Assembly (NCBI RefSeq): GCF_019900845.1
Contig: NZ_CP074570.1
Coordinates: 1,550,001 to 1,614,000, forward strand
Direction of reading: 5' to 3'
DNA from: Paraneptunicella aestuarii
Lineage (GTDB): Bacteria > Pseudomonadota > Gammaproteobacteria > Enterobacterales > Alteromonadaceae
DNA: 64,000 bases
Within the stretch, counting starts at the first letter, position 1. Each line of letters starts with the position of its first letter. Positions 1-64,000 of the stretch are shown in pieces. The notes beneath the pieces are model-generated. The model searched no databases. It worked only from the letters and a program-made list of their open reading frames with translations, and was not told the origin of the DNA. A program made the position numbers and the translations under genes.

Positions 1-570
1 CATCACTTCACGGTGAGCAGTGAACTCTTCCAGCGTAACCAAACCATCGCTATCAGCATCCATCAGAGCAAATCCTTCTGTGGCCTTTTCAGTGGCTTTG
101 GCCTGTACTTCAGTCAGGTCTAATACACCATCACCAGAGGTATCTGCGGCACTGAATCTGTCTTCGGGAGACTGAAACAGATCAGCATCCGGGATGATAA
201 TATTGTCGTTTCCTGTTTCTGCTTTCAGGTCGGTCACACACTGGATAATGTCGGCTGCAATATCTGAATGGTCAGGGGCTTCACCTCTGCGGCCTGTGGT
301 GGCTTCTTCAAGGCTTAAAAAGCCGTCATCATTAGCATCTTTGCGGTTGAACATGTTTTCTGCACGCGCTAAAGCCTGAGCTGTTAATTCGCTGCTATCG
401 ACATTGCCGTCACCACTGGTGTCTAAACGGCTAAAAGCGAATTCTGTGTTAGCGCCATGATGGCCTCCATGACCACGTCCTTTGGCATGTACAATGGGAG
501 CTGCAATCAAGGTGGTAACGGTCAGTGCTGCTAACAAAGCTGAAATGGCATTTTTGTTCATTGTTTTCAT
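1..570 (-). CDS. Exported EF-hand calcium-binding protein (3' end outside window)
   Basis: The reading frame is open from an ATG at 570 to the window edge, giving 190 codons with no stop, so the C-terminus is missing. The first ~30 residues form a Sec signal peptide (MKTMNK, a hydrophobic stretch, then a likely cleavage after VHA), followed by a Gly/His-rich stretch (KGRGHGGHHG). Four EF-hand loops are readable: DTSGDGNVDSSE, DANDDGFLSLEE, DTSGDGVLDLTE and DADSDGLVTLEE, all with Asp at positions 1, 3 and 5 and Glu at 12. It probably binds calcium in the periplasm or outside the cell; no catalytic domain is visible. An AGAAAG stretch precedes the start. It diverges from murJ, where many gammaproteobacteria carry rpsT. 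Role unknown; calcium binding is well supported. Confidence 0.85.
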   Translation of the reverse strand, partial: MKTMNKNAISALLAALTVTTLIAAPIVHAKGRGHGGHHGANTEFAFSRLDTSGDGNVDSSELTAQALARAENMFNRKDANDDGFLSLEEATTGRRGEAPDHSDIAADIIQCVTDLKAETGNDNIIIPDADLFQSPEDRFSAADTSGDGVLDLTEVQAKATEKATEGFALMDADSDGLVTLEEFTAHREVM

Positions 571-727
571 AATCTTTCTCCGAGAGTCGGTTTTAATGGT
601 CTTCACTGGTTAAAACGGGTCAGCTTGCATTGCGTTGACAAACAATTTAAAAAACTTTCAAATTTTTTCAGGTGAATTGAATATGAAAGGCTGGGAAGCC
701 TTTATTTTAATTGGTTTACAGCGGGAT

Positions 728-755
728 CTTGTGTCGACATACTTGTGTCGACATA
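728..755. repeat. Perfect tandem 14-bp repeat with TGTCGACA palindromes
   Basis: CTTGTGTCGACATA occurs at 728-741 and again at 742-755. Each copy holds the 8-bp palindrome TGTCGACA. The pair lies between the -35-like and -10-like hexamers of the proposed murJ promoter, so it could be an operator or simply a small tandem duplication. Confidence 0.75.
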
Positions 756-757
756 AT
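729..757 (+). promoter_or_regulatory. Candidate sigma-70 promoter of murJ
   Basis: TTGTGT (729-734) and CATAAT (752-757) are separated by 17 bp. A transcript starting near 764 would leave about 27 nt before the TTG start at 791. This would exclude the upstream ATG codons at 635 and 683 as starts. Prediction by eye only. Confidence 0.4.
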
Positions 758-790
758 AGGCGCAGATTTTTCTTCAGATTGAATGTTACC

Positions 791-2371
791 TTGTCTAAAA
801 AACTTCTAAAGTCAGGCCTGATTGTTAGCTTTATGACATTAATTTCCCGTGTTCTTGGTTTGGTTCGGGATGTGGTTGTCGCTAATTTATTGGGAGCTAA
901 TGCTGCTGCTGACGTATTTTTCTTCGCTAATAAAATTCCTAATTTCTTACGTCGCTTATTTGCTGAAGGGGCTTTTGCTCAAGCATTTATTCCGGTACTG
1001 ACCGAAGTTGAAGAGCAGGGTGACAGAGACAGATTACGTCTGTTTATTGCTCGTGTGTCCGGCACATTAGGTACAATTGTGACGGTTGTGACCTTGATCG
1101 GCGTTATCGCTTCTCCTGTTTTGGCTGCGCTTTTTGGTACGGGTTGGTTCCTTGATTATCTGCAAGGGGGAGAGGATGGAGCCAAGTTTGAATTAGCGGC
1201 CAGTATGCTCAGGATCACTTTCCCTTATTTGTGGTTTATTACCTTGGTTGGGCTGTCCGGGGCGATTCTTAATACCCTGAACCAATTCGCTGTCGCGGCG
1301 TTTACGCCTGTATTGTTGAATGTCGCTATTATTGCGTGTGCAATTTATCTGTCGCCAATGTTCGCTGAACCTGCTTATGCCCTGGCATGGGGCGTGTTCT
1401 TTGGTGGCTGTATTCAATTTCTATTTCAAATTCCTTATTTAAAACGTGCGGGTGTGTTGGTTAAGCCGCAATGGGGCTGGAATGATCCTGCTGTGACTAA
1501 AGTAAGAAAGCTCATGATCCCGGCTTTGTTTGGGGTGTCGGTCAGCCAAATTAATTTGTTGTTTGATACTTTGATTGCGAGTTTTTTGGTAACGGGATCA
1601 ATTAGCTGGTTGTATTACTCGGATCGTTTACTGGAATTTCCTCTTGGTTTGTTTGGTATTGCGATTGCCACCGTTATCTTGCCCACCTTGTCTCGAGATT
1701 TTGTGTCCGACAATAGTAAACAGTTTGCTGCCAATATGGATTGGGGCGTGCGTATGGTTAGCATATTGGGGATTCCCGCTGCCGCAGGTTTATTTGTGCT
1801 GGCTGAACCTATGCTGCTGGTGTTATTCCAGCGCGGGGCTTTTACCGTTGAAACTGCGACCTTTGCTTCTTACAGCTTGATGGCGTATTCCACAGGCTTA
1901 TTGAGTTTTATGCTGGTGAAAGTGCTGGCGCCTGGTTTTTTCTCTCGTCAGGATACGAAAACGCCTGTGAAATATGGGATTTGGAGCATGATGGCCAACA
2001 TGGGGTTTAATCTGATTTTGGCGATACCCTTTGGTTATGTGGGTTTGGCAATGGCTACGGCGTTATCGGGCACGGTGAATGCGGCGTTGTTGTATCAAAA
2101 ACTGCATCGGAATGGGGTGTATCAGGTGTCTTCTGAAACCTTGATGTTTTTGTTTAGAGTGGCGCTGGCCTGTGTCAGCATGGTGGCTGCTGTTATGTAT
2201 TTTCTGCCGGATATGACGCAATGGTATGAGTGGCATTGGCGTCAGCAGGTATGGCAGTTAGGCTTATTGATTTTAATTGGTGCTACGGTGTTTATTTCTG
2301 TGTTATTGCTTCTTGGTGTTCGTTTGAGGCATTTGCAGGCTGTTCAGGCTAATGTACAAGCTGATACGTAG
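791..2371 (+). CDS. murJ: Lipid II flippase MurJ
   Basis: MurJ flips undecaprenyl-PP-MurNAc-pentapeptide-GlcNAc across the inner membrane for peptidoglycan synthesis. The 526-residue product has the family N-terminus (LSKKLLKSGLIVS, then ISRVLGLVRD), the conserved NKIPNFLRRLFAEGAFAQAF segment and about 14 hydrophobic membrane segments, and its length is normal. The frame is open back to ATG 635, but those ~50 extra residues are not membrane-like or family-like. Homology begins at the TTG codon at 791, which sits just after a plausible promoter, so TTG is chosen; no strong Shine-Dalgarno is visible. It is first in the block leading to ribF and ileS, with an M24 peptidase gene inserted in between. 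Confidence 0.95.
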   Translation: MSKKLLKSGLIVSFMTLISRVLGLVRDVVVANLLGANAAADVFFFANKIPNFLRRLFAEGAFAQAFIPVLTEVEEQGDRDRLRLFIARVSGTLGTIVTVVTLIGVIASPVLAALFGTGWFLDYLQGGEDGAKFELAASMLRITFPYLWFITLVGLSGAILNTLNQFAVAAFTPVLLNVAIIACAIYLSPMFAEPAYALAWGVFFGGCIQFLFQIPYLKRAGVLVKPQWGWNDPAVTKVRKLMIPALFGVSVSQINLLFDTLIASFLVTGSISWLYYSDRLLEFPLGLFGIAIATVILPTLSRDFVSDNSKQFAANMDWGVRMVSILGIPAAAGLFVLAEPMLLVLFQRGAFTVETATFASYSLMAYSTGLLSFMLVKVLAPGFFSRQDTKTPVKYGIWSMMANMGFNLILAIPFGYVGLAMATALSGTVNAALLYQKLHRNGVYQVSSETLMFLFRVALACVSMVAAVMYFLPDMTQWYEWHWRQQVWQLGLLILIGATVFISVLLLLGVRLRHLQAVQANVQADT

Positions 2372-2410
2372 AATTAAATACAGTGAACTTCGAAAAAAGG
2401 CTTTTTAAGC

Positions 2411-3712
2411 ATGAATAAACGTGATTTTCTGAAACTGTCCGGGTTGAGCCTTGCTTCGTCTGTGCTTCCGGCAACTGCACTTGCGGCTTCGAATCATTCG
2501 AGTGAAAACGCACTAAAGCCATCGTCTTTGTCTTCCTTGGAATCGATCACTACGGGTATTGAACCGATTAGCTCAGATGAAAGAGTTCGGCGTATTAAAA
2601 AAGCGCAGGAAATCATGAAAAGCTTGAATATTGCTGCCTTGGTATTAGAACCGGGGGCGGCGATGGATTACTTCTCTGGTATTCAGTGGTGGCGAAGCGA
2701 GCGCTTAACTGCGCTGATCATTCCACAGCAAAGTGAAGTGGCTGTAGTTTGTCCATTCTTTGAAGAACCCAGCATTCGCGAAACTTTGCAAGTGGGCAAA
2801 GATGTGCGTGTTTGGCAAGAACACGAAAGCCCGTTTAAACAGGTTAAAGCCATTCTTAAAGATCGCGGTATCAACAAAGGCAAAATCGCTTTTGAAGAGA
2901 GCGTGCGTTATTTTGTATTGCAAGGCGTGATGGCGGAGTTGTCCGACATGGAGCATGTCAGTGCAGAGCCTGTCACTCGCGGTTGCAGAATGTACAAGAG
3001 CTTGCATGAATTACAACTGATGCATAAAGCCAATGAAGTCACATTAAAGGCTTATGAGCATGTGTGGCAGCAATTGCAGGTGGGTATGAGCCAAAGCCAG
3101 GTAGTTGGCTTAATGAAGCAAGCTCAGTCGCAGTTGGGAGGCTCAGGCGCTTGGGCGTTGGCATTGTTTAATGAAGCCAGTGCTTATCCGCATGGCACAA
3201 GAGAGGAGCAGACAATTCGTGAAGGTTCTGTGGTACTGATGGATTCCGGCTGTACTGTGCATGGTTATCGCTCTGATATTAGTCGTACCTTTGTTTTTGG
3301 TGAGGCAAATAGCAAGCAGCGTAAAATCTGGAATACAGTGCATAAGGGGCAAATGATCGCGTTTGAAAAAGCGCAAATTGGCACTGCCGCCGGTAAGGTC
3401 GATGATAGCGTTCGCGCGTTTTATCAGTCACAAGGATTTGGCCCCGAATACAAACTGCCGGGGTTATCACATCGAACTGGTCATGGCATTGGCATGGAAA
3501 CTCACGAAAGCGTAAATTTTGTTCATGGCGAAACAACGCCTTTGCAATTAGGTATGTGTTTCTCCAATGAACCGGGAATTTATATACCGGGCGAATTTGG
3601 TGTGCGCTTGGAAGATTGTCTATATATGGGTGAGAAAGGAGCTCAGTGGTTTACCGAACCGCCAGCATCGTTAGAGCAACCCTTGGGTAAATTAGCGCCA
3701 ATGCCTGTTTAA
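2411..3712 (+). CDS. Exported M24-family metallopeptidase (Xaa-Pro dipeptidase/creatinase fold)
   Basis: The 433-residue protein has the pita-bread fold of the M24 family (aminopeptidase P, prolidase, creatinase). All five dinuclear metal ligands can be read: D278 (LMDSG), D289 (SDISR), H358 (GHGIGME), E387 (NEPG) and E401 (RLED). An N-terminal creatinase-type domain covers roughly residues 55-190. The start MNKRDFLKLSG followed by a hydrophobic stretch to ATALA resembles a Tat signal with KR in place of RR, so it is probably exported to the periplasm; Sec export is the alternative. It lies 39 nt after murJ and 130 nt before ribF's extended frame, an unusual place in this conserved block. Substrate not identifiable; a proline-containing peptide is the family default. 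Confidence 0.85.
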   Translation: MNKRDFLKLSGLSLASSVLPATALAASNHSSENALKPSSLSSLESITTGIEPISSDERVRRIKKAQEIMKSLNIAALVLEPGAAMDYFSGIQWWRSERLTALIIPQQSEVAVVCPFFEEPSIRETLQVGKDVRVWQEHESPFKQVKAILKDRGINKGKIAFEESVRYFVLQGVMAELSDMEHVSAEPVTRGCRMYKSLHELQLMHKANEVTLKAYEHVWQQLQVGMSQSQVVGLMKQAQSQLGGSGAWALALFNEASAYPHGTREEQTIREGSVVLMDSGCTVHGYRSDISRTFVFGEANSKQRKIWNTVHKGQMIAFEKAQIGTAAGKVDDSVRAFYQSQGFGPEYKLPGLSHRTGHGIGMETHESVNFVHGETTPLQLGMCFSNEPGIYIPGEFGVRLEDCLYMGEKGAQWFTEPPASLEQPLGKLAPMPV

Positions 3713-3887
3713 TCGTAATTTCTTTGGGTTCAAATTCAATTTTCCCTGTGTGCAGGCTGTATCTATTTTGAAGGTTAGTTATAATCCGTCGGATTTTTTG
3801 CATGAAAGTATCAATCGTTGATGGCTTTATGAGCAATCTTGTTTGATGGCGGCAAATTTTCCCGGGTTAAATATTAAGAGGTCTGGC

Positions 3888-4865
3888 TTGGAGCTGATTC
3901 GAGGGTTACACAATCTAAATAGCAGCCACAATGGTTGTGTTCTGACCATCGGTAAGTTCGACGGTGTTCATCTGGGACATCGCGCTGTTTTAAAACAGGT
4001 CATAGAGAAAGCACGAGAATTGGGCGTGCCTTCTACTGTGATGGTGTTTGAGCCTCAACCTGAAGAATTGTTTTCTCCGTCTACGGCTCCGGCTCGATTG
4101 AGCAAGCTACGTGAAAAATACACCTTATTGCAGGAACTGGGCATCGACCGACTGATTTGCGTAAAGTTCGATCGCAAATTTGCCGCTCAGGAAGCGGGTT
4201 TCTTTGTGGAACAGTTGTTGGTTAAACAACTGGGTGTGAAATATCTGGTAGTGGGTGACGATTTTCGTTTTGGGCGTGGCAGAACCGGTGATTTTGCTAT
4301 GCTATTAGAAGCTGGCAAAAAATTTGGTTTTGACGTTGTTGATACTGCCAGTTTGAAGCACAAAGACAATCGAATCAGTTCATCGGCTATTCGAGACGCA
4401 TTGCTGAATGCCGATTTGGAAAAGGTTGCTGCTTTTCTCGGGCGTCCTTTTAGTATTAGTGGCAAAGTGGTACACGGCGATAAGCGGGGGCGTAGTATTG
4501 GTTTTCCCACCGCCAATGTGCTTCTGCACCGATGCAATTCTCCGGTAACGGGAGTGTTTGCAGTGGTCGTGCGATTAGTGCGAGACCGTGTAACTCGCAA
4601 CACCTTTGTTTCTGATGAAACGCGTTATTTTGGTGTTGCAAACGTGGGCAATAGACCCACTGTAAATGGTGTACGTTCCCAGTTGGAAGTACATATCTTT
4701 GATTTTAATGATCAGCTATATGGCAAAAATGTAGTGGTAGAACTACACCATAAAATCAGAGATGAACAAAAATTTGATTCCTTTGAGTTGCTCAAGGAAC
4801 AAATCGTAAAAGATGCAGAGACTGCGAAAAACTGGTTACAAGCGCATTTGACGCTAGAAAATTAA
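3888..4865 (+). CDS. ribF: Bifunctional riboflavin kinase / FAD synthetase
   Basis: RibF phosphorylates riboflavin to FMN and adenylates FMN to FAD. The N-terminal nucleotidyltransferase domain shows GKFDGVHLGH and the DDFRFGRGRTGD segment; the C-terminal kinase domain shows GDKRGRSIGFPTAN and GVANVGNRPT. The frame is open from ATG 3843, but family homology begins at LELIRGLHN. The TTG at 3888 is preceded by AAGAGG at a 7-nt spacing, so TTG is taken as start, giving 325 residues, close to the usual ~310. Located between the M24 peptidase and ileS, as in other gammaproteobacteria apart from the inserted peptidase. Confidence 0.95.
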   Translation: MELIRGLHNLNSSHNGCVLTIGKFDGVHLGHRAVLKQVIEKARELGVPSTVMVFEPQPEELFSPSTAPARLSKLREKYTLLQELGIDRLICVKFDRKFAAQEAGFFVEQLLVKQLGVKYLVVGDDFRFGRGRTGDFAMLLEAGKKFGFDVVDTASLKHKDNRISSSAIRDALLNADLEKVAAFLGRPFSISGKVVHGDKRGRSIGFPTANVLLHRCNSPVTGVFAVVVRLVRDRVTRNTFVSDETRYFGVANVGNRPTVNGVRSQLEVHIFDFNDQLYGKNVVVELHHKIRDEQKFDSFELLKEQIVKDAETAKNWLQAHLTLEN

Positions 4866-4959
4866 AAACCGTTTTTCTGTCAGTACATTAATTTCATTCA
4901 AGCTAATTTGGCAAGGCACTGAATTAGCACACATTCATCAGTTGTGGATTTGAGGATAC

Positions 4960-7788
4960 ATGAGCGATTACAAACACACCTTAAACTTACCGGAAACTGA
5001 GTTTCCAATGCGAGGCAACTTGTCTCAGCGCGAGCCTGAAATGCTCAAACAATGGACTGAGAAAGGTTTGTACGAAAAAATTCGCGCAGCTAAAAAAGGC
5101 AAGACGCCTTTTGTTTTGCACGATGGCCCTCCTTATGCGAATGGTGTGATCCATATTGGTCACGCTCTGAACAAGATCCTCAAAGATATAATTATCAAAT
5201 CTAAAACACTGTCTGATTTTGACTCACCCTATGTGCCAGGTTGGGATTGCCACGGTCTGCCTATTGAATTGATGGTAGAAAAGAAAGTAGGTAAGCCGGG
5301 CAACAAGGTTAGTACAGCTGAATTCCGTGAAAAGTGCCGTGAATATGCCAATCAGCAAATTGAATTGCAGAAAGCTGATTTTATCCGCTTGGGTGTGCTT
5401 GGTACGTGGGATAAACCCTACAAAACCATGGATTTTAAATCGGAAGCCGACATTATCCGTATGCTGGGTAAAATCACCGAATCCGGGCATCTGGAAAAAG
5501 GTTTCAAACCTGTTCACTGGTGTACTGACTGTGGTTCCGCGTTAGCAGAAGCGGAAGTGGAATATAAAGACAAAACTTCACCTGCTATTGATGTGGCATT
5601 CCCTGCGGTTGATGAATATGAGCTGGTACAAAGCTTTAAGCATCCTGAAGGTCATACTGGTGAAGGTCATGTTTCAGTTGTTATCTGGACAACCACGCCT
5701 TGGACACTTCCTGCCAACCGTGCGGTAGCCGTTAGCCCTGATTTGGAATATGCCTTGGTTCAAGTCGAAATCGAAGGCAAGAAACGCCGTTTGATTGTGG
5801 CTTCCGAGCTAGTGAAATCCTGTATGGATCGTTTTGGCGTTGAGCACTATCACAATCTGGGGTTTGCCAAAGGTTCCGATTTGGAAAATGTGCGCGTTAA
5901 GCACCCATTCTATGATTTTGATGTGCCTATTATCCTGGGCGATCACGTTACCACTGATTCCGGTACGGGCTTGGTTCATACAGCTCCTGGGCACGGTGTA
6001 GACGACTTTAATGTCGGCAAACATTATGGATTGGAAGTGGCTAACCCGGTGGGTGCCAACGGCGTATATATGGAAAACACCGAGCTGTTTGCGGGTGAGC
6101 ACGTATTTAAAGCCAATGACCACGTTGTTGAAGTGCTGAAAGAAAAAGGCAACTTGTTGCATCATCATGCTTATCAGCATAGTTATCCGCATTGCTGGCG
6201 TCACAAAACCCCGATTATTTTCCGTGCTACGCCTCAGTGGTTTATCAGCATGGACAAAAAAGGTTTACGTAAGCAGTCTTTGGCTGCGATCAAAGAAACC
6301 AAGTGGATCCCTGATTGGGGTCAAGGTCGTATCGAAAGCATGGTTGAAGGCCGCCCTGACTGGTGTATCTCTCGTCAGCGTACATGGGGTGTGCCGATTG
6401 CCTTGTTCATTGACAAGAACACAGGTGACTTGCATCCAAACACCGCCGAGCTGATTGAAAAAGTGGCTTTGCAGGTGGAACAGAAAGGCATTCAGGCATG
6501 GTGGGATTTAGACACCGCCGAATTACTGGGTGATGACGCCGAGCAGTACACCAAAGTAACCGATACGTTAGACGTATGGTTTGACTCAGGTGTGACTCAT
6601 TACTTTGTTGTGGATCGTCGCGATGATATTCCGGCATCTGCCAATTTATATCTGGAAGGTTCAGATCAACACCGTGGCTGGTTTATGTCGTCCTTGATGA
6701 CGTCTATCGCAGCTAAAGGTGAAGCGCCATACAAAGAAGTGCTGACGCACGGTTTTACTGTTGACTCTCAAGGGCGCAAGATGTCCAAGTCATTGGGCAA
6801 CACGGTTTCGCCACAAGAAGTGGTCAACAAGATGGGCGCAGATATTTTGCGTTTGTGGGTGGCTTCAACCGATTATCGTGGTGAAATTGCCGTTTCTGAT
6901 GAAATCCTGAAACGTGCTGCGGATACTTATCGTCGTGTGCGTAATACCGCTCGTTTCTTGCTGGCTAACCTGAGTGGTTTCAATCCTGCTACGGATTTGT
7001 TGGATAGCAAAGACATGGTGGCGTTGGATTGCTGGGCGGTAGAACGTGCCAAAAATACCCAGAAAGAGATTATCAAAGCCTACAACGATTATGACCTGAT
7101 CAATGTTACCCAAAAGCTGATGCAGTTCTGCTCTGTTGAAATGGGTAGCTTCTATCTGGATGTGATCAAAGATCGTCAATATACAGCGAAAACCGACAGT
7201 CAGGCTCGTCGTTCATGTCAAACTGCTTTGTATCATATTGCTGAAGCGCTGGTTCGCTGGATGGCGCCCATTACCAGCTTTACTGCACATGAAATTTGGC
7301 AGGAATTGCCGGGTGAGCGTGACGAGTTTGTCTTCACGGGTGAATGGTATGAGGGTTTTGGTGCTGCTGAAACCCAGGAAGGTTACGACAACCGTTATTG
7401 GCAACAGATTTTGTTGGTTAAAACTGAAGTGAATAGAGCGTTGGAACAGGCTCGCCGTGACAAAACTATCGGTAGTTCATTAGATGCAGCCGTAACTGTG
7501 TATGCTTCTGATGACGTCCGTGCTCAACTGGCGAAGCTGGAAGATGAATTGCGTTTTGTCCTGTTAACGTCTTTGGCTGATGTACAGCCATTGGATGCGG
7601 CTCCTGCTGATGCGATTGAAACTGAAATGGCTGAGGTTAAATTGGTTTTAACCAAAGCGCCTGGAACCAAGTGTGCGCGTTGTTGGCATCACAGAGAAGA
7701 CGTAGGTAGTAACGATAAGTACGAGGATTTGTGCTTGCGTTGTGTCGACAACGTTGAAGGCGAAGGTGAATCGCGTCGTTATGCTTAA
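4960..7788 (+). CDS. ileS: Isoleucyl-tRNA synthetase
   Basis: Class I aminoacyl-tRNA synthetase charging tRNA-Ile in the cytosol. The 942-residue product has the normal length. HIGH is at residues 65-68 ([10 protein letters not shown]), KMSKS at 607-611, and the CP1 editing domain with [11 protein letters not shown] lies between them. The C-terminal zinc-binding region shows CARCWHH and CLRC. This is the bacterial single-zinc-tail type (sensitive class), not the mupirocin-resistant eukaryote-like type. Its last 8 nt overlap the lspA start, so the two are probably translationally coupled. Confidence 0.98.
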
Positions 7789-8287
7789 AGCGTTTAAGGA
7801 GACTGGATTACGATGGCTGTGGGTTGCAGCCATCGCATTTGGTATTGATCAAATCACTAAATTTATGGTGCTTGATGGCATGGAGTTATACCAGTCTATT
7901 CAAATCATGCCATTTTTTAATCTTACCCATGTACATAATTATGGTGCTGCATTTAGCTTTTTAAGTGACGCGGGTGGCTGGCAACGCTGGTTCTTCACAT
8001 TAATTGCGGTGTCTGTCAGTGGATTGATTTTGTGGTGGTTACGTCAAACCAGCAAAGAGCAAGTTCTATTGCCTATTGCCTTTTCTCTTATTTTAGGTGG
8101 GGCGATTGGAAACTTGTTTGATCGCCTGGTGCATGGCTATGTCATCGACTTTCTTGATTTCTACTACCAAAACTATCATTGGCCAGCCTTTAATATTGCT
8201 GACAGTGCGATCTTTCTGGGTGCAGCGATTTTGATCCTGGATGCCTTTAAAAACCCTGATCCTATTGATGAAGAAGATGACAAATAA
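7781..8287 (+). CDS. lspA: Lipoprotein signal peptidase (signal peptidase II)
   Basis: LspA cleaves signal peptides of diacylated prolipoproteins in the inner membrane. The protein has 168 residues and four membrane segments. The catalytic aspartates are D123 (VIDFLDF) and D141 (NIADSAIF), with the upstream GNLFDRL motif also present. The start ATG at 7781 lies inside the end of ileS; the frame continues 13 codons further up, but those residues are not family-like. It overlaps ileS by 8 nt and fkpB by 11 nt. Confidence 0.97.
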
Positions 8288-8717
8288 ACAAGTGATAACC
8301 GACAAAAGTGAAGTAGTGCTGCATTTCGACTTGAAATTGCAGGATGGTTCGGCGGCTGACAGTACCCGTGTACACAATAAGCCAGCCAAGCTTGTGATTG
8401 GGGATGGTAATCTGACACCCAGTTTTGAAGCCTGTTTGTTAGGTTTGAGTGTGGGTGACAAGAAGTCTTTCACATTGGCACCAGAAGATGCATTTGGGAT
8501 GCCTAATCCCGACAATATTCATCATGTGGATCGTGCCAAGTTTGATGCAGATACACCAGCTGAGCCGGGAATGATTATCACTTTTTCTCAACCCGGCGGT
8601 ATTGAGATCCCGGGAATTATTCGTGAAGTGATTGGTGATTCTGTGACCGTGGATTTTAATCATCCATTGGCTGGGCAAACGGTCATTTTTGATGTTGAAA
8701 TCCTGGAAGTGAAATAA
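8277..8717 (+). CDS. fkpB: FKBP-type peptidyl-prolyl isomerase (SlpA/FkpB)
   Basis: Cytosolic SlyD/FkpB-like proline isomerase of about 146 residues without signal peptide. Family features: [12 protein letters not shown] at the start, [24 protein letters not shown], and the C-terminal signature [16 protein letters not shown]. The insert-in-flap domain is the short FkpB type and there is no His-rich tail as in SlyD. Start codon uncertain: ATG 8277 (MTNKQ) or ATG 8268 (MKKMTNKQ), both overlapping the end of lspA. Conserved position between lspA and ispH. Confidence 0.93.
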
Positions 8718-8737
8718 GTCTGGAGCATGAGGGCATT

Positions 8738-9682
8738 ATGAATATTCATTTGGCGAATCCCCGTGGTTTTTGTGCTGGCGTTGACCGAGCCATTACCATT
8801 GTTGAACGTGCTTTGGAGCTTTTCTCTCCGCCAATTTATGTGCGTCATGAAGTGGTTCATAACAAGTTTGTGGTTAATCGCTTGCGTGATATGGGCGCTA
8901 TTTTTGTTGATGAATTACATGAAGTGCCCGACGACAGCATTGTGATTTTTTCTGCTCATGGCGTGTCGCAGCAAGTGCGTAAAGACGCTGATGAACGCGG
9001 TTTGCGAGTGTTTGATGCAACCTGTCCTTTGGTGACTAAAGTGCATATGGAAGTGAGTCGAGCCTCCAAGCGAGCTATTGAATGTATCTTGATTGGGCAT
9101 CAAGGGCATCCGGAAGTGGAAGGAACAATGGGGCAGTACGACAACGACGAGGGCGGCATTTATCTGGTTGAATCGACAGATGATGTAGGAAAGCTGCAGG
9201 TGAAGAATCCCGACTTGTTGTATTATTGCAGCCAGACGACGTTATCGGTGGATGATACCTCTGACATTATTGACGCGCTGCGTGCTCGTTTTCCTAATAT
9301 TGAAGGCCCCAGAAAAGATGATATTTGCTACGCGACTCAGAATCGCCAGGATGCGGTAAGAGAGCTGGCTGGCAATTGTGATTTGGTTCTGGTTGTTGGC
9401 GCGAAAAACAGTTCTAACTCTAACCGTTTGAAAGAGCTGGCGGAGAAAATCGGCGCTCATGCTCATTTGATTGACGACTCTGACGCTATTCAGGTGGAAT
9501 GGTTGCAAGGTGTTGAGAATGTGGGAGTTACTGCGGGAGCCTCTGCTCCAGAAGTGCTGGTGAAAGGCGTGGTGGATAAGCTGGTTTCTCTTGGGGCTAA
9601 AAATGTTCAGGAAACCCTTGGACGAGAAGAGAACATTGAGTTTGCGGTTCCGAAAGAATTACGCATTAAGCAAGTGAGCTAG
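8738..9682 (+). CDS. ispH: 4-hydroxy-3-methylbut-2-enyl diphosphate reductase
   Basis: IspH (LytB) performs the last step of the non-mevalonate isoprenoid pathway, reducing HMBPP to IPP and DMAPP with a [4Fe-4S] cluster. The 314-residue protein has the three cluster cysteines at C12 ([12 protein letters not shown]), C96 (DATCPLV) and C197 ([11 protein letters not shown]). It closes the murJ-to-ispH block and lies 20 nt after fkpB. As in Pseudomonas, minor pilin genes follow on the same strand, although here a ~540-nt gap separates them. Confidence 0.98.
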
Positions 9683-10219
9683 CGTTATCCTCACTGATTG
9701 AAATCACATTGATACTACAGGGTTTGCCAGTGATTTTGTTGGCAAACTCTTATGATTAGAGACTATCAGATCTTATTCTGATCCCGGCTAACACTCCTCC
9801 TAAATCATTGTGTTTAACCCTTTATTTCCTCTGATTCCCTTTTGACATTGTTTTTAGCCCTGTTTTTGGCGAAAAATTATTGTGAACTTCTTCTCAAATT
9901 TAGCTATTGCTTTCCTTGCTTGAGCATTTGTGAATTCTGGTTAGGTATTAAAAATATTACATAATTATCTTTGTTTGAATGGCGCTTTCCATAGTCTTAT
10001 TTTAATTTAACTTATTGAATTAAAATGACTATATTTTTGTTTTTCTGTGTATGCCTTTCCTGTTTAGGTGTTCAAAAAGTAAAAACAGCTTCAAGTAAAT
10101 TTATACCTAATAACCCCTGCTAATAACCTATCAACACCAATTTGCCCTTACCTTGTACTAAAATTTGTCGAAACAGTAATTGAATCTGGAAATTTATCGG
10201 GGTTGGAGAATCTGACAGC
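9683..10219 (+). other. Non-coding AT-rich gap between ispH and pilV
   Basis: No credible gene on either strand over 537 nt. An 8-bp inverted repeat, GTTTGCCA (9722-9729) with TGGCAAAC (9740-9747) around a 10-nt loop, may end the ispH transcript, but it lacks a clear T-run. The rest is AT-rich and should hold the pil operon promoter; no convincing -35/-10 or sigma-54 site was recognised. A TTGGAGAA stretch at 10203-10210 is the likely pilV ribosome-binding site. Confidence 0.5.
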
Positions 10220-10855
10220 ATGATGATGTCTTACCGTCTGTACGAGGTGCGAAATAAACAATCTGGAATTGGAATGATCGAGGTACTGGTTACCTTGGTC
10301 ATTCTTTCTATTGGTTTATTGGGCGTGGCGTCATTGCAATTTATTGGCACATTTGCCAATGCTGATGCCTTAAGCCGTTCGCAGGCTGTAATGGTAGCCC
10401 AGCAGATGAGTGAGAGGCTTCGAGCCAACGCAGTGTTGTCAGCGGCGAGCAATGGAATGGTGGTTGATAATGGTTATTTTGACGATTCTATCTATAACTT
10501 TGAAAACCTTTCCTGTGGTAGTAGCGCATCCAATTTTGTTTGCCATTGTTTAAGCCATCCGCCCAGTATTCCTGATTGCCGTAATAATCAATGTACAGCG
10601 GCTCAGTTTGCCATTTTTGATGCTTATGAAGTGAGCTGCTCTGTGGCAAGCGCTAACCCTAATATCAGAATAGACGTGAACTGTGCTGACAATAATATTC
10701 TGGATGCGGATACCTGCAGTGCGGGTTCAATACACAGCATTATTTTGAAATGGCCAGTTCAAAATTGGCAAAACATTGAGCGTGTATTAAATCCTGAATG
10801 TAATGAGGGAGAGCTCAGCCCCCATGACTGCGTTGTGTTGGATGTTACTTTATGA
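10220..10855 (+). CDS. pilV: Type IV pilus minor pilin PilV
   Basis: PilV-type minor pilin, part of the priming complex that starts type IV pilus assembly in the inner membrane. The 211-residue protein has a short basic leader and the prepilin cleavage site SG/IGMIEVLVTL, with Glu at +5, followed by a hydrophobic helix (VILSIGLLGVASLQ) typical of PilV. The C-terminal half is Cys-rich and variable. Three consecutive ATG codons begin the frame; the first is used here. It overlaps pilW by 4 nt (ATGA), the first of several couplings in the pilVWX group. Confidence 0.9.
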   Translation: MMMSYRLYEVRNKQSGIGMIEVLVTLVILSIGLLGVASLQFIGTFANADALSRSQAVMVAQQMSERLRANAVLSAASNGMVVDNGYFDDSIYNFENLSCGSSASNFVCHCLSHPPSIPDCRNNQCTAAQFAIFDAYEVSCSVASANPNIRIDVNCADNNILDADTCSAGSIHSIILKWPVQNWQNIERVLNPECNEGELSPHDCVVLDVTL

Positions 10856-11736
10856 GGCGTTTTGGTCGAACACTACCTTCCATGCATCAGCAAGGATTCA
10901 CCATTGTCGAGTTGATGATCTCACTCACGATGGGGTTGCTTATTTCTGCCGCAGTGGTGCAAATGATGGCAAGTAATCAGGTAACCGATAGATTGAATCG
11001 GGCATTGGCATCAAGTCAGGAAAGTGGGCGTTTTATTATCAATCGATTACGTTCCGATTTATTAATGACAGGGCGCTATGACCCGATGGATCCAAATTTA
11101 AATACCTTGGTTGATATTGCCGATGAATCCGCTTTTGTGCAAAACCATCCTGTGGTTATTCCGAACGATTTCGTTAATAACCTGGGATTAGGCTCGGTTC
11201 AGGCCATTAACGGTGGTAATGACACCTTGGTGGTGGGTATGCAAGGGGTACGTGATTGTCGGGGTTACAAGTTAGGGTATCTGGACAATGAAGAGTTTTA
11301 CGTGGTCAATGAATATTTCGTTGAAGACAACAAGCTGAAATGCCGGGGCTTTGATGGGCGAGTGTTAAGAGGGCAAAAAGTTGCAGCCGGAAATAATGGT
11401 GATGCGGCATTTACCTTGTTAGACAACGTGCTCAATTTTCAAGTGCTGTACGGGATAAGTGCTAATGCGGGCACAAATGACAATACAGGGAGACCGATAA
11501 ACTATGTTACTGCCGATCAACTTTCAGCAGAACGTGTTTTAGGAAGTCATGTTGTGGCGATCCGTATTGCATTGGTTGTTGAAGGGGATGGTGAAGCCTT
11601 TATCGATCCGGTTCCTTCATTCAAGTTGCTGAACGAACCTGTTTATACCCCACCGGGGCACAGTTTGTACAAGATGTATGAAACAACCGTGACCCTTCGG
11701 AATATGAAGAATTTTGTGAGAGCTAGAAAGACATGA
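10852..11736 (+). CDS. pilW: Type IV pilus minor pilin PilW
   Basis: PilW-family prepilin of 294 residues. The class III leader ends QQG/FTIVELMISLTMGLLISAAVVQMM, with Glu5 of the mature form conserved. The rest is a large pseudopilin head domain of the PilW type. It follows pilV with a 4-nt overlap and overlaps pilX by 4 nt. With PilV, PilX, PilE and PilY1 it probably forms the tip complex of the pilus. Confidence 0.93.
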   Translation: MRRFGRTLPSMHQQGFTIVELMISLTMGLLISAAVVQMMASNQVTDRLNRALASSQESGRFIINRLRSDLLMTGRYDPMDPNLNTLVDIADESAFVQNHPVVIPNDFVNNLGLGSVQAINGGNDTLVVGMQGVRDCRGYKLGYLDNEEFYVVNEYFVEDNKLKCRGFDGRVLRGQKVAAGNNGDAAFTLLDNVLNFQVLYGISANAGTNDNTGRPINYVTADQLSAERVLGSHVVAIRIALVVEGDGEAFIDPVPSFKLLNEPVYTPPGHSLYKMYETTVTLRNMKNFVRARKT

Positions 11737-12299
11737 AGCAACAAGGTTTGGTTTTGGTTTTTTCTCTGCTGGTATTACTCAGCCTTACCATTTTAGGGGT
11801 AACGTCAGTCACCAGTGGGTTATTACAAAGTAAAATGGCAAGCAGTCTGGAAACACAATCTTTGGCATTTGATGCTGCCGAAGCCGCTATTTCCGGAGTG
11901 GTGTTTGAATCAGAAGATCAGGTTGTGTTAACCACTGCTGCATTAACCGACCCTTTGTCGGAAGCCCGCCAGCTGAATGCCATTGATTTAACCAATCAGA
12001 ATCTCAGTTGTTTCGACACTATTAATTGGGTTGATAGACAAATTACAGAAGCGGGTTTGACGAGCGGTGTACGACAAGTAGTGGCGGGGGATTATAACAG
12101 CAATCCGAGTGTTGCCAGTTGGTCAAAAACGGCCTTTGTTCGCGAACAATCCTGTTTGGGATCCAGCAATGTGATTTCTGGTAGCAGTATCAGTTGCCAT
12201 GTATTCCTGATTCGAGGTTGCGGACAGTTGGCAACGTCAAGTTATGCGGTGGCAAATACCTTAACTGCCGCCGTGTTTGCCCCTGCTTCGAGCAATTAA
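11733..12299 (+). CDS. pilX: Type IV pilus assembly protein PilX
   Basis: Protein of 188 residues with a PilX N-terminal domain: MKQQGLVLVFSLLVLLSLTI followed by LQSKMASSLETQSLAFDAAEAAISG. As is usual for PilX, the canonical Glu5 is missing and the leader is short. Position between pilW (4-nt overlap) and pilY1 (17-nt gap) supports the assignment. Likely a minor pilin in the PilY1-containing priming complex. Confidence 0.9.
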   Translation: MKQQGLVLVFSLLVLLSLTILGVTSVTSGLLQSKMASSLETQSLAFDAAEAAISGVVFESEDQVVLTTAALTDPLSEARQLNAIDLTNQNLSCFDTINWVDRQITEAGLTSGVRQVVAGDYNSNPSVASWSKTAFVREQSCLGSSNVISGSSISCHVFLIRGCGQLATSSYAVANTLTAAVFAPASSN

Positions 12300-12316
12300 T
12301 CTGGAGGTTTATAGAT

Positions 12317-15300
12317 ATGTTAATCAAAGGGTTAATTGTCAAAAGGTTTATAGTTAAACGGTTAGTCGTCAGTGCCTCTGCTGCATTATTGTCAGCCATG
12401 ACTGCGGTGTCTGTGTGGGCCGATGATCTTGAAATATATCTGGGGACGGCTGGGCAGCAAGTGACTTATGATCCGAATGTGCTGTTTATAATGGATACAT
12501 CAGGAAGTATGACAGACAAGGATGGTGGAACCGAGTCACGCATGTTGCGGGTACAGAATGCGTTAAAAGAAGTATTGGGTTCAGCCACAAACGTTAATGC
12601 TGGATTGATGCGCTTCTCTGATTATGGTGGCCCTGTGCTTTACCCTATCAGACCTATTGATGATCCTGTGGTACCTGAATTGGTAGTGAGCGTTAGCCAA
12701 TCCAGCGACGATGCACATGAAGTTTCCGGTGTGGTGACTCTGGATGCGAATTCTTTGGTGTTATCTCAGGGAACCAACACGGTAACATCAGGGTTTCGTT
12801 TTCAGAACGTTAATATTCCTCAAGGCGCGACTATATCCTCGGCTTCTTTGAAGTTTGTTTCTGATGCTAACAATATTCCTGTTACGACGATGCAAATTAG
12901 TGGTGAGTTGACGACTAACTCAGCCACTTTTGATACTACTGCCAGTAACATTTCTAATCGTACACTGACCACAAATAATGTGCTTTGGAATACGGCTAAC
13001 GAGTTTCCTAATGTTGACGAACAAATATCAACGCCAGATTTAACGGCGGTGCTGCAAGAAATTGTTGATCAACCCGGCTGGTGTGGTGGTAATGCTGCCA
13101 GCTTTATTATCTCTTCATCCAGTGCTGATCCCGCAAGTGGCAGGCTTGCCGAAGCGATTGATAGCGGGAACGGAAAGGCACCTCAATTGGTCATTGAGTA
13201 TGACCATTTAACGGCAACGGGTTGTATTCAAGGGGAATTGGCTTATCAGGTTGCATCTGAGTCAAACAACGCGGAAGAAACCACTAACGGTTATCAGTCG
13301 ACAGGTAGTGAGCTCACTTTTAACCCAAGTTACAACAGCTATATTGGGATGCGATTTAACAATGTGGGCATTCCTCAGGGAGCCACTATTTTGGATGCCT
13401 ATGTTGAATTTACGGCATATCAAAATAGAACCGGAAGTGGCGCCTCATTTGTGATCAGTGCCGCCAATGAAGCTGATCCGGGAGACTTCTCTTCTTATCC
13501 ACGTTATTTGTTAAAAAACAAAGCCAAAACTTCTTCCGTGACATGGAGCAATATTCCCGCATGGTACAAAAATAGTAAGTACCAAAGTCCGCCAATTACT
13601 ACCGTGATACAAGAGGTGGTTAATCGAGGTGATTGGGCTGCCAATAACAATATGATGATTATTGTGTCTTCCATGGCGGGTAATCGTGGAGCCTACTCCT
13701 ATAAAGGTAAGCCTTCAGGGGCACCAAGGTTGATCATTCGTTATCAGGGCAATGCTACGCCAAATTCTATCGCGACAGTACGTTCTCATTTAATTAATAA
13801 GGTGGATGAGTTAAGTGCCAGTGGTTATACCCCTATAGTCGATACCTTGTATGAGGCTGCCAGTTACTATGGTGGTTTACCTGTGTATTACGGATTGACC
13901 AGGGGGAATTCAACCGTAAGCAGTACGGTTCGACGTAACACTCGGGTTAGTCATCGTCTGTCTTATACAGGTTTGGATTCCGTATTACCGAGTGGTTGTA
14001 CCGAAGATAATCTCAGCGACTACGATTGTATCAATGAATATATACCTACAGGCGCAGTCTATAATTCGCCTATCACCGATCTTCAGTGCCAAACCAATAA
14101 CCATATAGTGCTACTGTCAGACGGTGAAGCCAATAACAATCACAGCGTTGACGAAATCGAAGCGCTATTGGGGGCATTTTGTTCCGGTAGTGGCGGCGAA
14201 AAGTGTGGATTGGATTTGGTACGCAATATTTCTGAATCTGATGAATCAAAAATCAATACTCGGGTTACAACTCATACGATTGGCTTTGCGGCCAATGCAA
14301 CAGCGAATAACTTCTTGAATCAGTTGGCATTACAGAGTGGTGGCGGTTTTTACACTGCGGATAATAGTGATGACCTGGTGACGGCTTTCCAAACCATTAT
14401 CAAGAATGTAAAAGATGTCAATGCAACCTTCGTTTCTCCCGGTGTCGCTGTTAACCAGTTGAACCGCTTAACCCACAAGGATGAGCTGTACTTCGCATTA
14501 TTTAAGCCCGCAGAAGGTACGATGTGGCCGGGCAATCTGAAAAAGTACCGTCTGGATAGTGACGTTGTCAGAGATAAAAATGGTGCGCCTGCGGTGAATG
14601 ATAACACCGGCTTTTTTGATGAGAATGCACATAGTTACTGGTCTGTCTTGGCGGATGGAAACGATGTGAGAAGAGGGGGCGCAGCGAATACGCTGGATTT
14701 GGTGCGCAACATCTACTTCTTTGAAGGAACCGGAGGTATCGTTTCTACTGCCAATAAAGTATCTGAAGATAACACCAATATTACTGCGCTGGATTTAGCT
14801 GTCGCCTCAGAAGCTGATCCTGCAGCAACTCGCGAAGCCGTATTGAAGTGGGCGCGAGGGGTGGATGTTTTGGATGATGATGGAGACGGTTCGACTACCG
14901 ATGTGCGTTTACAAATGGGGGATCCCATTCATTCACAGCCGGTTATTGTTAATTATTCTGATACTGACAGCGCGGTATTGGTGGCAACCAATCATGGATT
15001 CTTGCACTCCATCGATCCTGACACCGGTGAAGAGAACTTTGCGGTGATCCCCAAGGAGCTGATGGCAAATCTGTATGATATTTATCAGGATAATTCCAGT
15101 TTTAACCATATTTATGGCCTTGATGGCGATATGGTATTGCGTGACACCGGAACCAGTAAATACCTCTATTTGGGTATGCGCCGTGGCGGTAATAATTACT
15201 ACGTGTTTGATATTACAAGTAAAACCTCTCCAAGCGTTGCCTTTATCATCGATGGAGGTAGTACAGGATTTGAAAAACTGGGACAAACCTGGTCAAGACC

Positions 15301-16414
15301 CACCTTAACCAAAGTCAAAATTGGAACTGCGGTGAAAGACGTCATGATTTTTGGTGGCGGTTATGATGAAAATCAGGATAGTAAGGAAACTCGTACACCT
15401 GATGTGGTGGGTAACGCGGTGTACATGGTTGACGCTAATACCGGTGCTCTTTTGTGGAGTGCCAGCAATGCCGATGCGACTCTGAATTTAGCGGATATGA
15501 AATATAGTATTCCTGCTCGTATATCCATAATTGACAGGGATCATGATGGTATTGCAGATCACATGTACGTTGTTGATACCGGAGGACAAGTATTCCGGTT
15601 GGATATTCACAACGGTGAGAGTGGGGCTGACTTGGTGACAGGCGCTCTTTTGGCAACTTTCTCTTCTGATGGCTCTGCTGCTGATAACCGCCGCTTTTAT
15701 TATGCTCCCGATGTATCAGAGATTAGCCTGGCAGAAGAGCATTATTATGCCGTTGCTGTGGGTAGTGGATATCGTGCGCACCCTTTGAACACGGTTATTC
15801 AGGATTATTTCTATATGATAAAAGACAAGGGCGTTTTTGAGTTTGATGTTGACGGAAACTATACCTTCCCTGCTGTGCCATATACCGCAGCTGATCTGTA
15901 TGACGCCACTCAGCATTTGCTGACTTCCAGTGATGACAACCAAAGAGAAATAGAAGCCAGCACTTTTGCGGAGAAGAAAGGCTGGATGATTCAATTGGCA
16001 ACGGGCGGTGAGAAAGTATTGGCATCGCCATTAATATTGAATTATCGCTTGTTCTTTACCACCTATTTGCCTGCCACACTGAGTACAAGCCAATGTGCAC
16101 CTCCTACCGGAACCAGTCGAGCCTATCTGGTTGAATTGGTAAACGGCAATGCAGTAACAGATCTGAATAAGAACGGTATTAAGGAGCATGTTGACAGATA
16201 TGCAGATTTAAAGCAGACGGGGATTGCGCCAGAGACTAAAATACTGGTAGAAGATATGGTTAAACCCGTTGTATGTTTAGGTACTGAGTGTACCGAAATT
16301 GTCGATGATGGTGATGAATGCGGTTCCGCATTTGAGTGTCTGGCAGAAAATATCTATGGTCGATATGAAAGATTACAACGCAGTAGTTGGCAGACAGAAA
16401 ATGAACGTCAGTAA
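12317..16414 (+). CDS. pilY1: Type IV pilus tip adhesin/assembly factor PilY1, vWA domain interrupted
   Basis: PilY1 caps the pilus, promotes extension and acts in adhesion and surface sensing. ATG 12317 follows a TGGAGG ribosome-binding site; the longer frame from 12194 would run through pilX and is rejected. The 1365-residue product begins with a signal peptide ending VSVWA. A vWA-like MIDAS motif DTSGSM is near residue 60, but the next vWA landmark, LLSDGEAN, is near residue 600. Between them (about 135-480) are two similar beta-rich repeats sharing NIPQGATI.. and GIPQGATI.. segments and a closing LVIEYD/LIIRYQ strand. The C-terminal Neisseria PilC-type propeller begins near 865 and holds the calcium-type loop DRDHDGIAD near 1073, matching the known PilY1 site. 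Gap to pilE is 22 nt. Confidence 0.93.
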   Translation: MLIKGLIVKRFIVKRLVVSASAALLSAMTAVSVWADDLEIYLGTAGQQVTYDPNVLFIMDTSGSMTDKDGGTESRMLRVQNALKEVLGSATNVNAGLMRFSDYGGPVLYPIRPIDDPVVPELVVSVSQSSDDAHEVSGVVTLDANSLVLSQGTNTVTSGFRFQNVNIPQGATISSASLKFVSDANNIPVTTMQISGELTTNSATFDTTASNISNRTLTTNNVLWNTANEFPNVDEQISTPDLTAVLQEIVDQPGWCGGNAASFIISSSSADPASGRLAEAIDSGNGKAPQLVIEYDHLTATGCIQGELAYQVASESNNAEETTNGYQSTGSELTFNPSYNSYIGMRFNNVGIPQGATILDAYVEFTAYQNRTGSGASFVISAANEADPGDFSSYPRYLLKNKAKTSSVTWSNIPAWYKNSKYQSPPITTVIQEVVNRGDWAANNNMMIIVSSMAGNRGAYSYKGKPSGAPRLIIRYQGNATPNSIATVRSHLINKVDELSASGYTPIVDTLYEAASYYGGLPVYYGLTRGNSTVSSTVRRNTRVSHRLSYTGLDSVLPSGCTEDNLSDYDCINEYIPTGAVYNSPITDLQCQTNNHIVLLSDGEANNNHSVDEIEALLGAFCSGSGGEKCGLDLVRNISESDESKINTRVTTHTIGFAANATANNFLNQLALQSGGGFYTADNSDDLVTAFQTIIKNVKDVNATFVSPGVAVNQLNRLTHKDELYFALFKPAEGTMWPGNLKKYRLDSDVVRDKNGAPAVNDNTGFFDENAHSYWSVLADGNDVRRGGAANTLDLVRNIYFFEGTGGIVSTANKVSEDNTNITALDLAVASEADPAATREAVLKWARGVDVLDDDGDGSTTDVRLQMGDPIHSQPVIVNYSDTDSAVLVATNHGFLHSIDPDTGEENFAVIPKELMANLYDIYQDNSSFNHIYGLDGDMVLRDTGTSKYLYLGMRRGGNNYYVFDITSKTSPSVAFIIDGGSTGFEKLGQTWSRPTLTKVKIGTAVKDVMIFGGGYDENQDSKETRTPDVVGNAVYMVDANTGALLWSASNADATLNLADMKYSIPARISIIDRDHDGIADHMYVVDTGGQVFRLDIHNGESGADLVTGALLATFSSDGSAADNRRFYYAPDVSEISLAEEHYYAVAVGSGYRAHPLNTVIQDYFYMIKDKGVFEFDVDGNYTFPAVPYTAADLYDATQHLLTSSDDNQREIEASTFAEKKGWMIQLATGGEKVLASPLILNYRLFFTTYLPATLSTSQCAPPTGTSRAYLVELVNGNAVTDLNKNGIKEHVDRYADLKQTGIAPETKILVEDMVKPVVCLGTECTEIVDDGDECGSAFECLAENIYGRYERLQRSSWQTENERQ

Positions 16415-16436
16415 GGCAATAAAAAAGGAAGCGGCA

Positions 16437-16916
16437 ATGCCAAAGCCTGGATCATCTAAATTTATGCAAGGATATTCTTTAATGGAATTGATGATTGCTG
16501 TGGCGATTGTTGGCTTGTTGGCGAGCATTGCTTATCCAGGTTATACCAATTTTCTGGTCGCCAGCAATCGCAGTGCAGGACAAGCGGATCTTATGGCATT
16601 AGCCGCAGCGATGGAGCGTCATAAAGCTTCTGTCTTTACTTATCGTGGTGCGGCTTCTGGAGGCGGTGACACTGGCGCACCTGGTATTTTTCAAACCTAC
16701 TCACCTTCTTCCGAACCTGAAGCCAATAAAAAGTACGACTTAACTATTAGCACTGTGTCAGCAAATGGCATCAGCTATGTAATAAGAGCTGTGCCCGTTG
16801 GTAGCTCCATTCAGTCCGGTGATGGAGATCTTTATTACTTCAGTGATGGGCGTAAAGCCTGGGATCAGAATGGCGATGGTACGCTGTCTATCGCTGAGTA
16901 TTGCTGGAGCTGCTAA
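16437..16916 (+). CDS. pilE: Type IV pilin PilE (minor pilin)
   Basis: Type IV pilin of 159 residues with the cleavage motif MQG/YSLMELMIAVAIVGLLAS and the IAYPGY segment of PilE-type pilins. ATG 16437 is chosen because AAGGAAG lies just upstream; the frame is open to 16299 inside pilY1. The C-terminal region ends with an EF-hand-like DQNGDGTLSIAEYC stretch, unusual for PilE. Last gene of pilVWXY1E, same order as the Pseudomonas minor pilin operon. Confidence 0.9.
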   Translation: MPKPGSSKFMQGYSLMELMIAVAIVGLLASIAYPGYTNFLVASNRSAGQADLMALAAAMERHKASVFTYRGAASGGGDTGAPGIFQTYSPSSEPEANKKYDLTISTVSANGISYVIRAVPVGSSIQSGDGDLYYFSDGRKAWDQNGDGTLSIAEYCWSC

Positions 16917-16961
16917 TTGATCCTTTGACTTGTTTCGGCGATATCTATGTTTCCAGATGTA

Positions 16962-16999
16962 AGCGGAAGTGGTGAGTTTCATTTTTCCGCTCTATTTTT
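16962..16999 (+). terminator. Possible terminator after pilE
   Basis: AGCGGAA (16962-16968) pairs with TTCCGCT (16985-16991) and is followed by ATTTTTC. The 16-nt loop makes it weak. It lies in the 219-nt gap between the convergent pilE and fimT-like genes, which holds nothing else recognisable. Confidence 0.4.
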
Positions 17000-17135
17000 C
17001 AGTTCTATTTTTTCTCCTCATTTTTCACAGCTCTGAGTTGATTTTCACTTTGGCATCGCATGGTGTTACAAGCTGCTGGAGAATACTGCCCATACGCACT
17101 TTGGTGCCTTAAGAGGGAGGAGACCATATATGGGG

Positions 17136-17744
17136 TTAAATACAAATCAGCGCTGAACCCGAGTTGTCTTCGTGAATACCATCATTGTTGGTATCCTGAC
17201 TCATTTTCACTCTTCCCTGTAAGCTTATAGTTAAAGCGCGAGCAAATTTGGCATCATGGCTTTCGTGGCAAAGAAGCAGTGTACTGGGGGAGGCGACAGC
17301 GCCATTACCTTGAAAACTGATACTCCCAATTGGCCCTGATAAATCATAACCGTCAATAATGATGCCTGAACCTGCCTGAATTTCTTCATCAGCACTACGT
17401 TGACCATTACCATCCAGATCCAGAAATACCATCTTGGGATTATTCCAATCAACGCTACAGCTTGTGAAGTTTGTGGTAGGGCACATTACTGTTGTTGCTT
17501 GCTCATTTATGGCTATGTGGCGAGCGGTTTGTACAACAGCACTGATTTCATTGATTTGGCCTATGATTCGGTTCTGGATCAGAATGTCTCTTACCATCGG
17601 CCCAACCGAGGTAATTAATATTCCGGAGATCGCCAAACCTATCATTAATTCAATGAGACTGACTCCCTGTTGCGCGCTAAGGCTTTTTATCAATAATTTA
17701 CCGCGCGTTAATTTACTGAATTCCCTGAAAATTTGCTTATGCAT
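17136..17744 (-). CDS. fimT: GspH/FimT-type pseudopilin
   Basis: Prepilin-like protein of 202 residues. The leader ends AQQG/VSLIELMIGLAISGILITSVGP, and the FimT/GspH domain follows with PTTNFTSCSVDWNNPKMVFLD-type strands. Start ATG 17744 has TAGGT six bases upstream; the open frame extends to 17975 but would overlap glnB and adds non-pilin sequence. It faces the pilVWXY1E operon from the other strand. FimU/FimT genes normally head that operon, so this may be its displaced minor pilin. FimT versus FimU versus a type II secretion GspH cannot be settled, but pil context favours FimT/FimU. Confidence 0.82.
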   Translation of the reverse strand: MHKQIFREFSKLTRGKLLIKSLSAQQGVSLIELMIGLAISGILITSVGPMVRDILIQNRIIGQINEISAVVQTARHIAINEQATTVMCPTTNFTSCSVDWNNPKMVFLDLDGNGQRSADEEIQAGSGIIIDGYDLSGPIGSISFQGNGAVASPSTLLLCHESHDAKFARALTISLQGRVKMSQDTNNDGIHEDNSGSALICI

Positions 17745-17874
17745 AATGTACCTACAAATTGCCACTCTATTGATTCTAGCTTTTTTTTCTAAACACTGGG
17801 TATATTGGAATGCATAATGGTAGCGAAGTGGATACACTTGCGTTTTTAATATGTTGTGCATGAACTGAGTTTGA

Positions 17875-18225
<351 letters not shown>

Positions 18226-18349
18226 TAGCAAACTTATGTGCTTGGTGAAAAATATCACACTCTTTGCTTCTTAATACGTGCGCTATTTGTACAAAGTGCT
18301 CAATGTATCGGCAAACAACCGGTTTATCACAAAAAAATCATAAATCGGC

Positions 18350-18377
18350 TTGCGTGATGCCAGCTCCTATGTATAAT
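18350..18377 (+). promoter_or_regulatory. Sigma-70 promoter of the tRNA-fMet/rimP operon
   Basis: TTGCGT (18350-18355) and a perfect TATAAT (18372-18377) are separated by 16 bp, with the tRNA beginning about 40 nt beyond. GC-rich bases follow the -10 (ACGCACC), as is common at stable RNA promoters. Confidence 0.7.
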
Positions 18378-18423
18378 ACGCACCACATTGAGGCGAGGCA
18401 GCTCGCTACAATACGAGATCAGA

Positions 18424-18500
<77 letters not shown>

Positions 18501-18604
18501 ATTTAGAATCAATGTAAAGCAGATTGATTGTTAAATTAAGTGGACTCTACCAAAAGGATAGCTAAAATAGTTAATGGATGAACTGTAAAGAATTGAGTCC
18601 AGAC

Positions 18605-18631
18605 AAAAGCCCCGCATGCACGGGGCTTTTT
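18605..18631 (+). terminator. Rho-independent terminator after tRNA-fMet
   Basis: AAAAGCCCCG, loop CATGCA, CGGGGCTTTTT: a perfect 10-bp stem ending in T residues. It lies about 105 nt beyond the tRNA and 120 nt before rimP, so readthrough or a second promoter must serve rimP-nusA-infB. Confidence 0.85.
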
Positions 18632-18712
18632 GTTATTCCAAATTTGCACTTTAAGCACCTAACTTATTGTCTTATATGCAAATTTAAGTTACGGATAAAG
18701 CGGTAATAATCT

Positions 18713-18732
18713 GGGCTGTAAGCCCTTTTTTT
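18713..18732 (+). terminator. Short hairpin with T-run just before rimP (possible attenuator)
   Basis: GGGCT, loop GTA, AGCCC, then seven T residues, ending 17 nt before the rimP start. The 5-bp stem is short but GC-rich. It could attenuate the operon in the leader, where NusA (encoded downstream) is known to act at terminators; that feedback link is inference. Confidence 0.45.
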
Positions 18733-18749
18733 ATTTTTGGAGCTTGGCT

Positions 18750-19208
18750 TTGTCAAAATTTGACGAAAAGTTGACCGAAATGTTGACCCCGGCGGTTGAA
18801 GCGTTGGGCTTTGAATTGTTGGGTATTGAATTTGTCAGGGCGGGTAAGCATTCGACGTTACGCTTATTTATTGATGGCCCTAATGGTATCACTGTTGATG
18901 ACTGTGCTGATGTCAGCCATCAGGTGAGCGCCGTATTGGACGTTGAAGATCCCATTACTACTGAATATAACCTGGAAGTGTCTTCACCTGGTATGGATAG
19001 ACCATTATTCAAGGAGCAGCATTACCAGGCTATTGTCGGACAGGAAGCAGCTATTCGCTTGCGTGTTCCTATGGGCAATAGACGTAATTTTAAGGGAGAA
19101 ATACTGGCCGTTGAGAACGGAATTGTAAAAATTCAGGTTGACGGTGAAGTATTTGAACTCGTTTTCAGCAATATCGAAAAAGGCAATTTGGTTCCACGCT
19201 TTGAATAA
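18750..19208 (+). CDS. rimP: Ribosome maturation factor RimP
   Basis: RimP assists assembly of the 30S subunit. The 152-residue product shows [22 protein letters not shown], the [20 protein letters not shown] segment and [10 protein letters not shown], all conserved in the family. Two in-frame TTG codons are possible starts, 18744 and 18750. TGGAG at 18737-18741 gives correct spacing to 18750 ([10 protein letters not shown]), the one chosen. No ATG is available. First protein gene of rimP-nusA-infB. Confidence 0.95.
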
Positions 19209-19258
19209 AGTGTTGGGTATTAATGTCACCAGAAAATACTGAGTGAGGCGACAGGACA

Positions 19259-20752
19259 ATGAACAAAGAAATTCTGTTAGTGGCAGAAGCTGTCTCAAAT
19301 GAGAAGCAAGTTCCCAGAGAAAAAATTTTTGAGGCGTTGGAATACGCACTGGCAAGTGCAACAAAGAAAAAAAATACCGGTGACATCGAAGTGCGTGTTT
19401 GTATCGATAGAGATACTGGTGACTTCGAAACATTCCGTCGCTGGTTAGTTATTGCCGACGATCAAGAACAAGAAAATCCTTATGCGGAAATGACCATTTC
19501 TGCTGCTCAATTGGATAATCCTGAAATTCAGTTGGGTGATTATGTAGAAGAGCAGATTGAATCAATCCAATTTGACCGTATTACCACCCAAACTGCCAAG
19601 CAGGTTATTGTACAGAAAGTACGTGAAGCTGAACGAGCTCAAATCGTTGATGAATACCAGGATCGCTTGGGTGATTTGGTTACAGGTACAGTTAAGAAAG
19701 TTAACCGTGATAACGTCATCATCGACCTTGGCAATAATGCAGAAGGTGTGATGTATCGTGAAGATATGCTGCCAAGAGAAACCTTCCGCCCTGGTGACCG
19801 TGTTCGCGGTTTATTGTTTGATATTCGTCCTGAATCCAAAGGCGCTCAGTTGTTTGTCAGCCGTAGCAAGCCTGAAATGTTGGTTGAATTGTTCCGCATT
19901 GAAGTACCGGAAATTGCAGAAGAAACGCTGGAAGTTAAATCCGCTGCTCGTGATCCCGGTTCTCGTGCCAAGATTGCGGTAAAAACCAATGATAAGCGTT
20001 TGGATCCTGTTGGAGCCTGTGTTGGTATGCGTGGTTCGCGTGTTCAGGCTGTATCAGGTGAATTGGGTGGTGAGCGTGTAGATATCGTGCTTTGGGATGA
20101 GAACCCGGCTCAATATGTCATTAACGCAATGGCGCCTGCTGAAGTTGCTTCCATCGTTGTTGATGAAGACAAAGGCACAATGGACGTTGCGGTTGAATCC
20201 GATCACTTGGCTCAAGCAATCGGTAAGAATGGTCAAAACGTTCGTTTGGCAAGTCAGTTAACCGGTTGGGAGCTGAATGTCATGACAGTGGAAGATCTGA
20301 ATAAGAAACATCAGGCCGAGAATGAGAAAGTTCTTTCTACCTTTATGAATGGTCTGGATATTGATGAAGATTTTGCATTGATATTGGTTGATGAAGGTTT
20401 TACTTCATTGGAAGAAGTGGCCTATGTTCCTGTGAGTGAGTTAATGGCTATTGAAGGGCTGGATGAGGATACGGTTGAAGAACTTCGTAACCGTGCTCGT
20501 GCAGTTTTAACTACTCAAGCGCTGGCTAACGAAGAATCATTGGAACAAGCGGAGCCAAAAGAAGAGTTGCTGGCTTTGGATGGAATGGAGCGCCATATCG
20601 CACTCATATTAGCAAGTCGAGGTATTGTAGACTTGGAATCTTTAGCTGAACAAGGCATAGATGATATCTCAGACATAGAGGAATTGGACGAAGAAAAAGC
20701 GGGTGAGCTGATCATGGCCGCTAGAAATATCGTTTGGTTCAATGAAGAATAA
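19259..20752 (+). CDS. nusA: Transcription termination/antitermination factor NusA
   Basis: NusA binds RNA polymerase and modulates pausing, termination and antitermination. The 497-residue protein has the N-terminal polymerase-binding domain (1-~130), an S1 domain (~135-200, [21 protein letters not shown]), KH domains (~200-345, including [16 protein letters not shown] and [13 protein letters not shown]) and two C-terminal acidic repeat domains as in E. coli. Length matches the E. coli protein. Lies 50 nt after rimP. Confidence 0.98.
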
Positions 20753-20778
20753 CAACATCAGCAAATAGGAGCATAATC

Positions 20779-23421
20779 ATGGCAGAAGTGCAGATTGAAA
20801 AGCTTGCCACCGACATAGGTACGACAGTAGACCGATTGTTGCAACAGTTTGCTGATGCTGGGATCTCTAAAGCATCAGGTGACACTGTCACTGAGGATGA
20901 AAAACGCCAGTTACTGGATCATCTCAGTAAGCAGCATGGTACTGGTACTGTGGCAGAAGCACCGCAAAGAATGACGCTACAACGTAAAACCACCAGCACT
21001 CTTACTGCGGGTAAGTCTCGTCAGGTTAAAGTTGAAGTTCGCAAGAAACGCACTTACGTTAAGCGTACTGAAGTAGATGAAGCGCGTGCTGCTGAAGAAG
21101 AAGCGCGTCGTTTGGAAATGCAACGTTTGGAAGATGAACGCATTGCCGCTGAAAAAGCCGCGGAAGAAGCTCGCTTGGCAGCGGAGAAAGCCGCAAAAGA
21201 ACGTGAAGATGCTGAGCGTAAAGCTAAGGAAGAAGCTGAGCGCAGAGCAAGAGAAAAAGCTGAACGCGAAGCTGCCGCTGCAAAAGATGGCGAGCACAGT
21301 GAGAAGCATCAAGAAGCTGAATTATCTGCAGAAGAGAAAGCAGAGAAAGAATTAGCTAAAGAAGAAGCTGAGCGCCTGAAGAAGCAGCAGGAAGAGGAAG
21401 CTAAACGCAAGCTTGAGAAAGAAGCGAAAGAAGCTGCAGAAAAAGCACGTAAATTAGCGGAAGAAAACCGTAAGCGTTGGGAAGAAGAAGAAGCTCGACG
21501 TAAGCAGGAAGAAAACGAAGAAGTCCATATGCATAGCAACCGCTATGCACAGGAAGCCGAAGACGAAGAAGACTTCGAAATCGAGCGTAATAACCGTCGT
21601 CGTTCCCACAAAGGCAAGAAAAAAGCGACTGACAAGTTACGTCAAGGCTTTAACATGCCAGCTCAACCGGTAAACCGTGTTGTACGCTTGGGCGAAACCA
21701 TTACTGTTGGTGAATTGGCGAGCCGTATGGCCAAGAAAGCCACTGAAGTTATCAAGTCCCTGATGAAACTGGGTGAAATGGTAACCATTAACCAGGTATT
21801 GGATCAGGACACCGCAATTCTTGTGCTTGAAGAAATGGGCATGGAATATGAGCTGGTGAATGACAATGCGCTTGAAGACGAATTGTTGGCTCAAACGGGT
21901 GAAGGTGAGAAAACCACCAGAGCTCCTGTTGTGACTATCATGGGTCACGTTGACCACGGTAAAACATCATTACTTGATTACATTCGTCGTAGCCAGGTTG
22001 CTAAAGGCGAAGCGGGTGGTATTACCCAGCATATCGGTGCTTACAGTGTACAAACTGACAGCGGCGAAATTACCTTCCTGGATACTCCGGGACACGCGGC
22101 GTTTACCGCAATGCGTGCTCGTGGTGCAACGGCAACGGATATTGTTATCCTGGTTGTTGCTGCCGATGACGGCGTAATGCCTCAAACCAAGGAAGCGGTA
22201 CAGCACGCCAAGGCTGCAAATGTGCCTTTGATTGTTGCTGTGAACAAAATGGACAAAGAAGCGGCTGACCCAGATCGCGTTAAAACCGAGCTATCTCAAT
22301 TGGAAGTTATTTCTGAAGAGTGGGGCGGTGAGCATCAATTCGTTAACGTATCTGCTAAAACAGGTATGGGTATTGATGAGTTGCTGGAAGCGGTATTGCT
22401 ACAAGCAGAAGTTCTGGATTTGAAAGCCGTTCACGATGGCCCTGCTCGCGGTATCGTTATTGAATCCCGCCTGGATAAAGGACGAGGCCCGGTTGCTTCT
22501 GTTCTGATTCAGGAAGGTGAACTTAAAACCGGTGACATCTTGTTGTGTGGTATCGAATACGGTCGTGTTCGTGCGATGCGCGATGAGAACGGTGATGAAG
22601 TCAAGCTTGCTGGCCCGTCCAAGCCTGTTGAGATTTTAGGTTTGTCTGGTGTACCTAAAGCGGGTGAAGATGCCTTGGTAGTACAAGATGAGCGTAAAGC
22701 TCGTGAAGTTGCCAGCAAGCGTCAAATCAAGCAGCGTGAAATTAAGCTGGCTAAACAGCAGAAAGCGAAACTGGAAAACATGTTTGCTAACATGGAAGCT
22801 GGTGACGTAAGCGAATTGAACATCGTACTGAAAGCGGACGTTCAAGGTTCTGTTGAAGCGATTTCCGAGTCTCTGCAAAAGATGGCTACCGACGAAGTTC
22901 GCGTGAACATCATTGGTAGTGGTGTTGGTGGTATCACCGAGACCGACGCAACGTTAGCTGCTGCGTCAAACGCGATTGTTGTTGGCTTTAACGTTCGTGC
23001 AGACGGTTCAGCGCGTAAAGTTATCGAAGCTGAAGAAATTGATTTGCGTTATTACAGCGTTATCTATGATTTGATTGAAGAAGTCAGACAAGCCATGAGT
23101 GGTATGTTGGCACCTGAATTCAAGCAGGAAATCATTGGTTTGGCAGAAGTACGTGATGTCTTTAAGTCACCTAAACTGGGTGCTATTGCTGGCTGTATGG
23201 TCATCGAAGGGACAGTTAAACGTAACAGTCCAATTCGTGTACTACGTGATAACGTGGTTATCTATGAAGGTGAGCTTGAATCACTGCGTCGCTTTAAAGA
23301 CGATGTACAGGAAGTCCGTAACGGGATGGAATGTGGTATCGGCGTTAAGAACTACAACGACGTAAGAGTGGGTGACCAAATCGAAGTATTTGAAACGGTA
23401 GAGGTTAAGCGCGAGCTATAA
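20779..23421 (+). CDS. infB: Translation initiation factor IF-2
   Basis: GTPase that places initiator tRNA on the 30S subunit and promotes subunit joining. The 880-residue product has an N-terminal IF2N domain, then a long Glu/Lys/Ala-rich coiled region (about residues 100-260). The G domain shows GHVDHGKTS (from residue 389), DTPGHAAF and NKMD, followed by domains II to IV. In-frame internal starts that yield shorter IF2 forms, known in E. coli, could exist but were not assigned. Lies 26 nt after nusA. Confidence 0.98.
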
Positions 23422-23445
23422 TCAATACAAGCCGTAAGAAATAAT

Positions 23446-23482
23446 AATGGGCAGGCTTGATTCGAGTGCTGCCCATTTTTTT
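23446..23482 (+). terminator. Strong intrinsic terminator between infB and rbfA
   Basis: AATGGGCAG (23446-23454) pairs with CTGCCCATT (23469-23477) around a 14-nt loop and is followed by a T-run to 23482. It lies inside what is usually one operon, so rbfA and truB would depend on readthrough or a separate promoter. Confidence 0.8.
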
Positions 23483-23527
23483 CCCTGCTAATTGGTTTTC
23501 GCAATAACCTTGTATAGAGGTAGAAAA

Positions 23528-23950
23528 GTGGCAAGAGAATTTTCTCGTACAGATAGAGTGGCGCAACAGATCCATAAGGAAGTTGCCAGTATCTTGCAAA
23601 ATGAATTTAAGAAACGTGATCCCGGCTTGGGATTCGTTACCGTGTCTGGTGCAGAAGTGTCTCGAGATTTGGCTCACGCCAAGGTCTTTGTGACGTTCTT
23701 TGAATCAGATGACGAAAAAATAAAAGCTTACATGAAAAGCTTGGATGAAAATAAAGGCTTTATTCGTTCCTTGTTGGCAAAGCGCATTCGTATGAGATCC
23801 GTACCAGCGTTGCAGTTTAAACAGGACGTATCCATTACCGAAGGTATGCGTATTTCTAATCTTGTCAGCCAGACAGTGTCTGACGATATTGAGAAAGCGC
23901 GCAAGGCCGGTCGTGATGTTGATCCGGAATCTGAGCAGGATAGCGAATAA
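23528..23950 (+). CDS. rbfA: Ribosome-binding factor A
   Basis: RbfA helps 16S rRNA 5'-end maturation on the 30S subunit, notably in the cold. The 140-residue product begins AREFSRTDRVAQQIHKEVASIL and contains VTVSGAEVSRDLAHAKVFVTF and the LRF-like VPALQFKQDVS strand. The start is GTG 23528 with AGAGG at a 7-nt spacing; the frame is open 12 codons upstream but those residues are not family-like. Six nucleotides separate it from truB. Confidence 0.96.
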   Translation: MAREFSRTDRVAQQIHKEVASILQNEFKKRDPGLGFVTVSGAEVSRDLAHAKVFVTFFESDDEKIKAYMKSLDENKGFIRSLLAKRIRMRSVPALQFKQDVSITEGMRISNLVSQTVSDDIEKARKAGRDVDPESEQDSE

Positions 23951-23956
23951 CCAAGC

Positions 23957-24889
23957 ATGGGAAGACGTCGTAATAAAGGCCGTGATATCAGCGGTGTATT
24001 TCTTCTTGATAAGCATTTAGGTGGCTCTTCCAATCAGGTATTGCAGCAACTAAAGCGCTTATATGATGCCCAGAAGGCCGGGCATACCGGAGCGCTGGAT
24101 CCTTTGGCAACCGGTATGCTGCCAATCTGTTTGGGAGAAGCGACCAAGTTCTCGCAATACTTGCTCGACGCTGATAAAACCTATGAAGTGACTGCTGAAC
24201 TGGGTATTAGAACGACCACCTCTGACGCTGATGGTGAAGTAGTTGAAACCAACCCTGTTGATGTGTCAGAACAGCAGCTATTGGCAGCAATGGAACCGTT
24301 CAAAGGCAAGACCCAGCAAGTCCCTTCCATTTATTCAGCTCTGAAATACGAAGGTAAGCCTTACTATTACTACGCTAGACAAGGTATAGATATCCCGCGC
24401 AAATCGCGTGAGATCACTATCTTTGCATTGGAGTTATTGCGCTTCGATGGCAAGTTTGCCGACATGAAAGTACGTTGTAGCAAAGGGACTTATATACGCA
24501 GTCTGGTTGATGATATTGGTCAGGCTTTAGGTTGTGGCGCTTATGTCACGCGTTTACATCGTACCGAAGTGGCTAATTATCCCGCTGAACAAATGATGAG
24601 TTTGGAAGTGCTAACAGAAAAGCTTGAAGCTATTCCAGAAGAAGAGCAGCAATCCTATCTGGACTCATTGTTGTTGCCTATTGATGCGCCGGTCAGTAAT
24701 TTGCCTGTGTATCATCTCAGTGCTGATGAAGCTCGCGATCTGAGCTTTGGTAGACAAGTGAAGGTACAAGCAGAAAATGCGGATTTAGGGCTTTGCAGAG
24801 CCTATGAAGCGCAATCTGAACGCTTTCTGGGATTGGTCGAAATAGAACATGGGCTTCTATCGGCAAAGCGTTTGGTATCTACCCAATAA
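23957..24889 (+). CDS. truB: tRNA pseudouridine-55 synthase
   Basis: TruB makes pseudouridine 55 in the T loop of tRNAs. The 310-residue protein has the catalytic Asp48 in GHTGALDPLATGMLP, the KTYEVTAELG strand, YSALKYEGKPYYYYAR, and RCSKGTYIRSLVDDIG. A C-terminal PUA-like segment follows. In many gammaproteobacteria rpsO and pnp come next; here about 4.3 kb of unrelated genes separate truB from rpsO. Confidence 0.97.
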   Translation: MGRRRNKGRDISGVFLLDKHLGGSSNQVLQQLKRLYDAQKAGHTGALDPLATGMLPICLGEATKFSQYLLDADKTYEVTAELGIRTTTSDADGEVVETNPVDVSEQQLLAAMEPFKGKTQQVPSIYSALKYEGKPYYYYARQGIDIPRKSREITIFALELLRFDGKFADMKVRCSKGTYIRSLVDDIGQALGCGAYVTRLHRTEVANYPAEQMMSLEVLTEKLEAIPEEEQQSYLDSLLLPIDAPVSNLPVYHLSADEARDLSFGRQVKVQAENADLGLCRAYEAQSERFLGLVEIEHGLLSAKRLVSTQ

Positions 24890-24912
24890 CTTATTAACAT
24901 CTCCTCTATTCT

Positions 24913-25332
24913 TTAATGTTTATTATCTGCTGCAAATGTTTGCCGATATTCTTTCGGCGTACATTTGCAGAATCGTTTAAAGGCTGAATAAAAGGTTGTT
25001 TTCGATTTAAACCCTGCGGCATAGGGAATATTACTGATGGGAATTTTAATATTTCCTAATAAAACCTTTGCTTTATTTACTCGGTATTGATTAATAAAAT
25101 CAAAAAAGTTAAGCCCGCCTGTTTCATTAATTGCTTGAGATATTATGTTGGTTGAAAATTCCAACTTCACTGATAGTTTCGGTAAAGACAAATCATGCTC
25201 AAGATAAGCTTCTGATGTTTCCAGATAATGTTTTATCTCGTTGAAAATAATTTCACTCTGCTGTGCATTTATCCCTGATTTCAAATACTTTTCATTTCTT
25301 CCGGCTAAGGTTTGCATCGACAAATCTCGCAC
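24913..25332 (-). CDS. Short AraC-type DNA-binding protein
   Basis: A 139-residue protein that is almost only an AraC C-terminal domain: two helix-turn-helix segments (LSLPKLSVKLEFSTNIISQAIN, then ISNIPYAAGFKSKTTFYSAFKRFCKCTPKEYRQ). Related regulators usually carry an N-terminal sensor or membrane domain; none is present, since an in-frame TAA lies five codons above the GTG start at 25332. It is either a stand-alone regulator or the remnant of a larger one. Convergent with truB (23-nt gap) and divergent from the chemoreceptor. ATG 25317 is an alternative start. Confidence 0.75.
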   Translation of the reverse strand: MRDLSMQTLAGRNEKYLKSGINAQQSEIIFNEIKHYLETSEAYLEHDLSLPKLSVKLEFSTNIISQAINETGGLNFFDFINQYRVNKAKVLLGNIKIPISNIPYAAGFKSKTTFYSAFKRFCKCTPKEYRQTFAADNKH

Positions 25333-25779
25333 ACTTCCAAGCTCAGGTTAGTTAGTCTTTTAAGTTTAGTTTATGTTTCAATATTTCTCATAGTTACCTT
25401 GATGCCACTTTGTTGCTCGCTTTAAGTAGCGGTATGAAGAGCTAATTGATAGGTTGTCTTGGTTAAAATGATACTCAATTTGTAATTGTCTTTTCTTCAA
25501 AGCCTTTTCCCCTCTTTTTATGTTCTTAATTATTTCGTCCCTATAGGGAAGTTACTTACTTTTTTTTAATTGTGTCATTATCAAATCAGGTAATTGTTTC
25601 TGATTTAAAGGTTTTTTAAAAAATTGTTAAATTTAAATTGAAGCAATCAAATTATGTAGTTTGTGACTTTTAAGTCTCATTCACAAAAGTAGTGGTAATT
25701 AAGTGGTGCCAAAAGAATCAATGAAAAGAAGTAATGAATTAGACGTAAAAACTCAAAGCCTATTGGGAAAAGTGACGCT
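25333..25779. other. AT-rich divergent intergenic region
   Basis: 447 nt between the AraC-type gene and the chemoreceptor with no credible gene. It is markedly AT-rich with runs of T and A. No remnant of a regulator N-terminal domain was recognised in translation of the minus strand. It should hold promoters for both neighbours; none stood out. Confidence 0.5.
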
Positions 25780-27396
25780 ATGAGAATTGCAAAGCTGAGC
25801 ATTATTAAAAAAATACTGCTAATTCCAGCAATTGGAACAATCAGTTTTATTGCTTATTGGGTGCTGGTTTATGTGACCTCCTCCAATAACGCAAGCTTGC
25901 TTGAAAACGCCAGTTCCATTCAGTTTCCCTTAGTGAAACTGTCGGCATCAGTATCTAACAATGTCAGCAAGATTGAAGTGTCGTTTAGTTCTGCGGTGAC
26001 AACTGGCGATGAGGACATGTTATCTCAAGCGCAACAAACGGCCGATTTGGTGAGAACCGATCTGGTCACAATGAAAAATCTGTTCAAGGCCAGAGCAACA
26101 GAAATTCATGAACTGGAAGAATTATTTTCTGATTATTTCCAAAAAGGCAGTGCGCTTGCTAGCGGCATGGTCAAACAAGATATTGATTATAGCTTGTTGC
26201 CTCAAATGGGAGAGGAGTTGAAAGCGTCGTATGAGATATTGAAGCAAAGGCTCAAAAGCTTTGAAGTGGCTCGTAACAAGGAATTTGAAGATTCTATTTC
26301 ACTGGCCAACACCTACAGTTCTCGTCTCATTTCCATCGGCATGATAGTGGGGCTGATAACCGTTGCATTGTTACTCCTTACCAGTATTCCTATTGGGCGC
26401 GGTATTCATAAGTCTATTGAGGAAATAATTCATTCGCTTCATGACATTGCAGAAGGTGATGGGGATTTAACGGTACGTCTGCAAACCGACAATCAGGACG
26501 AAATAGGGGAGTTGGTTGAACGCTTTAATATCTTCGTGAGCAAACTTCAAATCACCATACGTGAAGTGTTGGATATCGCCGAGCCTCTTTCGGTTACGGC
26601 GACTAAAGTCAGAAGTTCGGCAGAAGAAACCAGTCAGATAACCAAACATCAAAAAGATAGTGCTCAGGTCACTATTAATTCGGTTTCTGAAATGAACGCG
26701 TCGGTACAGGATATTGCCAACAACGCCTCTCTTACCGCTGATTCAGTTAACAATGCTGCTGATTTGACTCAGGAAGGAGCAGCGGTTGTGGAAGAGACAA
26801 TCAATTCTATTATCGAGCTGTCCAGCAAGATTTCAGATGCAGCTCAAGTGATTTATCAGCTGGAATCTGATGTTGAACAAGTAAGCAAAGTGCTGGATGT
26901 GATCCGCAGTATTGCTGAACAAACCAATTTACTGGCGTTGAATGCCGCCATAGAAGCCGCCCGTGCGGGCGAACAAGGTCGCGGTTTTGCCGTTGTTGCC
27001 GATGAAGTTCGCACCTTGGCATCCAGAACACAAACCTCAACAGAAGAAATTCAACAAACCATCGAAAAGCTTCAAAAAGCCTCACGAGAAGCCGTATCAA
27101 CAATGAATGCGGGAACTGACATGGTGTCGGTGAGCGTTCAAAAAGCGGGAGTGGCAGGAGATTCATTGAGGTCATTGGAAGACACTATCAGCAATATCAA
27201 TAGCATGACAATGGCTATTGCCACTGCCACCAAACAACAGGCCGTTGTTGCCAATAATATCGTCGTTTCTATTGAAGATATTGGTGCCACGACTGAGAAG
27301 AACAGCCGCACCGCCAGCGATTTGGTGAATGTCAGTAAAGAACTGGCCGTGATGGCTAAGAAGTTACAACAAGTTACCAGTGGATTTAAGGCATAA
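25780..27396 (+). CDS. Methyl-accepting chemotaxis protein
   Basis: Inner-membrane chemoreceptor of 538 residues. Membrane segment 1 is at about 12-32, a helical periplasmic domain of ~150 residues follows (four-helix-bundle type), membrane segment 2 at about 185-205, then HAMP ([20 protein letters not shown]) and the signalling domain. The hairpin tip [20 protein letters not shown] is intact. There is no C-terminal CheR-tethering pentapeptide. The ligand is unknown; the adjacent porin and PBP-like genes hint at a solute taken up across the outer membrane. Confidence 0.92.
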
Positions 27397-27438
27397 GCCA
27401 AAAATCAGATGTTGGGTAATTCACATTGGAATATAGCT

Positions 27439-28620
27439 ATGAATTTGAAAATTCGCACACGAATCGCCTCTTCAGTGGTATTGGCAATGCTTTATTGTTC
27501 TTCGGCAAATGCAGATTTAACCTTCAATGGTTTTGCTTCGTTTGTGGCAGGTAAACATAGTGAAGATGATGCACCATATCTTGGGTACGACAATGAAATT
27601 TCATTTTCTCCCGATACCATGATCGCACTTCAGGTGGGCAGTCAGCTCAATAACGATTTTAGCGTGACTACTCAGTTCGTCGCCAAAGGTAACAACGATT
27701 ACGATCTGGAAGTGGAACTGGCTTATCTAACCTATGAAATAAAAGGAAATTGGGATGCGCGTATTGGACGCATACGTGCCCCTTTCTTCTATTATTCTGA
27801 CTTTCTTGATGTCGGTGTGGCGTATCCCTGGATTAGTCCGCCAGAGGAAGTATATAGAATACCTTTTTCTTCATTTGATGGTGTAGACACCCTTTATCGA
27901 GGAGTTCATGGCGACTGGTCGTCAACATGGCAAGTTTTCTATGGTTCGCTTTCTGAAAATTTAGAATTGGCGGGACAATCCCTCACTGTGGAAGCGAATG
28001 ACTTAATGGGATTAAACGTAACGATAGGGAATGACTGGGTCACTTTCCGAGGTGGTTATGTTCAAGCAGATGTTACCCAGGAAATCCCCGATGCTATGGC
28101 GCTTTACTTTGCCACCTTGGCTGGCGCTGGATTTGGTACATTGGCTGCGCATGTAGACCCTCGCACTTCCAACACGGCCAATTATGCAGCTATTGCTGCC
28201 ATCGTTGATTACAACGATTGGTTGATGAATGTGGAATACACCAGTATTAGCTGGGACAGACCTTCTTTTGTTTATAATGACTCCGCCTGGTTTGTAATGC
28301 TGGGGCGTCGCTTTGGTGATGTCACTGCTCACATCACATACGCGAATAGGGAAGATGATCCTGAATTCGAAGCGAATACCATTCCAACCGGTGTTGTTCC
28401 GCAACTGGATCAATTATCCGGCATTTTGAATTCGTTTTATCGTAATGACAAAGTCAGCACGGTTACCGTGGGTGTTCGATACGACATTGACGCTTCAATC
28501 GCGATGAAACTCGATATCACCAACATGGACAATGAAGTGGCTAAGCCTTTGTATGTAGGACAGCCAGATCCACAGGAAGACGGTGTACTGGTGCGTTTCG
28601 GCGTCGATGTGGTGTTTTAA
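27439..28620 (+). CDS. Outer-membrane porin-like beta-barrel protein
   Basis: A 393-residue exported protein. ATG 27439 starts a clear signal peptide (MNLKIRTRIASSVVLAMLYC.., cleavage after ANA) and has GGA eight bases upstream; an ATG at 27409 would add ten residues before the signal. The mature part is rich in alternating aromatic strands and ends VRFGVDVVF, a C-terminal phenylalanine signature of outer-membrane barrels. It resembles general porins rather than TonB receptors, having no plug domain. Follows the chemoreceptor and precedes the PBP-like gene by 12 nt, a pairing suggesting one operon. Confidence 0.75.
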   Translation: MNLKIRTRIASSVVLAMLYCSSANADLTFNGFASFVAGKHSEDDAPYLGYDNEISFSPDTMIALQVGSQLNNDFSVTTQFVAKGNNDYDLEVELAYLTYEIKGNWDARIGRIRAPFFYYSDFLDVGVAYPWISPPEEVYRIPFSSFDGVDTLYRGVHGDWSSTWQVFYGSLSENLELAGQSLTVEANDLMGLNVTIGNDWVTFRGGYVQADVTQEIPDAMALYFATLAGAGFGTLAAHVDPRTSNTANYAAIAAIVDYNDWLMNVEYTSISWDRPSFVYNDSAWFVMLGRRFGDVTAHITYANREDDPEFEANTIPTGVVPQLDQLSGILNSFYRNDKVSTVTVGVRYDIDASIAMKLDITNMDNEVAKPLYVGQPDPQEDGVLVRFGVDVVF

Positions 28621-28632
28621 GGAGGTATGGCG

Positions 28633-29058
28633 ATGAAAAAGTGTAAAGGGTTGTACCTGCTAAGTATCATTTCAGTTTTATTGTTTTCATCATTCTCCCA
28701 TGCGGGGCTGGTAGTGATCGTGAATCCTGGTAATGCTAATCAACTGGATCAAGGCGCTGTAAAGCGGATCTTTCTGGGCAAACAGGCAGAATACCCCGAT
28801 GGTTCTGAAGCTGTGCCTTATGGGCAAGAAGATGAGAGTGCCATTGTTGAAGATTTTAATAACAAAGTGTTGGAGCGTTCTGCTAACCAAATGAAAGCCT
28901 ACTGGTCAAAGCTGATTTTCACTGGCAAAGGCTCGCCTCCTGAAAAACTGGCTAACGACGCAGCCGTGGTGAGCAAGGTAGCGGGCGATGTCAAAGCTAT
29001 CGGTTTTGTTGATAGTCAAAGTGTTAATGACAGTGTGAAGGTGGTACTCAGTTTTTAA
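28633..29058 (+). CDS. Small periplasmic PBP-like protein (phosphate-binding family)
   Basis: A 141-residue exported protein with signal peptide (cleavage after SHA) and a single lobe of the phosphate ABC substrate-binding fold: VVIVNPGNANQLDQGAVKRIFLGK, then SKLIFTGKGSPPEKL and GDVKAIGFVD. It is about half the length of PstS, with no transporter genes nearby, so it is probably not a transport component. GGAGG at 28621-28625 places the start at ATG 28633 rather than 28627. Likely co-transcribed with the porin. Confidence 0.8.
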   Translation: MKKCKGLYLLSIISVLLFSSFSHAGLVVIVNPGNANQLDQGAVKRIFLGKQAEYPDGSEAVPYGQEDESAIVEDFNNKVLERSANQMKAYWSKLIFTGKGSPPEKLANDAAVVSKVAGDVKAIGFVDSQSVNDSVKVVLSF

Positions 29059-29067
29059 AGGTTCTTA

Positions 29068-29091
29068 GAGCCATTAAACGAGCCATTAAAC
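29068..29091. repeat. Perfect 12-bp tandem duplication
   Basis: GAGCCATTAAAC occurs twice in direct succession (29068-29079, 29080-29091) just after the PBP-like gene. Function unknown; probably slippage. Confidence 0.7.
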
Positions 29092-29115
29092 AAAGGGAAA
29101 AGGAGCGAATTTCAC

Positions 29116-29143
29116 TTGCTTATTCTGCTTAAAGCACTATAAT
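29116..29143 (+). promoter_or_regulatory. Sigma-70 promoter of rpsO
   Basis: TTGCTT (29116-29121) and a perfect TATAAT (29138-29143) are 16 bp apart. Transcription would start about 70 nt before rpsO, leaving room for a leader; rpsO leaders are autoregulated by S15 in other bacteria. Confidence 0.7.
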
Positions 29144-29220
29144 TCGCGTCCTTTCGACTGGCTGAATTAGTGATCGGCGAGTCATTTTGGGAGACATCCC
29201 TATTATTTTGGAGAAATACA

Positions 29221-29490
29221 ATGTCACTAACTAAACAAGAAACTGCACAAATTATCAGCGATTACGCTGTTAAAGAAGGCGACACTGGTTCACCTGAAGT
29301 ACAAGTCGCTTTGTTGACTCACAACATCAACAAATTGCAAGGTCACTTCGATTCACACAAGAAAGACCACCATTCACGTCGTGGTTTGTTGCGCATGGTT
29401 AGCCAACGTCGCAAATTGTTGGATTACCTGAAAGGTAAGAGCCAAGAGCGTTATCAAGATTTGATCAAGCGTTTAGGCTTGCGTCGTTAA
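29221..29490 (+). CDS. rpsO: 30S ribosomal protein S15
   Basis: S15 of 89 residues, normal length: [62 protein letters not shown]. The frame is open to 29170 but ATG 29221, after GGAGAAATACA, is the family start. It has its own promoter and terminator, and pnp, normally next, is absent from the window. Confidence 0.98.
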
Positions 29491-29510
29491 TCTTAAAACG
29501 ATTTTGTTTG

Positions 29511-29536
29511 AAAAAAGCGCCTTCCGGCGCTTTTTT
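29511..29536 (+). terminator. Rho-independent terminator of rpsO
   Basis: AAAAAAGCGCC, loop TTCC, GGCGCTTTTTT: perfect 11-bp stem with A/T tails. Could work in both directions. Confidence 0.9.
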
Positions 29537-29628
29537 CTTTTGTGGTGTACGCTAATCAGTATTCTGTAAACTCTTTAACAAAAACCTTCTTCAATACTTG
29601 TAATATGGCTAAAGGAACTTGATGCGTT

Positions 29629-29976
29629 ATGGCTTTAAGTGAATTTGAAATCAAGAAAGTAGAAAAGGCCGTAGATGCATTTCTGGCTATTCGCAGACCT
29701 CCACCATCAATCAGAAATCAATTAGATATTGGTTGGCGTTTGGAGAAGCTATCAGTGTTCATTTTTGAAACTCGGCCTGTATGGCGAAATCCTTCAGAAT
29801 ATATGGATTATGACTTCGCCAAAGCGACTTATGTTCGTACTCAAGGGGTGTGGAAAATCTATTGGATGCGAAGAGATTTAAAGTGGCACAGCTACGAGCC
29901 CAATAGCTCAGTGAAAACTATTGAGCAGTTTTTCAAAGTAGTCAATGAAGACCTGTATGGGTGTTTTTTCGGCTAG
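29629..29976 (+). CDS. DUF3024 family protein
   Basis: A 115-residue cytosolic protein matching DUF3024 as remembered: an N-terminal helix, a paired WRLEKLSVFIFETRPVWRNP strand region, the AKATYVRTQGVWKIYWMRRDLKWHSYEP core and a C-terminal DLYGCFFG. The function of the family is unknown. Preceded by its own ribosome-binding sequence (AAAGGAA) and separated from rpsO by a terminator. Confidence 0.8.
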   Translation: MALSEFEIKKVEKAVDAFLAIRRPPPSIRNQLDIGWRLEKLSVFIFETRPVWRNPSEYMDYDFAKATYVRTQGVWKIYWMRRDLKWHSYEPNSSVKTIEQFFKVVNEDLYGCFFG

Positions 29977-30117
29977 TTGTTTAATTGTTGCGTTACTGAA
30001 CCCACTTTAAATTATCTATCCAATCTCTAATGATTGGGTTAAGAGTGTTTGCTTTGACTCCACATAGCTGATGTACATGATATACTTGAGAACATGCTTG
30101 GTGAGCAAGGGGACTGT

Positions 30118-30585
30118 ATGAGTATTTCAATAACTAAGGTTTTGAATTGTAAAAATGCCGAAGAGCTAAAGTTGCTAGGTTCATATTTGAAACTGAAACG
30201 AACCATTGAAAGCGAACTGGGTTTTAAGCTTCGAGTTAAAGGTTTTAGGGAGCTTTTTGATCGTATTCACGCCCTTAAGGGAATTGTTTCTAAAAAGAAA
30301 GATGAGCTTGAAAATATGGCTGACATTTTGCCTTTTATTGAGGCAAAACCTCAAGCTATTAGAGCTATCGGATTCAAACTTGAAGCAAGGACACCACATG
30401 AACTAAAGCGTATGCTTAAGTCATTAATATCACTATTTTCAAATACAAGCTTCAGCGCATATGAGCGTTATGAGCAAACAAAATTCAATAATTTCATACA
30501 TAGTTCCAGACTCGAGGGGATACAGATCTCTGCACAATCATCAGAGCAATCTTTGGAGAGTGTTTTAGCTAAGTATAGAGTTTAG
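30118..30585 (+). CDS. Fic antitoxin (YhfG/VbhA-like) with long N-terminal extension
   Basis: A 155-residue protein immediately before fic. Its last ~45 residues match the YhfG-type antitoxin: FNNFIHSSRLEGIQ carries the inhibitory motif (S/T)xxxE(G/N) as S-SRL-E-G, whose Glu would block the Fic ATP site. YhfG and VbhA are usually only ~55-65 residues; here ~110 residues of helical, Lys/Leu-rich sequence with no recognised family come first. ATG 30118 follows AGGGGA, so the frame start at 30094 is rejected. One nucleotide separates its stop from the fic ATG, indicating translational coupling. Confidence 0.75.
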   Translation: MSISITKVLNCKNAEELKLLGSYLKLKRTIESELGFKLRVKGFRELFDRIHALKGIVSKKKDELENMADILPFIEAKPQAIRAIGFKLEARTPHELKRMLKSLISLFSNTSFSAYERYEQTKFNNFIHSSRLEGIQISAQSSEQSLESVLAKYRV

Positions 30586-30586
30586 T

Positions 30587-31186
30587 ATGGATAAGTATGA
30601 TGCCTCCAATGACCATTACTGTTACAAAGGCAGTTCAACGTTAGTTAATTTACTAAATATTGAAGATATGAAGACGTTAGAGGCTGCGGAGAGAGAAATT
30701 ACAGCCATAACAGTAAAGAGAGTTACTTTTTCAAAACCTCCTTACAGTCTGGATTATATGAAAAAACTGCACAGAGAGCTTTTTTCAGATTTATACAGTT
30801 GGGCAGGTCAAATTCGTACCGTAGATATTGCGAAAGGGGGGACTCGCTTTTGTAATTGCTCACGAATTGAAGCTGAATCTAAAAGAAGATTTGACAGTCT
30901 AAATAGAGAAGATTGGTTAAATGGACTTGAACGAGAACTGTTCTGTGAAAGATTAGCTGAACACTATTGTGAGCTCAATATGATTCACCCTTTTAGGGAA
31001 GGTAATGGAAGAGTTCAGAGACTGCTGTTTGAACATTTGGCTCTTGCTGCTGGCTATGAGTTAAATTGGGAGAATGTAGGTAAGCACGAATGGGTTCAAG
31101 CCAATATTGATGGGGTTCAAGTAAATTATGAGCGAATGAATAATATATTTTTAAATGTAGTTCAGCCGATAAATAGTGGCTTCTAA
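30587..31186 (+). CDS. fic: Fic-domain AMP-transferase toxin
   Basis: Fic protein of 199 residues. The active-site motif HPFREGNGRVQR is intact at 134-145, with His134 as catalytic base and the anion-binding GNGR, so adenylylation (AMP transfer from ATP to a protein hydroxyl) is expected. The flap region RTVDIAKGGTRFCNCSRIEA precedes it. The C-terminal part (FEHLALAAGYELNW) resembles E. coli Fic. With the upstream antitoxin it forms a class I Fic module, in which inhibition comes from a separate protein. Convergent with cydC, 18 nt apart. Confidence 0.92.
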   Translation: MDKYDASNDHYCYKGSSTLVNLLNIEDMKTLEAAEREITAITVKRVTFSKPPYSLDYMKKLHRELFSDLYSWAGQIRTVDIAKGGTRFCNCSRIEAESKRRFDSLNREDWLNGLERELFCERLAEHYCELNMIHPFREGNGRVQRLLFEHLALAAGYELNWENVGKHEWVQANIDGVQVNYERMNNIFLNVVQPINSGF

Positions 31187-31204
31187 ACAAAGCTCTCAAA
31201 TTCT

Positions 31205-32710
31205 TCACCCCAACTCAACAACCTTAACCACCTTCAAAGTCGCTGGCTGAATATGGCTGGCGATGATAATCAGTCGGTTTTGTGCCAGTTGATTGATTTG
31301 TGCTGCGATGGCTTCTTGTTGGTCGGTGTGCAGGCTTTCAAAGGGTTCGTCCAGCAGTAGCATTTCATGGTCGCAGAGCATGGCTCTTGCTAGAGCCAGG
31401 CGTTTTAATTCGCCGCCTGATAAGCGTCTTCCGCCTGCGCCTATCCATTCATTTAAGTTCGAGAATGATCCCAACCCTACTTTATTGAGGGCGTCTTTTA
31501 ATGCTTCGTCTGTGGCGCCTGGATTTCCCAATCGTAAATTGCTGGCGAGTGTGGCGCTTAGGGCGTTGGGATTCTGTTCGACATAACACCATTGTTGAAT
31601 ACGACCTTGTGGTAGTGAAATGTCATTGCGTTTTCGTTCGCCTAAATGGGGCAGTAACCCGCAGCAGGCTTTTAATAGAGTGCTTTTTCCAACGCCTGAG
31701 CTACCTTTGATTAGGACGATGTCGTGCTGATTAGCTTGTAGGTCGATGGCTGGTGTTGCTGGAATATCGGCTTTAAATTGGCTTAATGAGATTGATGTTA
31801 AAGGTTTTGCGTTCAGCTCTATGGCTGGAGCCACAGTTTGCACAGGAATGTTGTCAAAATGCTGTTTGGCGTTGAGGTAGTCGGTGAGTGCCGATTGTGA
31901 TGATAATCCGGGTGTGAGCCAGTCTCGGGCTGAAAATAACAGCATGATGCCGATTAGCAGCAAAGGTGAGCCTAAATCATCACTTGTTACTGATTCATTT
32001 GCGTATTGCCACAAGGCGAGAAACAGTGCGGCATAGCTATAAAGCTGAATTAACCACATGGCGTGGTTGCTGATATCGTCGATTTTAGTGCGAATTTGCC
32101 ATATCGCATCGGCTTGTGGGTGATTGAGCTCTGGCATTTGATGCCAAATCGCCGAGCTAGCCAAAAACGCAGATGACTCGCGGCGGAACTCGGTCAACTG
32201 CTGAAACAGCTCTTTGCTTAGCGACAATCCCTTTAAACACAGCCATGAAATAATGAGCAAGTAGGCGACGATTGCGCCAAGCATGTAGAGCGACCAAGTG
32301 GGCAGTAACCACATAATGATAACTTGGCTGATAGTCAGCAGTATTAGCGTACTGGCATTGTGATTTATCCAGCCGATCCAGATATTGGCAATGGCTTCAC
32401 TATGGTGAGCCAGCGCTTCTGTGGCGAAGGATTTATCGCTAATCAGATTGTGTTTGAGTTTGGCAAAAAGCTTAATACGTAACTGCTTAATGCTGTCGAG
32501 CAGGGCTTGATGCCCCAGCCACATTTGTCCATAACCGGATGCGATACGAATAAATGCCATTGCGCGAATGATCACGGCGGGTAGCATGTAATTGAAGTTA
32601 ACGCCTGCTATGGCACAGGCGGCGATAAACCAGGAAGAAACGATGAGTAGCGTAAGCCCTGAGCTGGCGTGAAGGATTGCGAGAATGAGCGTCAGGGCTT
32701 GTTTTAGCAT
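31205..32710 (-). CDS. cydC: CydC subunit of the cytochrome bd assembly ABC exporter
   Basis: ABC half-transporter of 501 residues; with CydD it supports haem insertion into cytochrome bd by exporting thiols. Five to six membrane segments, then Walker A GSSGVGKS, signature LSGGELKR and Walker B MLLLDEP. It is shorter than the ~570 residues of E. coli CydC, lacking ~15 residues at the start (no basic lead before the first helix) and the tail after ASHIQPATLK. The ATG at 32710 abuts a mobile repeat: the repeat's end supplies TAGG five bases upstream, a likely new ribosome-binding site. Before the insertion the ATG directly followed the cydD stop. Confidence 0.93.
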   Translation of the reverse strand: MLKQALTLILAILHASSGLTLLIVSSWFIAACAIAGVNFNYMLPAVIIRAMAFIRIASGYGQMWLGHQALLDSIKQLRIKLFAKLKHNLISDKSFATEALAHHSEAIANIWIGWINHNASTLILLTISQVIIMWLLPTWSLYMLGAIVAYLLIISWLCLKGLSLSKELFQQLTEFRRESSAFLASSAIWHQMPELNHPQADAIWQIRTKIDDISNHAMWLIQLYSYAALFLALWQYANESVTSDDLGSPLLLIGIMLLFSARDWLTPGLSSQSALTDYLNAKQHFDNIPVQTVAPAIELNAKPLTSISLSQFKADIPATPAIDLQANQHDIVLIKGSSGVGKSTLLKACCGLLPHLGERKRNDISLPQGRIQQWCYVEQNPNALSATLASNLRLGNPGATDEALKDALNKVGLGSFSNLNEWIGAGGRRLSGGELKRLALARAMLCDHEMLLLDEPFESLHTDQQEAIAAQINQLAQNRLIIIASHIQPATLKVVKVVELG

Positions 32711-32712
32711 TT

Positions 32713-32944
32713 AACCTAAGCTACGCATAAGAAAACGTTTTGAGATGGCTATTTTCAGCGACTTCTTCGTTAAATTTACTTGCAATAGGTTGGCTATTGC
32801 TGCGTAAATCTGCCTCGAATTCGCAGAAAAGTAGCTCATCACAAAATACTTTAGGGTCATATAATAGATGTTTAACTTGTAATTCATTGAAATATAAGTG
32901 TTTATTTTTCAATCTTGAGCGTTTTCTTATACGTAGCTCAGGTT
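32713..32944 (-). mobile_element. MITE-like inverted-repeat element, copy 1
   Basis: A 232-bp unit bounded by ~25-bp imperfect inverted repeats (32713-32737 and 32920-32944, three mismatches; AACCTAAGCT.. and ..AGCTCAGGTT). ATTT flanks it directly on both sides (32709-32712, 32945-32948). It is clearly homologous to 54005-54237 in the opposite orientation. On the minus strand both copies share a short frame reading EFEA-LR-NS--IASK-NEEVAEN--LKT-SYA, perhaps the remnant of a transposase end. No complete transposase is present, so it would be non-autonomous. It separates cydD from cydC. Confidence 0.85.
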
Positions 32945-32946
32945 AT

Positions 32947-34587
32947 TTATCTTCTGTCTTTGTTTTCCGTATTTACTTCGTTCAAGAGCCCATCACTCAT
33001 ATGCCAACTACGATTAAACCAGGCTGAGTTTAGCGGTTTATGGGATGCCCAGATCACCGTTTTATCCTTAAAGTTATCCCTTAGCAACTGACTAATGCGC
33101 TGATGTTGCTCATTGGTCAAATGGGCTGTCGGCTCATCTAGAAGGATAATATCTGCATCACATAATAGCATTCTTGCAATCGCAATGCGCTGTTGTTGTC
33201 CTCCTGATAGGACGGGGGCTTCACCCATCGGAGTGTCCAAGCCTTGAGGTAACGACTGAGCCCATTCTTTTAGTTCAACGAAAGCTAACAATTCCCATAA
33301 TCTGGAATCGCTAATTCGACGCCCAAGCGTCAGGTTCTCACGCAAGCTACAAGGCTTTAATATGGCATGCTGGGTCAGCATGGCAATATTGGCATTGAGC
33401 ACATGGCTGGCAGGGCGCTGTGCCATTAACGCTTCCAGGAACACGGTTTTACCTGAACCTGAAGCACCTTCCAGTTGTACCCAATCGCCAGCGCTGAGTT
33501 GCAGTTCATCGGCTGTTACAACAGGCGATTCAACTTTCACATTACGCCAATGAATGCCACTGAACTGATTAGGTCTTTGAATGGGGTATTCGACCTCGTA
33601 AATGGGCATTAAATGTTGAGCAGCAGCAACAGCGTGAGCCTTCTGGTGATACTGTTTTCCCAGTCGTTTTAATTCAGCGAAGATTTGTGGTGACACGAGC
33701 AACAGGAACAAACCCTGATGTAACGCTAAATGCGCACCAAGTTGCACTTCGCCTAGTAGATTAAAGCCAACAAACACTGCAACCAGTGCTACTGCCAAGG
33801 TTGAGAAAAAATCTAAAACCGAGCTGGAAAGAAATGCCACAGACACCACTTTCATGGTACGTTCGTTCAATTGCTCGCTCGCTTGTTCAAGGGTTTTCTG
33901 CTGTGACTTATGGGCGTTGAAGACTTCCAGTAAGGTTAATGCCTTCAACCTGTCTACAAAGGTGCTGCCCAGTTTTTCCAGCGCGGAAAAATGCTGACGA
34001 TGCAAATTCGCTGCGCCTTTGCCCACGATATACATAAATAACGGCACGACAGGAATGGCAATAATCAAGGCTACTGCTATCACCCAGTTCACCGGCCACA
34101 TAATGGCAACGGCGATAAAAGGAGTGATGGTCGCCATCTTTTTCTGAATTCGGTATTTGGTGATGTAGTCGCCCACGGCAGGGATCTTGTCTAACCAAAG
34201 TTGTTGCCAGAAATAGTGGCTTTCGTTGCGTATCATGGCATGGCTGCCACGTTCCATTTGATGCTGTAATCTTGCTTGCAGCGTTGAGCATATTCGACCA
34301 TGGGTCTGATTGATTAGATTGTCTTTAATTTTGTGTAATAACAAAATAAACACAAAGGCTAATCCGAGCAGGCGCACGTCTTCCATCTTCGGGGATTGAG
34401 ATTGCACGATCATCGTATCGGCAATATTCGCTAACCACCAAAACGCGCCAACTTGCAAAGCAAAGATAGCCAGTGACACTATCATTACTGTTTGTAGTGG
34501 AGCGTGAAATACGGCGCCTTGTTGTTTAAGCCAACCTATTAGCTGGCGTTCTTCATCACGATGAATAATATGTTCGTTACTGCTCAT
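32947..34587 (-). CDS. cydD: CydD subunit of the cytochrome bd assembly ABC exporter
   Basis: ABC half-transporter of 546 residues, partner of CydC. The membrane domain covers roughly 1-320, and the nucleotide-binding domain has Walker A GASGSGKT, signature LSGGQQQR, Walker B IILLDEP and the H-loop WASHK. ATG 34587 or GTG 34590 may start it; AGAGG lies rather far upstream (13-16 nt). Its stop codon overlaps the ATTT duplication at the edge of the mobile repeat. Follows cydX by ~25 nt. Confidence 0.95.
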   Translation of the reverse strand: MSSNEHIIHRDEERQLIGWLKQQGAVFHAPLQTVMIVSLAIFALQVGAFWWLANIADTMIVQSQSPKMEDVRLLGLAFVFILLLHKIKDNLINQTHGRICSTLQARLQHQMERGSHAMIRNESHYFWQQLWLDKIPAVGDYITKYRIQKKMATITPFIAVAIMWPVNWVIAVALIIAIPVVPLFMYIVGKGAANLHRQHFSALEKLGSTFVDRLKALTLLEVFNAHKSQQKTLEQASEQLNERTMKVVSVAFLSSSVLDFFSTLAVALVAVFVGFNLLGEVQLGAHLALHQGLFLLLVSPQIFAELKRLGKQYHQKAHAVAAAQHLMPIYEVEYPIQRPNQFSGIHWRNVKVESPVVTADELQLSAGDWVQLEGASGSGKTVFLEALMAQRPASHVLNANIAMLTQHAILKPCSLRENLTLGRRISDSRLWELLAFVELKEWAQSLPQGLDTPMGEAPVLSGGQQQRIAIARMLLCDADIILLDEPTAHLTNEQHQRISQLLRDNFKDKTVIWASHKPLNSAWFNRSWHMSDGLLNEVNTENKDRR

Positions 34588-34613
34588 CACGTTTAGTTAA
34601 CTACCTCTAAAAA

Positions 34614-34718
34614 CTAATCGTTTCTGTCCATATCTTCGTTTGATTCCAACCACATGGCATTGATAATGCCGAAGGCACATGCCAATAAAACGCCTAAAAT
34701 CCAGGTGAAATACCACAT
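34614..34718 (-). CDS. cydX: Cytochrome bd small subunit CydX
   Basis: A 34-residue protein, MWYFTWILGVLLACAFG.. then INAMWLESNEDMDRND, with one membrane helix. It matches CydX (YbgT), which stabilises the haems of cytochrome bd. AGGAGG precedes the ATG at good spacing. It lies 55 nt after cydB and just before cydD, so the order is cydA-cydB-cydX-cydD-cydC. Confidence 0.95.
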   Translation of the reverse strand: MWYFTWILGVLLACAFGIINAMWLESNEDMDRND

Positions 34719-34773
34719 AATGTTCTCCTCCTAATACTTAAATACACACTCAAATAAGGGCTTAAAACAGCAC

Positions 34774-35910
34774 TTAGTAAATGGCATGACTTTGGTCAAG
34801 TTGTTCTTGTTTGATGCGTCCACGCATAACCCAAAAACTGTAAGCTGTGTAGCTCAACACAATGGGCACGAAGAAGCAGGCAACAAAGAACATGACTTTT
34901 AATGTGAGATGACTGGATGTTGCATCCCACATGGTCAGACTTGCATTTAGCATCGTGGTGCTTGGCATTAGGAAGGGGAACATAGAGAACCCGGCAGTCA
35001 GTATTATACCTGCTAATGTCAGCGCACTACAGACAAAAGCGAGCCCACTTTGTCGTTTATGTGAAAAAAGTGAACACCCCAGGCCACCTAAAATTCCCAA
35101 TAAGGGCGCGGCCATCATCCAGGGGTAAATTTTATAGTTGTTCAACCATGCGCCGCTTTCCTGAACCACGGTTTTATTCAGTGGATTGGAAGTGGCTGTG
35201 GTATCAATAGTTGAAGTCACCACAAAGCCATCAATGCCAAACGCAATCCAAACGCCCGCAAGGCAGAACAGGATGACGGTTAGCAGCGATAATTTAACTG
35301 ACAACTTACGCGCTCTTTCTTGCAAGCCTTCTGCGGTTTTTAGTTGCAACCAGGTTGAACCGTGGTTTAGCAACATGGCAACAGAGACTAGCCCGACAAG
35401 GATCGCAAAAGGATTCAATAATCCGAAAAAGCTACCTGTGTAAGTGGGGTGGAGTTTGTTATCAAATTCAAAAGGCACACCTTGCAGCAAGTTACCAAAG
35501 GCAACGCCGAAGATGAGTGAAGGAACAAAACCGCCTGCGAATAATGCCCAGTCCCAGGCTTGACGCCATTGAGGGTTAGGTAATTTGCTTCGGTAGTCAA
35601 AACCGATCGGGCGCATCCATAATGCTATTAACGTTAACGCCAAAGCCAGATAGAAACCTGAAAACGCCGTGGCATAAATGATAGGCCAAGCCGCAAATAT
35701 AGCGCCTCCAGCAGTAATAAACCAAACCTGATTACCATCCCAGTGAGGGCCAATGGTGTTGATCATGATGCGTCTTTCGTTGTCGGTTTTACCCAGCAAG
35801 GTGAGCAGGGCACCGACACCTAAGTCGAAGCCGTCGGTAATGGCAAAGCCAATAAGAAGAACGCCGACCAGTACCCACCAAATGATTCTGAGTGATTCAT
35901 AATCGATCAT
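34774..35910 (-). CDS. cydB: Cytochrome bd ubiquinol oxidase subunit II
   Basis: Membrane subunit of 378 residues with about eight to nine helices. Family segments: IWWVLVGVLLIGFAITDGFDLGVG, GPHWDGNQVWFITAGGAIFAAWP and the C-terminal MFFVACFFVPIVLSYTAYSFWVMRG. Forms the oxidase with CydA and CydX for microaerobic respiration. Overlaps the end of cydA by 4 nt (ATGA). Confidence 0.97.
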   Translation of the reverse strand: MIDYESLRIIWWVLVGVLLIGFAITDGFDLGVGALLTLLGKTDNERRIMINTIGPHWDGNQVWFITAGGAIFAAWPIIYATAFSGFYLALALTLIALWMRPIGFDYRSKLPNPQWRQAWDWALFAGGFVPSLIFGVAFGNLLQGVPFEFDNKLHPTYTGSFFGLLNPFAILVGLVSVAMLLNHGSTWLQLKTAEGLQERARKLSVKLSLLTVILFCLAGVWIAFGIDGFVVTSTIDTTATSNPLNKTVVQESGAWLNNYKIYPWMMAAPLLGILGGLGCSLFSHKRQSGLAFVCSALTLAGIILTAGFSMFPFLMPSTTMLNASLTMWDATSSHLTLKVMFFVACFFVPIVLSYTAYSFWVMRGRIKQEQLDQSHAIY

Positions 35911-37493
35911 GATTGAAACCCTCCAAGTTGTTCGTTTTCTAGCTTTTCGCGCTCTTTTTCTTCCAGTTTATCTTTGTGATATTCACTTGGGCCTTTCTTG
36001 GCAAATTTCTTCATCAGGTAAAAACCGACAATGAACATCACTAAATAAAACGAGGAATATAGAACCAGCGTTGTGACGACTTCTGCAACGCTAAGGTTCG
36101 AAACAGACGCATGTACTGGCAGAATTTCTGCGATAGACCAAGGTTGGCGTCCAAATTCAGCCACAAACCAACCTGCTTCTGATGCAATCCAGGGAAGGGG
36201 TAAGCTGAATAGAGAAGCTTTTAGTAACCAGCGCGGTTTTGTGATCTCATGCTTGGCGCTATACCAGAACGCAAGGGCAAACAGCGCTAACATGGCGAAA
36301 CCTGAGCCAACCATCAAGCGAAATGCCCAAAATAACGGTGCGACCGGAGGAATACTGTAATCTACTGCTTTTTCCAAGGCTTCAGCGCTAGGCTGAGTAA
36401 TGTCGTCGGTAAATGGTTGTAGCAGCATGGCGTAACCAAGGTGCTCTTTATGAGCTTCAAACTCTTCCACTTGTGCTTCTGACGCAGTGCCATTACGCAC
36501 CTCATCCAGCAAACGGTAAGCTTTGACACCGCTCAAGATGCGATCCCCGTGGATGGCTTTCAAATCTTTGATGCCCATGACTTCTTCATCAATGGAACGA
36601 GTGGCGATTAAGCCCATAACCCAGGGAATTTGAATGGCGTATCGTGTTTCTTCATTTTCGTCATCGGGTATACCGACAATAGTGAAAGGGGCAGGAGCTT
36701 CGTGAGTTTCATAGGAGGCTTCGATAGCCGCCAGTTTGACTTTCTGCACTTCGCCAAGCTCATAACCACTCTCGTCGCCCAGAACGATAACGGATAACAC
36801 CGATGCTAGCCCAAAGCTGGCTGCAATAGCGAAAGAGCGACGAGCAAAGGCGATGTCTTTTTTCTTAAGCAGGTAATAGCTGGAAATGGCGAGAACAAAG
36901 ATGGCTCCAGTAACGTAGCCTGCCGCGGCAGTATGAACAAATTTAACCTGCGCTACCGGGTTGAATATCACATCGGCGAAGCTGGTCATTTCCATTCTCA
37001 TGGATTCGATGTTGAACTCGGCTCCTACAGGATGTTGCATCCAGCCATTGGCTATCAGGATCCAAAGTGCTGAGAAGTTGGAACCAAAGGCCACAAGCCA
37101 AGTGGTGATAAGATGTTTCACCTTCGACATCTTGTCCCAGCCAAAGAAAAAGAGGCCGACGAAGGTCGATTCGAGGAAGAAAGCCATTAATCCTTCGATC
37201 GCTAAAGGTGCGCCAAAAATGTCACCCACGTAATGAGAATAATAAGACCAGTTCATGCCGAACTGAAATTCCATGGTTAAACCCGTTGCAACGCCCAGAG
37301 CGAAGTTGATGCCAAACAGCTTGCCCCAGAATTGGGTCATTTGTTTGTAAATTGCCTTGTTTGTCATTACGTAAACCGATTCCATTATGGCTAACAAAAA
37401 TGTCATTCCTAATGTGAGCGGCACAAAGATAAAGTGAAACATTGCTGTGAGGGCAAATTGCCAGCGAGAGAGTTCGATGAGAGTTTCGTTCAT
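35907..37493 (-). CDS. cydA: Cytochrome bd ubiquinol oxidase subunit I
   Basis: Haem-bearing subunit of 528 residues that oxidises quinol and reduces oxygen to water. The haem ligand His of FALTAMFHFIFVPLTLG is residue 20; the haem b558 ligands His (KFVHTAAAGYVTG) and Met (FRLMVGSGF) are present, as is GRQPW in the C-terminal half. The quinol-binding Q loop is of the long, E. coli-like type. Start ATG 37493 is preceded by GAGGAA; the frame continues 12 codons up without family similarity. Confidence 0.97.
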   Translation of the reverse strand: MNETLIELSRWQFALTAMFHFIFVPLTLGMTFLLAIMESVYVMTNKAIYKQMTQFWGKLFGINFALGVATGLTMEFQFGMNWSYYSHYVGDIFGAPLAIEGLMAFFLESTFVGLFFFGWDKMSKVKHLITTWLVAFGSNFSALWILIANGWMQHPVGAEFNIESMRMEMTSFADVIFNPVAQVKFVHTAAAGYVTGAIFVLAISSYYLLKKKDIAFARRSFAIAASFGLASVLSVIVLGDESGYELGEVQKVKLAAIEASYETHEAPAPFTIVGIPDDENEETRYAIQIPWVMGLIATRSIDEEVMGIKDLKAIHGDRILSGVKAYRLLDEVRNGTASEAQVEEFEAHKEHLGYAMLLQPFTDDITQPSAEALEKAVDYSIPPVAPLFWAFRLMVGSGFAMLALFALAFWYSAKHEITKPRWLLKASLFSLPLPWIASEAGWFVAEFGRQPWSIAEILPVHASVSNLSVAEVVTTLVLYSSFYLVMFIVGFYLMKKFAKKGPSEYHKDKLEEKEREKLENEQLGGFQS

Positions 37494-37931
37494 GTTAATT
37501 CCTCGGAGAATCGTCCTTAATCTACTCAAGTGTAGGGCAGACTCGGTATTCAGCGAACCGAAATTGTGCGCTTCAGATGCGTTGCTGAGGTAAGAGCATT
37601 ATGCATGCCAAGAGTTATTTTTTCTGGACGTTTGCTGATTTTATGTGCGATTGGAGGTAAATTTACCCGGGGTGTAATTAACTTGTTAAAAGGATGAAAT
37701 TGAAGTGTGTATGGAGTGTTTTAATAAAGAAAACGACTTGTCATAAGTGGCATCGCATTGTCATTTTTGACTTGTTTTTGTGTCATATATGGCATTGCGA
37801 ACGACATAAATGCTTACATCTTTCTCACTTTGAACAGTAAATCAACAAGCTCAAGACGTGAGTTTTAGACCATCAGATCAGTCTAACCAGGTTAACTATG
37901 TGGTTGATAAATGAGATCGGTACAGATGAGA
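37494..37931 (-). other. Upstream region of cydA
   Basis: 438 nt with no gene, between the large PilZ gene and cydA, both on the minus strand. It should carry the cyd operon promoter. No perfect FNR box (TTGAT-N4-ATCAA) was found. Two related 18-bp direct repeats are listed separately. Confidence 0.5.
37739..37798. repeat. Pair of 18-bp direct repeats upstream of cydA
   Basis: TGTCATAAGTGGCATCGC (37739-37756) and TGTCATATATGGCATTGC (37781-37798) differ at three positions and begin 42 bp apart, about four helical turns. A further TGTCAT is at 37759. They are candidate regulator sites for the cyd operon. Confidence 0.5.
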
Positions 37932-40466
37932 TTAATGAATTTCTCTTAGGGCGTGACTGTCTTCACCCTTGTTGCGAATGATGTGTTTTTCTAAAAAACC
38001 GCAACGTCTCATGGATTCATCGGTGACATCAATAATGTCGCCAACCCCGGTGACTTCCCACAAGTCTTTTTCCAAAGACTTTGCTTTATGCTGCGCATAC
38101 ATATTGACGTAACTCATTTCCAGACGAAGCAGGTCAGTATCCGGTCTGCCTGTGCGAGCCACAAAGATACGTATCGCGAAGAAGCGTCCTTGTTTTATGG
38201 CCTTGGCAATAAAATCCTGCTGTTCTTTTTCATCGCTGAAATGATCATAAAACACGCCTTTGAACGCTTCTTCCGGAGTGGCTGCATCGGGTTTATAAGC
38301 AATAAATAACTCACGGGCTACCGGGTTGGTGCTGGTAGACATGGTTTTTAATGTTTCCGGGATATATTGGCTGTCTTTCTTGTCTGCGCTGTACAGAGGC
38401 AATGCGGTTTGTGTATCTCGTTCCGGGCATCCATGGGTAAACATAGGAAGAAGGCGGTTGTAATGAGCTGGTTTGGTCATGGCATCCGGAACCAGGTGAA
38501 TACCGCGTTTTTTCAGGAAAAAGCCAATGTTTAGTACATTGTTGGCATAGATGTTTTTCAGCGCTTCGCCAATACCCGGAAACTCTTCTTCGTCCAGATC
38601 GGATTTTAGCTTCTTGCGATTGTTTTTAATCAACTCACTAAAGAAACGATAGGCTACCGGAATGGAAGTGGAATCTTCTTCTTTGAAGGTTTTGAGGTTC
38701 ACCACTTTGCCATCTTTTGAAATATTTCTGACTTCATAGAGTAAGCCTGAAAGCTCATATTTCTTTGTCATGGCCTGGAGTTTTGGCAAAGCCATTTCGA
38801 TGATGGCATAGGTATGGCCATCAAATGGTGTTTCTAATTCCAGTCTCATGCCGCCGGGTGAGACATCATCAGTGATCCCTTTGTAGATTTTGCCCAAGTG
38901 AGACAACTCAATCGGTGTTCTTAATTGGTAACGATTCTCTGCACGCAGGTTTTGGTATTTAAAGCGAAATACCGATAAAGGATCGGGCTTGCCGGTTTTG
39001 GCATGACCGAACTTTTTAATAATTGGAAGATGGTTTTTCGCTACCTGATACTTTTGATAGGCAATGGTCGAAACCGGATCGGTAATATCTGTAACCAGCG
39101 CGATATGGCTAATATGTTTAAGCTTCGCCAAAAGCCTTGGGGCGGGAGGCTGGTTTTCCTTACGCACATTGTCGCCGATATCATCGGGCAGTGACAGCGG
39201 CCTGAAACTCTGGTTTGATGAAGCTGTGGTTAGCTGGACTTTATAAATACGCCAGCTTGCCTTGCGAGAAGCAAAACCTTGATAAGCTTTTCTGATTTCA
39301 TCGTTTGAAGCCAGCTCAAAATTGCTGGCTGAATAAAAGAAGACTTTTTCGTTGCTCACATTGTTGAAGGCGTAAACGAAAAATTCATTCATGCCAGATG
39401 TGATGGCTTTGGTAATTCGTCTACTGTTAAGCAAGTTGCTAAAACAGAGTTGATTTTGTTCATCCGACCAATAATAAATCGAGGACTTATTACAGTCATT
39501 GCTAAGAATAAAGCGAGGACGGTAGATTTCGTCAATATGCTCAATGTAAACCGGGATCGAAGTAAAGTTAGGAATGTAGTATTGCTCGTAACTTTTACTC
39601 TGAATCGCTTGTAGCGTGTTGTCGATATTGACCTTGTAACGACGCTTGTTACCTTTGATGAATTGAGTCAGGAAGGTTTCAAAATTAGCGTGTTTGGGAT
39701 CTTCACTGCGTTTTAGACCTATGCGCTGTTCGTCGTCGTTACGTTCTATTTTCACAACCTTGTATGGGATGCCGTTTCGGCGATCCAGTGCATACTCACT
39801 TTCCAGCCCTCGGAAGAAAACATGGTAAGTCTCATTCATCTTAAAAATGGATTTGCTGTCTGTTTTAATGCGCAAACCGTTCACGGAAAGGTCGATTGAG
39901 GTGGCCTGTACCGATTTGTTGAGCTCTGAGAATAATTCCACATTGATAGCAAAGTTCATACGTTCTTCGCTACGTTGCGCATTACTGGCGAAGCAATGGG
40001 TAGGAACAATGTAGCTGACAGGTTCTTCTTCTGGTTCAGGTTTCGCTACCTGTTTATTGGCTGAAGTGTAAAGCGGGTTATTTTGGTGAGGGTCATCACT
40101 TTGACGTTCTTTTTGCTGCATTACCCGAAAGTTGTTTTCGGTGTTGTTTACGGCTTCATACACACCCAGTGTATATTCACCAAAAATACGCACCTGAGAT
40201 TCAAAGACTTCTCTGGCAACATCATCCATAAAGTGGGTAGTACCTTCGTGATCATGTGGGTGGCATTCGCCATCAACTCGGCCTCTGAGGTCTATGATTC
40301 GAGTACAGGGACGGGCAAGACGCTTTAGCTCCATTTTCAATAAAAAGCGCTTGGGTTTGGGCACTTTGGCAGCGACCTGATCCAGAATTTTATTGAAATC
40401 GGGCTCTTTTACAAAGGGCTTCAATTGCTCAATGATATCTCTATATTGTTCTAAGTCCTGATTCAT
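37932..40466 (-). CDS. Large PilZ-domain protein
   Basis: An 844-residue cytosolic protein without membrane segments. Two PilZ-like domains are visible: one around 165-265 (RSEERMNFAINVEL, then DLSVNGLRIKT) and one around 500-590 (RAENRYQLRTPIEL, then DDVSPGGMRLE). Both keep a basic RxxxR-like start and a (D/N)xSxxG motif, so c-di-GMP binding is likely. The remaining ~550 residues belong to no family I recognise. ATG 40466 is chosen over TTG 40469; no strong ribosome-binding site. Likely a c-di-GMP effector; a second, small PilZ gene lies beyond radA. Confidence 0.8.
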   Translation of the reverse strand: MNQDLEQYRDIIEQLKPFVKEPDFNKILDQVAAKVPKPKRFLLKMELKRLARPCTRIIDLRGRVDGECHPHDHEGTTHFMDDVAREVFESQVRIFGEYTLGVYEAVNNTENNFRVMQQKERQSDDPHQNNPLYTSANKQVAKPEPEEEPVSYIVPTHCFASNAQRSEERMNFAINVELFSELNKSVQATSIDLSVNGLRIKTDSKSIFKMNETYHVFFRGLESEYALDRRNGIPYKVVKIERNDDEQRIGLKRSEDPKHANFETFLTQFIKGNKRRYKVNIDNTLQAIQSKSYEQYYIPNFTSIPVYIEHIDEIYRPRFILSNDCNKSSIYYWSDEQNQLCFSNLLNSRRITKAITSGMNEFFVYAFNNVSNEKVFFYSASNFELASNDEIRKAYQGFASRKASWRIYKVQLTTASSNQSFRPLSLPDDIGDNVRKENQPPAPRLLAKLKHISHIALVTDITDPVSTIAYQKYQVAKNHLPIIKKFGHAKTGKPDPLSVFRFKYQNLRAENRYQLRTPIELSHLGKIYKGITDDVSPGGMRLELETPFDGHTYAIIEMALPKLQAMTKKYELSGLLYEVRNISKDGKVVNLKTFKEEDSTSIPVAYRFFSELIKNNRKKLKSDLDEEEFPGIGEALKNIYANNVLNIGFFLKKRGIHLVPDAMTKPAHYNRLLPMFTHGCPERDTQTALPLYSADKKDSQYIPETLKTMSTSTNPVARELFIAYKPDAATPEEAFKGVFYDHFSDEKEQQDFIAKAIKQGRFFAIRIFVARTGRPDTDLLRLEMSYVNMYAQHKAKSLEKDLWEVTGVGDIIDVTDESMRRCGFLEKHIIRNKGEDSHALREIH

Positions 40467-40823
40467 CAAATCGATAACCGCTATACTTATGACCGCTCAT
40501 TATTTGGCTGGCTTATTTGTTGCGTTTTTTGGTTGCGTTTGTTGCAGATCGCTTCGGCTTGCAAGCATTGCGCTTCAACTACAAGCTTATCGGCAGCAGG
40601 GCAAAAATCCTGCAGCCCGATAAGATTATTTCTAATTTCATAAATATGCAAATTATTTGCAAATGCGCTATTGAGCCACATTATTTCCTGCCATATATCT
40701 TGCGATACCTATTACAAAACGCCTGTCAAAGGTTGTACTTCTCTTATCAAGTTCAGCTAGAATCAACGCATTTTTCAACCTTTCTTGCAAGGATAATATC
40801 AAAAGGGAGCAACAGAGAGCACA
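40467..40823. other. Divergent gap between the PilZ gene and radA
   Basis: 357 nt without a credible gene. Overlapping frames on both strands have no family-like sequence or start signals. In E. coli serB precedes radA; it is absent here. AGAGAGC just before 40824 is a weak ribosome-binding site for radA. Confidence 0.45.
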
Positions 40824-42179
40824 ATGGCGAAATCAAAAACGGCTTATGTATGTAATGACTGTGGTGCAGATCATCCCAGATGGCAAGGTCAATGTAATGC
40901 TTGTGGTGCCTGGAACACATTAACTGAGATTGTGTTGGCAAGTGTACGAGTCGATTCCGGACGTAGTGGTTATGCCGGCAGCACTCAGGCAAAAGTACAA
41001 AACCTGAATGAAATTGATTTGCAGGCATTACCGAGATTTGCTTCTGGTTTTCAAGAACTGGATAGGGTACTCGGTGGCGGAATTGTTCCCGGCGCAGCCA
41101 TGCTTATTGGAGGCTCTCCCGGTGCGGGTAAAAGTACCTTGCTGTTACAGGTAATGTGTAAGTTGGCTGAAACGCGCAAAGCGATGTACGTGACAGGGGA
41201 AGAATCGCTTCAGCAAGTTGCAATGCGCGCTCAACGACTGGGTTTGCCGACAGATAAATTAAGGGTATTGGCGGAAACCAATGTAGAAAGCATTTGTAAT
41301 CTGGCGCAGCAGGAAAAGCCTGAATTGATGGTGGTGGACTCCATTCAGGTCATGCATATGGCGAATATTCAATCTGCCCCTGGCAGTGTGTCTCAAGTAC
41401 GAGAGAGTGCGGCCTATTTGACCCGTTATGCCAAGCAGTACAATGTGGCTATCTTTTTGGTTGGTCATGTGACCAAAGACGGTAGCCTCGCTGGCCCTAA
41501 AGTGCTTGAGCATTGTATTGACAGTTCCATGATGCTGGATGGTGATAACGATAGCCGTTACCGCACGCTACGCGGCAATAAAAACCGTTTTGGTGCGGTT
41601 AACGAGTTAGGCGTGTTTGCCATGACAGAGAAAGGCTTAAAGGAAGTACGTAATCCTTCTGCTATTTTCCTGAATCGTTCTGAGTTGCATTCGCCGGGTT
41701 CAACGGTGTTGGTTATTTGGGAGGGAAGCCGTCCTTTATTGGTTGAGATCCAGGCCCTGGTAGATTACTCACAAACTGGAAACCCTCGTCGTGTAGCCGT
41801 GGGAACGGAGCAAAACCGATTAGCGATGTTGTTGGCGGTGTTGCATCGTCATGGCGATGTACAAATGTCGGATCAGGATGTTTTCATTAACGTTGTGGGT
41901 GGTATTAAAGTGGCGGAGACGGGCGCTGATTTGGCCTTGTTGCTGGCTTTGGTATCCAGCTTCAGAAATCGTCCTTTACCCAGAGATTTGATTGTGTTTG
42001 GTGAGGTTGGGTTAGCTGGAGAGATTCGTCCGGTTCCTAATGGTAGTGAACGCTTATCAGAAGCATCAAAACACGGATTTCGCAAAGCAATTGTGCCAGC
42101 CGCGAATGTGCCCAAGCAGGATCTGGGCATGGAAATTATCGCGGTGACTCAGCTCAAGGATGCTTTGGAAGCGATATAG
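40824..42179 (+). CDS. radA: DNA repair protein RadA (Sms)
   Basis: Branch-migration ATPase related to RecA, acting in recombinational repair. The 451-residue protein has the N-terminal C4 zinc finger (CNDCGADHPRWQGQCNACGAW), Walker A GGSPGAGKST near residue 100, the RadA-specific KNRFGAVNE motif, and a C-terminal Lon-like domain (GGIKVAETGADLALLLALVSS). Length is normal. Confidence 0.97.
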   Translation: MAKSKTAYVCNDCGADHPRWQGQCNACGAWNTLTEIVLASVRVDSGRSGYAGSTQAKVQNLNEIDLQALPRFASGFQELDRVLGGGIVPGAAMLIGGSPGAGKSTLLLQVMCKLAETRKAMYVTGEESLQQVAMRAQRLGLPTDKLRVLAETNVESICNLAQQEKPELMVVDSIQVMHMANIQSAPGSVSQVRESAAYLTRYAKQYNVAIFLVGHVTKDGSLAGPKVLEHCIDSSMMLDGDNDSRYRTLRGNKNRFGAVNELGVFAMTEKGLKEVRNPSAIFLNRSELHSPGSTVLVIWEGSRPLLVEIQALVDYSQTGNPRRVAVGTEQNRLAMLLAVLHRHGDVQMSDQDVFINVVGGIKVAETGADLALLLALVSSFRNRPLPRDLIVFGEVGLAGEIRPVPNGSERLSEASKHGFRKAIVPAANVPKQDLGMEIIAVTQLKDALEAI

Positions 42180-42201
42180 CGCACTTTTAGTTCTTACCCT
42201 T

Positions 42202-42567
42202 CTATTCATCACTCACTGCTACCAGCGTATGTAGTTCTCGATGTAGCAGTGAGTCGTTTCCCATATTGAGTTCTATTAATCGACGTAGTTCCGTCATGCT
42301 GTCGATGTCCATTCTGTCGCTTTTTAAGCCCAAATGCTTGGCACCTATGTGGGTAATTTGCCCCTCAAATTGTATTGATGCTACTGACTCCATGAAGATA
42401 TTTAGATTAATAGAATCTCCTGCTTGGCCTTTAAATTGTTCTGGAATGGTTATGAGAGCGCCTTTGAGGGAAATATCAATAAGGTGACTAGACCAGACCT
42501 TGTCCTTTGAATGTAGCTCCACCTCTCCTGAAAGGAGAATGCGGGTAAAGTTACGTCGTTCACTCAT
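42202..42567 (-). CDS. Small PilZ-domain protein
   Basis: A 121-residue single PilZ domain: SERRNFTRILLSGEVEL provides the RxxxR motif and DISLKGALI the (D/N)xSxxG motif, so it should bind c-di-GMP. No other domain. Convergent with radA, 22 nt apart. Many such proteins tune motility or surface attachment; the target is unknown. Confidence 0.88.
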   Translation of the reverse strand: MSERRNFTRILLSGEVELHSKDKVWSSHLIDISLKGALITIPEQFKGQAGDSINLNIFMESVASIQFEGQITHIGAKHLGLKSDRMDIDSMTELRRLIELNMGNDSLLHRELHTLVAVSDE

Positions 42568-42737
42568 CTGGATGGTTACTTAAGCAACTGAAATGTCATG
42601 CGATTAAGTATAGTTAAGAATGAGCGTATGGAGAGAAATTAAAGGAATAGGTAAGACTAATGAGCCGCCCCCAGCCACAAGAACGTGGCTGAGAGTTGCT
42701 GATGCACTTATATTGATGGTTGATATGTTTGGTTGTG

Positions 42738-43883
42738 CTAAGCTACAGCCTCTTCCAAAATGGCACGGCAATGCTTGATGGTTACCGATTGCGTTTCGCC
42801 TAATCGCGCCAATCCATGTGCTTTCAGGTTTTTAACGATAGCGTCGATGGCTGTAGCTTTATCACCATTGTGTTCGGTTAATTGCGTTGCGACATCCAGG
42901 CTATGATAGAAGTCTTCGATTGCTTGAATAGTGCGCTCAGCCAGGTCTTCGCTGCTTTGAAGTCCAAATACGTTGCGTCCCATTTGCTCCAGTTTGGCGC
43001 GTTTCGATTCAATTTGATTGCGTAGTAACCATGGTTGGATTATTGCCAGAGAACGGGCATGATCAACGCCATAGAGCGCGGTCAGTTCATGTCCTATCAT
43101 GTGGGTTGCCCAATCCTGAGCCACGCCTGAGCCAATCAAACCGTTTAATGCCTGATTTGCCGCCCACATCAAATTGGCTCGCCATTGGTCGTCTTGTTCA
43201 TTGAAGGTCTCGCCCAGTCTTTTTAGAGCTTTAAGCAATGCTTCTGAGTAACCGTCTTGAACCAGTGCATTTTCTGGGAAGGTAATATACTGTTCACAGG
43301 TATGAACCCACGCATCCACGATGCCATTTGCCACCTGACGAGACGGAAGGGTTTTAACCACATCAGGATCCATGACTGCAAATTTGGGTTGAACCAGAGG
43401 AGAAAAAAAGACCAGTTTTTCCTGTGTGTCTTCATTACTGACAACCGAACCTGCATTGGATTCTGAACCTGTGGCTGGCAAGGTTAAAATGGCGCCAATA
43501 GAAACCGCATCTTCTATTCTCAGGCGCTTTTTCAATATATCCCAACCTTCACCATTATATTTAGCTGCGGCAGCAACATATTTGGCTCCATCAATGACTG
43601 AACCACCACCCACGGCCAGGATAAAATCAATATTATGCTCTTTTACCTGAGCAACAGCTTTGTCTAACACTTGAATCGTCGGGTTAGGTTGGACACCAGA
43701 GAATTCTTGCCAGTCATGATCTTTTAACGCATCGACAACCTGATCATAAACCCCGTTTTTCTTAATGGAGCCACCGCCATATAGCACCAACACTTTTTGG
43801 TCGGTAGGGATAAGGTCGCTAATGGATGCGATTTGTCCTTGTCCAAATTGAATTTGAGTTGGATTAGAGTAGGTAAATTTCAT
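42738..43883 (-). CDS. yqhD: YqhD-like iron/zinc-dependent aldehyde reductase
   Basis: Group III alcohol dehydrogenase of 381 residues. Long matches with E. coli YqhD include LYGGGSIKKNGV, LAVGGGSVIDGAKY, LTLPATGSESNAG and NGLIGSGVAQDWATHMIGHELTA. The metal ligands appear as Asp and His in VDAWVH, and two His in GHELTALYGVDHA. YqhD reduces short-chain and lipid-derived aldehydes with NADPH; the GGGS motif is the NADPH-binding loop. No yqhC-like regulator lies nearby. The downstream gap holds an inverted repeat (42672-42691) without T-run. Confidence 0.93.
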   Translation of the reverse strand: MKFTYSNPTQIQFGQGQIASISDLIPTDQKVLVLYGGGSIKKNGVYDQVVDALKDHDWQEFSGVQPNPTIQVLDKAVAQVKEHNIDFILAVGGGSVIDGAKYVAAAAKYNGEGWDILKKRLRIEDAVSIGAILTLPATGSESNAGSVVSNEDTQEKLVFFSPLVQPKFAVMDPDVVKTLPSRQVANGIVDAWVHTCEQYITFPENALVQDGYSEALLKALKRLGETFNEQDDQWRANLMWAANQALNGLIGSGVAQDWATHMIGHELTALYGVDHARSLAIIQPWLLRNQIESKRAKLEQMGRNVFGLQSSEDLAERTIQAIEDFYHSLDVATQLTEHNGDKATAIDAIVKNLKAHGLARLGETQSVTIKHCRAILEEAVA

Positions 43884-44088
43884 GATGAATACTCGAATGA
43901 ATTAGAAAAGAGGGATCGTTGTTTGACGCTGAAAAGTATAGAGGAGGCTTGCAGAGTGAACAAGTTAGGAATTGATTGATGACGGGAGACTTTTTCAAAG
44001 ATTTCCCACGAGTTATGTGACTTTACATTCAAGGCTTGGTATTTTCACGAGTATTAAATTTACTCACCTGAATTAATCTGGAACAGGT

Positions 44089-44931
44089 ATGAAGCAGTTA
44101 TTTCTTTTGATAGCGATTGTGGTCTTCTCGTTCACTGCTTTGGCTCAAAACACTCCTGGCAAATTTAACTTAAACAAAGCGCCTTTCTCCATTGGCGAAT
44201 CGATTAAATTTGATTCTCAAATATTACAGGAAAATCGGATTGTAAATGTCTATCTTCCTGCAAGCTATAGCGAAAATACTGATCGTAACTACCCGGTTAT
44301 CTACCTTCTTGATGGCTCAAGAGATGAGGACTTTATTCATATCTCAGGGTTGGTTCAATTTGGCTCTTTTTCCTGGATTAACCTGATGCCGGAATCCATC
44401 GTGGTTGGTATTGGTAATGTAGATAGAAAGCGGGACTTCACATTTCCTAGCCGTAACAAGCAGGATAAAGAGGAGTTTCCTACATCCGGAGGTTCTGCCA
44501 GATTTATCGAATTCATAGAAAAAGAGTTGCAGCCCTTAGTGCAAACACAGTACCGAGTGAGCGAAAGTACGACTATTGTTGGGCAATCTCTGGGAGGTTT
44601 GTTAGTAACGGAAATTTTGTATCGCAAACCTCAGTTGTTTGATAACTACGTGATTGTGAGTCCAAGCTTATGGTGGGATGACGAGTCTTTGCTTTTGGAA
44701 AAACTTCCTGAGCATTTGCAGGCTTCATCATTCAAGGGAAAAGTATTTATTGCTGTAGGAAAAGAAGGCCAAATTATGGAACGAATAGCGCGCCATTTGC
44801 ATGTTAAATTATTGAAGTCGCTTCCTCAGAATGAGCAGTTGGCGTTTCGTTTATATGAACAGCAAAATCATGGTGATGTATTGCATCTGGCCGCTTATGA
44901 CGCATTTAGCTTTTTATTTCAGGTTAAATAA
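44089..44931 (+). CDS. Exported alpha/beta-hydrolase esterase (EsteraseD/Fes-like)
   Basis: A 280-residue protein with a signal peptide (cleavage after ALA at ~19) and an alpha/beta-hydrolase fold of the putative esterase family. The nucleophile is Ser167 in VGQSLGG; the catalytic His is probably in QQNHGDVLH near the end; YPVIYLLDG marks the first strands. Relatives include enterochelin esterase-like and acyl-hydrolase proteins; substrate not deduced. Likely periplasmic. Divergent from the yqhD-like gene. Confidence 0.85.
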   Translation: MKQLFLLIAIVVFSFTALAQNTPGKFNLNKAPFSIGESIKFDSQILQENRIVNVYLPASYSENTDRNYPVIYLLDGSRDEDFIHISGLVQFGSFSWINLMPESIVVGIGNVDRKRDFTFPSRNKQDKEEFPTSGGSARFIEFIEKELQPLVQTQYRVSESTTIVGQSLGGLLVTEILYRKPQLFDNYVIVSPSLWWDDESLLLEKLPEHLQASSFKGKVFIAVGKEGQIMERIARHLHVKLLKSLPQNEQLAFRLYEQQNHGDVLHLAAYDAFSFLFQVK

Positions 44932-44947
44932 CCTTCACAGATCATCT

Positions 44948-44977
44948 CTACATAACCCCATATATGGGGTTATGTAG
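44948..44977. terminator. Perfect 30-bp palindrome between convergent genes
   Basis: Bases 44948-44977 equal their own reverse complement, centred on TATA between 44962 and 44963, with arms CTACATAACCCCATA. It lies between the stops of the esterase (44931) and the exonuclease (44984). It may be a bidirectional terminator, though it lacks flanking T-runs, or a protein-binding site. Confidence 0.55.
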
Positions 44978-44983
44978 CCAGTT

Positions 44984-45658
44984 TCAACTTAAATGCAGAG
45001 CCTTGGTTCTGATGAGCTGTTGCAGTTCTTCATTGCCTTTTGGCGAGAATTGGTGCAGTTGAACCAGAGCAAGTTCGATAGTCGCCATAGCATCATCCAG
45101 AGCATTGTGCGCTGGAGCTTCCTCCAGTCCATAACGATGGCGGCAGGATTTCAGCGTGAGCGCTCCGTTGACGATTGGATGTTGTTTCTTTTCCAGTAAA
45201 TAGCGTTCCATCTGCAAGGTATCGAAATAAACAAAATCCGGAAACTCTATGTTTAATTGAGTACAGGCGCGTTTTATCGCTGAAGAATCGATGAGGGCAT
45301 TGTGAAATACCCAAATATGCGAGTTTGCCATTACAAACAACTTTTCCAGAACTTCCTTCAAGTCTGCGCCTGCAATAATATCTTCATTGATGAGCCCATG
45401 AATTGTCGGGCTTTGGTGTAGATTGGCATCGGTACTTATGATGCTATGAAAGGCACTGGATAATTGAATCGCCTGGTGTTCACAGGCTACCCAACCCACA
45501 GAAACAATCTCGGCATCCTGCTCAAGGCTGGTGAGTTCCAGATCCAATGCAAGTAAGGGCAGCTCTTTAATGGCAATGTTGCGCCATTGTTCCGGTAATT
45601 CTGTATGAGTGAACAAGGAACGTTTAATGCGTTTAATCACGGAGGCTATACGGTTCAA
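44984..45658 (-). CDS. DnaQ-family 3'-5' exonuclease
   Basis: A 224-residue exonuclease-like protein. Exo I is D39/E41 (ALDLELTSL), Exo II the HNALIDSSAIKR segment and Exo III HNALDDAMAT, so the DEDDh catalytic set is present. It is not the polymerase III epsilon subunit; such genes sit next to CBS-DUF294 proteins in other gammaproteobacteria. It overlaps the upstream gene by 4 nt, so it is co-translated with it. The biological substrate is unknown. Confidence 0.88.
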   Translation of the reverse strand: MNRIASVIKRIKRSLFTHTELPEQWRNIAIKELPLLALDLELTSLEQDAEIVSVGWVACEHQAIQLSSAFHSIISTDANLHQSPTIHGLINEDIIAGADLKEVLEKLFVMANSHIWVFHNALIDSSAIKRACTQLNIEFPDFVYFDTLQMERYLLEKKQHPIVNGALTLKSCRHRYGLEEAPAHNALDDAMATIELALVQLHQFSPKGNEELQQLIRTKALHLS

Positions 45659-47496
45659 CTTGCAATCCCACCACTAAATTTCATTATTAAGCCTTGTTGT
45701 GCTTGCCTTATTTGCTGAAACGCTGATTTGAGTTGATATCTTTCGATAGATGATAGTTCGCTCATTGAGACAAGATTGTCTGTCGTGTTGTATGTAAGTT
45801 GATGACGCCATCTCAGTCGGTTCAGGAAGAACCAGATTTCTTTCAGATTACTACGATCTTTATTGTTCAATCCGCAACTATTGGTTAGAGCATTTAACCT
45901 GTCTACTGTGCTGGGTGCGGTAATACCTTCGGCTAATGCATAAATTCGGACGATGTCATTCACAATTGCTACAGCTTTTTCCTTGATGTTGATGCAGTCT
46001 TTGGATGGTGCTTTCTTTTCATAGGAAAATTGTCTGAATAAGGACAGCGGCACATCGACGCTATTGGCATGTCGTGCCAATGAGGCGATAAACATCGACT
46101 TTTGTAAGAGCCTGGTTCTGCTGCGAATAAACTCTTCGAATAGTTGTTCGTTACCCGATACGCAGCGAACATCCAGAAAAATATTAAAATGCATGATGGC
46201 GTCGCTGGTGGGGTTTTCTGACCAAACCCGAGCTCGCTCAATGGCTTTGGAAATGGACTTTCGTAAATCGGGATTGGAAGCCATGATGTTGCCGCCGCAG
46301 AATTTGATACCGCATTTCGCTAAGCCACTACATACGTAATCTGAAAAATCGGCGAAATATTGGCTTTCCTCGTCACTGGGATCTCTTTCCATTAAAAGGG
46401 CATTGTCTTGATCCGAACCGAGGTTCTGATCGCCCCTTGCTTGAGAACCATACACCATCCAGCAGTAATCCATAGGGGGCATTCCGTGCTGACTGGTGAA
46501 AAAGTCTATCAGCTTACGGGTCATGATATCTGTGGCTTGTGAAAGCACTTTTCCTGCGATATCAAAATCGCTAAAACGGCTGGCATAGGTCTTAAAATAA
46601 TGGGGAATTTGCCATGAAGCATTGACCAGCTCATACAGGTTGTTGGCTTTTGAAATATCATCAATCACTAACAAAATATTGCTACGTTGGGCACGTAATA
46701 TGTCTGAGGATGTCACCATGCCCAATACCGTGCGTTTACCTTTCTCGCTATTAGATTTAACAATAGGTAAATGGTGAATATTGTGTTGAGTCATCATGCT
46801 CAAAGCATCCAACATGGTTTTATCTCCGGTTGTTAAATGCGGATCCATGGTCATGATTTCAGAAACCGGGTAGCTGGGTGGCAACCCTTGAGCCACAACT
46901 CGGCTTCTAATGTCTTTGTCTGTGATGATACCTGCCAGACCGTTTTCGTCTGTGATCAATAAGGAAGAGATTTTCTGTTCAGTCATCAAGCGAGCGCAAT
47001 CTTCAATGCTTGTGTGAGCCGTAGTTGTAACAGGTGCTCGCTGTAGTTGTGTATCAATACGTTGATGCAACCAGATATTGGATGATTCATCCAATGGGTC
47101 GGAGTGAGTTTTTTTGTCGTATCGCTCAAAGAAACGAGGGATAGACGGGTTGGTTTTTTGCAACCGTTTTATGGTGGTTACCGGCAGAAAATAGATTAAA
47201 CCTGCTTCTTCAACATCCATCCTGAAATCGGGTATGTCATCCTCATAAAGAAGATGTAATCCAAAATAGTCACCTGCGCCGATAGGGCGGCTATGTCCTT
47301 TTTCGTGAACGATAAAGTGACCACTTTGGATTAAATACACATAGTCAGTGGAAGGGGGCATCACTTCCTGATGATTCTGAGCAGTGACATAAACCAGGTT
47401 GGCCTGCGCTGCTAATTCATTTAAATCATCATTCGCCAAGGCATCAAAAGGTGCGTGGCGTTTAAAGAAATCCAGAACTTGATTTGGAATATCCAT
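45655..47496 (-). CDS. CNB-CBS-DUF294 nucleotidyltransferase-like signalling protein
   Basis: A 613-residue cytosolic protein. Order of domains: a cyclic-nucleotide-binding-like domain (about 10-115), a CBS pair (about 155-275, TEQKISSLLITDENGLAGIITDKDIR and TQHNIHHLPIV), a DUF294 nucleotidyltransferase domain with VYGSQARGDQNLGSDQDNAL (GS...D-x-D metal motif) and a DUF294 C-terminal domain. The GlnD-like fold suggests nucleotidylation of a partner protein, controlled by adenine nucleotides, but no target is known. Lies between the symporter and the exonuclease. Confidence 0.9.
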   Translation of the reverse strand: MDIPNQVLDFFKRHAPFDALANDDLNELAAQANLVYVTAQNHQEVMPPSTDYVYLIQSGHFIVHEKGHSRPIGAGDYFGLHLLYEDDIPDFRMDVEEAGLIYFLPVTTIKRLQKTNPSIPRFFERYDKKTHSDPLDESSNIWLHQRIDTQLQRAPVTTTAHTSIEDCARLMTEQKISSLLITDENGLAGIITDKDIRSRVVAQGLPPSYPVSEIMTMDPHLTTGDKTMLDALSMMTQHNIHHLPIVKSNSEKGKRTVLGMVTSSDILRAQRSNILLVIDDISKANNLYELVNASWQIPHYFKTYASRFSDFDIAGKVLSQATDIMTRKLIDFFTSQHGMPPMDYCWMVYGSQARGDQNLGSDQDNALLMERDPSDEESQYFADFSDYVCSGLAKCGIKFCGGNIMASNPDLRKSISKAIERARVWSENPTSDAIMHFNIFLDVRCVSGNEQLFEEFIRSRTRLLQKSMFIASLARHANSVDVPLSLFRQFSYEKKAPSKDCINIKEKAVAIVNDIVRIYALAEGITAPSTVDRLNALTNSCGLNNKDRSNLKEIWFFLNRLRWRHQLTYNTTDNLVSMSELSSIERYQLKSAFQQIRQAQQGLIMKFSGGIAS

Positions 47497-47523
47497 CTCT
47501 GTTTACCTTTATGATTCAAGCCA

Positions 47524-47562
47524 TAAAAAAAGCAATGGTTCCAGGGAGTGAAACCATTGCTT
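47524..47562 (-). terminator. Rho-independent terminator after the symporter gene
   Basis: On the minus strand AAGCAATGGTTTC and GGAACCATTGCTT pair around a short loop, followed by a run of T (A at 47525-47530 on the plus strand). It would end the DUF4212-symporter transcript before the CNB-CBS-DUF294 gene. Confidence 0.8.
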
Positions 47563-47597
47563 GTTATTATGATTCAATAATTTGTCTGGGCACAATC

Positions 47598-49304
47598 TTA
47601 GTGATCGTGCGCTTCTCCAGCACCTTTAGGATAACGGATGCTTTCAACCAAATCTTGAATGTCTTGAGGAGCTTCGCCTACAACTCGGTACACAATGAAT
47701 GCGACACCGAAGTTGATCAACATACCGATCGTACCGATACCTTCAGGTGAGATACCTAATAGCCAGTTTTCAGGTTTGTTTGCACCAGGGTTAACAAACT
47801 TGAAGTAGATGATGTAAGCAGCGGTGAAACCGATACCTGCTAACATACCTGCAACGGCTGCCTTGCTGCTCATACGCTTGTGGAAGATACCCATGATAAT
47901 GGCAGGGAAGAAAGACGAGGCTGCCAAACCAAAGGCGAATGCGACCACCTGAGCAACGAATCCTGGCGGGTTAATACCCAGATAACCTGCGATAACAATA
48001 CCCGTTGCAGCCGCGATACGCGCATACATCAGTTCTTGCTTATCGGAGATATTCGGCATGATATTTCGTTTCAACAAGTCATGCGAGACCGACGTTGAGA
48101 TAACCAGTAGTAGGCCGGCGGAAGTTGACAATGCTGCTGCAACACCACCTGCGGCTACCAATGCGATGACCCAGATTGGCAAGTCAGCAATTTCAGGGTT
48201 GGCCAGTACCATGATGTCACGGTCAACCTTCATTTCATTGCGTTCGTCACCAGAGTAGAACATCTTACCGTCGCCATTCTTATCTTCCCACTTGATCAAA
48301 CCGGTTTTCTCCCAGTTCTTGATCCAGCTAGGCGCTTCTGCGTAATCAGTACCCGTTTGCTCAACACCATTGATAGTATTGATCATGTTTACACGAGCAA
48401 ATGAAGCAAGCGCTGGCGCTGTAGTGTAAAGAATTGCGATGAACAACAATGCCCAACCCGCACTCTTACGAGCATCACGTACTTTAGGTACTGTGAAGAA
48501 GCGAACGATAACGTGAGGTAAACCTGCAGTACCCACCATCAAAGCGGCAGTAATACAGAATACGTCAATCATGCTCTTCTTGCCGCTCGTATATTCGGTA
48601 AACCCGAGCTCCGTCGAGAGTCCATCCAGCCTCTCAAGCAAATGCACGCCTGAACCATCAGCTAACGTGGCACCAAAGCCCAATTGTGGGAATACGTGAC
48701 CCGTCATGATGATTGAAATGAATACTGCTGGAACAAGGTAGGCGAAAATCAATACGCAGTATTGAGCAACCTGAGTATAGGTAATCCCTTTCATACCACC
48801 CAATACCGAGTAGAAGAAAACGATTGCCATACCGATAACTACGCCCGTTGTAATATCAACTTCCAGGAAGCGGCTAAATACAACACCTACACCACGCATC
48901 TGACCAGCAACATAGGTAAAACATACGAAGATTGCACAGATAACCGCTACGGTACGAGCTGTTTGAGAGTAATATCTGTCACCGATGAAGTCTGGCACTG
49001 TGAACTTACCAAATTTTCTCAGGTAAGGAGCCAAACATAATGCCAGAAGTACATAACCACCTGTCCAGCCCATCAAATACACAGAACCGTCATAACCCAT
49101 GAAAGAGATAAGGCCGGCCATTGAAATGAATGATGCTGCTGACATCCAGTCTGCTGCGGTTGCCATCCCGTTCATGACAGGGTGTACACCGCCGCCTGCA
49201 ACGTAGAATTCTTTTGTAGAGCCCGCACGAGACCATACTGCAATACCGATGTAGAGAAGGAACGTTATCCCCACTACAAGAAAAGTCATACTTTGAATGC
49301 CCAT
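47598..49304 (-). CDS. Sodium:solute symporter, large subunit (ActP-like)
   Basis: SSS-family transporter of 568 residues with about 13 membrane segments. Family features: [40 protein letters not shown] and [22 protein letters not shown]. It resembles the two-component acetate/carboxylate symporters that travel with a DUF4212 subunit. A loop with an EF-hand-like DKNGDGKMF stretch (~residue 345) distinguishes this subgroup. Probably takes up acetate or another short carboxylate with sodium; the exact substrate is inferred from context. Six nucleotides after the DUF4212 gene. Confidence 0.92.
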
Positions 49305-49310
49305 TACGTT

Positions 49311-49577
49311 CTACTCCTCGTCTACACCAAATTCTTTGTCGAGGTCATTCATCTTCTTCACGTAGTAAAAGATTAGCGCCACGAAAATATAGATTGAGCC
49401 TTGTTGAGCAAACCAGAATCCAAGTTTAAAACCAAAAAAATGGATACTGTTTAGGGCTTCGACAAATAATATGCCGGCGCCATAAGATACTACAAACCAT
49501 ATGGCGAGTAGCTTGCCGAGTAGGCCAATGTTTCTGCGCCAATAGGCGACTTTTTGTTCTTCTGACTGGAAAGCCAT
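49311..49577 (-). CDS. Sodium:solute symporter small subunit (DUF4212)
   Basis: An 88-residue protein with two membrane segments (LLAIWFVVSYGAGILFVEAL and FWFAQQGSIYIFVALIFYYV) and an acidic tail, matching DUF4212. Such proteins pair with SSS symporters as YjcH (DUF485) does with ActP. AGGAGG lies 7 nt before ATG 49577 but only 1-2 nt before ATG 49583, so the inner start is preferred. Confidence 0.9.
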   Translation of the reverse strand: MAFQSEEQKVAYWRRNIGLLGKLLAIWFVVSYGAGILFVEALNSIHFFGFKLGFWFAQQGSIYIFVALIFYYVKKMNDLDKEFGVDEE

Positions 49578-49780
49578 TCTCATTCCTCCTACAGATTTGA
49601 GTACCTTGGCAAATTTTGCATTGTTGTTAATAAAATGTAGCTAAGGTACGCCTGAGTGCAATTTAATATTAACTTGCCCACAGTAAAATCGGACTTTGGT
49701 CTCACATGGCAACTTGATGATTTTACTTGTGTTAGAGTTAGCATAGACGAATACTTTCAAAGTTAAAGGTGACGCCCGCA

Positions 49781-52700
49781 ATGACCCTTGGATGGTTTTT
49801 ATTAGCCTTTGCTTACCTGGTGATCCTGTTTTGGCTTGGACGGTGGGGAGACAAACATAGTGTTAACGCCAAACGGCTCACATCGCATCCTGCCGTGTAC
49901 AGTTTGGCTTTGGCTATTTATTGTACAGCATGGACTTTCTATGGCGCTGTGGGTGAAGCTGCACGAAATCAGTGGAGTTACTTGCCAATATTATTAGGAC
50001 CAATATTGCTCTATACCTTTGGTCGCCCATTCTTATACAAACTGATATTGGTCAGTAAAAAACAAAACATCACCACGATTGCTGATTTTATCTCGTCTCG
50101 ATATGGCAAACGTCAAACGGTTGCCTTACTGGTGACCTTGATCGCGCTGTTGGCGACTATTCCCTATATCGCCTTGCAGCTTAAAGCGATAGGACTGGCA
50201 TTTGTTATCATTGCCGGCGAGAAATATGCTCAGTACGTTATTCTTCTGGCGACCTTTTTCATTGCTTTATTCAGTATTTACTTTGGTACTCAGCGCACAG
50301 ACGTTACGGAATATCGACATGGTTTAATGCTGGCAATCGCATTTGAATCGCTGGTGAAACTCATTGCACTGATGATGGTTGTGGTGGCTGGCTGGTGGTT
50401 CGTGGAAGGCGATTTACAAGCCAGTATGAATACCTTGGAAGGGGGAATTTTAGATGAGAGCTTTTTCAGTGACGAAGGTGTGTCATCGGTTTTATCGTTG
50501 AGTTTTTGGGCTCAGACCATTGTCGCGGCGGCGGCGGTGATTTGCTTACCTCGTCAGTTTCATGTTGCTATCGTTGATAATCTGAACTTAAAGCACCTGA
50601 AAACCTCTCAGTGGCTGTTCCCTTTGTATCTCGGCACGATGGCGGTTCTCATTCCAATCATTGCCTCAATGGGATTGAATACCTTTGGTGTTGACGGAGT
50701 ACCTTCCGACAGCATCCCCCCCGACACTTATGTTATTCATTTAGCTCTGCAAAGCGGCTGGCCAATGATCACCGGCTTTGTCTTTTTGGGCGGGTTGTCT
50801 GCTGCTACTGCAATGATCATTGTTGCTACACTGACATTAAGCACAATGGTGACGAATGATGTTATTTTGCCCAGAATATTAACGGCTTCGCCTCATGAAT
50901 CACGCCCGGGAATTTATACTCAGAAAATTCTCTGGATCCGGCGTTTAGTCATTGCCGCGTTGTTGATTTTGGCATTTTTATATCATCAACAACTTTCCAT
51001 TAGCACGCCGCTGACCAATATCGGTTTGCTGGCATTTTCATTGGTTATACATCTACTCCCTTCGATTGTTGGTGGTTTGTACTGGAAACGAGCCCATGCT
51101 CAAGGAGTTTATGCCGGGTGGATAGCCGGGTTTACTGTGTGGATGCTGTGGTTGTTTATGCCACTGCTGAGCGGTGACAATCATGAACATCATCTACAAA
51201 GTGAAATGATGAGTCTGGCGGCGATTTCCAGTTTGTTTGCCAACATCGCGGCTTTCATCTTGTTCTCCTGGCTTGCACACCCGCGCTTAGCCGACAAAAT
51301 CCAGGCTCATGCTTTTGTTGAAACCCACGAACATAAAGTCAATTCAATGGTGGCGGCAGACCATGTCTCCAATGATGACTTAATCACAGTGTTGAATACC
51401 TTTCTGGGCATGGATCGTAGTCGCCAGCTATTGCAAGACTTTGAAAAGAAACATGATTTGGTAATTTCCGGAGTCGATGCTCCCGATATTGCATTTATTC
51501 AATTCTGTGAAAGAGCCTTGGGCGGTGTGATAGGGGCTTCCAGTGCCAACGTATTAATCAATTCCGTAGTGAGCGGTGAGCAGCTTAATTTCGAGCAGGT
51601 CATCCAGGTTTTTGATGAAACCGCGCAAGCCATCAAGATTAACCAGTCTGCGTTATTTGCTTCTTTAGAAAGCCTGGAGCAGGGCATTAGCGTTATCGAC
51701 AAGGAATTAACATTAGTAGCCTGGAACCAAAAATATCTGGATATGTTTGAATATCCAGAAGGCTTGGTGAGCTTCGGCACGCCTGTGGAACAGTTGGTTC
51801 GTTACAACGCGGTACGCGGTGAATGTGGTGTTGGTGAAGTGGAAGCGTTGGTACAAAAGCGTATTGAGCATTTACGCAGCGGCAGACCCCATAAGTTTAT
51901 TCGCGAGCGCAGCGATGGGCGAGTGATTGAAATGGTAGGAAACCCGCTACCAAGAGGTGGGTTTGTTACCAGTTTTAACGACATCACTGAGCACATCGAG
52001 CTGCAAAAGGCGTTGGAAGAAAGCAACATTGACTTGAAGAAACGTATTCAACATCGCTCCGAAGAAGTGCAGGAAATCAACGTTGAATTGCGCAAGGAAA
52101 TCGAACGCCGTAGTGCAGTTGAAAAGCAATTAATGTCTGCTCGTAGCGCGGCAGAAGAAGCGAATGCCAGTAAAACGCGTTTTCTTGCTTTGGCAAGTCA
52201 TGACGTTTTACAGCCACTGAATGCTGCAAAGCTGTATTTGTCTGCCTTGAAAGAGTACGAGTTGAGTCCTGATGTCGCGACTATCTTTGAAAAGATCGAC
52301 AACAGCGTTAGCGCCAGTGAGGCCATGATATCGACATTACTGGATATTTCTCGTCTGGAACAGGGGGATATGAAGCCCTCTTTTAGTGCCGTGAATTTGA
52401 AGAAAATGCTGTCTTCTCTCATCGACGAGTTTAGCTTGGCTGCACAAAGGAAAGGGCTCGCACTTTCATTCAATGTTCCTGAATTATGGGTCAATACCGA
52501 CGCCACTTATTTGCATCGGATTGTCAGAAATCTGCTCTCTAATGCATTGAAGTATACCAATATCGGAAAAGTTGAAGTGACGGCGATGACTGCTGAAGCA
52601 GGAAGCAAAGTGTTATTGCAAGTTCGTGATACTGGGGTCGGTATTCCGGAGGAAGAGCATGACAAGGTATTCACCGACTTCTATCGTGTTCAAAATAGCC

Positions 52701-53239
52701 AGGCTGAGGGGGTTGGCTTGGGCTTGAGTGTGGTATCTCGTTTGGCAGAGAAAATTCATGCTGAGATCTCTGTGACCTCCAAGCCTTTCCAGGGAAGCTG
52801 TTTTTCTGTTTTGATTGATGCGGCGGAACCACAATCAGAGCAGCATCATGGGCCTAATTTATCTAAAGCGGGTTTTAAACAATTACGTGTATTGTGTGTT
52901 GATGATGATCAGGAAAATCTGGAAGCCATGAAGACACTGTTGTCGAAATGGCAATTGGAAGTGGACTGCGCAACCAACTGTAAGAAGGCTATGGAATTGG
53001 CTAAGGAAAACGAACCACAAATGTTGTTGTTTGATTATCAGTTAGGTGGTGATGCGACAGGGCTGGACATGATCCAGCACTTCAGACGCACATTCAATAA
53101 GCCACTCCCTGCTGTATTAATCACAGCCAACCGTAGTGACGTAGTGGTACAGGCCGCTGCTGAGAATAAAGTGTATTACCTGACCAAGCCGGTTAAGCCC
53201 GCCAAGCTTAGGGCATTATTGCAGAGTATTAAAAAATAA
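49781..53239 (+). CDS. Hybrid sensor kinase with N-terminal solute-symporter domain (CrbS/CbrA-like)
   Basis: A 1152-residue membrane kinase. About 520 residues form an SSS-type symporter domain of 12-13 helices, then a PAS domain (about 620-740), a coiled coil, HisKA with phospho-acceptor His807 (LASHDVLQPLN), HATPase motifs (NLLSNALKYT, DTGVGIP, GLGLSVV) and a C-terminal receiver with Asp1085 (LLFDYQLGG). In other gammaproteobacteria CrbS with response regulator CrbR activates acetate utilisation, and CbrA controls carbon use; no response regulator gene adjoins here. GTG 49769 is an alternative start, but AAAGGTG spacing favours ATG 49781. Divergent from the symporter operon, its likely target. 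Confidence 0.93.
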   Translation: MTLGWFLLAFAYLVILFWLGRWGDKHSVNAKRLTSHPAVYSLALAIYCTAWTFYGAVGEAARNQWSYLPILLGPILLYTFGRPFLYKLILVSKKQNITTIADFISSRYGKRQTVALLVTLIALLATIPYIALQLKAIGLAFVIIAGEKYAQYVILLATFFIALFSIYFGTQRTDVTEYRHGLMLAIAFESLVKLIALMMVVVAGWWFVEGDLQASMNTLEGGILDESFFSDEGVSSVLSLSFWAQTIVAAAAVICLPRQFHVAIVDNLNLKHLKTSQWLFPLYLGTMAVLIPIIASMGLNTFGVDGVPSDSIPPDTYVIHLALQSGWPMITGFVFLGGLSAATAMIIVATLTLSTMVTNDVILPRILTASPHESRPGIYTQKILWIRRLVIAALLILAFLYHQQLSISTPLTNIGLLAFSLVIHLLPSIVGGLYWKRAHAQGVYAGWIAGFTVWMLWLFMPLLSGDNHEHHLQSEMMSLAAISSLFANIAAFILFSWLAHPRLADKIQAHAFVETHEHKVNSMVAADHVSNDDLITVLNTFLGMDRSRQLLQDFEKKHDLVISGVDAPDIAFIQFCERALGGVIGASSANVLINSVVSGEQLNFEQVIQVFDETAQAIKINQSALFASLESLEQGISVIDKELTLVAWNQKYLDMFEYPEGLVSFGTPVEQLVRYNAVRGECGVGEVEALVQKRIEHLRSGRPHKFIRERSDGRVIEMVGNPLPRGGFVTSFNDITEHIELQKALEESNIDLKKRIQHRSEEVQEINVELRKEIERRSAVEKQLMSARSAAEEANASKTRFLALASHDVLQPLNAAKLYLSALKEYELSPDVATIFEKIDNSVSASEAMISTLLDISRLEQGDMKPSFSAVNLKKMLSSLIDEFSLAAQRKGLALSFNVPELWVNTDATYLHRIVRNLLSNALKYTNIGKVEVTAMTAEAGSKVLLQVRDTGVGIPEEEHDKVFTDFYRVQNSQAEGVGLGLSVVSRLAEKIHAEISVTSKPFQGSCFSVLIDAAEPQSEQHHGPNLSKAGFKQLRVLCVDDDQENLEAMKTLLSKWQLEVDCATNCKKAMELAKENEPQMLLFDYQLGGDATGLDMIQHFRRTFNKPLPAVLITANRSDVVVQAAAENKVYYLTKPVKPAKLRALLQSIKK

Positions 53240-53269
53240 CTCTGTCATAGAAGAGGTTATTGAAATTAA

Positions 53270-53300
53270 TCAGGGAGCAATAATGGATATTGCTTCCTGA
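53270..53300. terminator. Hairpin between convergent kinase and lipoprotein genes
   Basis: TCAGGGAGCAATA (53270-53282) pairs with TATTGCTTCCTGA (53288-53300) with one G-T wobble around a 5-nt loop. Modest T-richness follows on the plus strand. Probably a shared terminator. Confidence 0.65.
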
Positions 53301-53312
53301 TCGTATTTTGGA

Positions 53313-53855
53313 TTAATTTGACTGCAATCTGATATTTTTAATTTCATCAATAATCTTATCTGCTAATGCATTTAAAAATGTCAGTTCATCGGATTTTTCA
53401 CGCAATGAGCCAGAGACAATTTTCAAGTTGAATGTAAAGCCAGCTTTGTAAATTAAGCGATTTCTTGAGATGGTGGAAATTACCTTGTTGCCTTCTCTAA
53501 TTTCTATTGTATAGCCAAAGAATGGCGTACTCAGTGAATCGGATGGAAATGGAGACGCATCTCCAACAAAACGTCTTTGGTAATCCAGGAAGATAAACAA
53601 ATTGTTTGCCGATTCATCATTTGTTAGCAAATTAGCTCGTTGCAATCTGTCTTCAATTTGAGGAATGATGATTTTTTTCATTTCTTCCTCGGTGTGATAC
53701 TCAATTTCAGGTGTAACAAGTTGAGATAGCTTGAAATGAATATTGTCGATTTTAAATTGATTTGTGGTTTTAAATATTGGTGCTGAGGGGGTACTGCCGC
53801 AACCTGTAATGATTAATGTGCTGATAGCAAATAAAATTCCTAAAGCCCTTTTCAT
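53313..53855 (-). CDS. Hypothetical lipoprotein
   Basis: A 180-residue protein with a lipoprotein signal: MKRALGILFAISTLIITGC, lipobox ITGC with Cys19. Residue +2 is Gly, so outer-membrane sorting is likely. The rest is a mixed alpha/beta domain with no family I recognise; its FLDYQRRFVGD..FFGYTIEIREGNKVI stretch looks like a beta-sheet assembly-type lipoprotein domain. Not linked clearly to its neighbours. Confidence 0.75.
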   Translation of the reverse strand: MKRALGILFAISTLIITGCGSTPSAPIFKTTNQFKIDNIHFKLSQLVTPEIEYHTEEEMKKIIIPQIEDRLQRANLLTNDESANNLFIFLDYQRRFVGDASPFPSDSLSTPFFGYTIEIREGNKVISTISRNRLIYKAGFTFNLKIVSGSLREKSDELTFLNALADKIIDEIKNIRLQSN

Positions 53856-54388
53856 AAAACTACTCCGGATTAATAAAATTTATGAACGCGCCATTCTAGC
53901 TGAGATCATGCATTTAAAAAGAATTTTTAATCGCGATCAGATAAAAACTATGCTTCAGAAATAACGATAAAATTATTGCTAATATCTTCCATGTTTTCGT
54001 ATTTAACCTCAGCTGCGCATAAGAAAGCGAATAATAACAATAAGAAACTCAATATATTTCAAACTGTTATTGGTCATATGAGCCCCCATATGCCACTAGA
54101 ATATTTTGAGGAACGTTACTTTTTAGTGAATTCGAGGCGAGTTTACGCGCCAATAGCGAGACTATTGCAAGTAAACTTAACGAAGAAGTCGCCGAAAATA
54201 ACCGACTCAAAACGCTTTCTTATGCGCAGCTGAAGTTATTTAATGTAACTGTTTGATGTTAAGCAGAGTTTTTTGCAATTTTATTTGAAAATTACTCAAA
54301 TTTTACGATTCTGGTCTATCTTTTAAAGTAGTCCTGAGTATCGGGGTATCGTTTTTAGTTTGGTGTAATATCCCCAATGGAGTAAAAA
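53856..54388. other. Intergenic region carrying the second mobile repeat
   Basis: No credible gene over 533 nt. A frame over 53976-54233 is mostly the mobile repeat and is not taken as a gene. Outside the repeat the sequence is AT-rich; the last ~100 nt should hold the promoter for the small gene at 54389. Confidence 0.5.
54005..54237 (+). mobile_element. MITE-like inverted-repeat element, copy 2
   Basis: A 233-bp unit with ~25-bp ends (54005-54029 and 54213-54237; AACCTCAGCTGCGC.. and ..GCGCAGCTGAAGTT) that are reverse complements with one mismatch. ATTT flanks it on both sides (54001-54004, 54238-54241), as in copy 1. The right half reads EFEASLRANS.. then SKLNEEVAENNRLK.. in frame, matching copy 1 on its minus strand. 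End repeats are better matched than in copy 1, suggesting it is the younger or better preserved copy. Confidence 0.85.
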
Positions 54389-54718
54389 ATGACTGAGAAG
54401 CCTTTTCTGGTTAGTGGCAAGAACACAATTATTCACAAGATGCGCAAGCTGGATTTGTTAATTATGAACGGTGAAGATAATCCGTTGGTAATTGTGACTC
54501 ATCGGGGCATTAAAGAATATACAGGCGAAGTTCCGGAAACTAAACGCGATGCCAAAATGCTGGATATGGAATTAATTGATGTGACCAGTAACGAGATTTT
54601 TAGTGATGAAAAAACCTTGTTGTTTGTTCAAACCTTGAATAGTAAAGAATACAAGATTGATTACAGCAAAGTGGGCACGCCGCACTTTATTACCATTCAT
54701 CAGGACAGTGTACTTTAG
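54389..54718 (+). CDS. Hypothetical small cytosolic protein
   Basis: A 109-residue protein with no signal peptide, membrane segment or family I recognise. It appears beta-rich (KLDLLIMNGEDNPLVIVTHRGIKEYTGEV; KTLLFVQTLNSKEYKIDYSKVG). ATGGAGT provides a ribosome-binding site before the ATG and a strong terminator follows 26 nt after the stop, which supports it as a real, separately transcribed gene. Confidence 0.7.
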   Translation: MTEKPFLVSGKNTIIHKMRKLDLLIMNGEDNPLVIVTHRGIKEYTGEVPETKRDAKMLDMELIDVTSNEIFSDEKTLLFVQTLNSKEYKIDYSKVGTPHFITIHQDSVL

Positions 54719-54743
54719 TTTGCACAAAATACTTTTCCGATAA

Positions 54744-54774
54744 ACAAAAAGCTCACCGGGGTGAGCTTTTTTGT
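54744..54774. terminator. Bidirectional intrinsic terminator
   Basis: ACAAAAAGCTCACC, GG, GGTGAGCTTTTTTGT: near-perfect stem with A and T tails. It lies between the convergent small gene (stop 54718) and TonB receptor gene (stop 54803) and can serve both. Confidence 0.9.
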
Positions 54775-54802
54775 ATCAGCTATAACAGCCAGTCAAAGCT
54801 TA

Positions 54803-57070
54803 TCAAAGTTCAATTTCTTTAAAGAAACGTAAGCCGAATTCGCTTCTGTCATTGCTACGAACAATGCCGACAAAGCCAGTTTGTTGCAGACGGCCCTGGT
54901 CGTATATTTCGTTGAAGATGTTTTCACCATAAAGGGTTAATGACCAATCACCCTCTTCCGACTCATATTTGGCGTTGAAGCCAACCAGAGTACGCGCATC
55001 AATGAGTTCGTTAGGGTTGTAGATAGATTGCCCTTGCATTTCATCACGGTAAGACACATCAGCGCTGAATGTCATGGAACCACCCGTGCTCATATCCATG
55101 TAGTAGGAAGGTGCAATCATTACTGTCCATTCAGGAGTTTGTGCAGGGGAGTCACCCTCGCCAATACCGATTACGCCCGGATCAACCTGAGTGATTTCTG
55201 CGTCGATAAAGCCGATAGCTGAGCGGATTGAGAAGTTGTCTGTCACTTGCCAACTGGCTTCCACTTCAACACCTAAGGCCTCAGATTCACCCGCGTTTTC
55301 TACGATAGTAACGAACCCACCGCCAGATGTTGGATCAGAGAAAGGCAGAGCCAAATCTGTGTATTCTGTGTAGAACATGGCAAGTAACATTGATAGGTCA
55401 TTAGTGACTTTGCCTTTTAAGCCCACTTCGTAGTTAATCGCAGTGGTTTCATTAAAAGATACAAACTGTGCTGAGCCGCCAAACGGACGAGGAGGGAAGC
55501 CGCCAGTTTGATAGCCTTTTTGAACCTGGGCATATACATTCATGCCATTTTCAAACTGATATGCCGCATTTAAGTCCCAAGTGACTTCGCTGAAATCAGC
55601 TTCGACATATTTTCTGCCTGTCACAGGATCGATAAAGTCAAAGGTAGGGAACCAGGCGTTGGCGTCTTTTTTGTCTTTGGAATAGCGAACACCACCGCCA
55701 ATGCTCATGCGATCAGTCAAATCATAAGACATGTTCAAATAAGCTGCGTAGGCATCGGTTTCCTGATTCAAATCGAAATAGCCGTAGCCGCCGAATGAGG
55801 GGGTAACACCGTCGCTCATTAAACCATCTGGCGTATTAAAAGGACTGAATACCCAAGGGCCAGAACGTGTGTAGCCATCTTCGTTGAAATAGTAAAGGCC
55901 AGAGACAAAATCCATGTTGTCGTAAGTGCCGTTAATCTGTAGTTCTAATGAATACTGATCTGCGCCGCCTTCTTCCGGGAATTCTGACAAATGTAATGGT
56001 GATGCATCGTCATCCAAACCGCCTTCGTAATTCGAAGTACGATAGCTACCGATAAACTTGGCAGTAATAGCACTGTTGACAAGCCATTCAGCCGTAATTG
56101 AGGTGCCCCAACCATCATGGCTGTTAGATTCAATTCCTGGCAGTGTTGTGCCCAGATCATCAGGATCTGCCGGGATCATATCCGGTGTTAATAATGGGAA
56201 ATCGCCGTTGAAGATGTCGTTAGGATCTAACGCATTAGTGAATTCAATTGTGTAAGGAGATTGACCTGATTCGTTGTCTACGGCATCGAAAGAAAATATC
56301 AATGAAAAGTCAGGTCTGACATGCCAATTAGCCGCCAGGCGACCACTGAATTCTCTTTCTTCACCGATTTCTTTTTCAGGATTTTCCAGATTAACCGCAT
56401 GACCAACGCCATCACGAGTTTTAAACGAACCGCTGGCGGAGAAACTAAGATTGTCGGTCAGCTCAGCATTAATGTAAATGTCTGCCGCAACACGACTGCG
56501 AGAGCCGGCTTTTAGTGCAACACTGGCAATATGCTCATCGCCAGGCTTTTTGGTGATAACGTTAACCGCACCGCCTAAAGTGTTACGTCCATACAAGGTA
56601 CCTTGTGGGCCACGTAATACCTCTACGCGTTCAATATTTGGCAATGAAAGGTTCGCACCCATTTGGCGACCCAGATAAACCCCATCCAGATACACGCCAA
56701 CACCTGGGTCGGTGGTGATGATATGATCCTGTAAACCTATGCCGCGAATGAAAATAGCTGCGTGGGCTGCGTTACCGACACCGTAGCGGCTAATGTTCAG
56801 GTTTGGAACATATTTGCCTACATCGTCCAGATTGCCAATATTGGCATCATCTATCATGCCTGAGCCGATAGATGTAATGGCTGTTGGTGTCTCAAACAGG
56901 CTTTCGGTACGTTTCCGAGCCGTTACCATGATTTTTTCCAGATCTTCAGCTTCGGCTTTAACTTGAGGTGTTTCTTGAGCTTGAAGTGAGGTAGAAAAGA
57001 AAAGTTGAGTTGCTGCGGCTAACAAGCCTAATTTAAACGTTTTAGTTTTGAATGTGTTGGTTAAATGCAT
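54803..57070 (-). CDS. TonB-dependent outer-membrane receptor
   Basis: A 755-residue receptor. Signal peptide ends near SLQAQ; the TonB-box-like EKIMVTARKR follows at ~45. The plug domain (about 50-170) shows IFIRGIG, GVYLDGVYLGR and VEVLRGPQGTLYGRNTLGGAVNVITKKP; the 22-strand barrel ends FGLRFFKEIEL. It takes up an unknown ligand using TonB energy. No siderophore, vitamin B12 or glycan genes adjoin, and no Fur box was recognised upstream, so the substrate is open. Confidence 0.93.
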   Translation of the reverse strand: MHLTNTFKTKTFKLGLLAAATQLFFSTSLQAQETPQVKAEAEDLEKIMVTARKRTESLFETPTAITSIGSGMIDDANIGNLDDVGKYVPNLNISRYGVGNAAHAAIFIRGIGLQDHIITTDPGVGVYLDGVYLGRQMGANLSLPNIERVEVLRGPQGTLYGRNTLGGAVNVITKKPGDEHIASVALKAGSRSRVAADIYINAELTDNLSFSASGSFKTRDGVGHAVNLENPEKEIGEEREFSGRLAANWHVRPDFSLIFSFDAVDNESGQSPYTIEFTNALDPNDIFNGDFPLLTPDMIPADPDDLGTTLPGIESNSHDGWGTSITAEWLVNSAITAKFIGSYRTSNYEGGLDDDASPLHLSEFPEEGGADQYSLELQINGTYDNMDFVSGLYYFNEDGYTRSGPWVFSPFNTPDGLMSDGVTPSFGGYGYFDLNQETDAYAAYLNMSYDLTDRMSIGGGVRYSKDKKDANAWFPTFDFIDPVTGRKYVEADFSEVTWDLNAAYQFENGMNVYAQVQKGYQTGGFPPRPFGGSAQFVSFNETTAINYEVGLKGKVTNDLSMLLAMFYTEYTDLALPFSDPTSGGGFVTIVENAGESEALGVEVEASWQVTDNFSIRSAIGFIDAEITQVDPGVIGIGEGDSPAQTPEWTVMIAPSYYMDMSTGGSMTFSADVSYRDEMQGQSIYNPNELIDARTLVGFNAKYESEEGDWSLTLYGENIFNEIYDQGRLQQTGFVGIVRSNDRSEFGLRFFKEIEL

Positions 57071-57517
57071 TCAGGTACTCCGCATGAAATTTAACAAATT
57101 TTAATTTTTATAATGTTATTTTTTCTTATTGAGAGCGAAATTCTTACCAGTTGGTGAGGCTTTTTGGATAGGAATTGGGTGTTAACACTCTAATACACAA
57201 ATAAGAAATGTAATCTTCCTGTGCGGGGTTAAAGTTTATACCGAAATAGAAACATGACATAACAGAAATGAAAAAAAATTTGTGTGTAAATGATGATACT
57301 GCAAACATAACTTGACCATTTGGTTATATCTGTATCACTTTCACAGAAGCCTATGAATTTCCAAGACTTACTAAATCAATTCTTTTTCTCTTCAAGATAA
57401 AGTTATTTCATTTTTCTTTTTAGCTGACCGGGCTAATACTTCAAGCGAGGATATTGCTTCCAATATTCCAGAGCGTGCTTTAGTTACCTAACTATTTTTT
57501 GAAAGTGAAAGAAAGAT
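57071..57517. other. AT-rich divergent intergenic region
   Basis: 447 nt between the TonB receptor and the small exported protein with no credible gene on either strand. Rich in A/T runs. No Fur box, riboswitch-like fold or clear promoter pair was recognised by eye. Confidence 0.5.
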
Positions 57518-57742
57518 ATGAAATACATTGCTATTGTCTGTGCAGCGTTGTGGTCATTACCAACATTGGCTGGAGACATGTCTGATGCGCCAGCAGAACT
57601 GGTTGCTGAACTGAAACAATATTGTACCGAAGTGGCTCAGGAAGAAGGCATTGAAGAACAAGCCAAAGCAGCCTATGTTCTTGAGTGCGTCAACGGCGAA
57701 TTGGCATTGGAAGGTTATAAGAAGTTAAGCAAGCTGTCTTAA
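57518..57742 (+). CDS. Small exported protein with two cysteines
   Basis: A 74-residue protein with a signal peptide (MKYIAIVCAALWSLPTLA, cleavage after LAG or TLA). The mature ~55 residues are acidic and helical, with two cysteines (QYCTEV and LECVN) that could form a disulphide in the periplasm. AGAAAGAT precedes the ATG. No family recognised with certainty. Confidence 0.75.
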   Translation: MKYIAIVCAALWSLPTLAGDMSDAPAELVAELKQYCTEVAQEEGIEEQAKAAYVLECVNGELALEGYKKLSKLS

Positions 57743-57887
57743 TACTTCCTGACAAGTTAGAGCGACTTGCTCTAAAGATTTCCTGGGGTTAATTGCTTGT
57801 TCGTTAAGCCATTGACCCTTGGAAACTTGTAAATCATTCGCTTTACTGTAACTTAAAGAATATTCATATCAGATTTCAATGAGAACA

Positions 57888-58721
57888 ATGGATATTCGCT
57901 TCCTCGCAACGTTTGTTGAAGTTGCCAAGACACGCCATTTTGGTAAAGCCGCAGAAAACCTGTATCTAACTCAATCCGCTATTAGCGCACGTATTAAGTT
58001 ACTGGAAGAATATTTCGGTACATCGTTGTTTTATCGCTACCGCCACGGTATTCGACTGACTTCTGCTGGCGAAAAGCTGCTACCTCATGCTGAAATTATC
58101 AATAAGACACTAAATGACGCTAAAAAAGCGCTCGCCGAGATCGACTTACACTTTTTAGTGGTAGCAGGCACTCCCAATGCGTGGGAATTTTCCATGCAAC
58201 AGTGGCTGTCTGCAATGAAGCAACATTTCCCAGAAGTGTCATTGCGAGCCGAGGTAATGAATAACGATCATCTATCGCGCCAATTACATGAACGTACTAT
58301 TGATCTGGCTTTTACTTTAGAGCCATTAAAGTCAGAAGAATTTGGTACCTCTTTACTGCAAGAATCTAAATTAGCCTTATATTCCACCAAGGAAGAGCTC
58401 TCCGAAGAAGAGTTTGTTTCGTACATCATGATTGATTGGGGAGCCAAGGCTGCAGAATATATGGAAAAGCAGTTTCCTGAAACTCGCCGCTCTCATTTCA
58501 GAACCAGTTCTGTGCAAATCGGTTTGGATTATATGTTGACGAATGGGGGCTGTATTGTTTTGCCTGAAATATTAGCTGCCGACTATGTAGAGCAGAAGAA
58601 AATGCATTTGGTCAAGCCGTTACCCGAATTATCTATCAGGCTGTATTTGAACTACATGCGTGATGTAAAGCAATTGGGTTTATCTGACTATATTACTTTC
58701 TTGAAAAATACTGTCGAATAG
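57888..58721 (+). CDS. LysR-family regulator, HdfR-like
   Basis: A 277-residue LysR regulator. The winged HTH is at the start: FLATFVEVAKTRHFGKAAENLY then SQSAISARIKLLEEYFGTSLF-type sequence, very like E. coli HdfR (TRHFGRAAESLYLTQSA). The effector domain (about 90-270) is divergent. ATG 57888 fits the HdfR N-terminus; ATG 57879 is an alternative. HdfR represses flhDC in E. coli; here the target is unknown. The minus-strand ligase/peptidase cluster converges on it. Confidence 0.88.
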   Translation: MDIRFLATFVEVAKTRHFGKAAENLYLTQSAISARIKLLEEYFGTSLFYRYRHGIRLTSAGEKLLPHAEIINKTLNDAKKALAEIDLHFLVVAGTPNAWEFSMQQWLSAMKQHFPEVSLRAEVMNNDHLSRQLHERTIDLAFTLEPLKSEEFGTSLLQESKLALYSTKEELSEEEFVSYIMIDWGAKAAEYMEKQFPETRRSHFRTSSVQIGLDYMLTNGGCIVLPEILAADYVEQKKMHLVKPLPELSIRLYLNYMRDVKQLGLSDYITFLKNTVE

Positions 58722-58774
58722 TCTTGTTCTGAGTCTTAGAGGCAAATCAAATACAAGAAGACAGATAAAAGATA

Positions 58775-58800
58775 GAAAAGCAGCCTGAGATCAGGCTGCT
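58775..58800 (-). terminator. Terminator overlapping the end of the FGase-DUF1704 gene
   Basis: AGCAGCCTGA, GA, TCAGGCTGCT (58779-58800) is a perfect 10-bp stem. On the minus strand it is followed by TTTTC (58778-58774). The stem contains the last codons and TGA stop of the minus-strand gene. Confidence 0.8.
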
Positions 58801-60806
58801 GATGGTTTTATCGGTGACGTTTGGATCGTATTGATCAAATAGCTCAAAATCTCTGAGTTAGGTTCCGGTTTTTGTAAAAACGTTGGAATATAGTCAGGTT
58901 TGGGCAGCCAGTTTCTAGCGATTAACTCATTCAACAGCGGCAAGTATTTAAAGCTGGTTTTACCAATAAACAGCGCGGAGATATCCTGCTGATGGTACAA
59001 GCGAACTGCTTCTGCTAACCCTTTCAAATACAAATAGTCTTTTGTGAATCCACCACTACGGTGAACTCGCACCGCCAGCTTAAAGGCGTCTTCCTGAGTC
59101 ATGCCGAATTCTTCCACCAGATAAACACAGGTGTGCTTAAAGTCGTGATGTTTCAGCATTTCTTTTACCGCAATAACGCGTAACGACAGGGTTTTTAAAC
59201 GCTCCAGGCGCAAATTACCGCTCAGGTATTCGTTAAGAATCGCCAAGCCTTCCTGAGTCTCGGTATTGCCGGGTAAACCCAATGAGAAGATTCTAAGTGG
59301 CTGTTGAGCGGCATTTAACGTTGTCGCCATATGCACGCCTAATTCGTGATGGATCAGGGCATTGGCTTCATACTCAGACATATTCACTTGCTTGTTAACG
59401 TATACCGTTCTTTTTCCGTTAGACACCATGGCTTGAGCAACCAGCTTATTGGATGACTCAACGCGGCATTGCATATCCCACTGCTCAGCGGCCTGTTTGA
59501 ACATGCTCAGTAATTGTTCTGTTCCGATGTTTTTCGGTTCCGGTGTCTCGAATTCACAAGCGTGTAACAGGAACAAGGCATTCCGCTCATCGTCCAGTGA
59601 CGGTTCACCGTAATATTTCAGTGAATCGTATACAAACTGCGGTTGTCCTGCATTGACCAGCATATCAATCTTGCTGGACAAAGCGTCAATGACATCACGA
59701 TACATCTGCTGAATAGCGGCATCACGGACTTCATCTACCGGCAAACGATACAGCTGTTCCCTGAATTGATAGGGATCGATTTTTAGCGGGCGATAGATAA
59801 AATTCGGTTCGTAATTGCCTTTTTGTGCGAAAAAGCGTTTTCTTTCCTGCTGAATATTCAGCGGGTTGATGTAATTTAACGTCTCAAGATCAGACGCTAA
59901 ACGATGCAGTTGACGATCCAGTTTCAAAAGTGACGGCTCGATAACATCCGACAACATATCCGACTTTTGAGCACGTAATTTCTTGGTATGGCGACGACTG
60001 AAAAAGGCAGCGGTGTCGGTCAGACACTCTTTAAAGCCAACATTTAATTCATTCAGGATCTTGGGGTAAGGCTCACCAGAACGTTCATCCATGTACACTT
60101 TTTTCAATTCCGTTGGAATGACCAACGTGTTTTGGAAACGTCCGTTTATATGGGAAATCAGATAACCCCGGCCATAAAAAATTTCATTACAACCAGCGTG
60201 TACTTTGTTGTTGGACAACTCAATACGGTTTAATCCACGACGGAAGTGATGAATGACATTGCCCCAACGATCCATATCGATCTGATCAATACCTAAATTG
60301 AAAGTCGGCGTGGTTTGGGCATGACGCTGGTAGTTATAGGAATGCACATCAAAAACCAGGCAAGAACCAAACATGGTTTCAAGAACACTGATTAAGGTGT
60401 CGACAATACGATAAAAGCATTGGTGACGATCAATGCTGACTTTGCGATCCTTGGTGGGCAAAGCCGATTTCCATACCTGCTTACCCCATGCTTTTTTATA
60501 GATACAGGTAGCCAGTGGACGGTTTAAGTCGTACTGGTAGCGTGAATCATTGGCAACAATGGTAATCGGCATGGATTGTATGAATTGATCCGTGAACGGA
60601 TCTTCTTCATACAGGCGTTCGGCCTCATTCAACAGGCAATGCTCAGCGATTTTGTCGGTCATACGATGTCCCGCATGAATCGCTGTACAGATTACTGGTG
60701 CATAGGCTTCAATCTTTAAAGTAAGTGAGCCGTCTTCCAGCTCACATTCAAAGGTTTCTTTCGCCTTTATTTTTTGCCTAAGCGCTTGCTCAGATAATTT
60801 CAGCAT
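58791..60806 (-). CDS. FGase-like/DUF1704 fusion (QEGLA-motif metallopeptidase)
   Basis: A 671-residue cytosolic fusion. Residues ~1-290 resemble N-formylglutamate amidohydrolase (VICTAIHAGHRM, ANDSRYQYDLNRP, SCLVFDVHSY). Residues ~310-650 are DUF1704, annotated in databases as flavohaemoglobin expression-modulating QEGLA motif protein. Its zinc site is readable: H487-E488 and H492 in HELGVH, and E519 in TQEGLAIL. DUF1704 includes the animal tubulin tyrosine carboxypeptidase MATCAP, so C-terminal trimming of a peptide is a reasonable guess. Its start overlaps the upstream GshB-like gene by 17 nt, indicating coupled function. Substrate unknown. Confidence 0.88.
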   Translation of the reverse strand: MLKLSEQALRQKIKAKETFECELEDGSLTLKIEAYAPVICTAIHAGHRMTDKIAEHCLLNEAERLYEEDPFTDQFIQSMPITIVANDSRYQYDLNRPLATCIYKKAWGKQVWKSALPTKDRKVSIDRHQCFYRIVDTLISVLETMFGSCLVFDVHSYNYQRHAQTTPTFNLGIDQIDMDRWGNVIHHFRRGLNRIELSNNKVHAGCNEIFYGRGYLISHINGRFQNTLVIPTELKKVYMDERSGEPYPKILNELNVGFKECLTDTAAFFSRRHTKKLRAQKSDMLSDVIEPSLLKLDRQLHRLASDLETLNYINPLNIQQERKRFFAQKGNYEPNFIYRPLKIDPYQFREQLYRLPVDEVRDAAIQQMYRDVIDALSSKIDMLVNAGQPQFVYDSLKYYGEPSLDDERNALFLLHACEFETPEPKNIGTEQLLSMFKQAAEQWDMQCRVESSNKLVAQAMVSNGKRTVYVNKQVNMSEYEANALIHHELGVHMATTLNAAQQPLRIFSLGLPGNTETQEGLAILNEYLSGNLRLERLKTLSLRVIAVKEMLKHHDFKHTCVYLVEEFGMTQEDAFKLAVRVHRSGGFTKDYLYLKGLAEAVRLYHQQDISALFIGKTSFKYLPLLNELIARNWLPKPDYIPTFLQKPEPNSEILSYLINTIQTSPIKPSAA

Positions 60807-61827
60807 CTTCTATTGCCTTACGGAAAGCATGTTTACGCTCGATCACGCGCTCGCGTGCAGAGACTACATTTTCAATGAAATCAACCACCTGGGTTTGTAG
60901 CTTGACGCGGTTCAAACGGTTAATACGAGTAATGCCACCCGGGCTCAACACGTTAACTTCAATCAGCTTGCCGTTAATGACATCCAACCCGACAAAATAC
61001 AAACCGTCGCGTACCAATTGAGGACCAATGGCACGGCACAGTTCTTTTTCTTCTTTGGTCAACACGTGTTTGACTTCTTTACCACCTGCGTGAATATTCG
61101 AACGAATATCATCGGCAGAAGGCACGCGACGCATAGCACCAATGGGTTCGCCATTGAGCATCAGAATACGAACGTCACCGTTTTCAGCACCTTCAACATA
61201 TTCTTGCAAGATGACGTAGTTGCCGTTCTTCTCGCCACCGATATAGAAATCGAGCAAGGAACGGAAGTTTTGCTTGGCACGTTTTTCTACAACGATAACA
61301 CCCTGACCACCGAACCCGTTTAAGGGTTTCATGATCATCTTTTCTCCGGGTGAATCTTTAAGTACCTGCTCCAGATAATCACGGTTCTTTGATACGTGTG
61401 TGGCAGGGACAAAACGGCTGGCATCACCACTAAATGACGCTGGGTACAGTTTGTTATTGGCTACACGCAGGCCATCAATATCGTTAAAGATAAAGGTGTC
61501 GTTGCGTACTGAGTCTAAAAAGTTCAACGCGATAGTGTCCAGCGGCGGGTTAGCGCGCATAACAATGGCGTCGAAACCTGCTAACGGTAATTTACTGCGT
61601 CGGAATTCTGCTCTTCTGTAGAAGTTAACAATGTTGCTTGGGATTTTCTGAGATTTCTTCAACACATTACAAAATGCATGTGCAACACTGTCTCGAATAG
61701 TCAAACTATGCGGGGTTGTGATCGCAACCGTTAAGCCTCGGCTAGCCGCTTCATGTATTATTCTTAACGTTGTATCTGTTTCAGGAGAAATGTTCTCCCA
61801 TGGGTACATCAAAAAACAAATTTTCAC
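60790..61827 (-). CDS. GshB-like ATP-grasp ligase
   Basis: A 345-residue ATP-grasp enzyme resembling glutathione synthetase. Recognisable parts: an N-terminal domain starting MKICFLMYPW, the VMRANPPLD segment, the ATP-binding IMKPLNGFGGQGVIVVEK loop, and the C-terminal VGLDVINGKLIEVNVLSPGGITRIN metal/ATP site. It likely joins an amino acid to a peptide carboxylate. It is coupled to the FGase-DUF1704 gene and lies apart from gshA, so it is probably not the housekeeping glutathione synthetase. Product unknown. Confidence 0.88.
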   Translation of the reverse strand: MKICFLMYPWENISPETDTTLRIIHEAASRGLTVAITTPHSLTIRDSVAHAFCNVLKKSQKIPSNIVNFYRRAEFRRSKLPLAGFDAIVMRANPPLDTIALNFLDSVRNDTFIFNDIDGLRVANNKLYPASFSGDASRFVPATHVSKNRDYLEQVLKDSPGEKMIMKPLNGFGGQGVIVVEKRAKQNFRSLLDFYIGGEKNGNYVILQEYVEGAENGDVRILMLNGEPIGAMRRVPSADDIRSNIHAGGKEVKHVLTKEEKELCRAIGPQLVRDGLYFVGLDVINGKLIEVNVLSPGGITRINRLNRVKLQTQVVDFIENVVSARERVIERKHAFRKAIEDAEII

Positions 61828-61955
61828 TATAGGTAATCACACTATTTATAAGGGCTGGAAACGCCCTGGGACTTCGTTAGTTGGCGCGATTATGTGGATT
61901 CGCAATTTACCTGTACAACAATGAATATTTATCGTGACGACAAAAAGTGTTGATA

Positions 61956-62786
61956 TTACTGAAATTCTTTTTTGGCATTTTTGCTCATTATTTGTACATA
62001 GCGCGCTGGTAATAAGGTGTGCAGCCAATAGGCAATTTTTGAAACTCGTCCCAAACGCAAATTTGATTGCTTTTTAATCAATGCGGAAATAATTTGTTGA
62101 GCGGCATATTCAGGTGAAAGTTGCTCTCCATTGGTACTTTTTTTCATTGCCCCCGGTGATGAAACCCCATTATTTACCTGTGCCATTAATTCAGGCCGTG
62201 ACTTCACAAACGATGGCGAGACGATGGTGACATGGATACCGTCATCAATGACTTCCGAAGCTAGCGATTGAAAGAAACCTTCCATTGCGTGCTTGCTGGC
62301 ACTATAAGCCGAACGACCGTATAAGGGAGCGAAGCCTGCGACACTGGATATAGCCACAATTTGTCCTTTACGGGCTTTCAGCGACGGCAAGCATAAACGA
62401 GTAATGTCTACGCTCGCGGTGAAGTTCACCGCCATAATGGTGTTAAACAGGCTTTCAGTAGTATCTTCAAATTTACTCATATGAGTGATACCGGCATTGT
62501 TGATCAGGATATCAACGCCACCAAAGTGGGAGGTGACTTGCTCTACCGCTTTTTGCAATGCTTCCTGATTGGTCAGGTCAACGGAAACTGGTAGCAGGTT
62601 GTCGCTTGCGAGCAACCCCTCTACATATAGATCCAGCGCCGCTATTTTGGCTCCCAGCTCTAATAGCTGTTTACCTAATGCTTTACCTAATCCGCCCGCA
62701 CCGCCGGTAATAACCACGACTTTGTTCTTGAATGAGGAGCTATGTGACGAGATAGTAGAAGAACTATTTTGATTGACCATGTTCAA
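61956..62786 (-). CDS. Short-chain dehydrogenase/reductase
   Basis: SDR oxidoreductase of 276 residues. Cofactor motif TGGAGGLG, NNAG, catalytic Ser in ISSVAG and YSASK (Tyr and Lys) are all present. An N-terminal Ser/Asn-rich lead of ~18 residues precedes the Rossmann fold; a start at ATG 62780 would shorten it. The C-terminal tail with hydrophobic WLHTLLPARYV resembles membrane-associated SDRs that act on lipids or retinol-like substrates. It overlaps the MFS gene by 23 nt and precedes the ligase gene by 128 nt. Confidence 0.9.
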   Translation of the reverse strand: MNMVNQNSSSTISSHSSSFKNKVVVITGGAGGLGKALGKQLLELGAKIAALDLYVEGLLASDNLLPVSVDLTNQEALQKAVEQVTSHFGGVDILINNAGITHMSKFEDTTESLFNTIMAVNFTASVDITRLCLPSLKARKGQIVAISSVAGFAPLYGRSAYSASKHAMEGFFQSLASEVIDDGIHVTIVSPSFVKSRPELMAQVNNGVSSPGAMKKSTNGEQLSPEYAAQQIISALIKKQSNLRLGRVSKIAYWLHTLLPARYVQIMSKNAKKEFQ

Positions 62787-64000
62787 AGTTTTCCAAGCGG
62801 CGAATGTTACTCATGGCGACTAAACAGGTGAGGGCGCTAAGTACAATAATCCCGGCGATAATTTGCAATGCAATAAAAGGGGTAAAAGCCTGTGCCAGTA
62901 TTCCAGCACCAATACCACTGGCGGCAGGAATACATTGGCTGATAATGCTATAAAAGCTCATGATGCGACCGCGATGTTCATCAACCGAATAAGCTTGTAA
63001 ACCGGCTACGATAAAACTGATAGCAATGCCGCCGCTAATAGAAGCCAATATTAAAACCAGCACAGACAGGCTTAAATTGTCTTCCTGACTCAAATAACCC
63101 AAGCCTGCGCCTGCCACAGTAATGGCAAGCAGCATATTTAATCCAATGCGCCCTTTGTTTTTCAGCCACATGGCAGACAAGCCACCAACAATCAGGGAAA
63201 AAGCGATCAGGCTGAGATAATTGCCTTGCGCGGTTTCGTTTAATCCCAGCATCTGCTTGGCAATGGTGGGCAAAATCACTTGCATGGGCCCCATCAATAA
63301 ATAGGTAATAGTGGCAAGCAATAGAAAGGGTTTGATGAAATCCGAGCGATGTACAAAAGTCAGGCTGCTTTTTATTTCCTGAACGGCTTTTTCCGCTGGT
63401 TTGCCGTCGAAGTTAAATCTAAGCGGTAACAACAATGAGCTGGAAACGACAAACAATACAGCCGCAACAACAAACACGGTCTGCCAGTCGAAATGAACTT
63501 GTATTTGTTTCAGTATCATGGGGGCGAGGCCGAAGCCTGTCATGACCATCAAATTCAGAGCGATAGTAGCGCCTGTAAGTTTATTGGGTTTGACATAAAA
63601 GGGCAGAGTAGCAAAACGCGCAGGAGCCACAAATGACCAACCCACACCCGAGAAAAAGGCGGCAATAAGCAACAGTGGCTGTTTGGTTTCTTCTGTACTG
63701 TTGAGCGCGATGGATAGCAGAACCAGGCTCACCAGATAACTGTTCTGTGCCGTTAAGATCACTCGTCGTGGAGAATAGCGGTCACAGTAAACGCCAGCAA
63801 ACCAGCCCAAAATCAGCGGTGGGCCAAAGCATAAACCATAGCCAATCCCTGCCAGCGCATGTGAGTTAAACCATTCCAGCGCCAGAAAGATGATGCTGTA
63901 GTTGATGATGTGGCCACCAATAAACGCCAGCAAGCAAGACGCCAGATAAGCCATCAGAGGCAAATTGGATGGCTCGTCTGAGAATTTGTCAGAAGAGCCT
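62764..64000 (-). CDS. MFS transporter (5' end probably outside window)
   Basis: Major facilitator protein with ~12 membrane segments, similar to the MFS_3 (enterobactin exporter EntS-like) group: GWFAGVYCDRYSPRRVIL carries the loop 2-3 motif, and the paired six-helix bundles are separated by a loop near FNFDGKPAEKAVQEIKSS. A TTG at 63963 could start it, but the frame stays open through hydrophilic residues to the window edge with no ATG, so the true start probably lies beyond 64000. May export the product of the neighbouring ligase and SDR genes; this is inference. Confidence 0.85.
   Translation of the reverse strand, partial: GSSDKFSDEPSNLPLMAYLASCLLAFIGGHIINYSIIFLALEWFNSHALAGIGYGLCFGPPLILGWFAGVYCDRYSPRRVILTAQNSYLVSLVLLSIALNSTEETKQPLLLIAAFFSGVGWSFVAPARFATLPFYVKPNKLTGATIALNLMVMTGFGLAPMILKQIQVHFDWQTVFVVAAVLFVVSSSLLLPLRFNFDGKPAEKAVQEIKSSLTFVHRSDFIKPFLLLATITYLLMGPMQVILPTIAKQMLGLNETAQGNYLSLIAFSLIVGGLSAMWLKNKGRIGLNMLLAITVAGAGLGYLSQEDNLSLSVLVLILASISGGIAISFIVAGLQAYSVDEHRGRIMSFYSIISQCIPAASGIGAGILAQAFTPFIALQIIAGIIVLSALTCLVAMSNIRRLENFEHGQSK

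Follow-up and report, generated by a model that had tools for sequence, protein, structure and literature searches.

Two overlapping genes in a 64,000-nt stretch of the Paraneptunicella aestuarii genome (contig NZ_CP074570.1, positions 1,550,001 to 1,614,000; hereafter the window) form a real, conserved unit of three activities: a GshB-like ATP-grasp ligase, and a fusion protein joining an N-formylglutamate amidohydrolase-type (FGase) domain to a MATCAP (DUF1704) domain. The three families carry conserved catalytic motifs and predicted folds, and are held in one conserved coding unit (Table 1). Our best reading, to which we give a probability of about 0.4, is that the pair is a writer-eraser module, probably induced at low osmolarity, in which the ligase would add an amino acid, likely glutamate, and the fusion would remove or trim it. 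Ligase plus hydrolase is a kind of system already known; the combination of MATCAP with FGase, proposed as undescribed in the original prediction, was not found described in the literature searched, where both genes appear in published gene lists.

Table 1 The pair and its surroundings, in window coordinates.
Feature	Position	Strand	Family or basis
GshB-like ATP-grasp ligase gene, 345 aa, GTG start	60790..61827	-	NF009110/PRK12458 subfamily
FGase-MATCAP fusion gene, 671 aa, ATG start	58791..60806	-	TIGR02421 'QEGLA'
Overlap of ligase and fusion frames, 17 nt	60790..60806	-	open reading frames
FGase-type hydrolase domain, N-terminal, fusion residues 1-290	59937..60806	-	profile, alignment
MATCAP (DUF1704) metallocarboxypeptidase domain, fusion residues 323-660	58827..59840	-	profile, alignment
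HELGVH zinc motif (HExxxH), fusion residues 487-492	59331..59348	-	alignment
E519, third zinc ligand of MATCAP domain	59250-59252	-	alignment
Candidate shared terminator, 9-bp stem, T-rich flanks, between pair and convergent LysR	58779..58800	.	consensus match
HdfR-like LysR regulator gene, convergent on pair	57879..58721	+	profile match
SDR gene	61956-62786	same strand as pair	open reading frame

The 17-nt overlap of the two frames was found exactly as predicted, and 22 of the 29 fused loci examined have an ATG that produces precisely this overlap, which indicates coupling beyond chance. Terminator-like sites in the region numbered 16, with 7.5 expected from shuffles. Promoter matches were fewer than chance (7 vs 13.8 in shuffles), so one weak match inside the 128-nt gap 5' of the ligase carries little weight.

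Domains and catalytic motifs of the fusion protein

The predicted fusion of FGase and DUF1704 with an intact HELGVH...E site held up. Both Pfam domains score over their cut-offs, FGase (PF05013) with 62.6 bits (cut-off 28.9, residues 37-228) and MATCAP/DUF1704 with 336 bits (cut-off 27, residues 323-660), and both are present in all 120 fusion relatives listed among the 776 found. The protein also matches TIGR02421 'QEGLA' (398 bits, cut-off 339), a family that corresponds to COG3930. The MATCAP zinc site consists of H487-E488-LGV-H492 and of E519 within TQEGLA; their aligned counterparts in human MATCAP are HEIGTH and TEEGLA, and H487, E488, H492 and E519 are invariant across 52 aligned sequences. 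Profile score, HExxxH plus Glu zinc site and modelled fold agree in assigning the domain to MATCAP, as profile score and modelled fold do for the FGase domain. In the latter, H44, E68, D93, D153 and E233 are invariant in the alignment and H155 is at least 90% conserved; H44, E68, D153 and H155 are the candidate zinc or catalytic positions. From alignment and model, the FGase domain is probably a zinc hydrolase or amidohydrolase of M14-carboxypeptidase-like fold and, unlike the N-formylglutamate amidohydrolase that names the family, is fused to MATCAP; the MATCAP domain is probably a metallocarboxypeptidase of the deglutamylase family.

The human and Tetrahymena relatives (TMCP/MATCAP) are reported to be carboxypeptidases/deglutamylases that shorten glutamate chains on tubulin (PMC10499314). 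The window protein differs from human MATCAP/TMCP in being bacterial, fused to FGase and partnered by a ligase, and tubulin is not expected to be its substrate.

Conservation of the pair across genomes

Conservation of the pair, on which the original prediction had staked itself, survived a neighbourhood survey from both sides (25/25 from the MATCAP side and 25/27 from the ligase side within the order). Among 394 genomes of the order, MATCAP was found in 80 and the ligase subfamily in 27, the lowest subfamily score being 409.5 bits, barely above the cut-off of 408. Open frames of at least 600 residues accounted for 25 MATCAP rows; the 24 fetched all possess an FGase-type N-domain and an adjoining ligase, and the 25th (G173) has a ligase at the right distance by coordinates. 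Only two ligase genomes of the order, G018 and G361 of the same genus, lack either form of the unit (the fusion, or the type B form described below).

In the class search (369 genomes; all rows with a frame of at least 600 residues fetched, plus a sample of the rest), 16 loci had an FGase-type N-domain and 15 of these an adjoining ligase. The exception was L057, in whose genome a profile search found no subfamily ligase over the cut-off anywhere. Three further relatives (G001, G004, G034) all carry the ligase beside the fusion. Thus, in total, the MATCAP-first surveys show amidoligase and peptidase encoded together at 43 of 44 loci with an FGase-type MATCAP. MATCAPs lacking an FGase-type N-domain had an adjoining ligase in only one of 52 fetched cases, next to a type B set; this count leaves out L117, a contig-edge fragment fetched via its ligase. 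From the ligase side, the phylum search added eight matches above the cut-off, spread over six genomes; MATCAP adjoined seven of them, and the eighth lies at a contig start. Fragmentary or broken MATCAP rows of G063, G365, G380 and G440 were left out of the counts.

Two architectures of the unit

The unit occurs in two arrangements. In type A, that of the window, the ligase is followed by the FGase-MATCAP fusion (31 loci, with one genome counted twice since L025 repeats L018). In type B (21 loci, mostly with short gaps or overlaps), a separate FGase is followed by a MATCAP with another N-domain and then by the ligase; Sinorhizobium meliloti carries this form on pSymB. A full separate FGase is present at 16 of the 21 type B loci and a contig-cut one at two; it lies 1.5-2 kb away at L116 and L119 and was not found at the L118 locus, and L041 and L121 start too close to a contig end to judge.

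Profile comparison equates the type A N-domain with the separate FGase (probability 100) and relates the type B N-domain distantly to that of type A (probability 98.1, E 5e-13); the type B N-domain compared directly with the separate FGase gave no match (probability 0.2), and by eye it lacks the FGase His and Asp motifs. Type B therefore seems to keep an active FGase apart and a worn FGase copy on the MATCAP.

A MATCAP tree built by a quick method places both types, together with nine short copies lacking FGase, on one side of a branch, and 43 other FGase-less copies on the opposite side. L057 groups with the nine, with a support of 91, below the tool's own threshold. In both the ligase and the MATCAP tree, the closest company of the window copy is Oceanospirillum copies, even though the window genome belongs to the same family, Alteromonadaceae, as Planctobacterium; the simplest reading would be that the whole pair was transferred. 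In Planctobacterium marinum (L018 11980-12648), a 2OG-Fe(II) oxygenase gene overlaps the fusion 3' end by 4 nt.

The ligase and the question of glutathione

The ligase proved GshB-like, as had been predicted: it matches GSH-S_ATP (189 bits) and GSH-S_N (85 bits), both over the curated cut-offs, and the subfamily profile NF009110 (464 bits, cut-off 408). It also passes the Pfam RimK domain (69 bits, cut-off 21) and fails TIGR00768 for the RimK family (73.5 bits, cut-off 143.4). One alternative is that the ligase is a glutathione-type synthetase, which would add glycine or a different amino acid to gamma-glutamylcysteine and would serve as the glutathione synthetase where GshB is absent, with the fusion degrading the tripeptide or its conjugates. 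The modelled GshB fold and N-domain speak for it, as does one of the two GshB profiles (NF003573, 281 bits, cut-off 272); the other, TIGR01380, is failed (234 bits, cut-off 299).

Phylogeny and motifs speak against it. In the ligase tree, 30 housekeeping GshB rows form one clade (support 100/100) with none of the 43 pair-type ligases inside; type B ligases form a clade of their own (99/94), and type A ligases group together with two solo copies (93/99). In the phylum search, subfamily ligases scored at least 461 bits and other GshB-like proteins at most 241. The comparison covered two sites that bind substrate in GshB, a loop and a strand end. Here pair-type ligases differ from GshB in SPGG (42/43 vs 0/31), RSN[IVL]H (30/43 vs 0/31) and RGN[IVL]A (0/43 vs 28/31). 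FRSNLH or FRANLH occurs in four RimK proteins, and FRSNLH in two RimK sequences from solved structures. The RSN-type loop suggests a RimK-like amino donor, glutamate. The full RSN-type motif is missing from 13 of the 43 ligases, mostly type B copies of the window's class, which slightly lowers the odds of the writer-eraser reading and of the tail-code variant described below, and slightly raises those of glutathione synthesis.

The original prediction would have been refuted if the ligase were the sole housekeeping GshB of its genome, but another lies at G000:C1:1283327 (414 bits). Of the 51 genomes that carry the pair or either of its genes, a separate GshB over the TIGR01380 cut-off is present in 43. 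The eight without such a match (the search covered GshB of the TIGR01380 type) are G413 (82% complete), G724 (94%) and, from outside the window's class, six more: G783, G807, G856 (99% complete), G872 (90%), G869 (82%) and G925 (65%). All six have a GCS2 ligase, and the pair ligase, which in them does carry the RSN and SPGG motifs, is their only GshB-like match; the four GCS2 ligases that were scanned are plant-type GshA (TIGR01436, 686-862 bits, cut-off 463). The pair ligase is the obvious candidate glutathione synthetase in these genomes, although two of them are 65% and 82% complete. A purely glutathione-based account would also leave the deglutamylase-family partner unexplained. We regard it as a serious yet tentative alternative, and place the writer-eraser reading above it.

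Two type B loci (L041 1445-2494, L058 2934-3980) contain a second, diverged ligase copy in tandem with a normal one. Its ATP-loop and metal positions are altered, and it is perhaps an inactive partner subunit.

Proposed function and comparison with known systems

In the writer-eraser reading, the ligase would spend ATP on attaching an amino acid, most probably glutamate, at the C-terminus of a small peptide or of a protein tail. The FGase and MATCAP zinc hydrolases of the fusion would remove or trim that same product. The overlapping frames would hold writer and eraser in step, comparable to RimK and RimB on ribosomal protein S6, and the module would probably be turned up at low osmolarity.

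RimK-RimB is a writer-eraser pair for glutamate on S6 that also makes free polyglutamate (PMC11957791). The present pair resembles it in encoding an ATP-grasp ligase together with a hydrolase, and 30 of the 43 pair-type ligases share the RSN-type loop of RimK. It differs in that RimB is a retropepsin acting on S6, whereas the hydrolase here is FGase plus MATCAP, two zinc enzymes by prediction, and not a retropepsin-like aspartic eraser of the RimK-RimB or RloABC kind; the ligase, moreover, has a GshB N-domain. The osmotic-stress operon RloA-RloB-RloC likewise combines ATP-grasp and peptidase, and RloA-, RloB- and RloC-like genes follow the pair contiguously in four genomes of one genus, the RloA-like genes standing after the ligase only in L117, L120, L121 and L122. 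Neither the secreted retropepsin RloA nor the membrane protein RloB, however, is part of the pair, and a profile search found no RloB match in the window genome. The RloA peptidases are reported to be needed under hypo-osmotic stress in Pseudomonas (PMC12239564).

In a study on Photobacterium damselae at 1% NaCl, a GshB-annotated gene was up 38.4-fold and a QEGLA-annotated gene 27.5-fold, the two carrying successive locus tags (PMC10308900); the Photobacterium loci that we inspected were two others (DA100 and GJ3). The consecutive Vibrio vulnificus tags VV2_1203 and VV2_1204, which belong to a COG3930 gene and a gene for glutathione synthetase, appear in a list of clade-2-specific genes (PMC3091676); in two oyster strains, both genes are either there or missing (PMC6667273). 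The available portions of these Photobacterium and Vibrio publications do not treat the genes as one system.

A bolder and doubtful extension likens the pair to the tubulin tail code: in bacteria, the ligase would write glutamate chains, and MATCAP and FGase would take them off by two chemical reactions, one for the chain and one for the branch. The chains might sit on a free peptide, acting as a glutamate-tying osmotic buffer, or might extend a partner protein at its acidic tail. MATCAP would be an ancient bacterial deglutamylase later turned onto microtubules by animals.

The automatic names 'glutathione synthase' and 'flavohemoglobin expression-modulating QEGLA motif protein' mask a conserved three-activity unit, present in gammaproteobacteria, in rhizobia and in further lineages of the phylum. 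Should the writer-eraser reading prove correct, a zinc-based eraser would join the known retropepsin-based ones, bacterial MATCAPs would gain a function, and a route would open to the tubulin deglutamylase's ancestral substrate. Should the glutathione reading prove correct, the unit may explain how some lineages complete glutathione without GshB.

Neighbouring genes

A related LysR gene lies near the pair in 20 of the 31 fused loci, and in 17 of them it is located upstream in divergent orientation; we regard this link as association only. A DUF413 gene stands at the pair in 11 of the 31 and also at the two Photobacterium loci, where LysR and DUF413 precede a type A pair; in Vibrio HDW18, LysR and DUF413 accompany a fusion gene that no ligase adjoins. 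Many of these DUF413 proteins appear by eye to end in acidic tails, and the ligase could extend the C-terminus of a specific protein, perhaps this MaoP-like DUF413, with the fusion removing the residues. We consider this unlikely: DUF413 was not seen in the fetched stretch at 20 of the 31 fused and all 21 type B loci, and the sole match in the window genome lies far from the pair. The pair may have entered an older gene neighbourhood of DUF413 and an HdfR-type LysR, which are neighbours in E. coli as well.

Upstream of the pair, the predicted overlap of the SDR and MFS genes was confirmed (23 nt); the label 'EntS-like' found little backing (91.5 bits, cut-off 324), and the MFS frame (418 aa) does not start at 63963, where the predicted feature ended, but extends beyond the window end to about window position 64020. 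SDR and MFS are the last genes of a neighbouring five-gene run (window 61956-64000 and on to about 67730; L020 11956-17730) of an SBF symporter of Na/bile-acid type, an NAD epimerase, a Vgb-lyase/SMP-30-like protein, MFS and SDR, and are very probably not parts of the pair. A natural-product cassette, with SDR and MFS modifying and exporting the ligase product, would fit the shared strand, the 128-nt SDR-ligase gap and the identical five-gene order in the same-genus genome G001. It is very improbable, since no SDR/MFS relatives were found at seven of the eight other fused loci first compared (the exception being the same-genus locus) and both genes belong to a run whose remaining members are of another kind. 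The make-and-trim peptide pathway of the original prediction stays the best reading, whereas its SDR and MFS parts and the idea of export lose their support.

At five loci (L042, L043, L082, L086 and L123), a RimK-like gene is found no more than about 6 kb from an FGase-less MATCAP. At two of these (L082 4874-7578, L086 6058-9824) the MATCAP genes are close to RimK-like and RimB-like genes, possibly an independent link of MATCAP to glutamate ligation. CorA genes are found near L086 and L119, with cluster relatives at L117 and L118; in the type B set of L118 (4147-8282), an MscS-family channel gene (1046 aa) and a CorA-cluster gene lie alongside. In the window, a TonB-dependent receptor gene occupies 54803-57070, and a 78%-identical relative is located directly downstream of the fusion in G001, making receptor and pair neighbours in the window genus.
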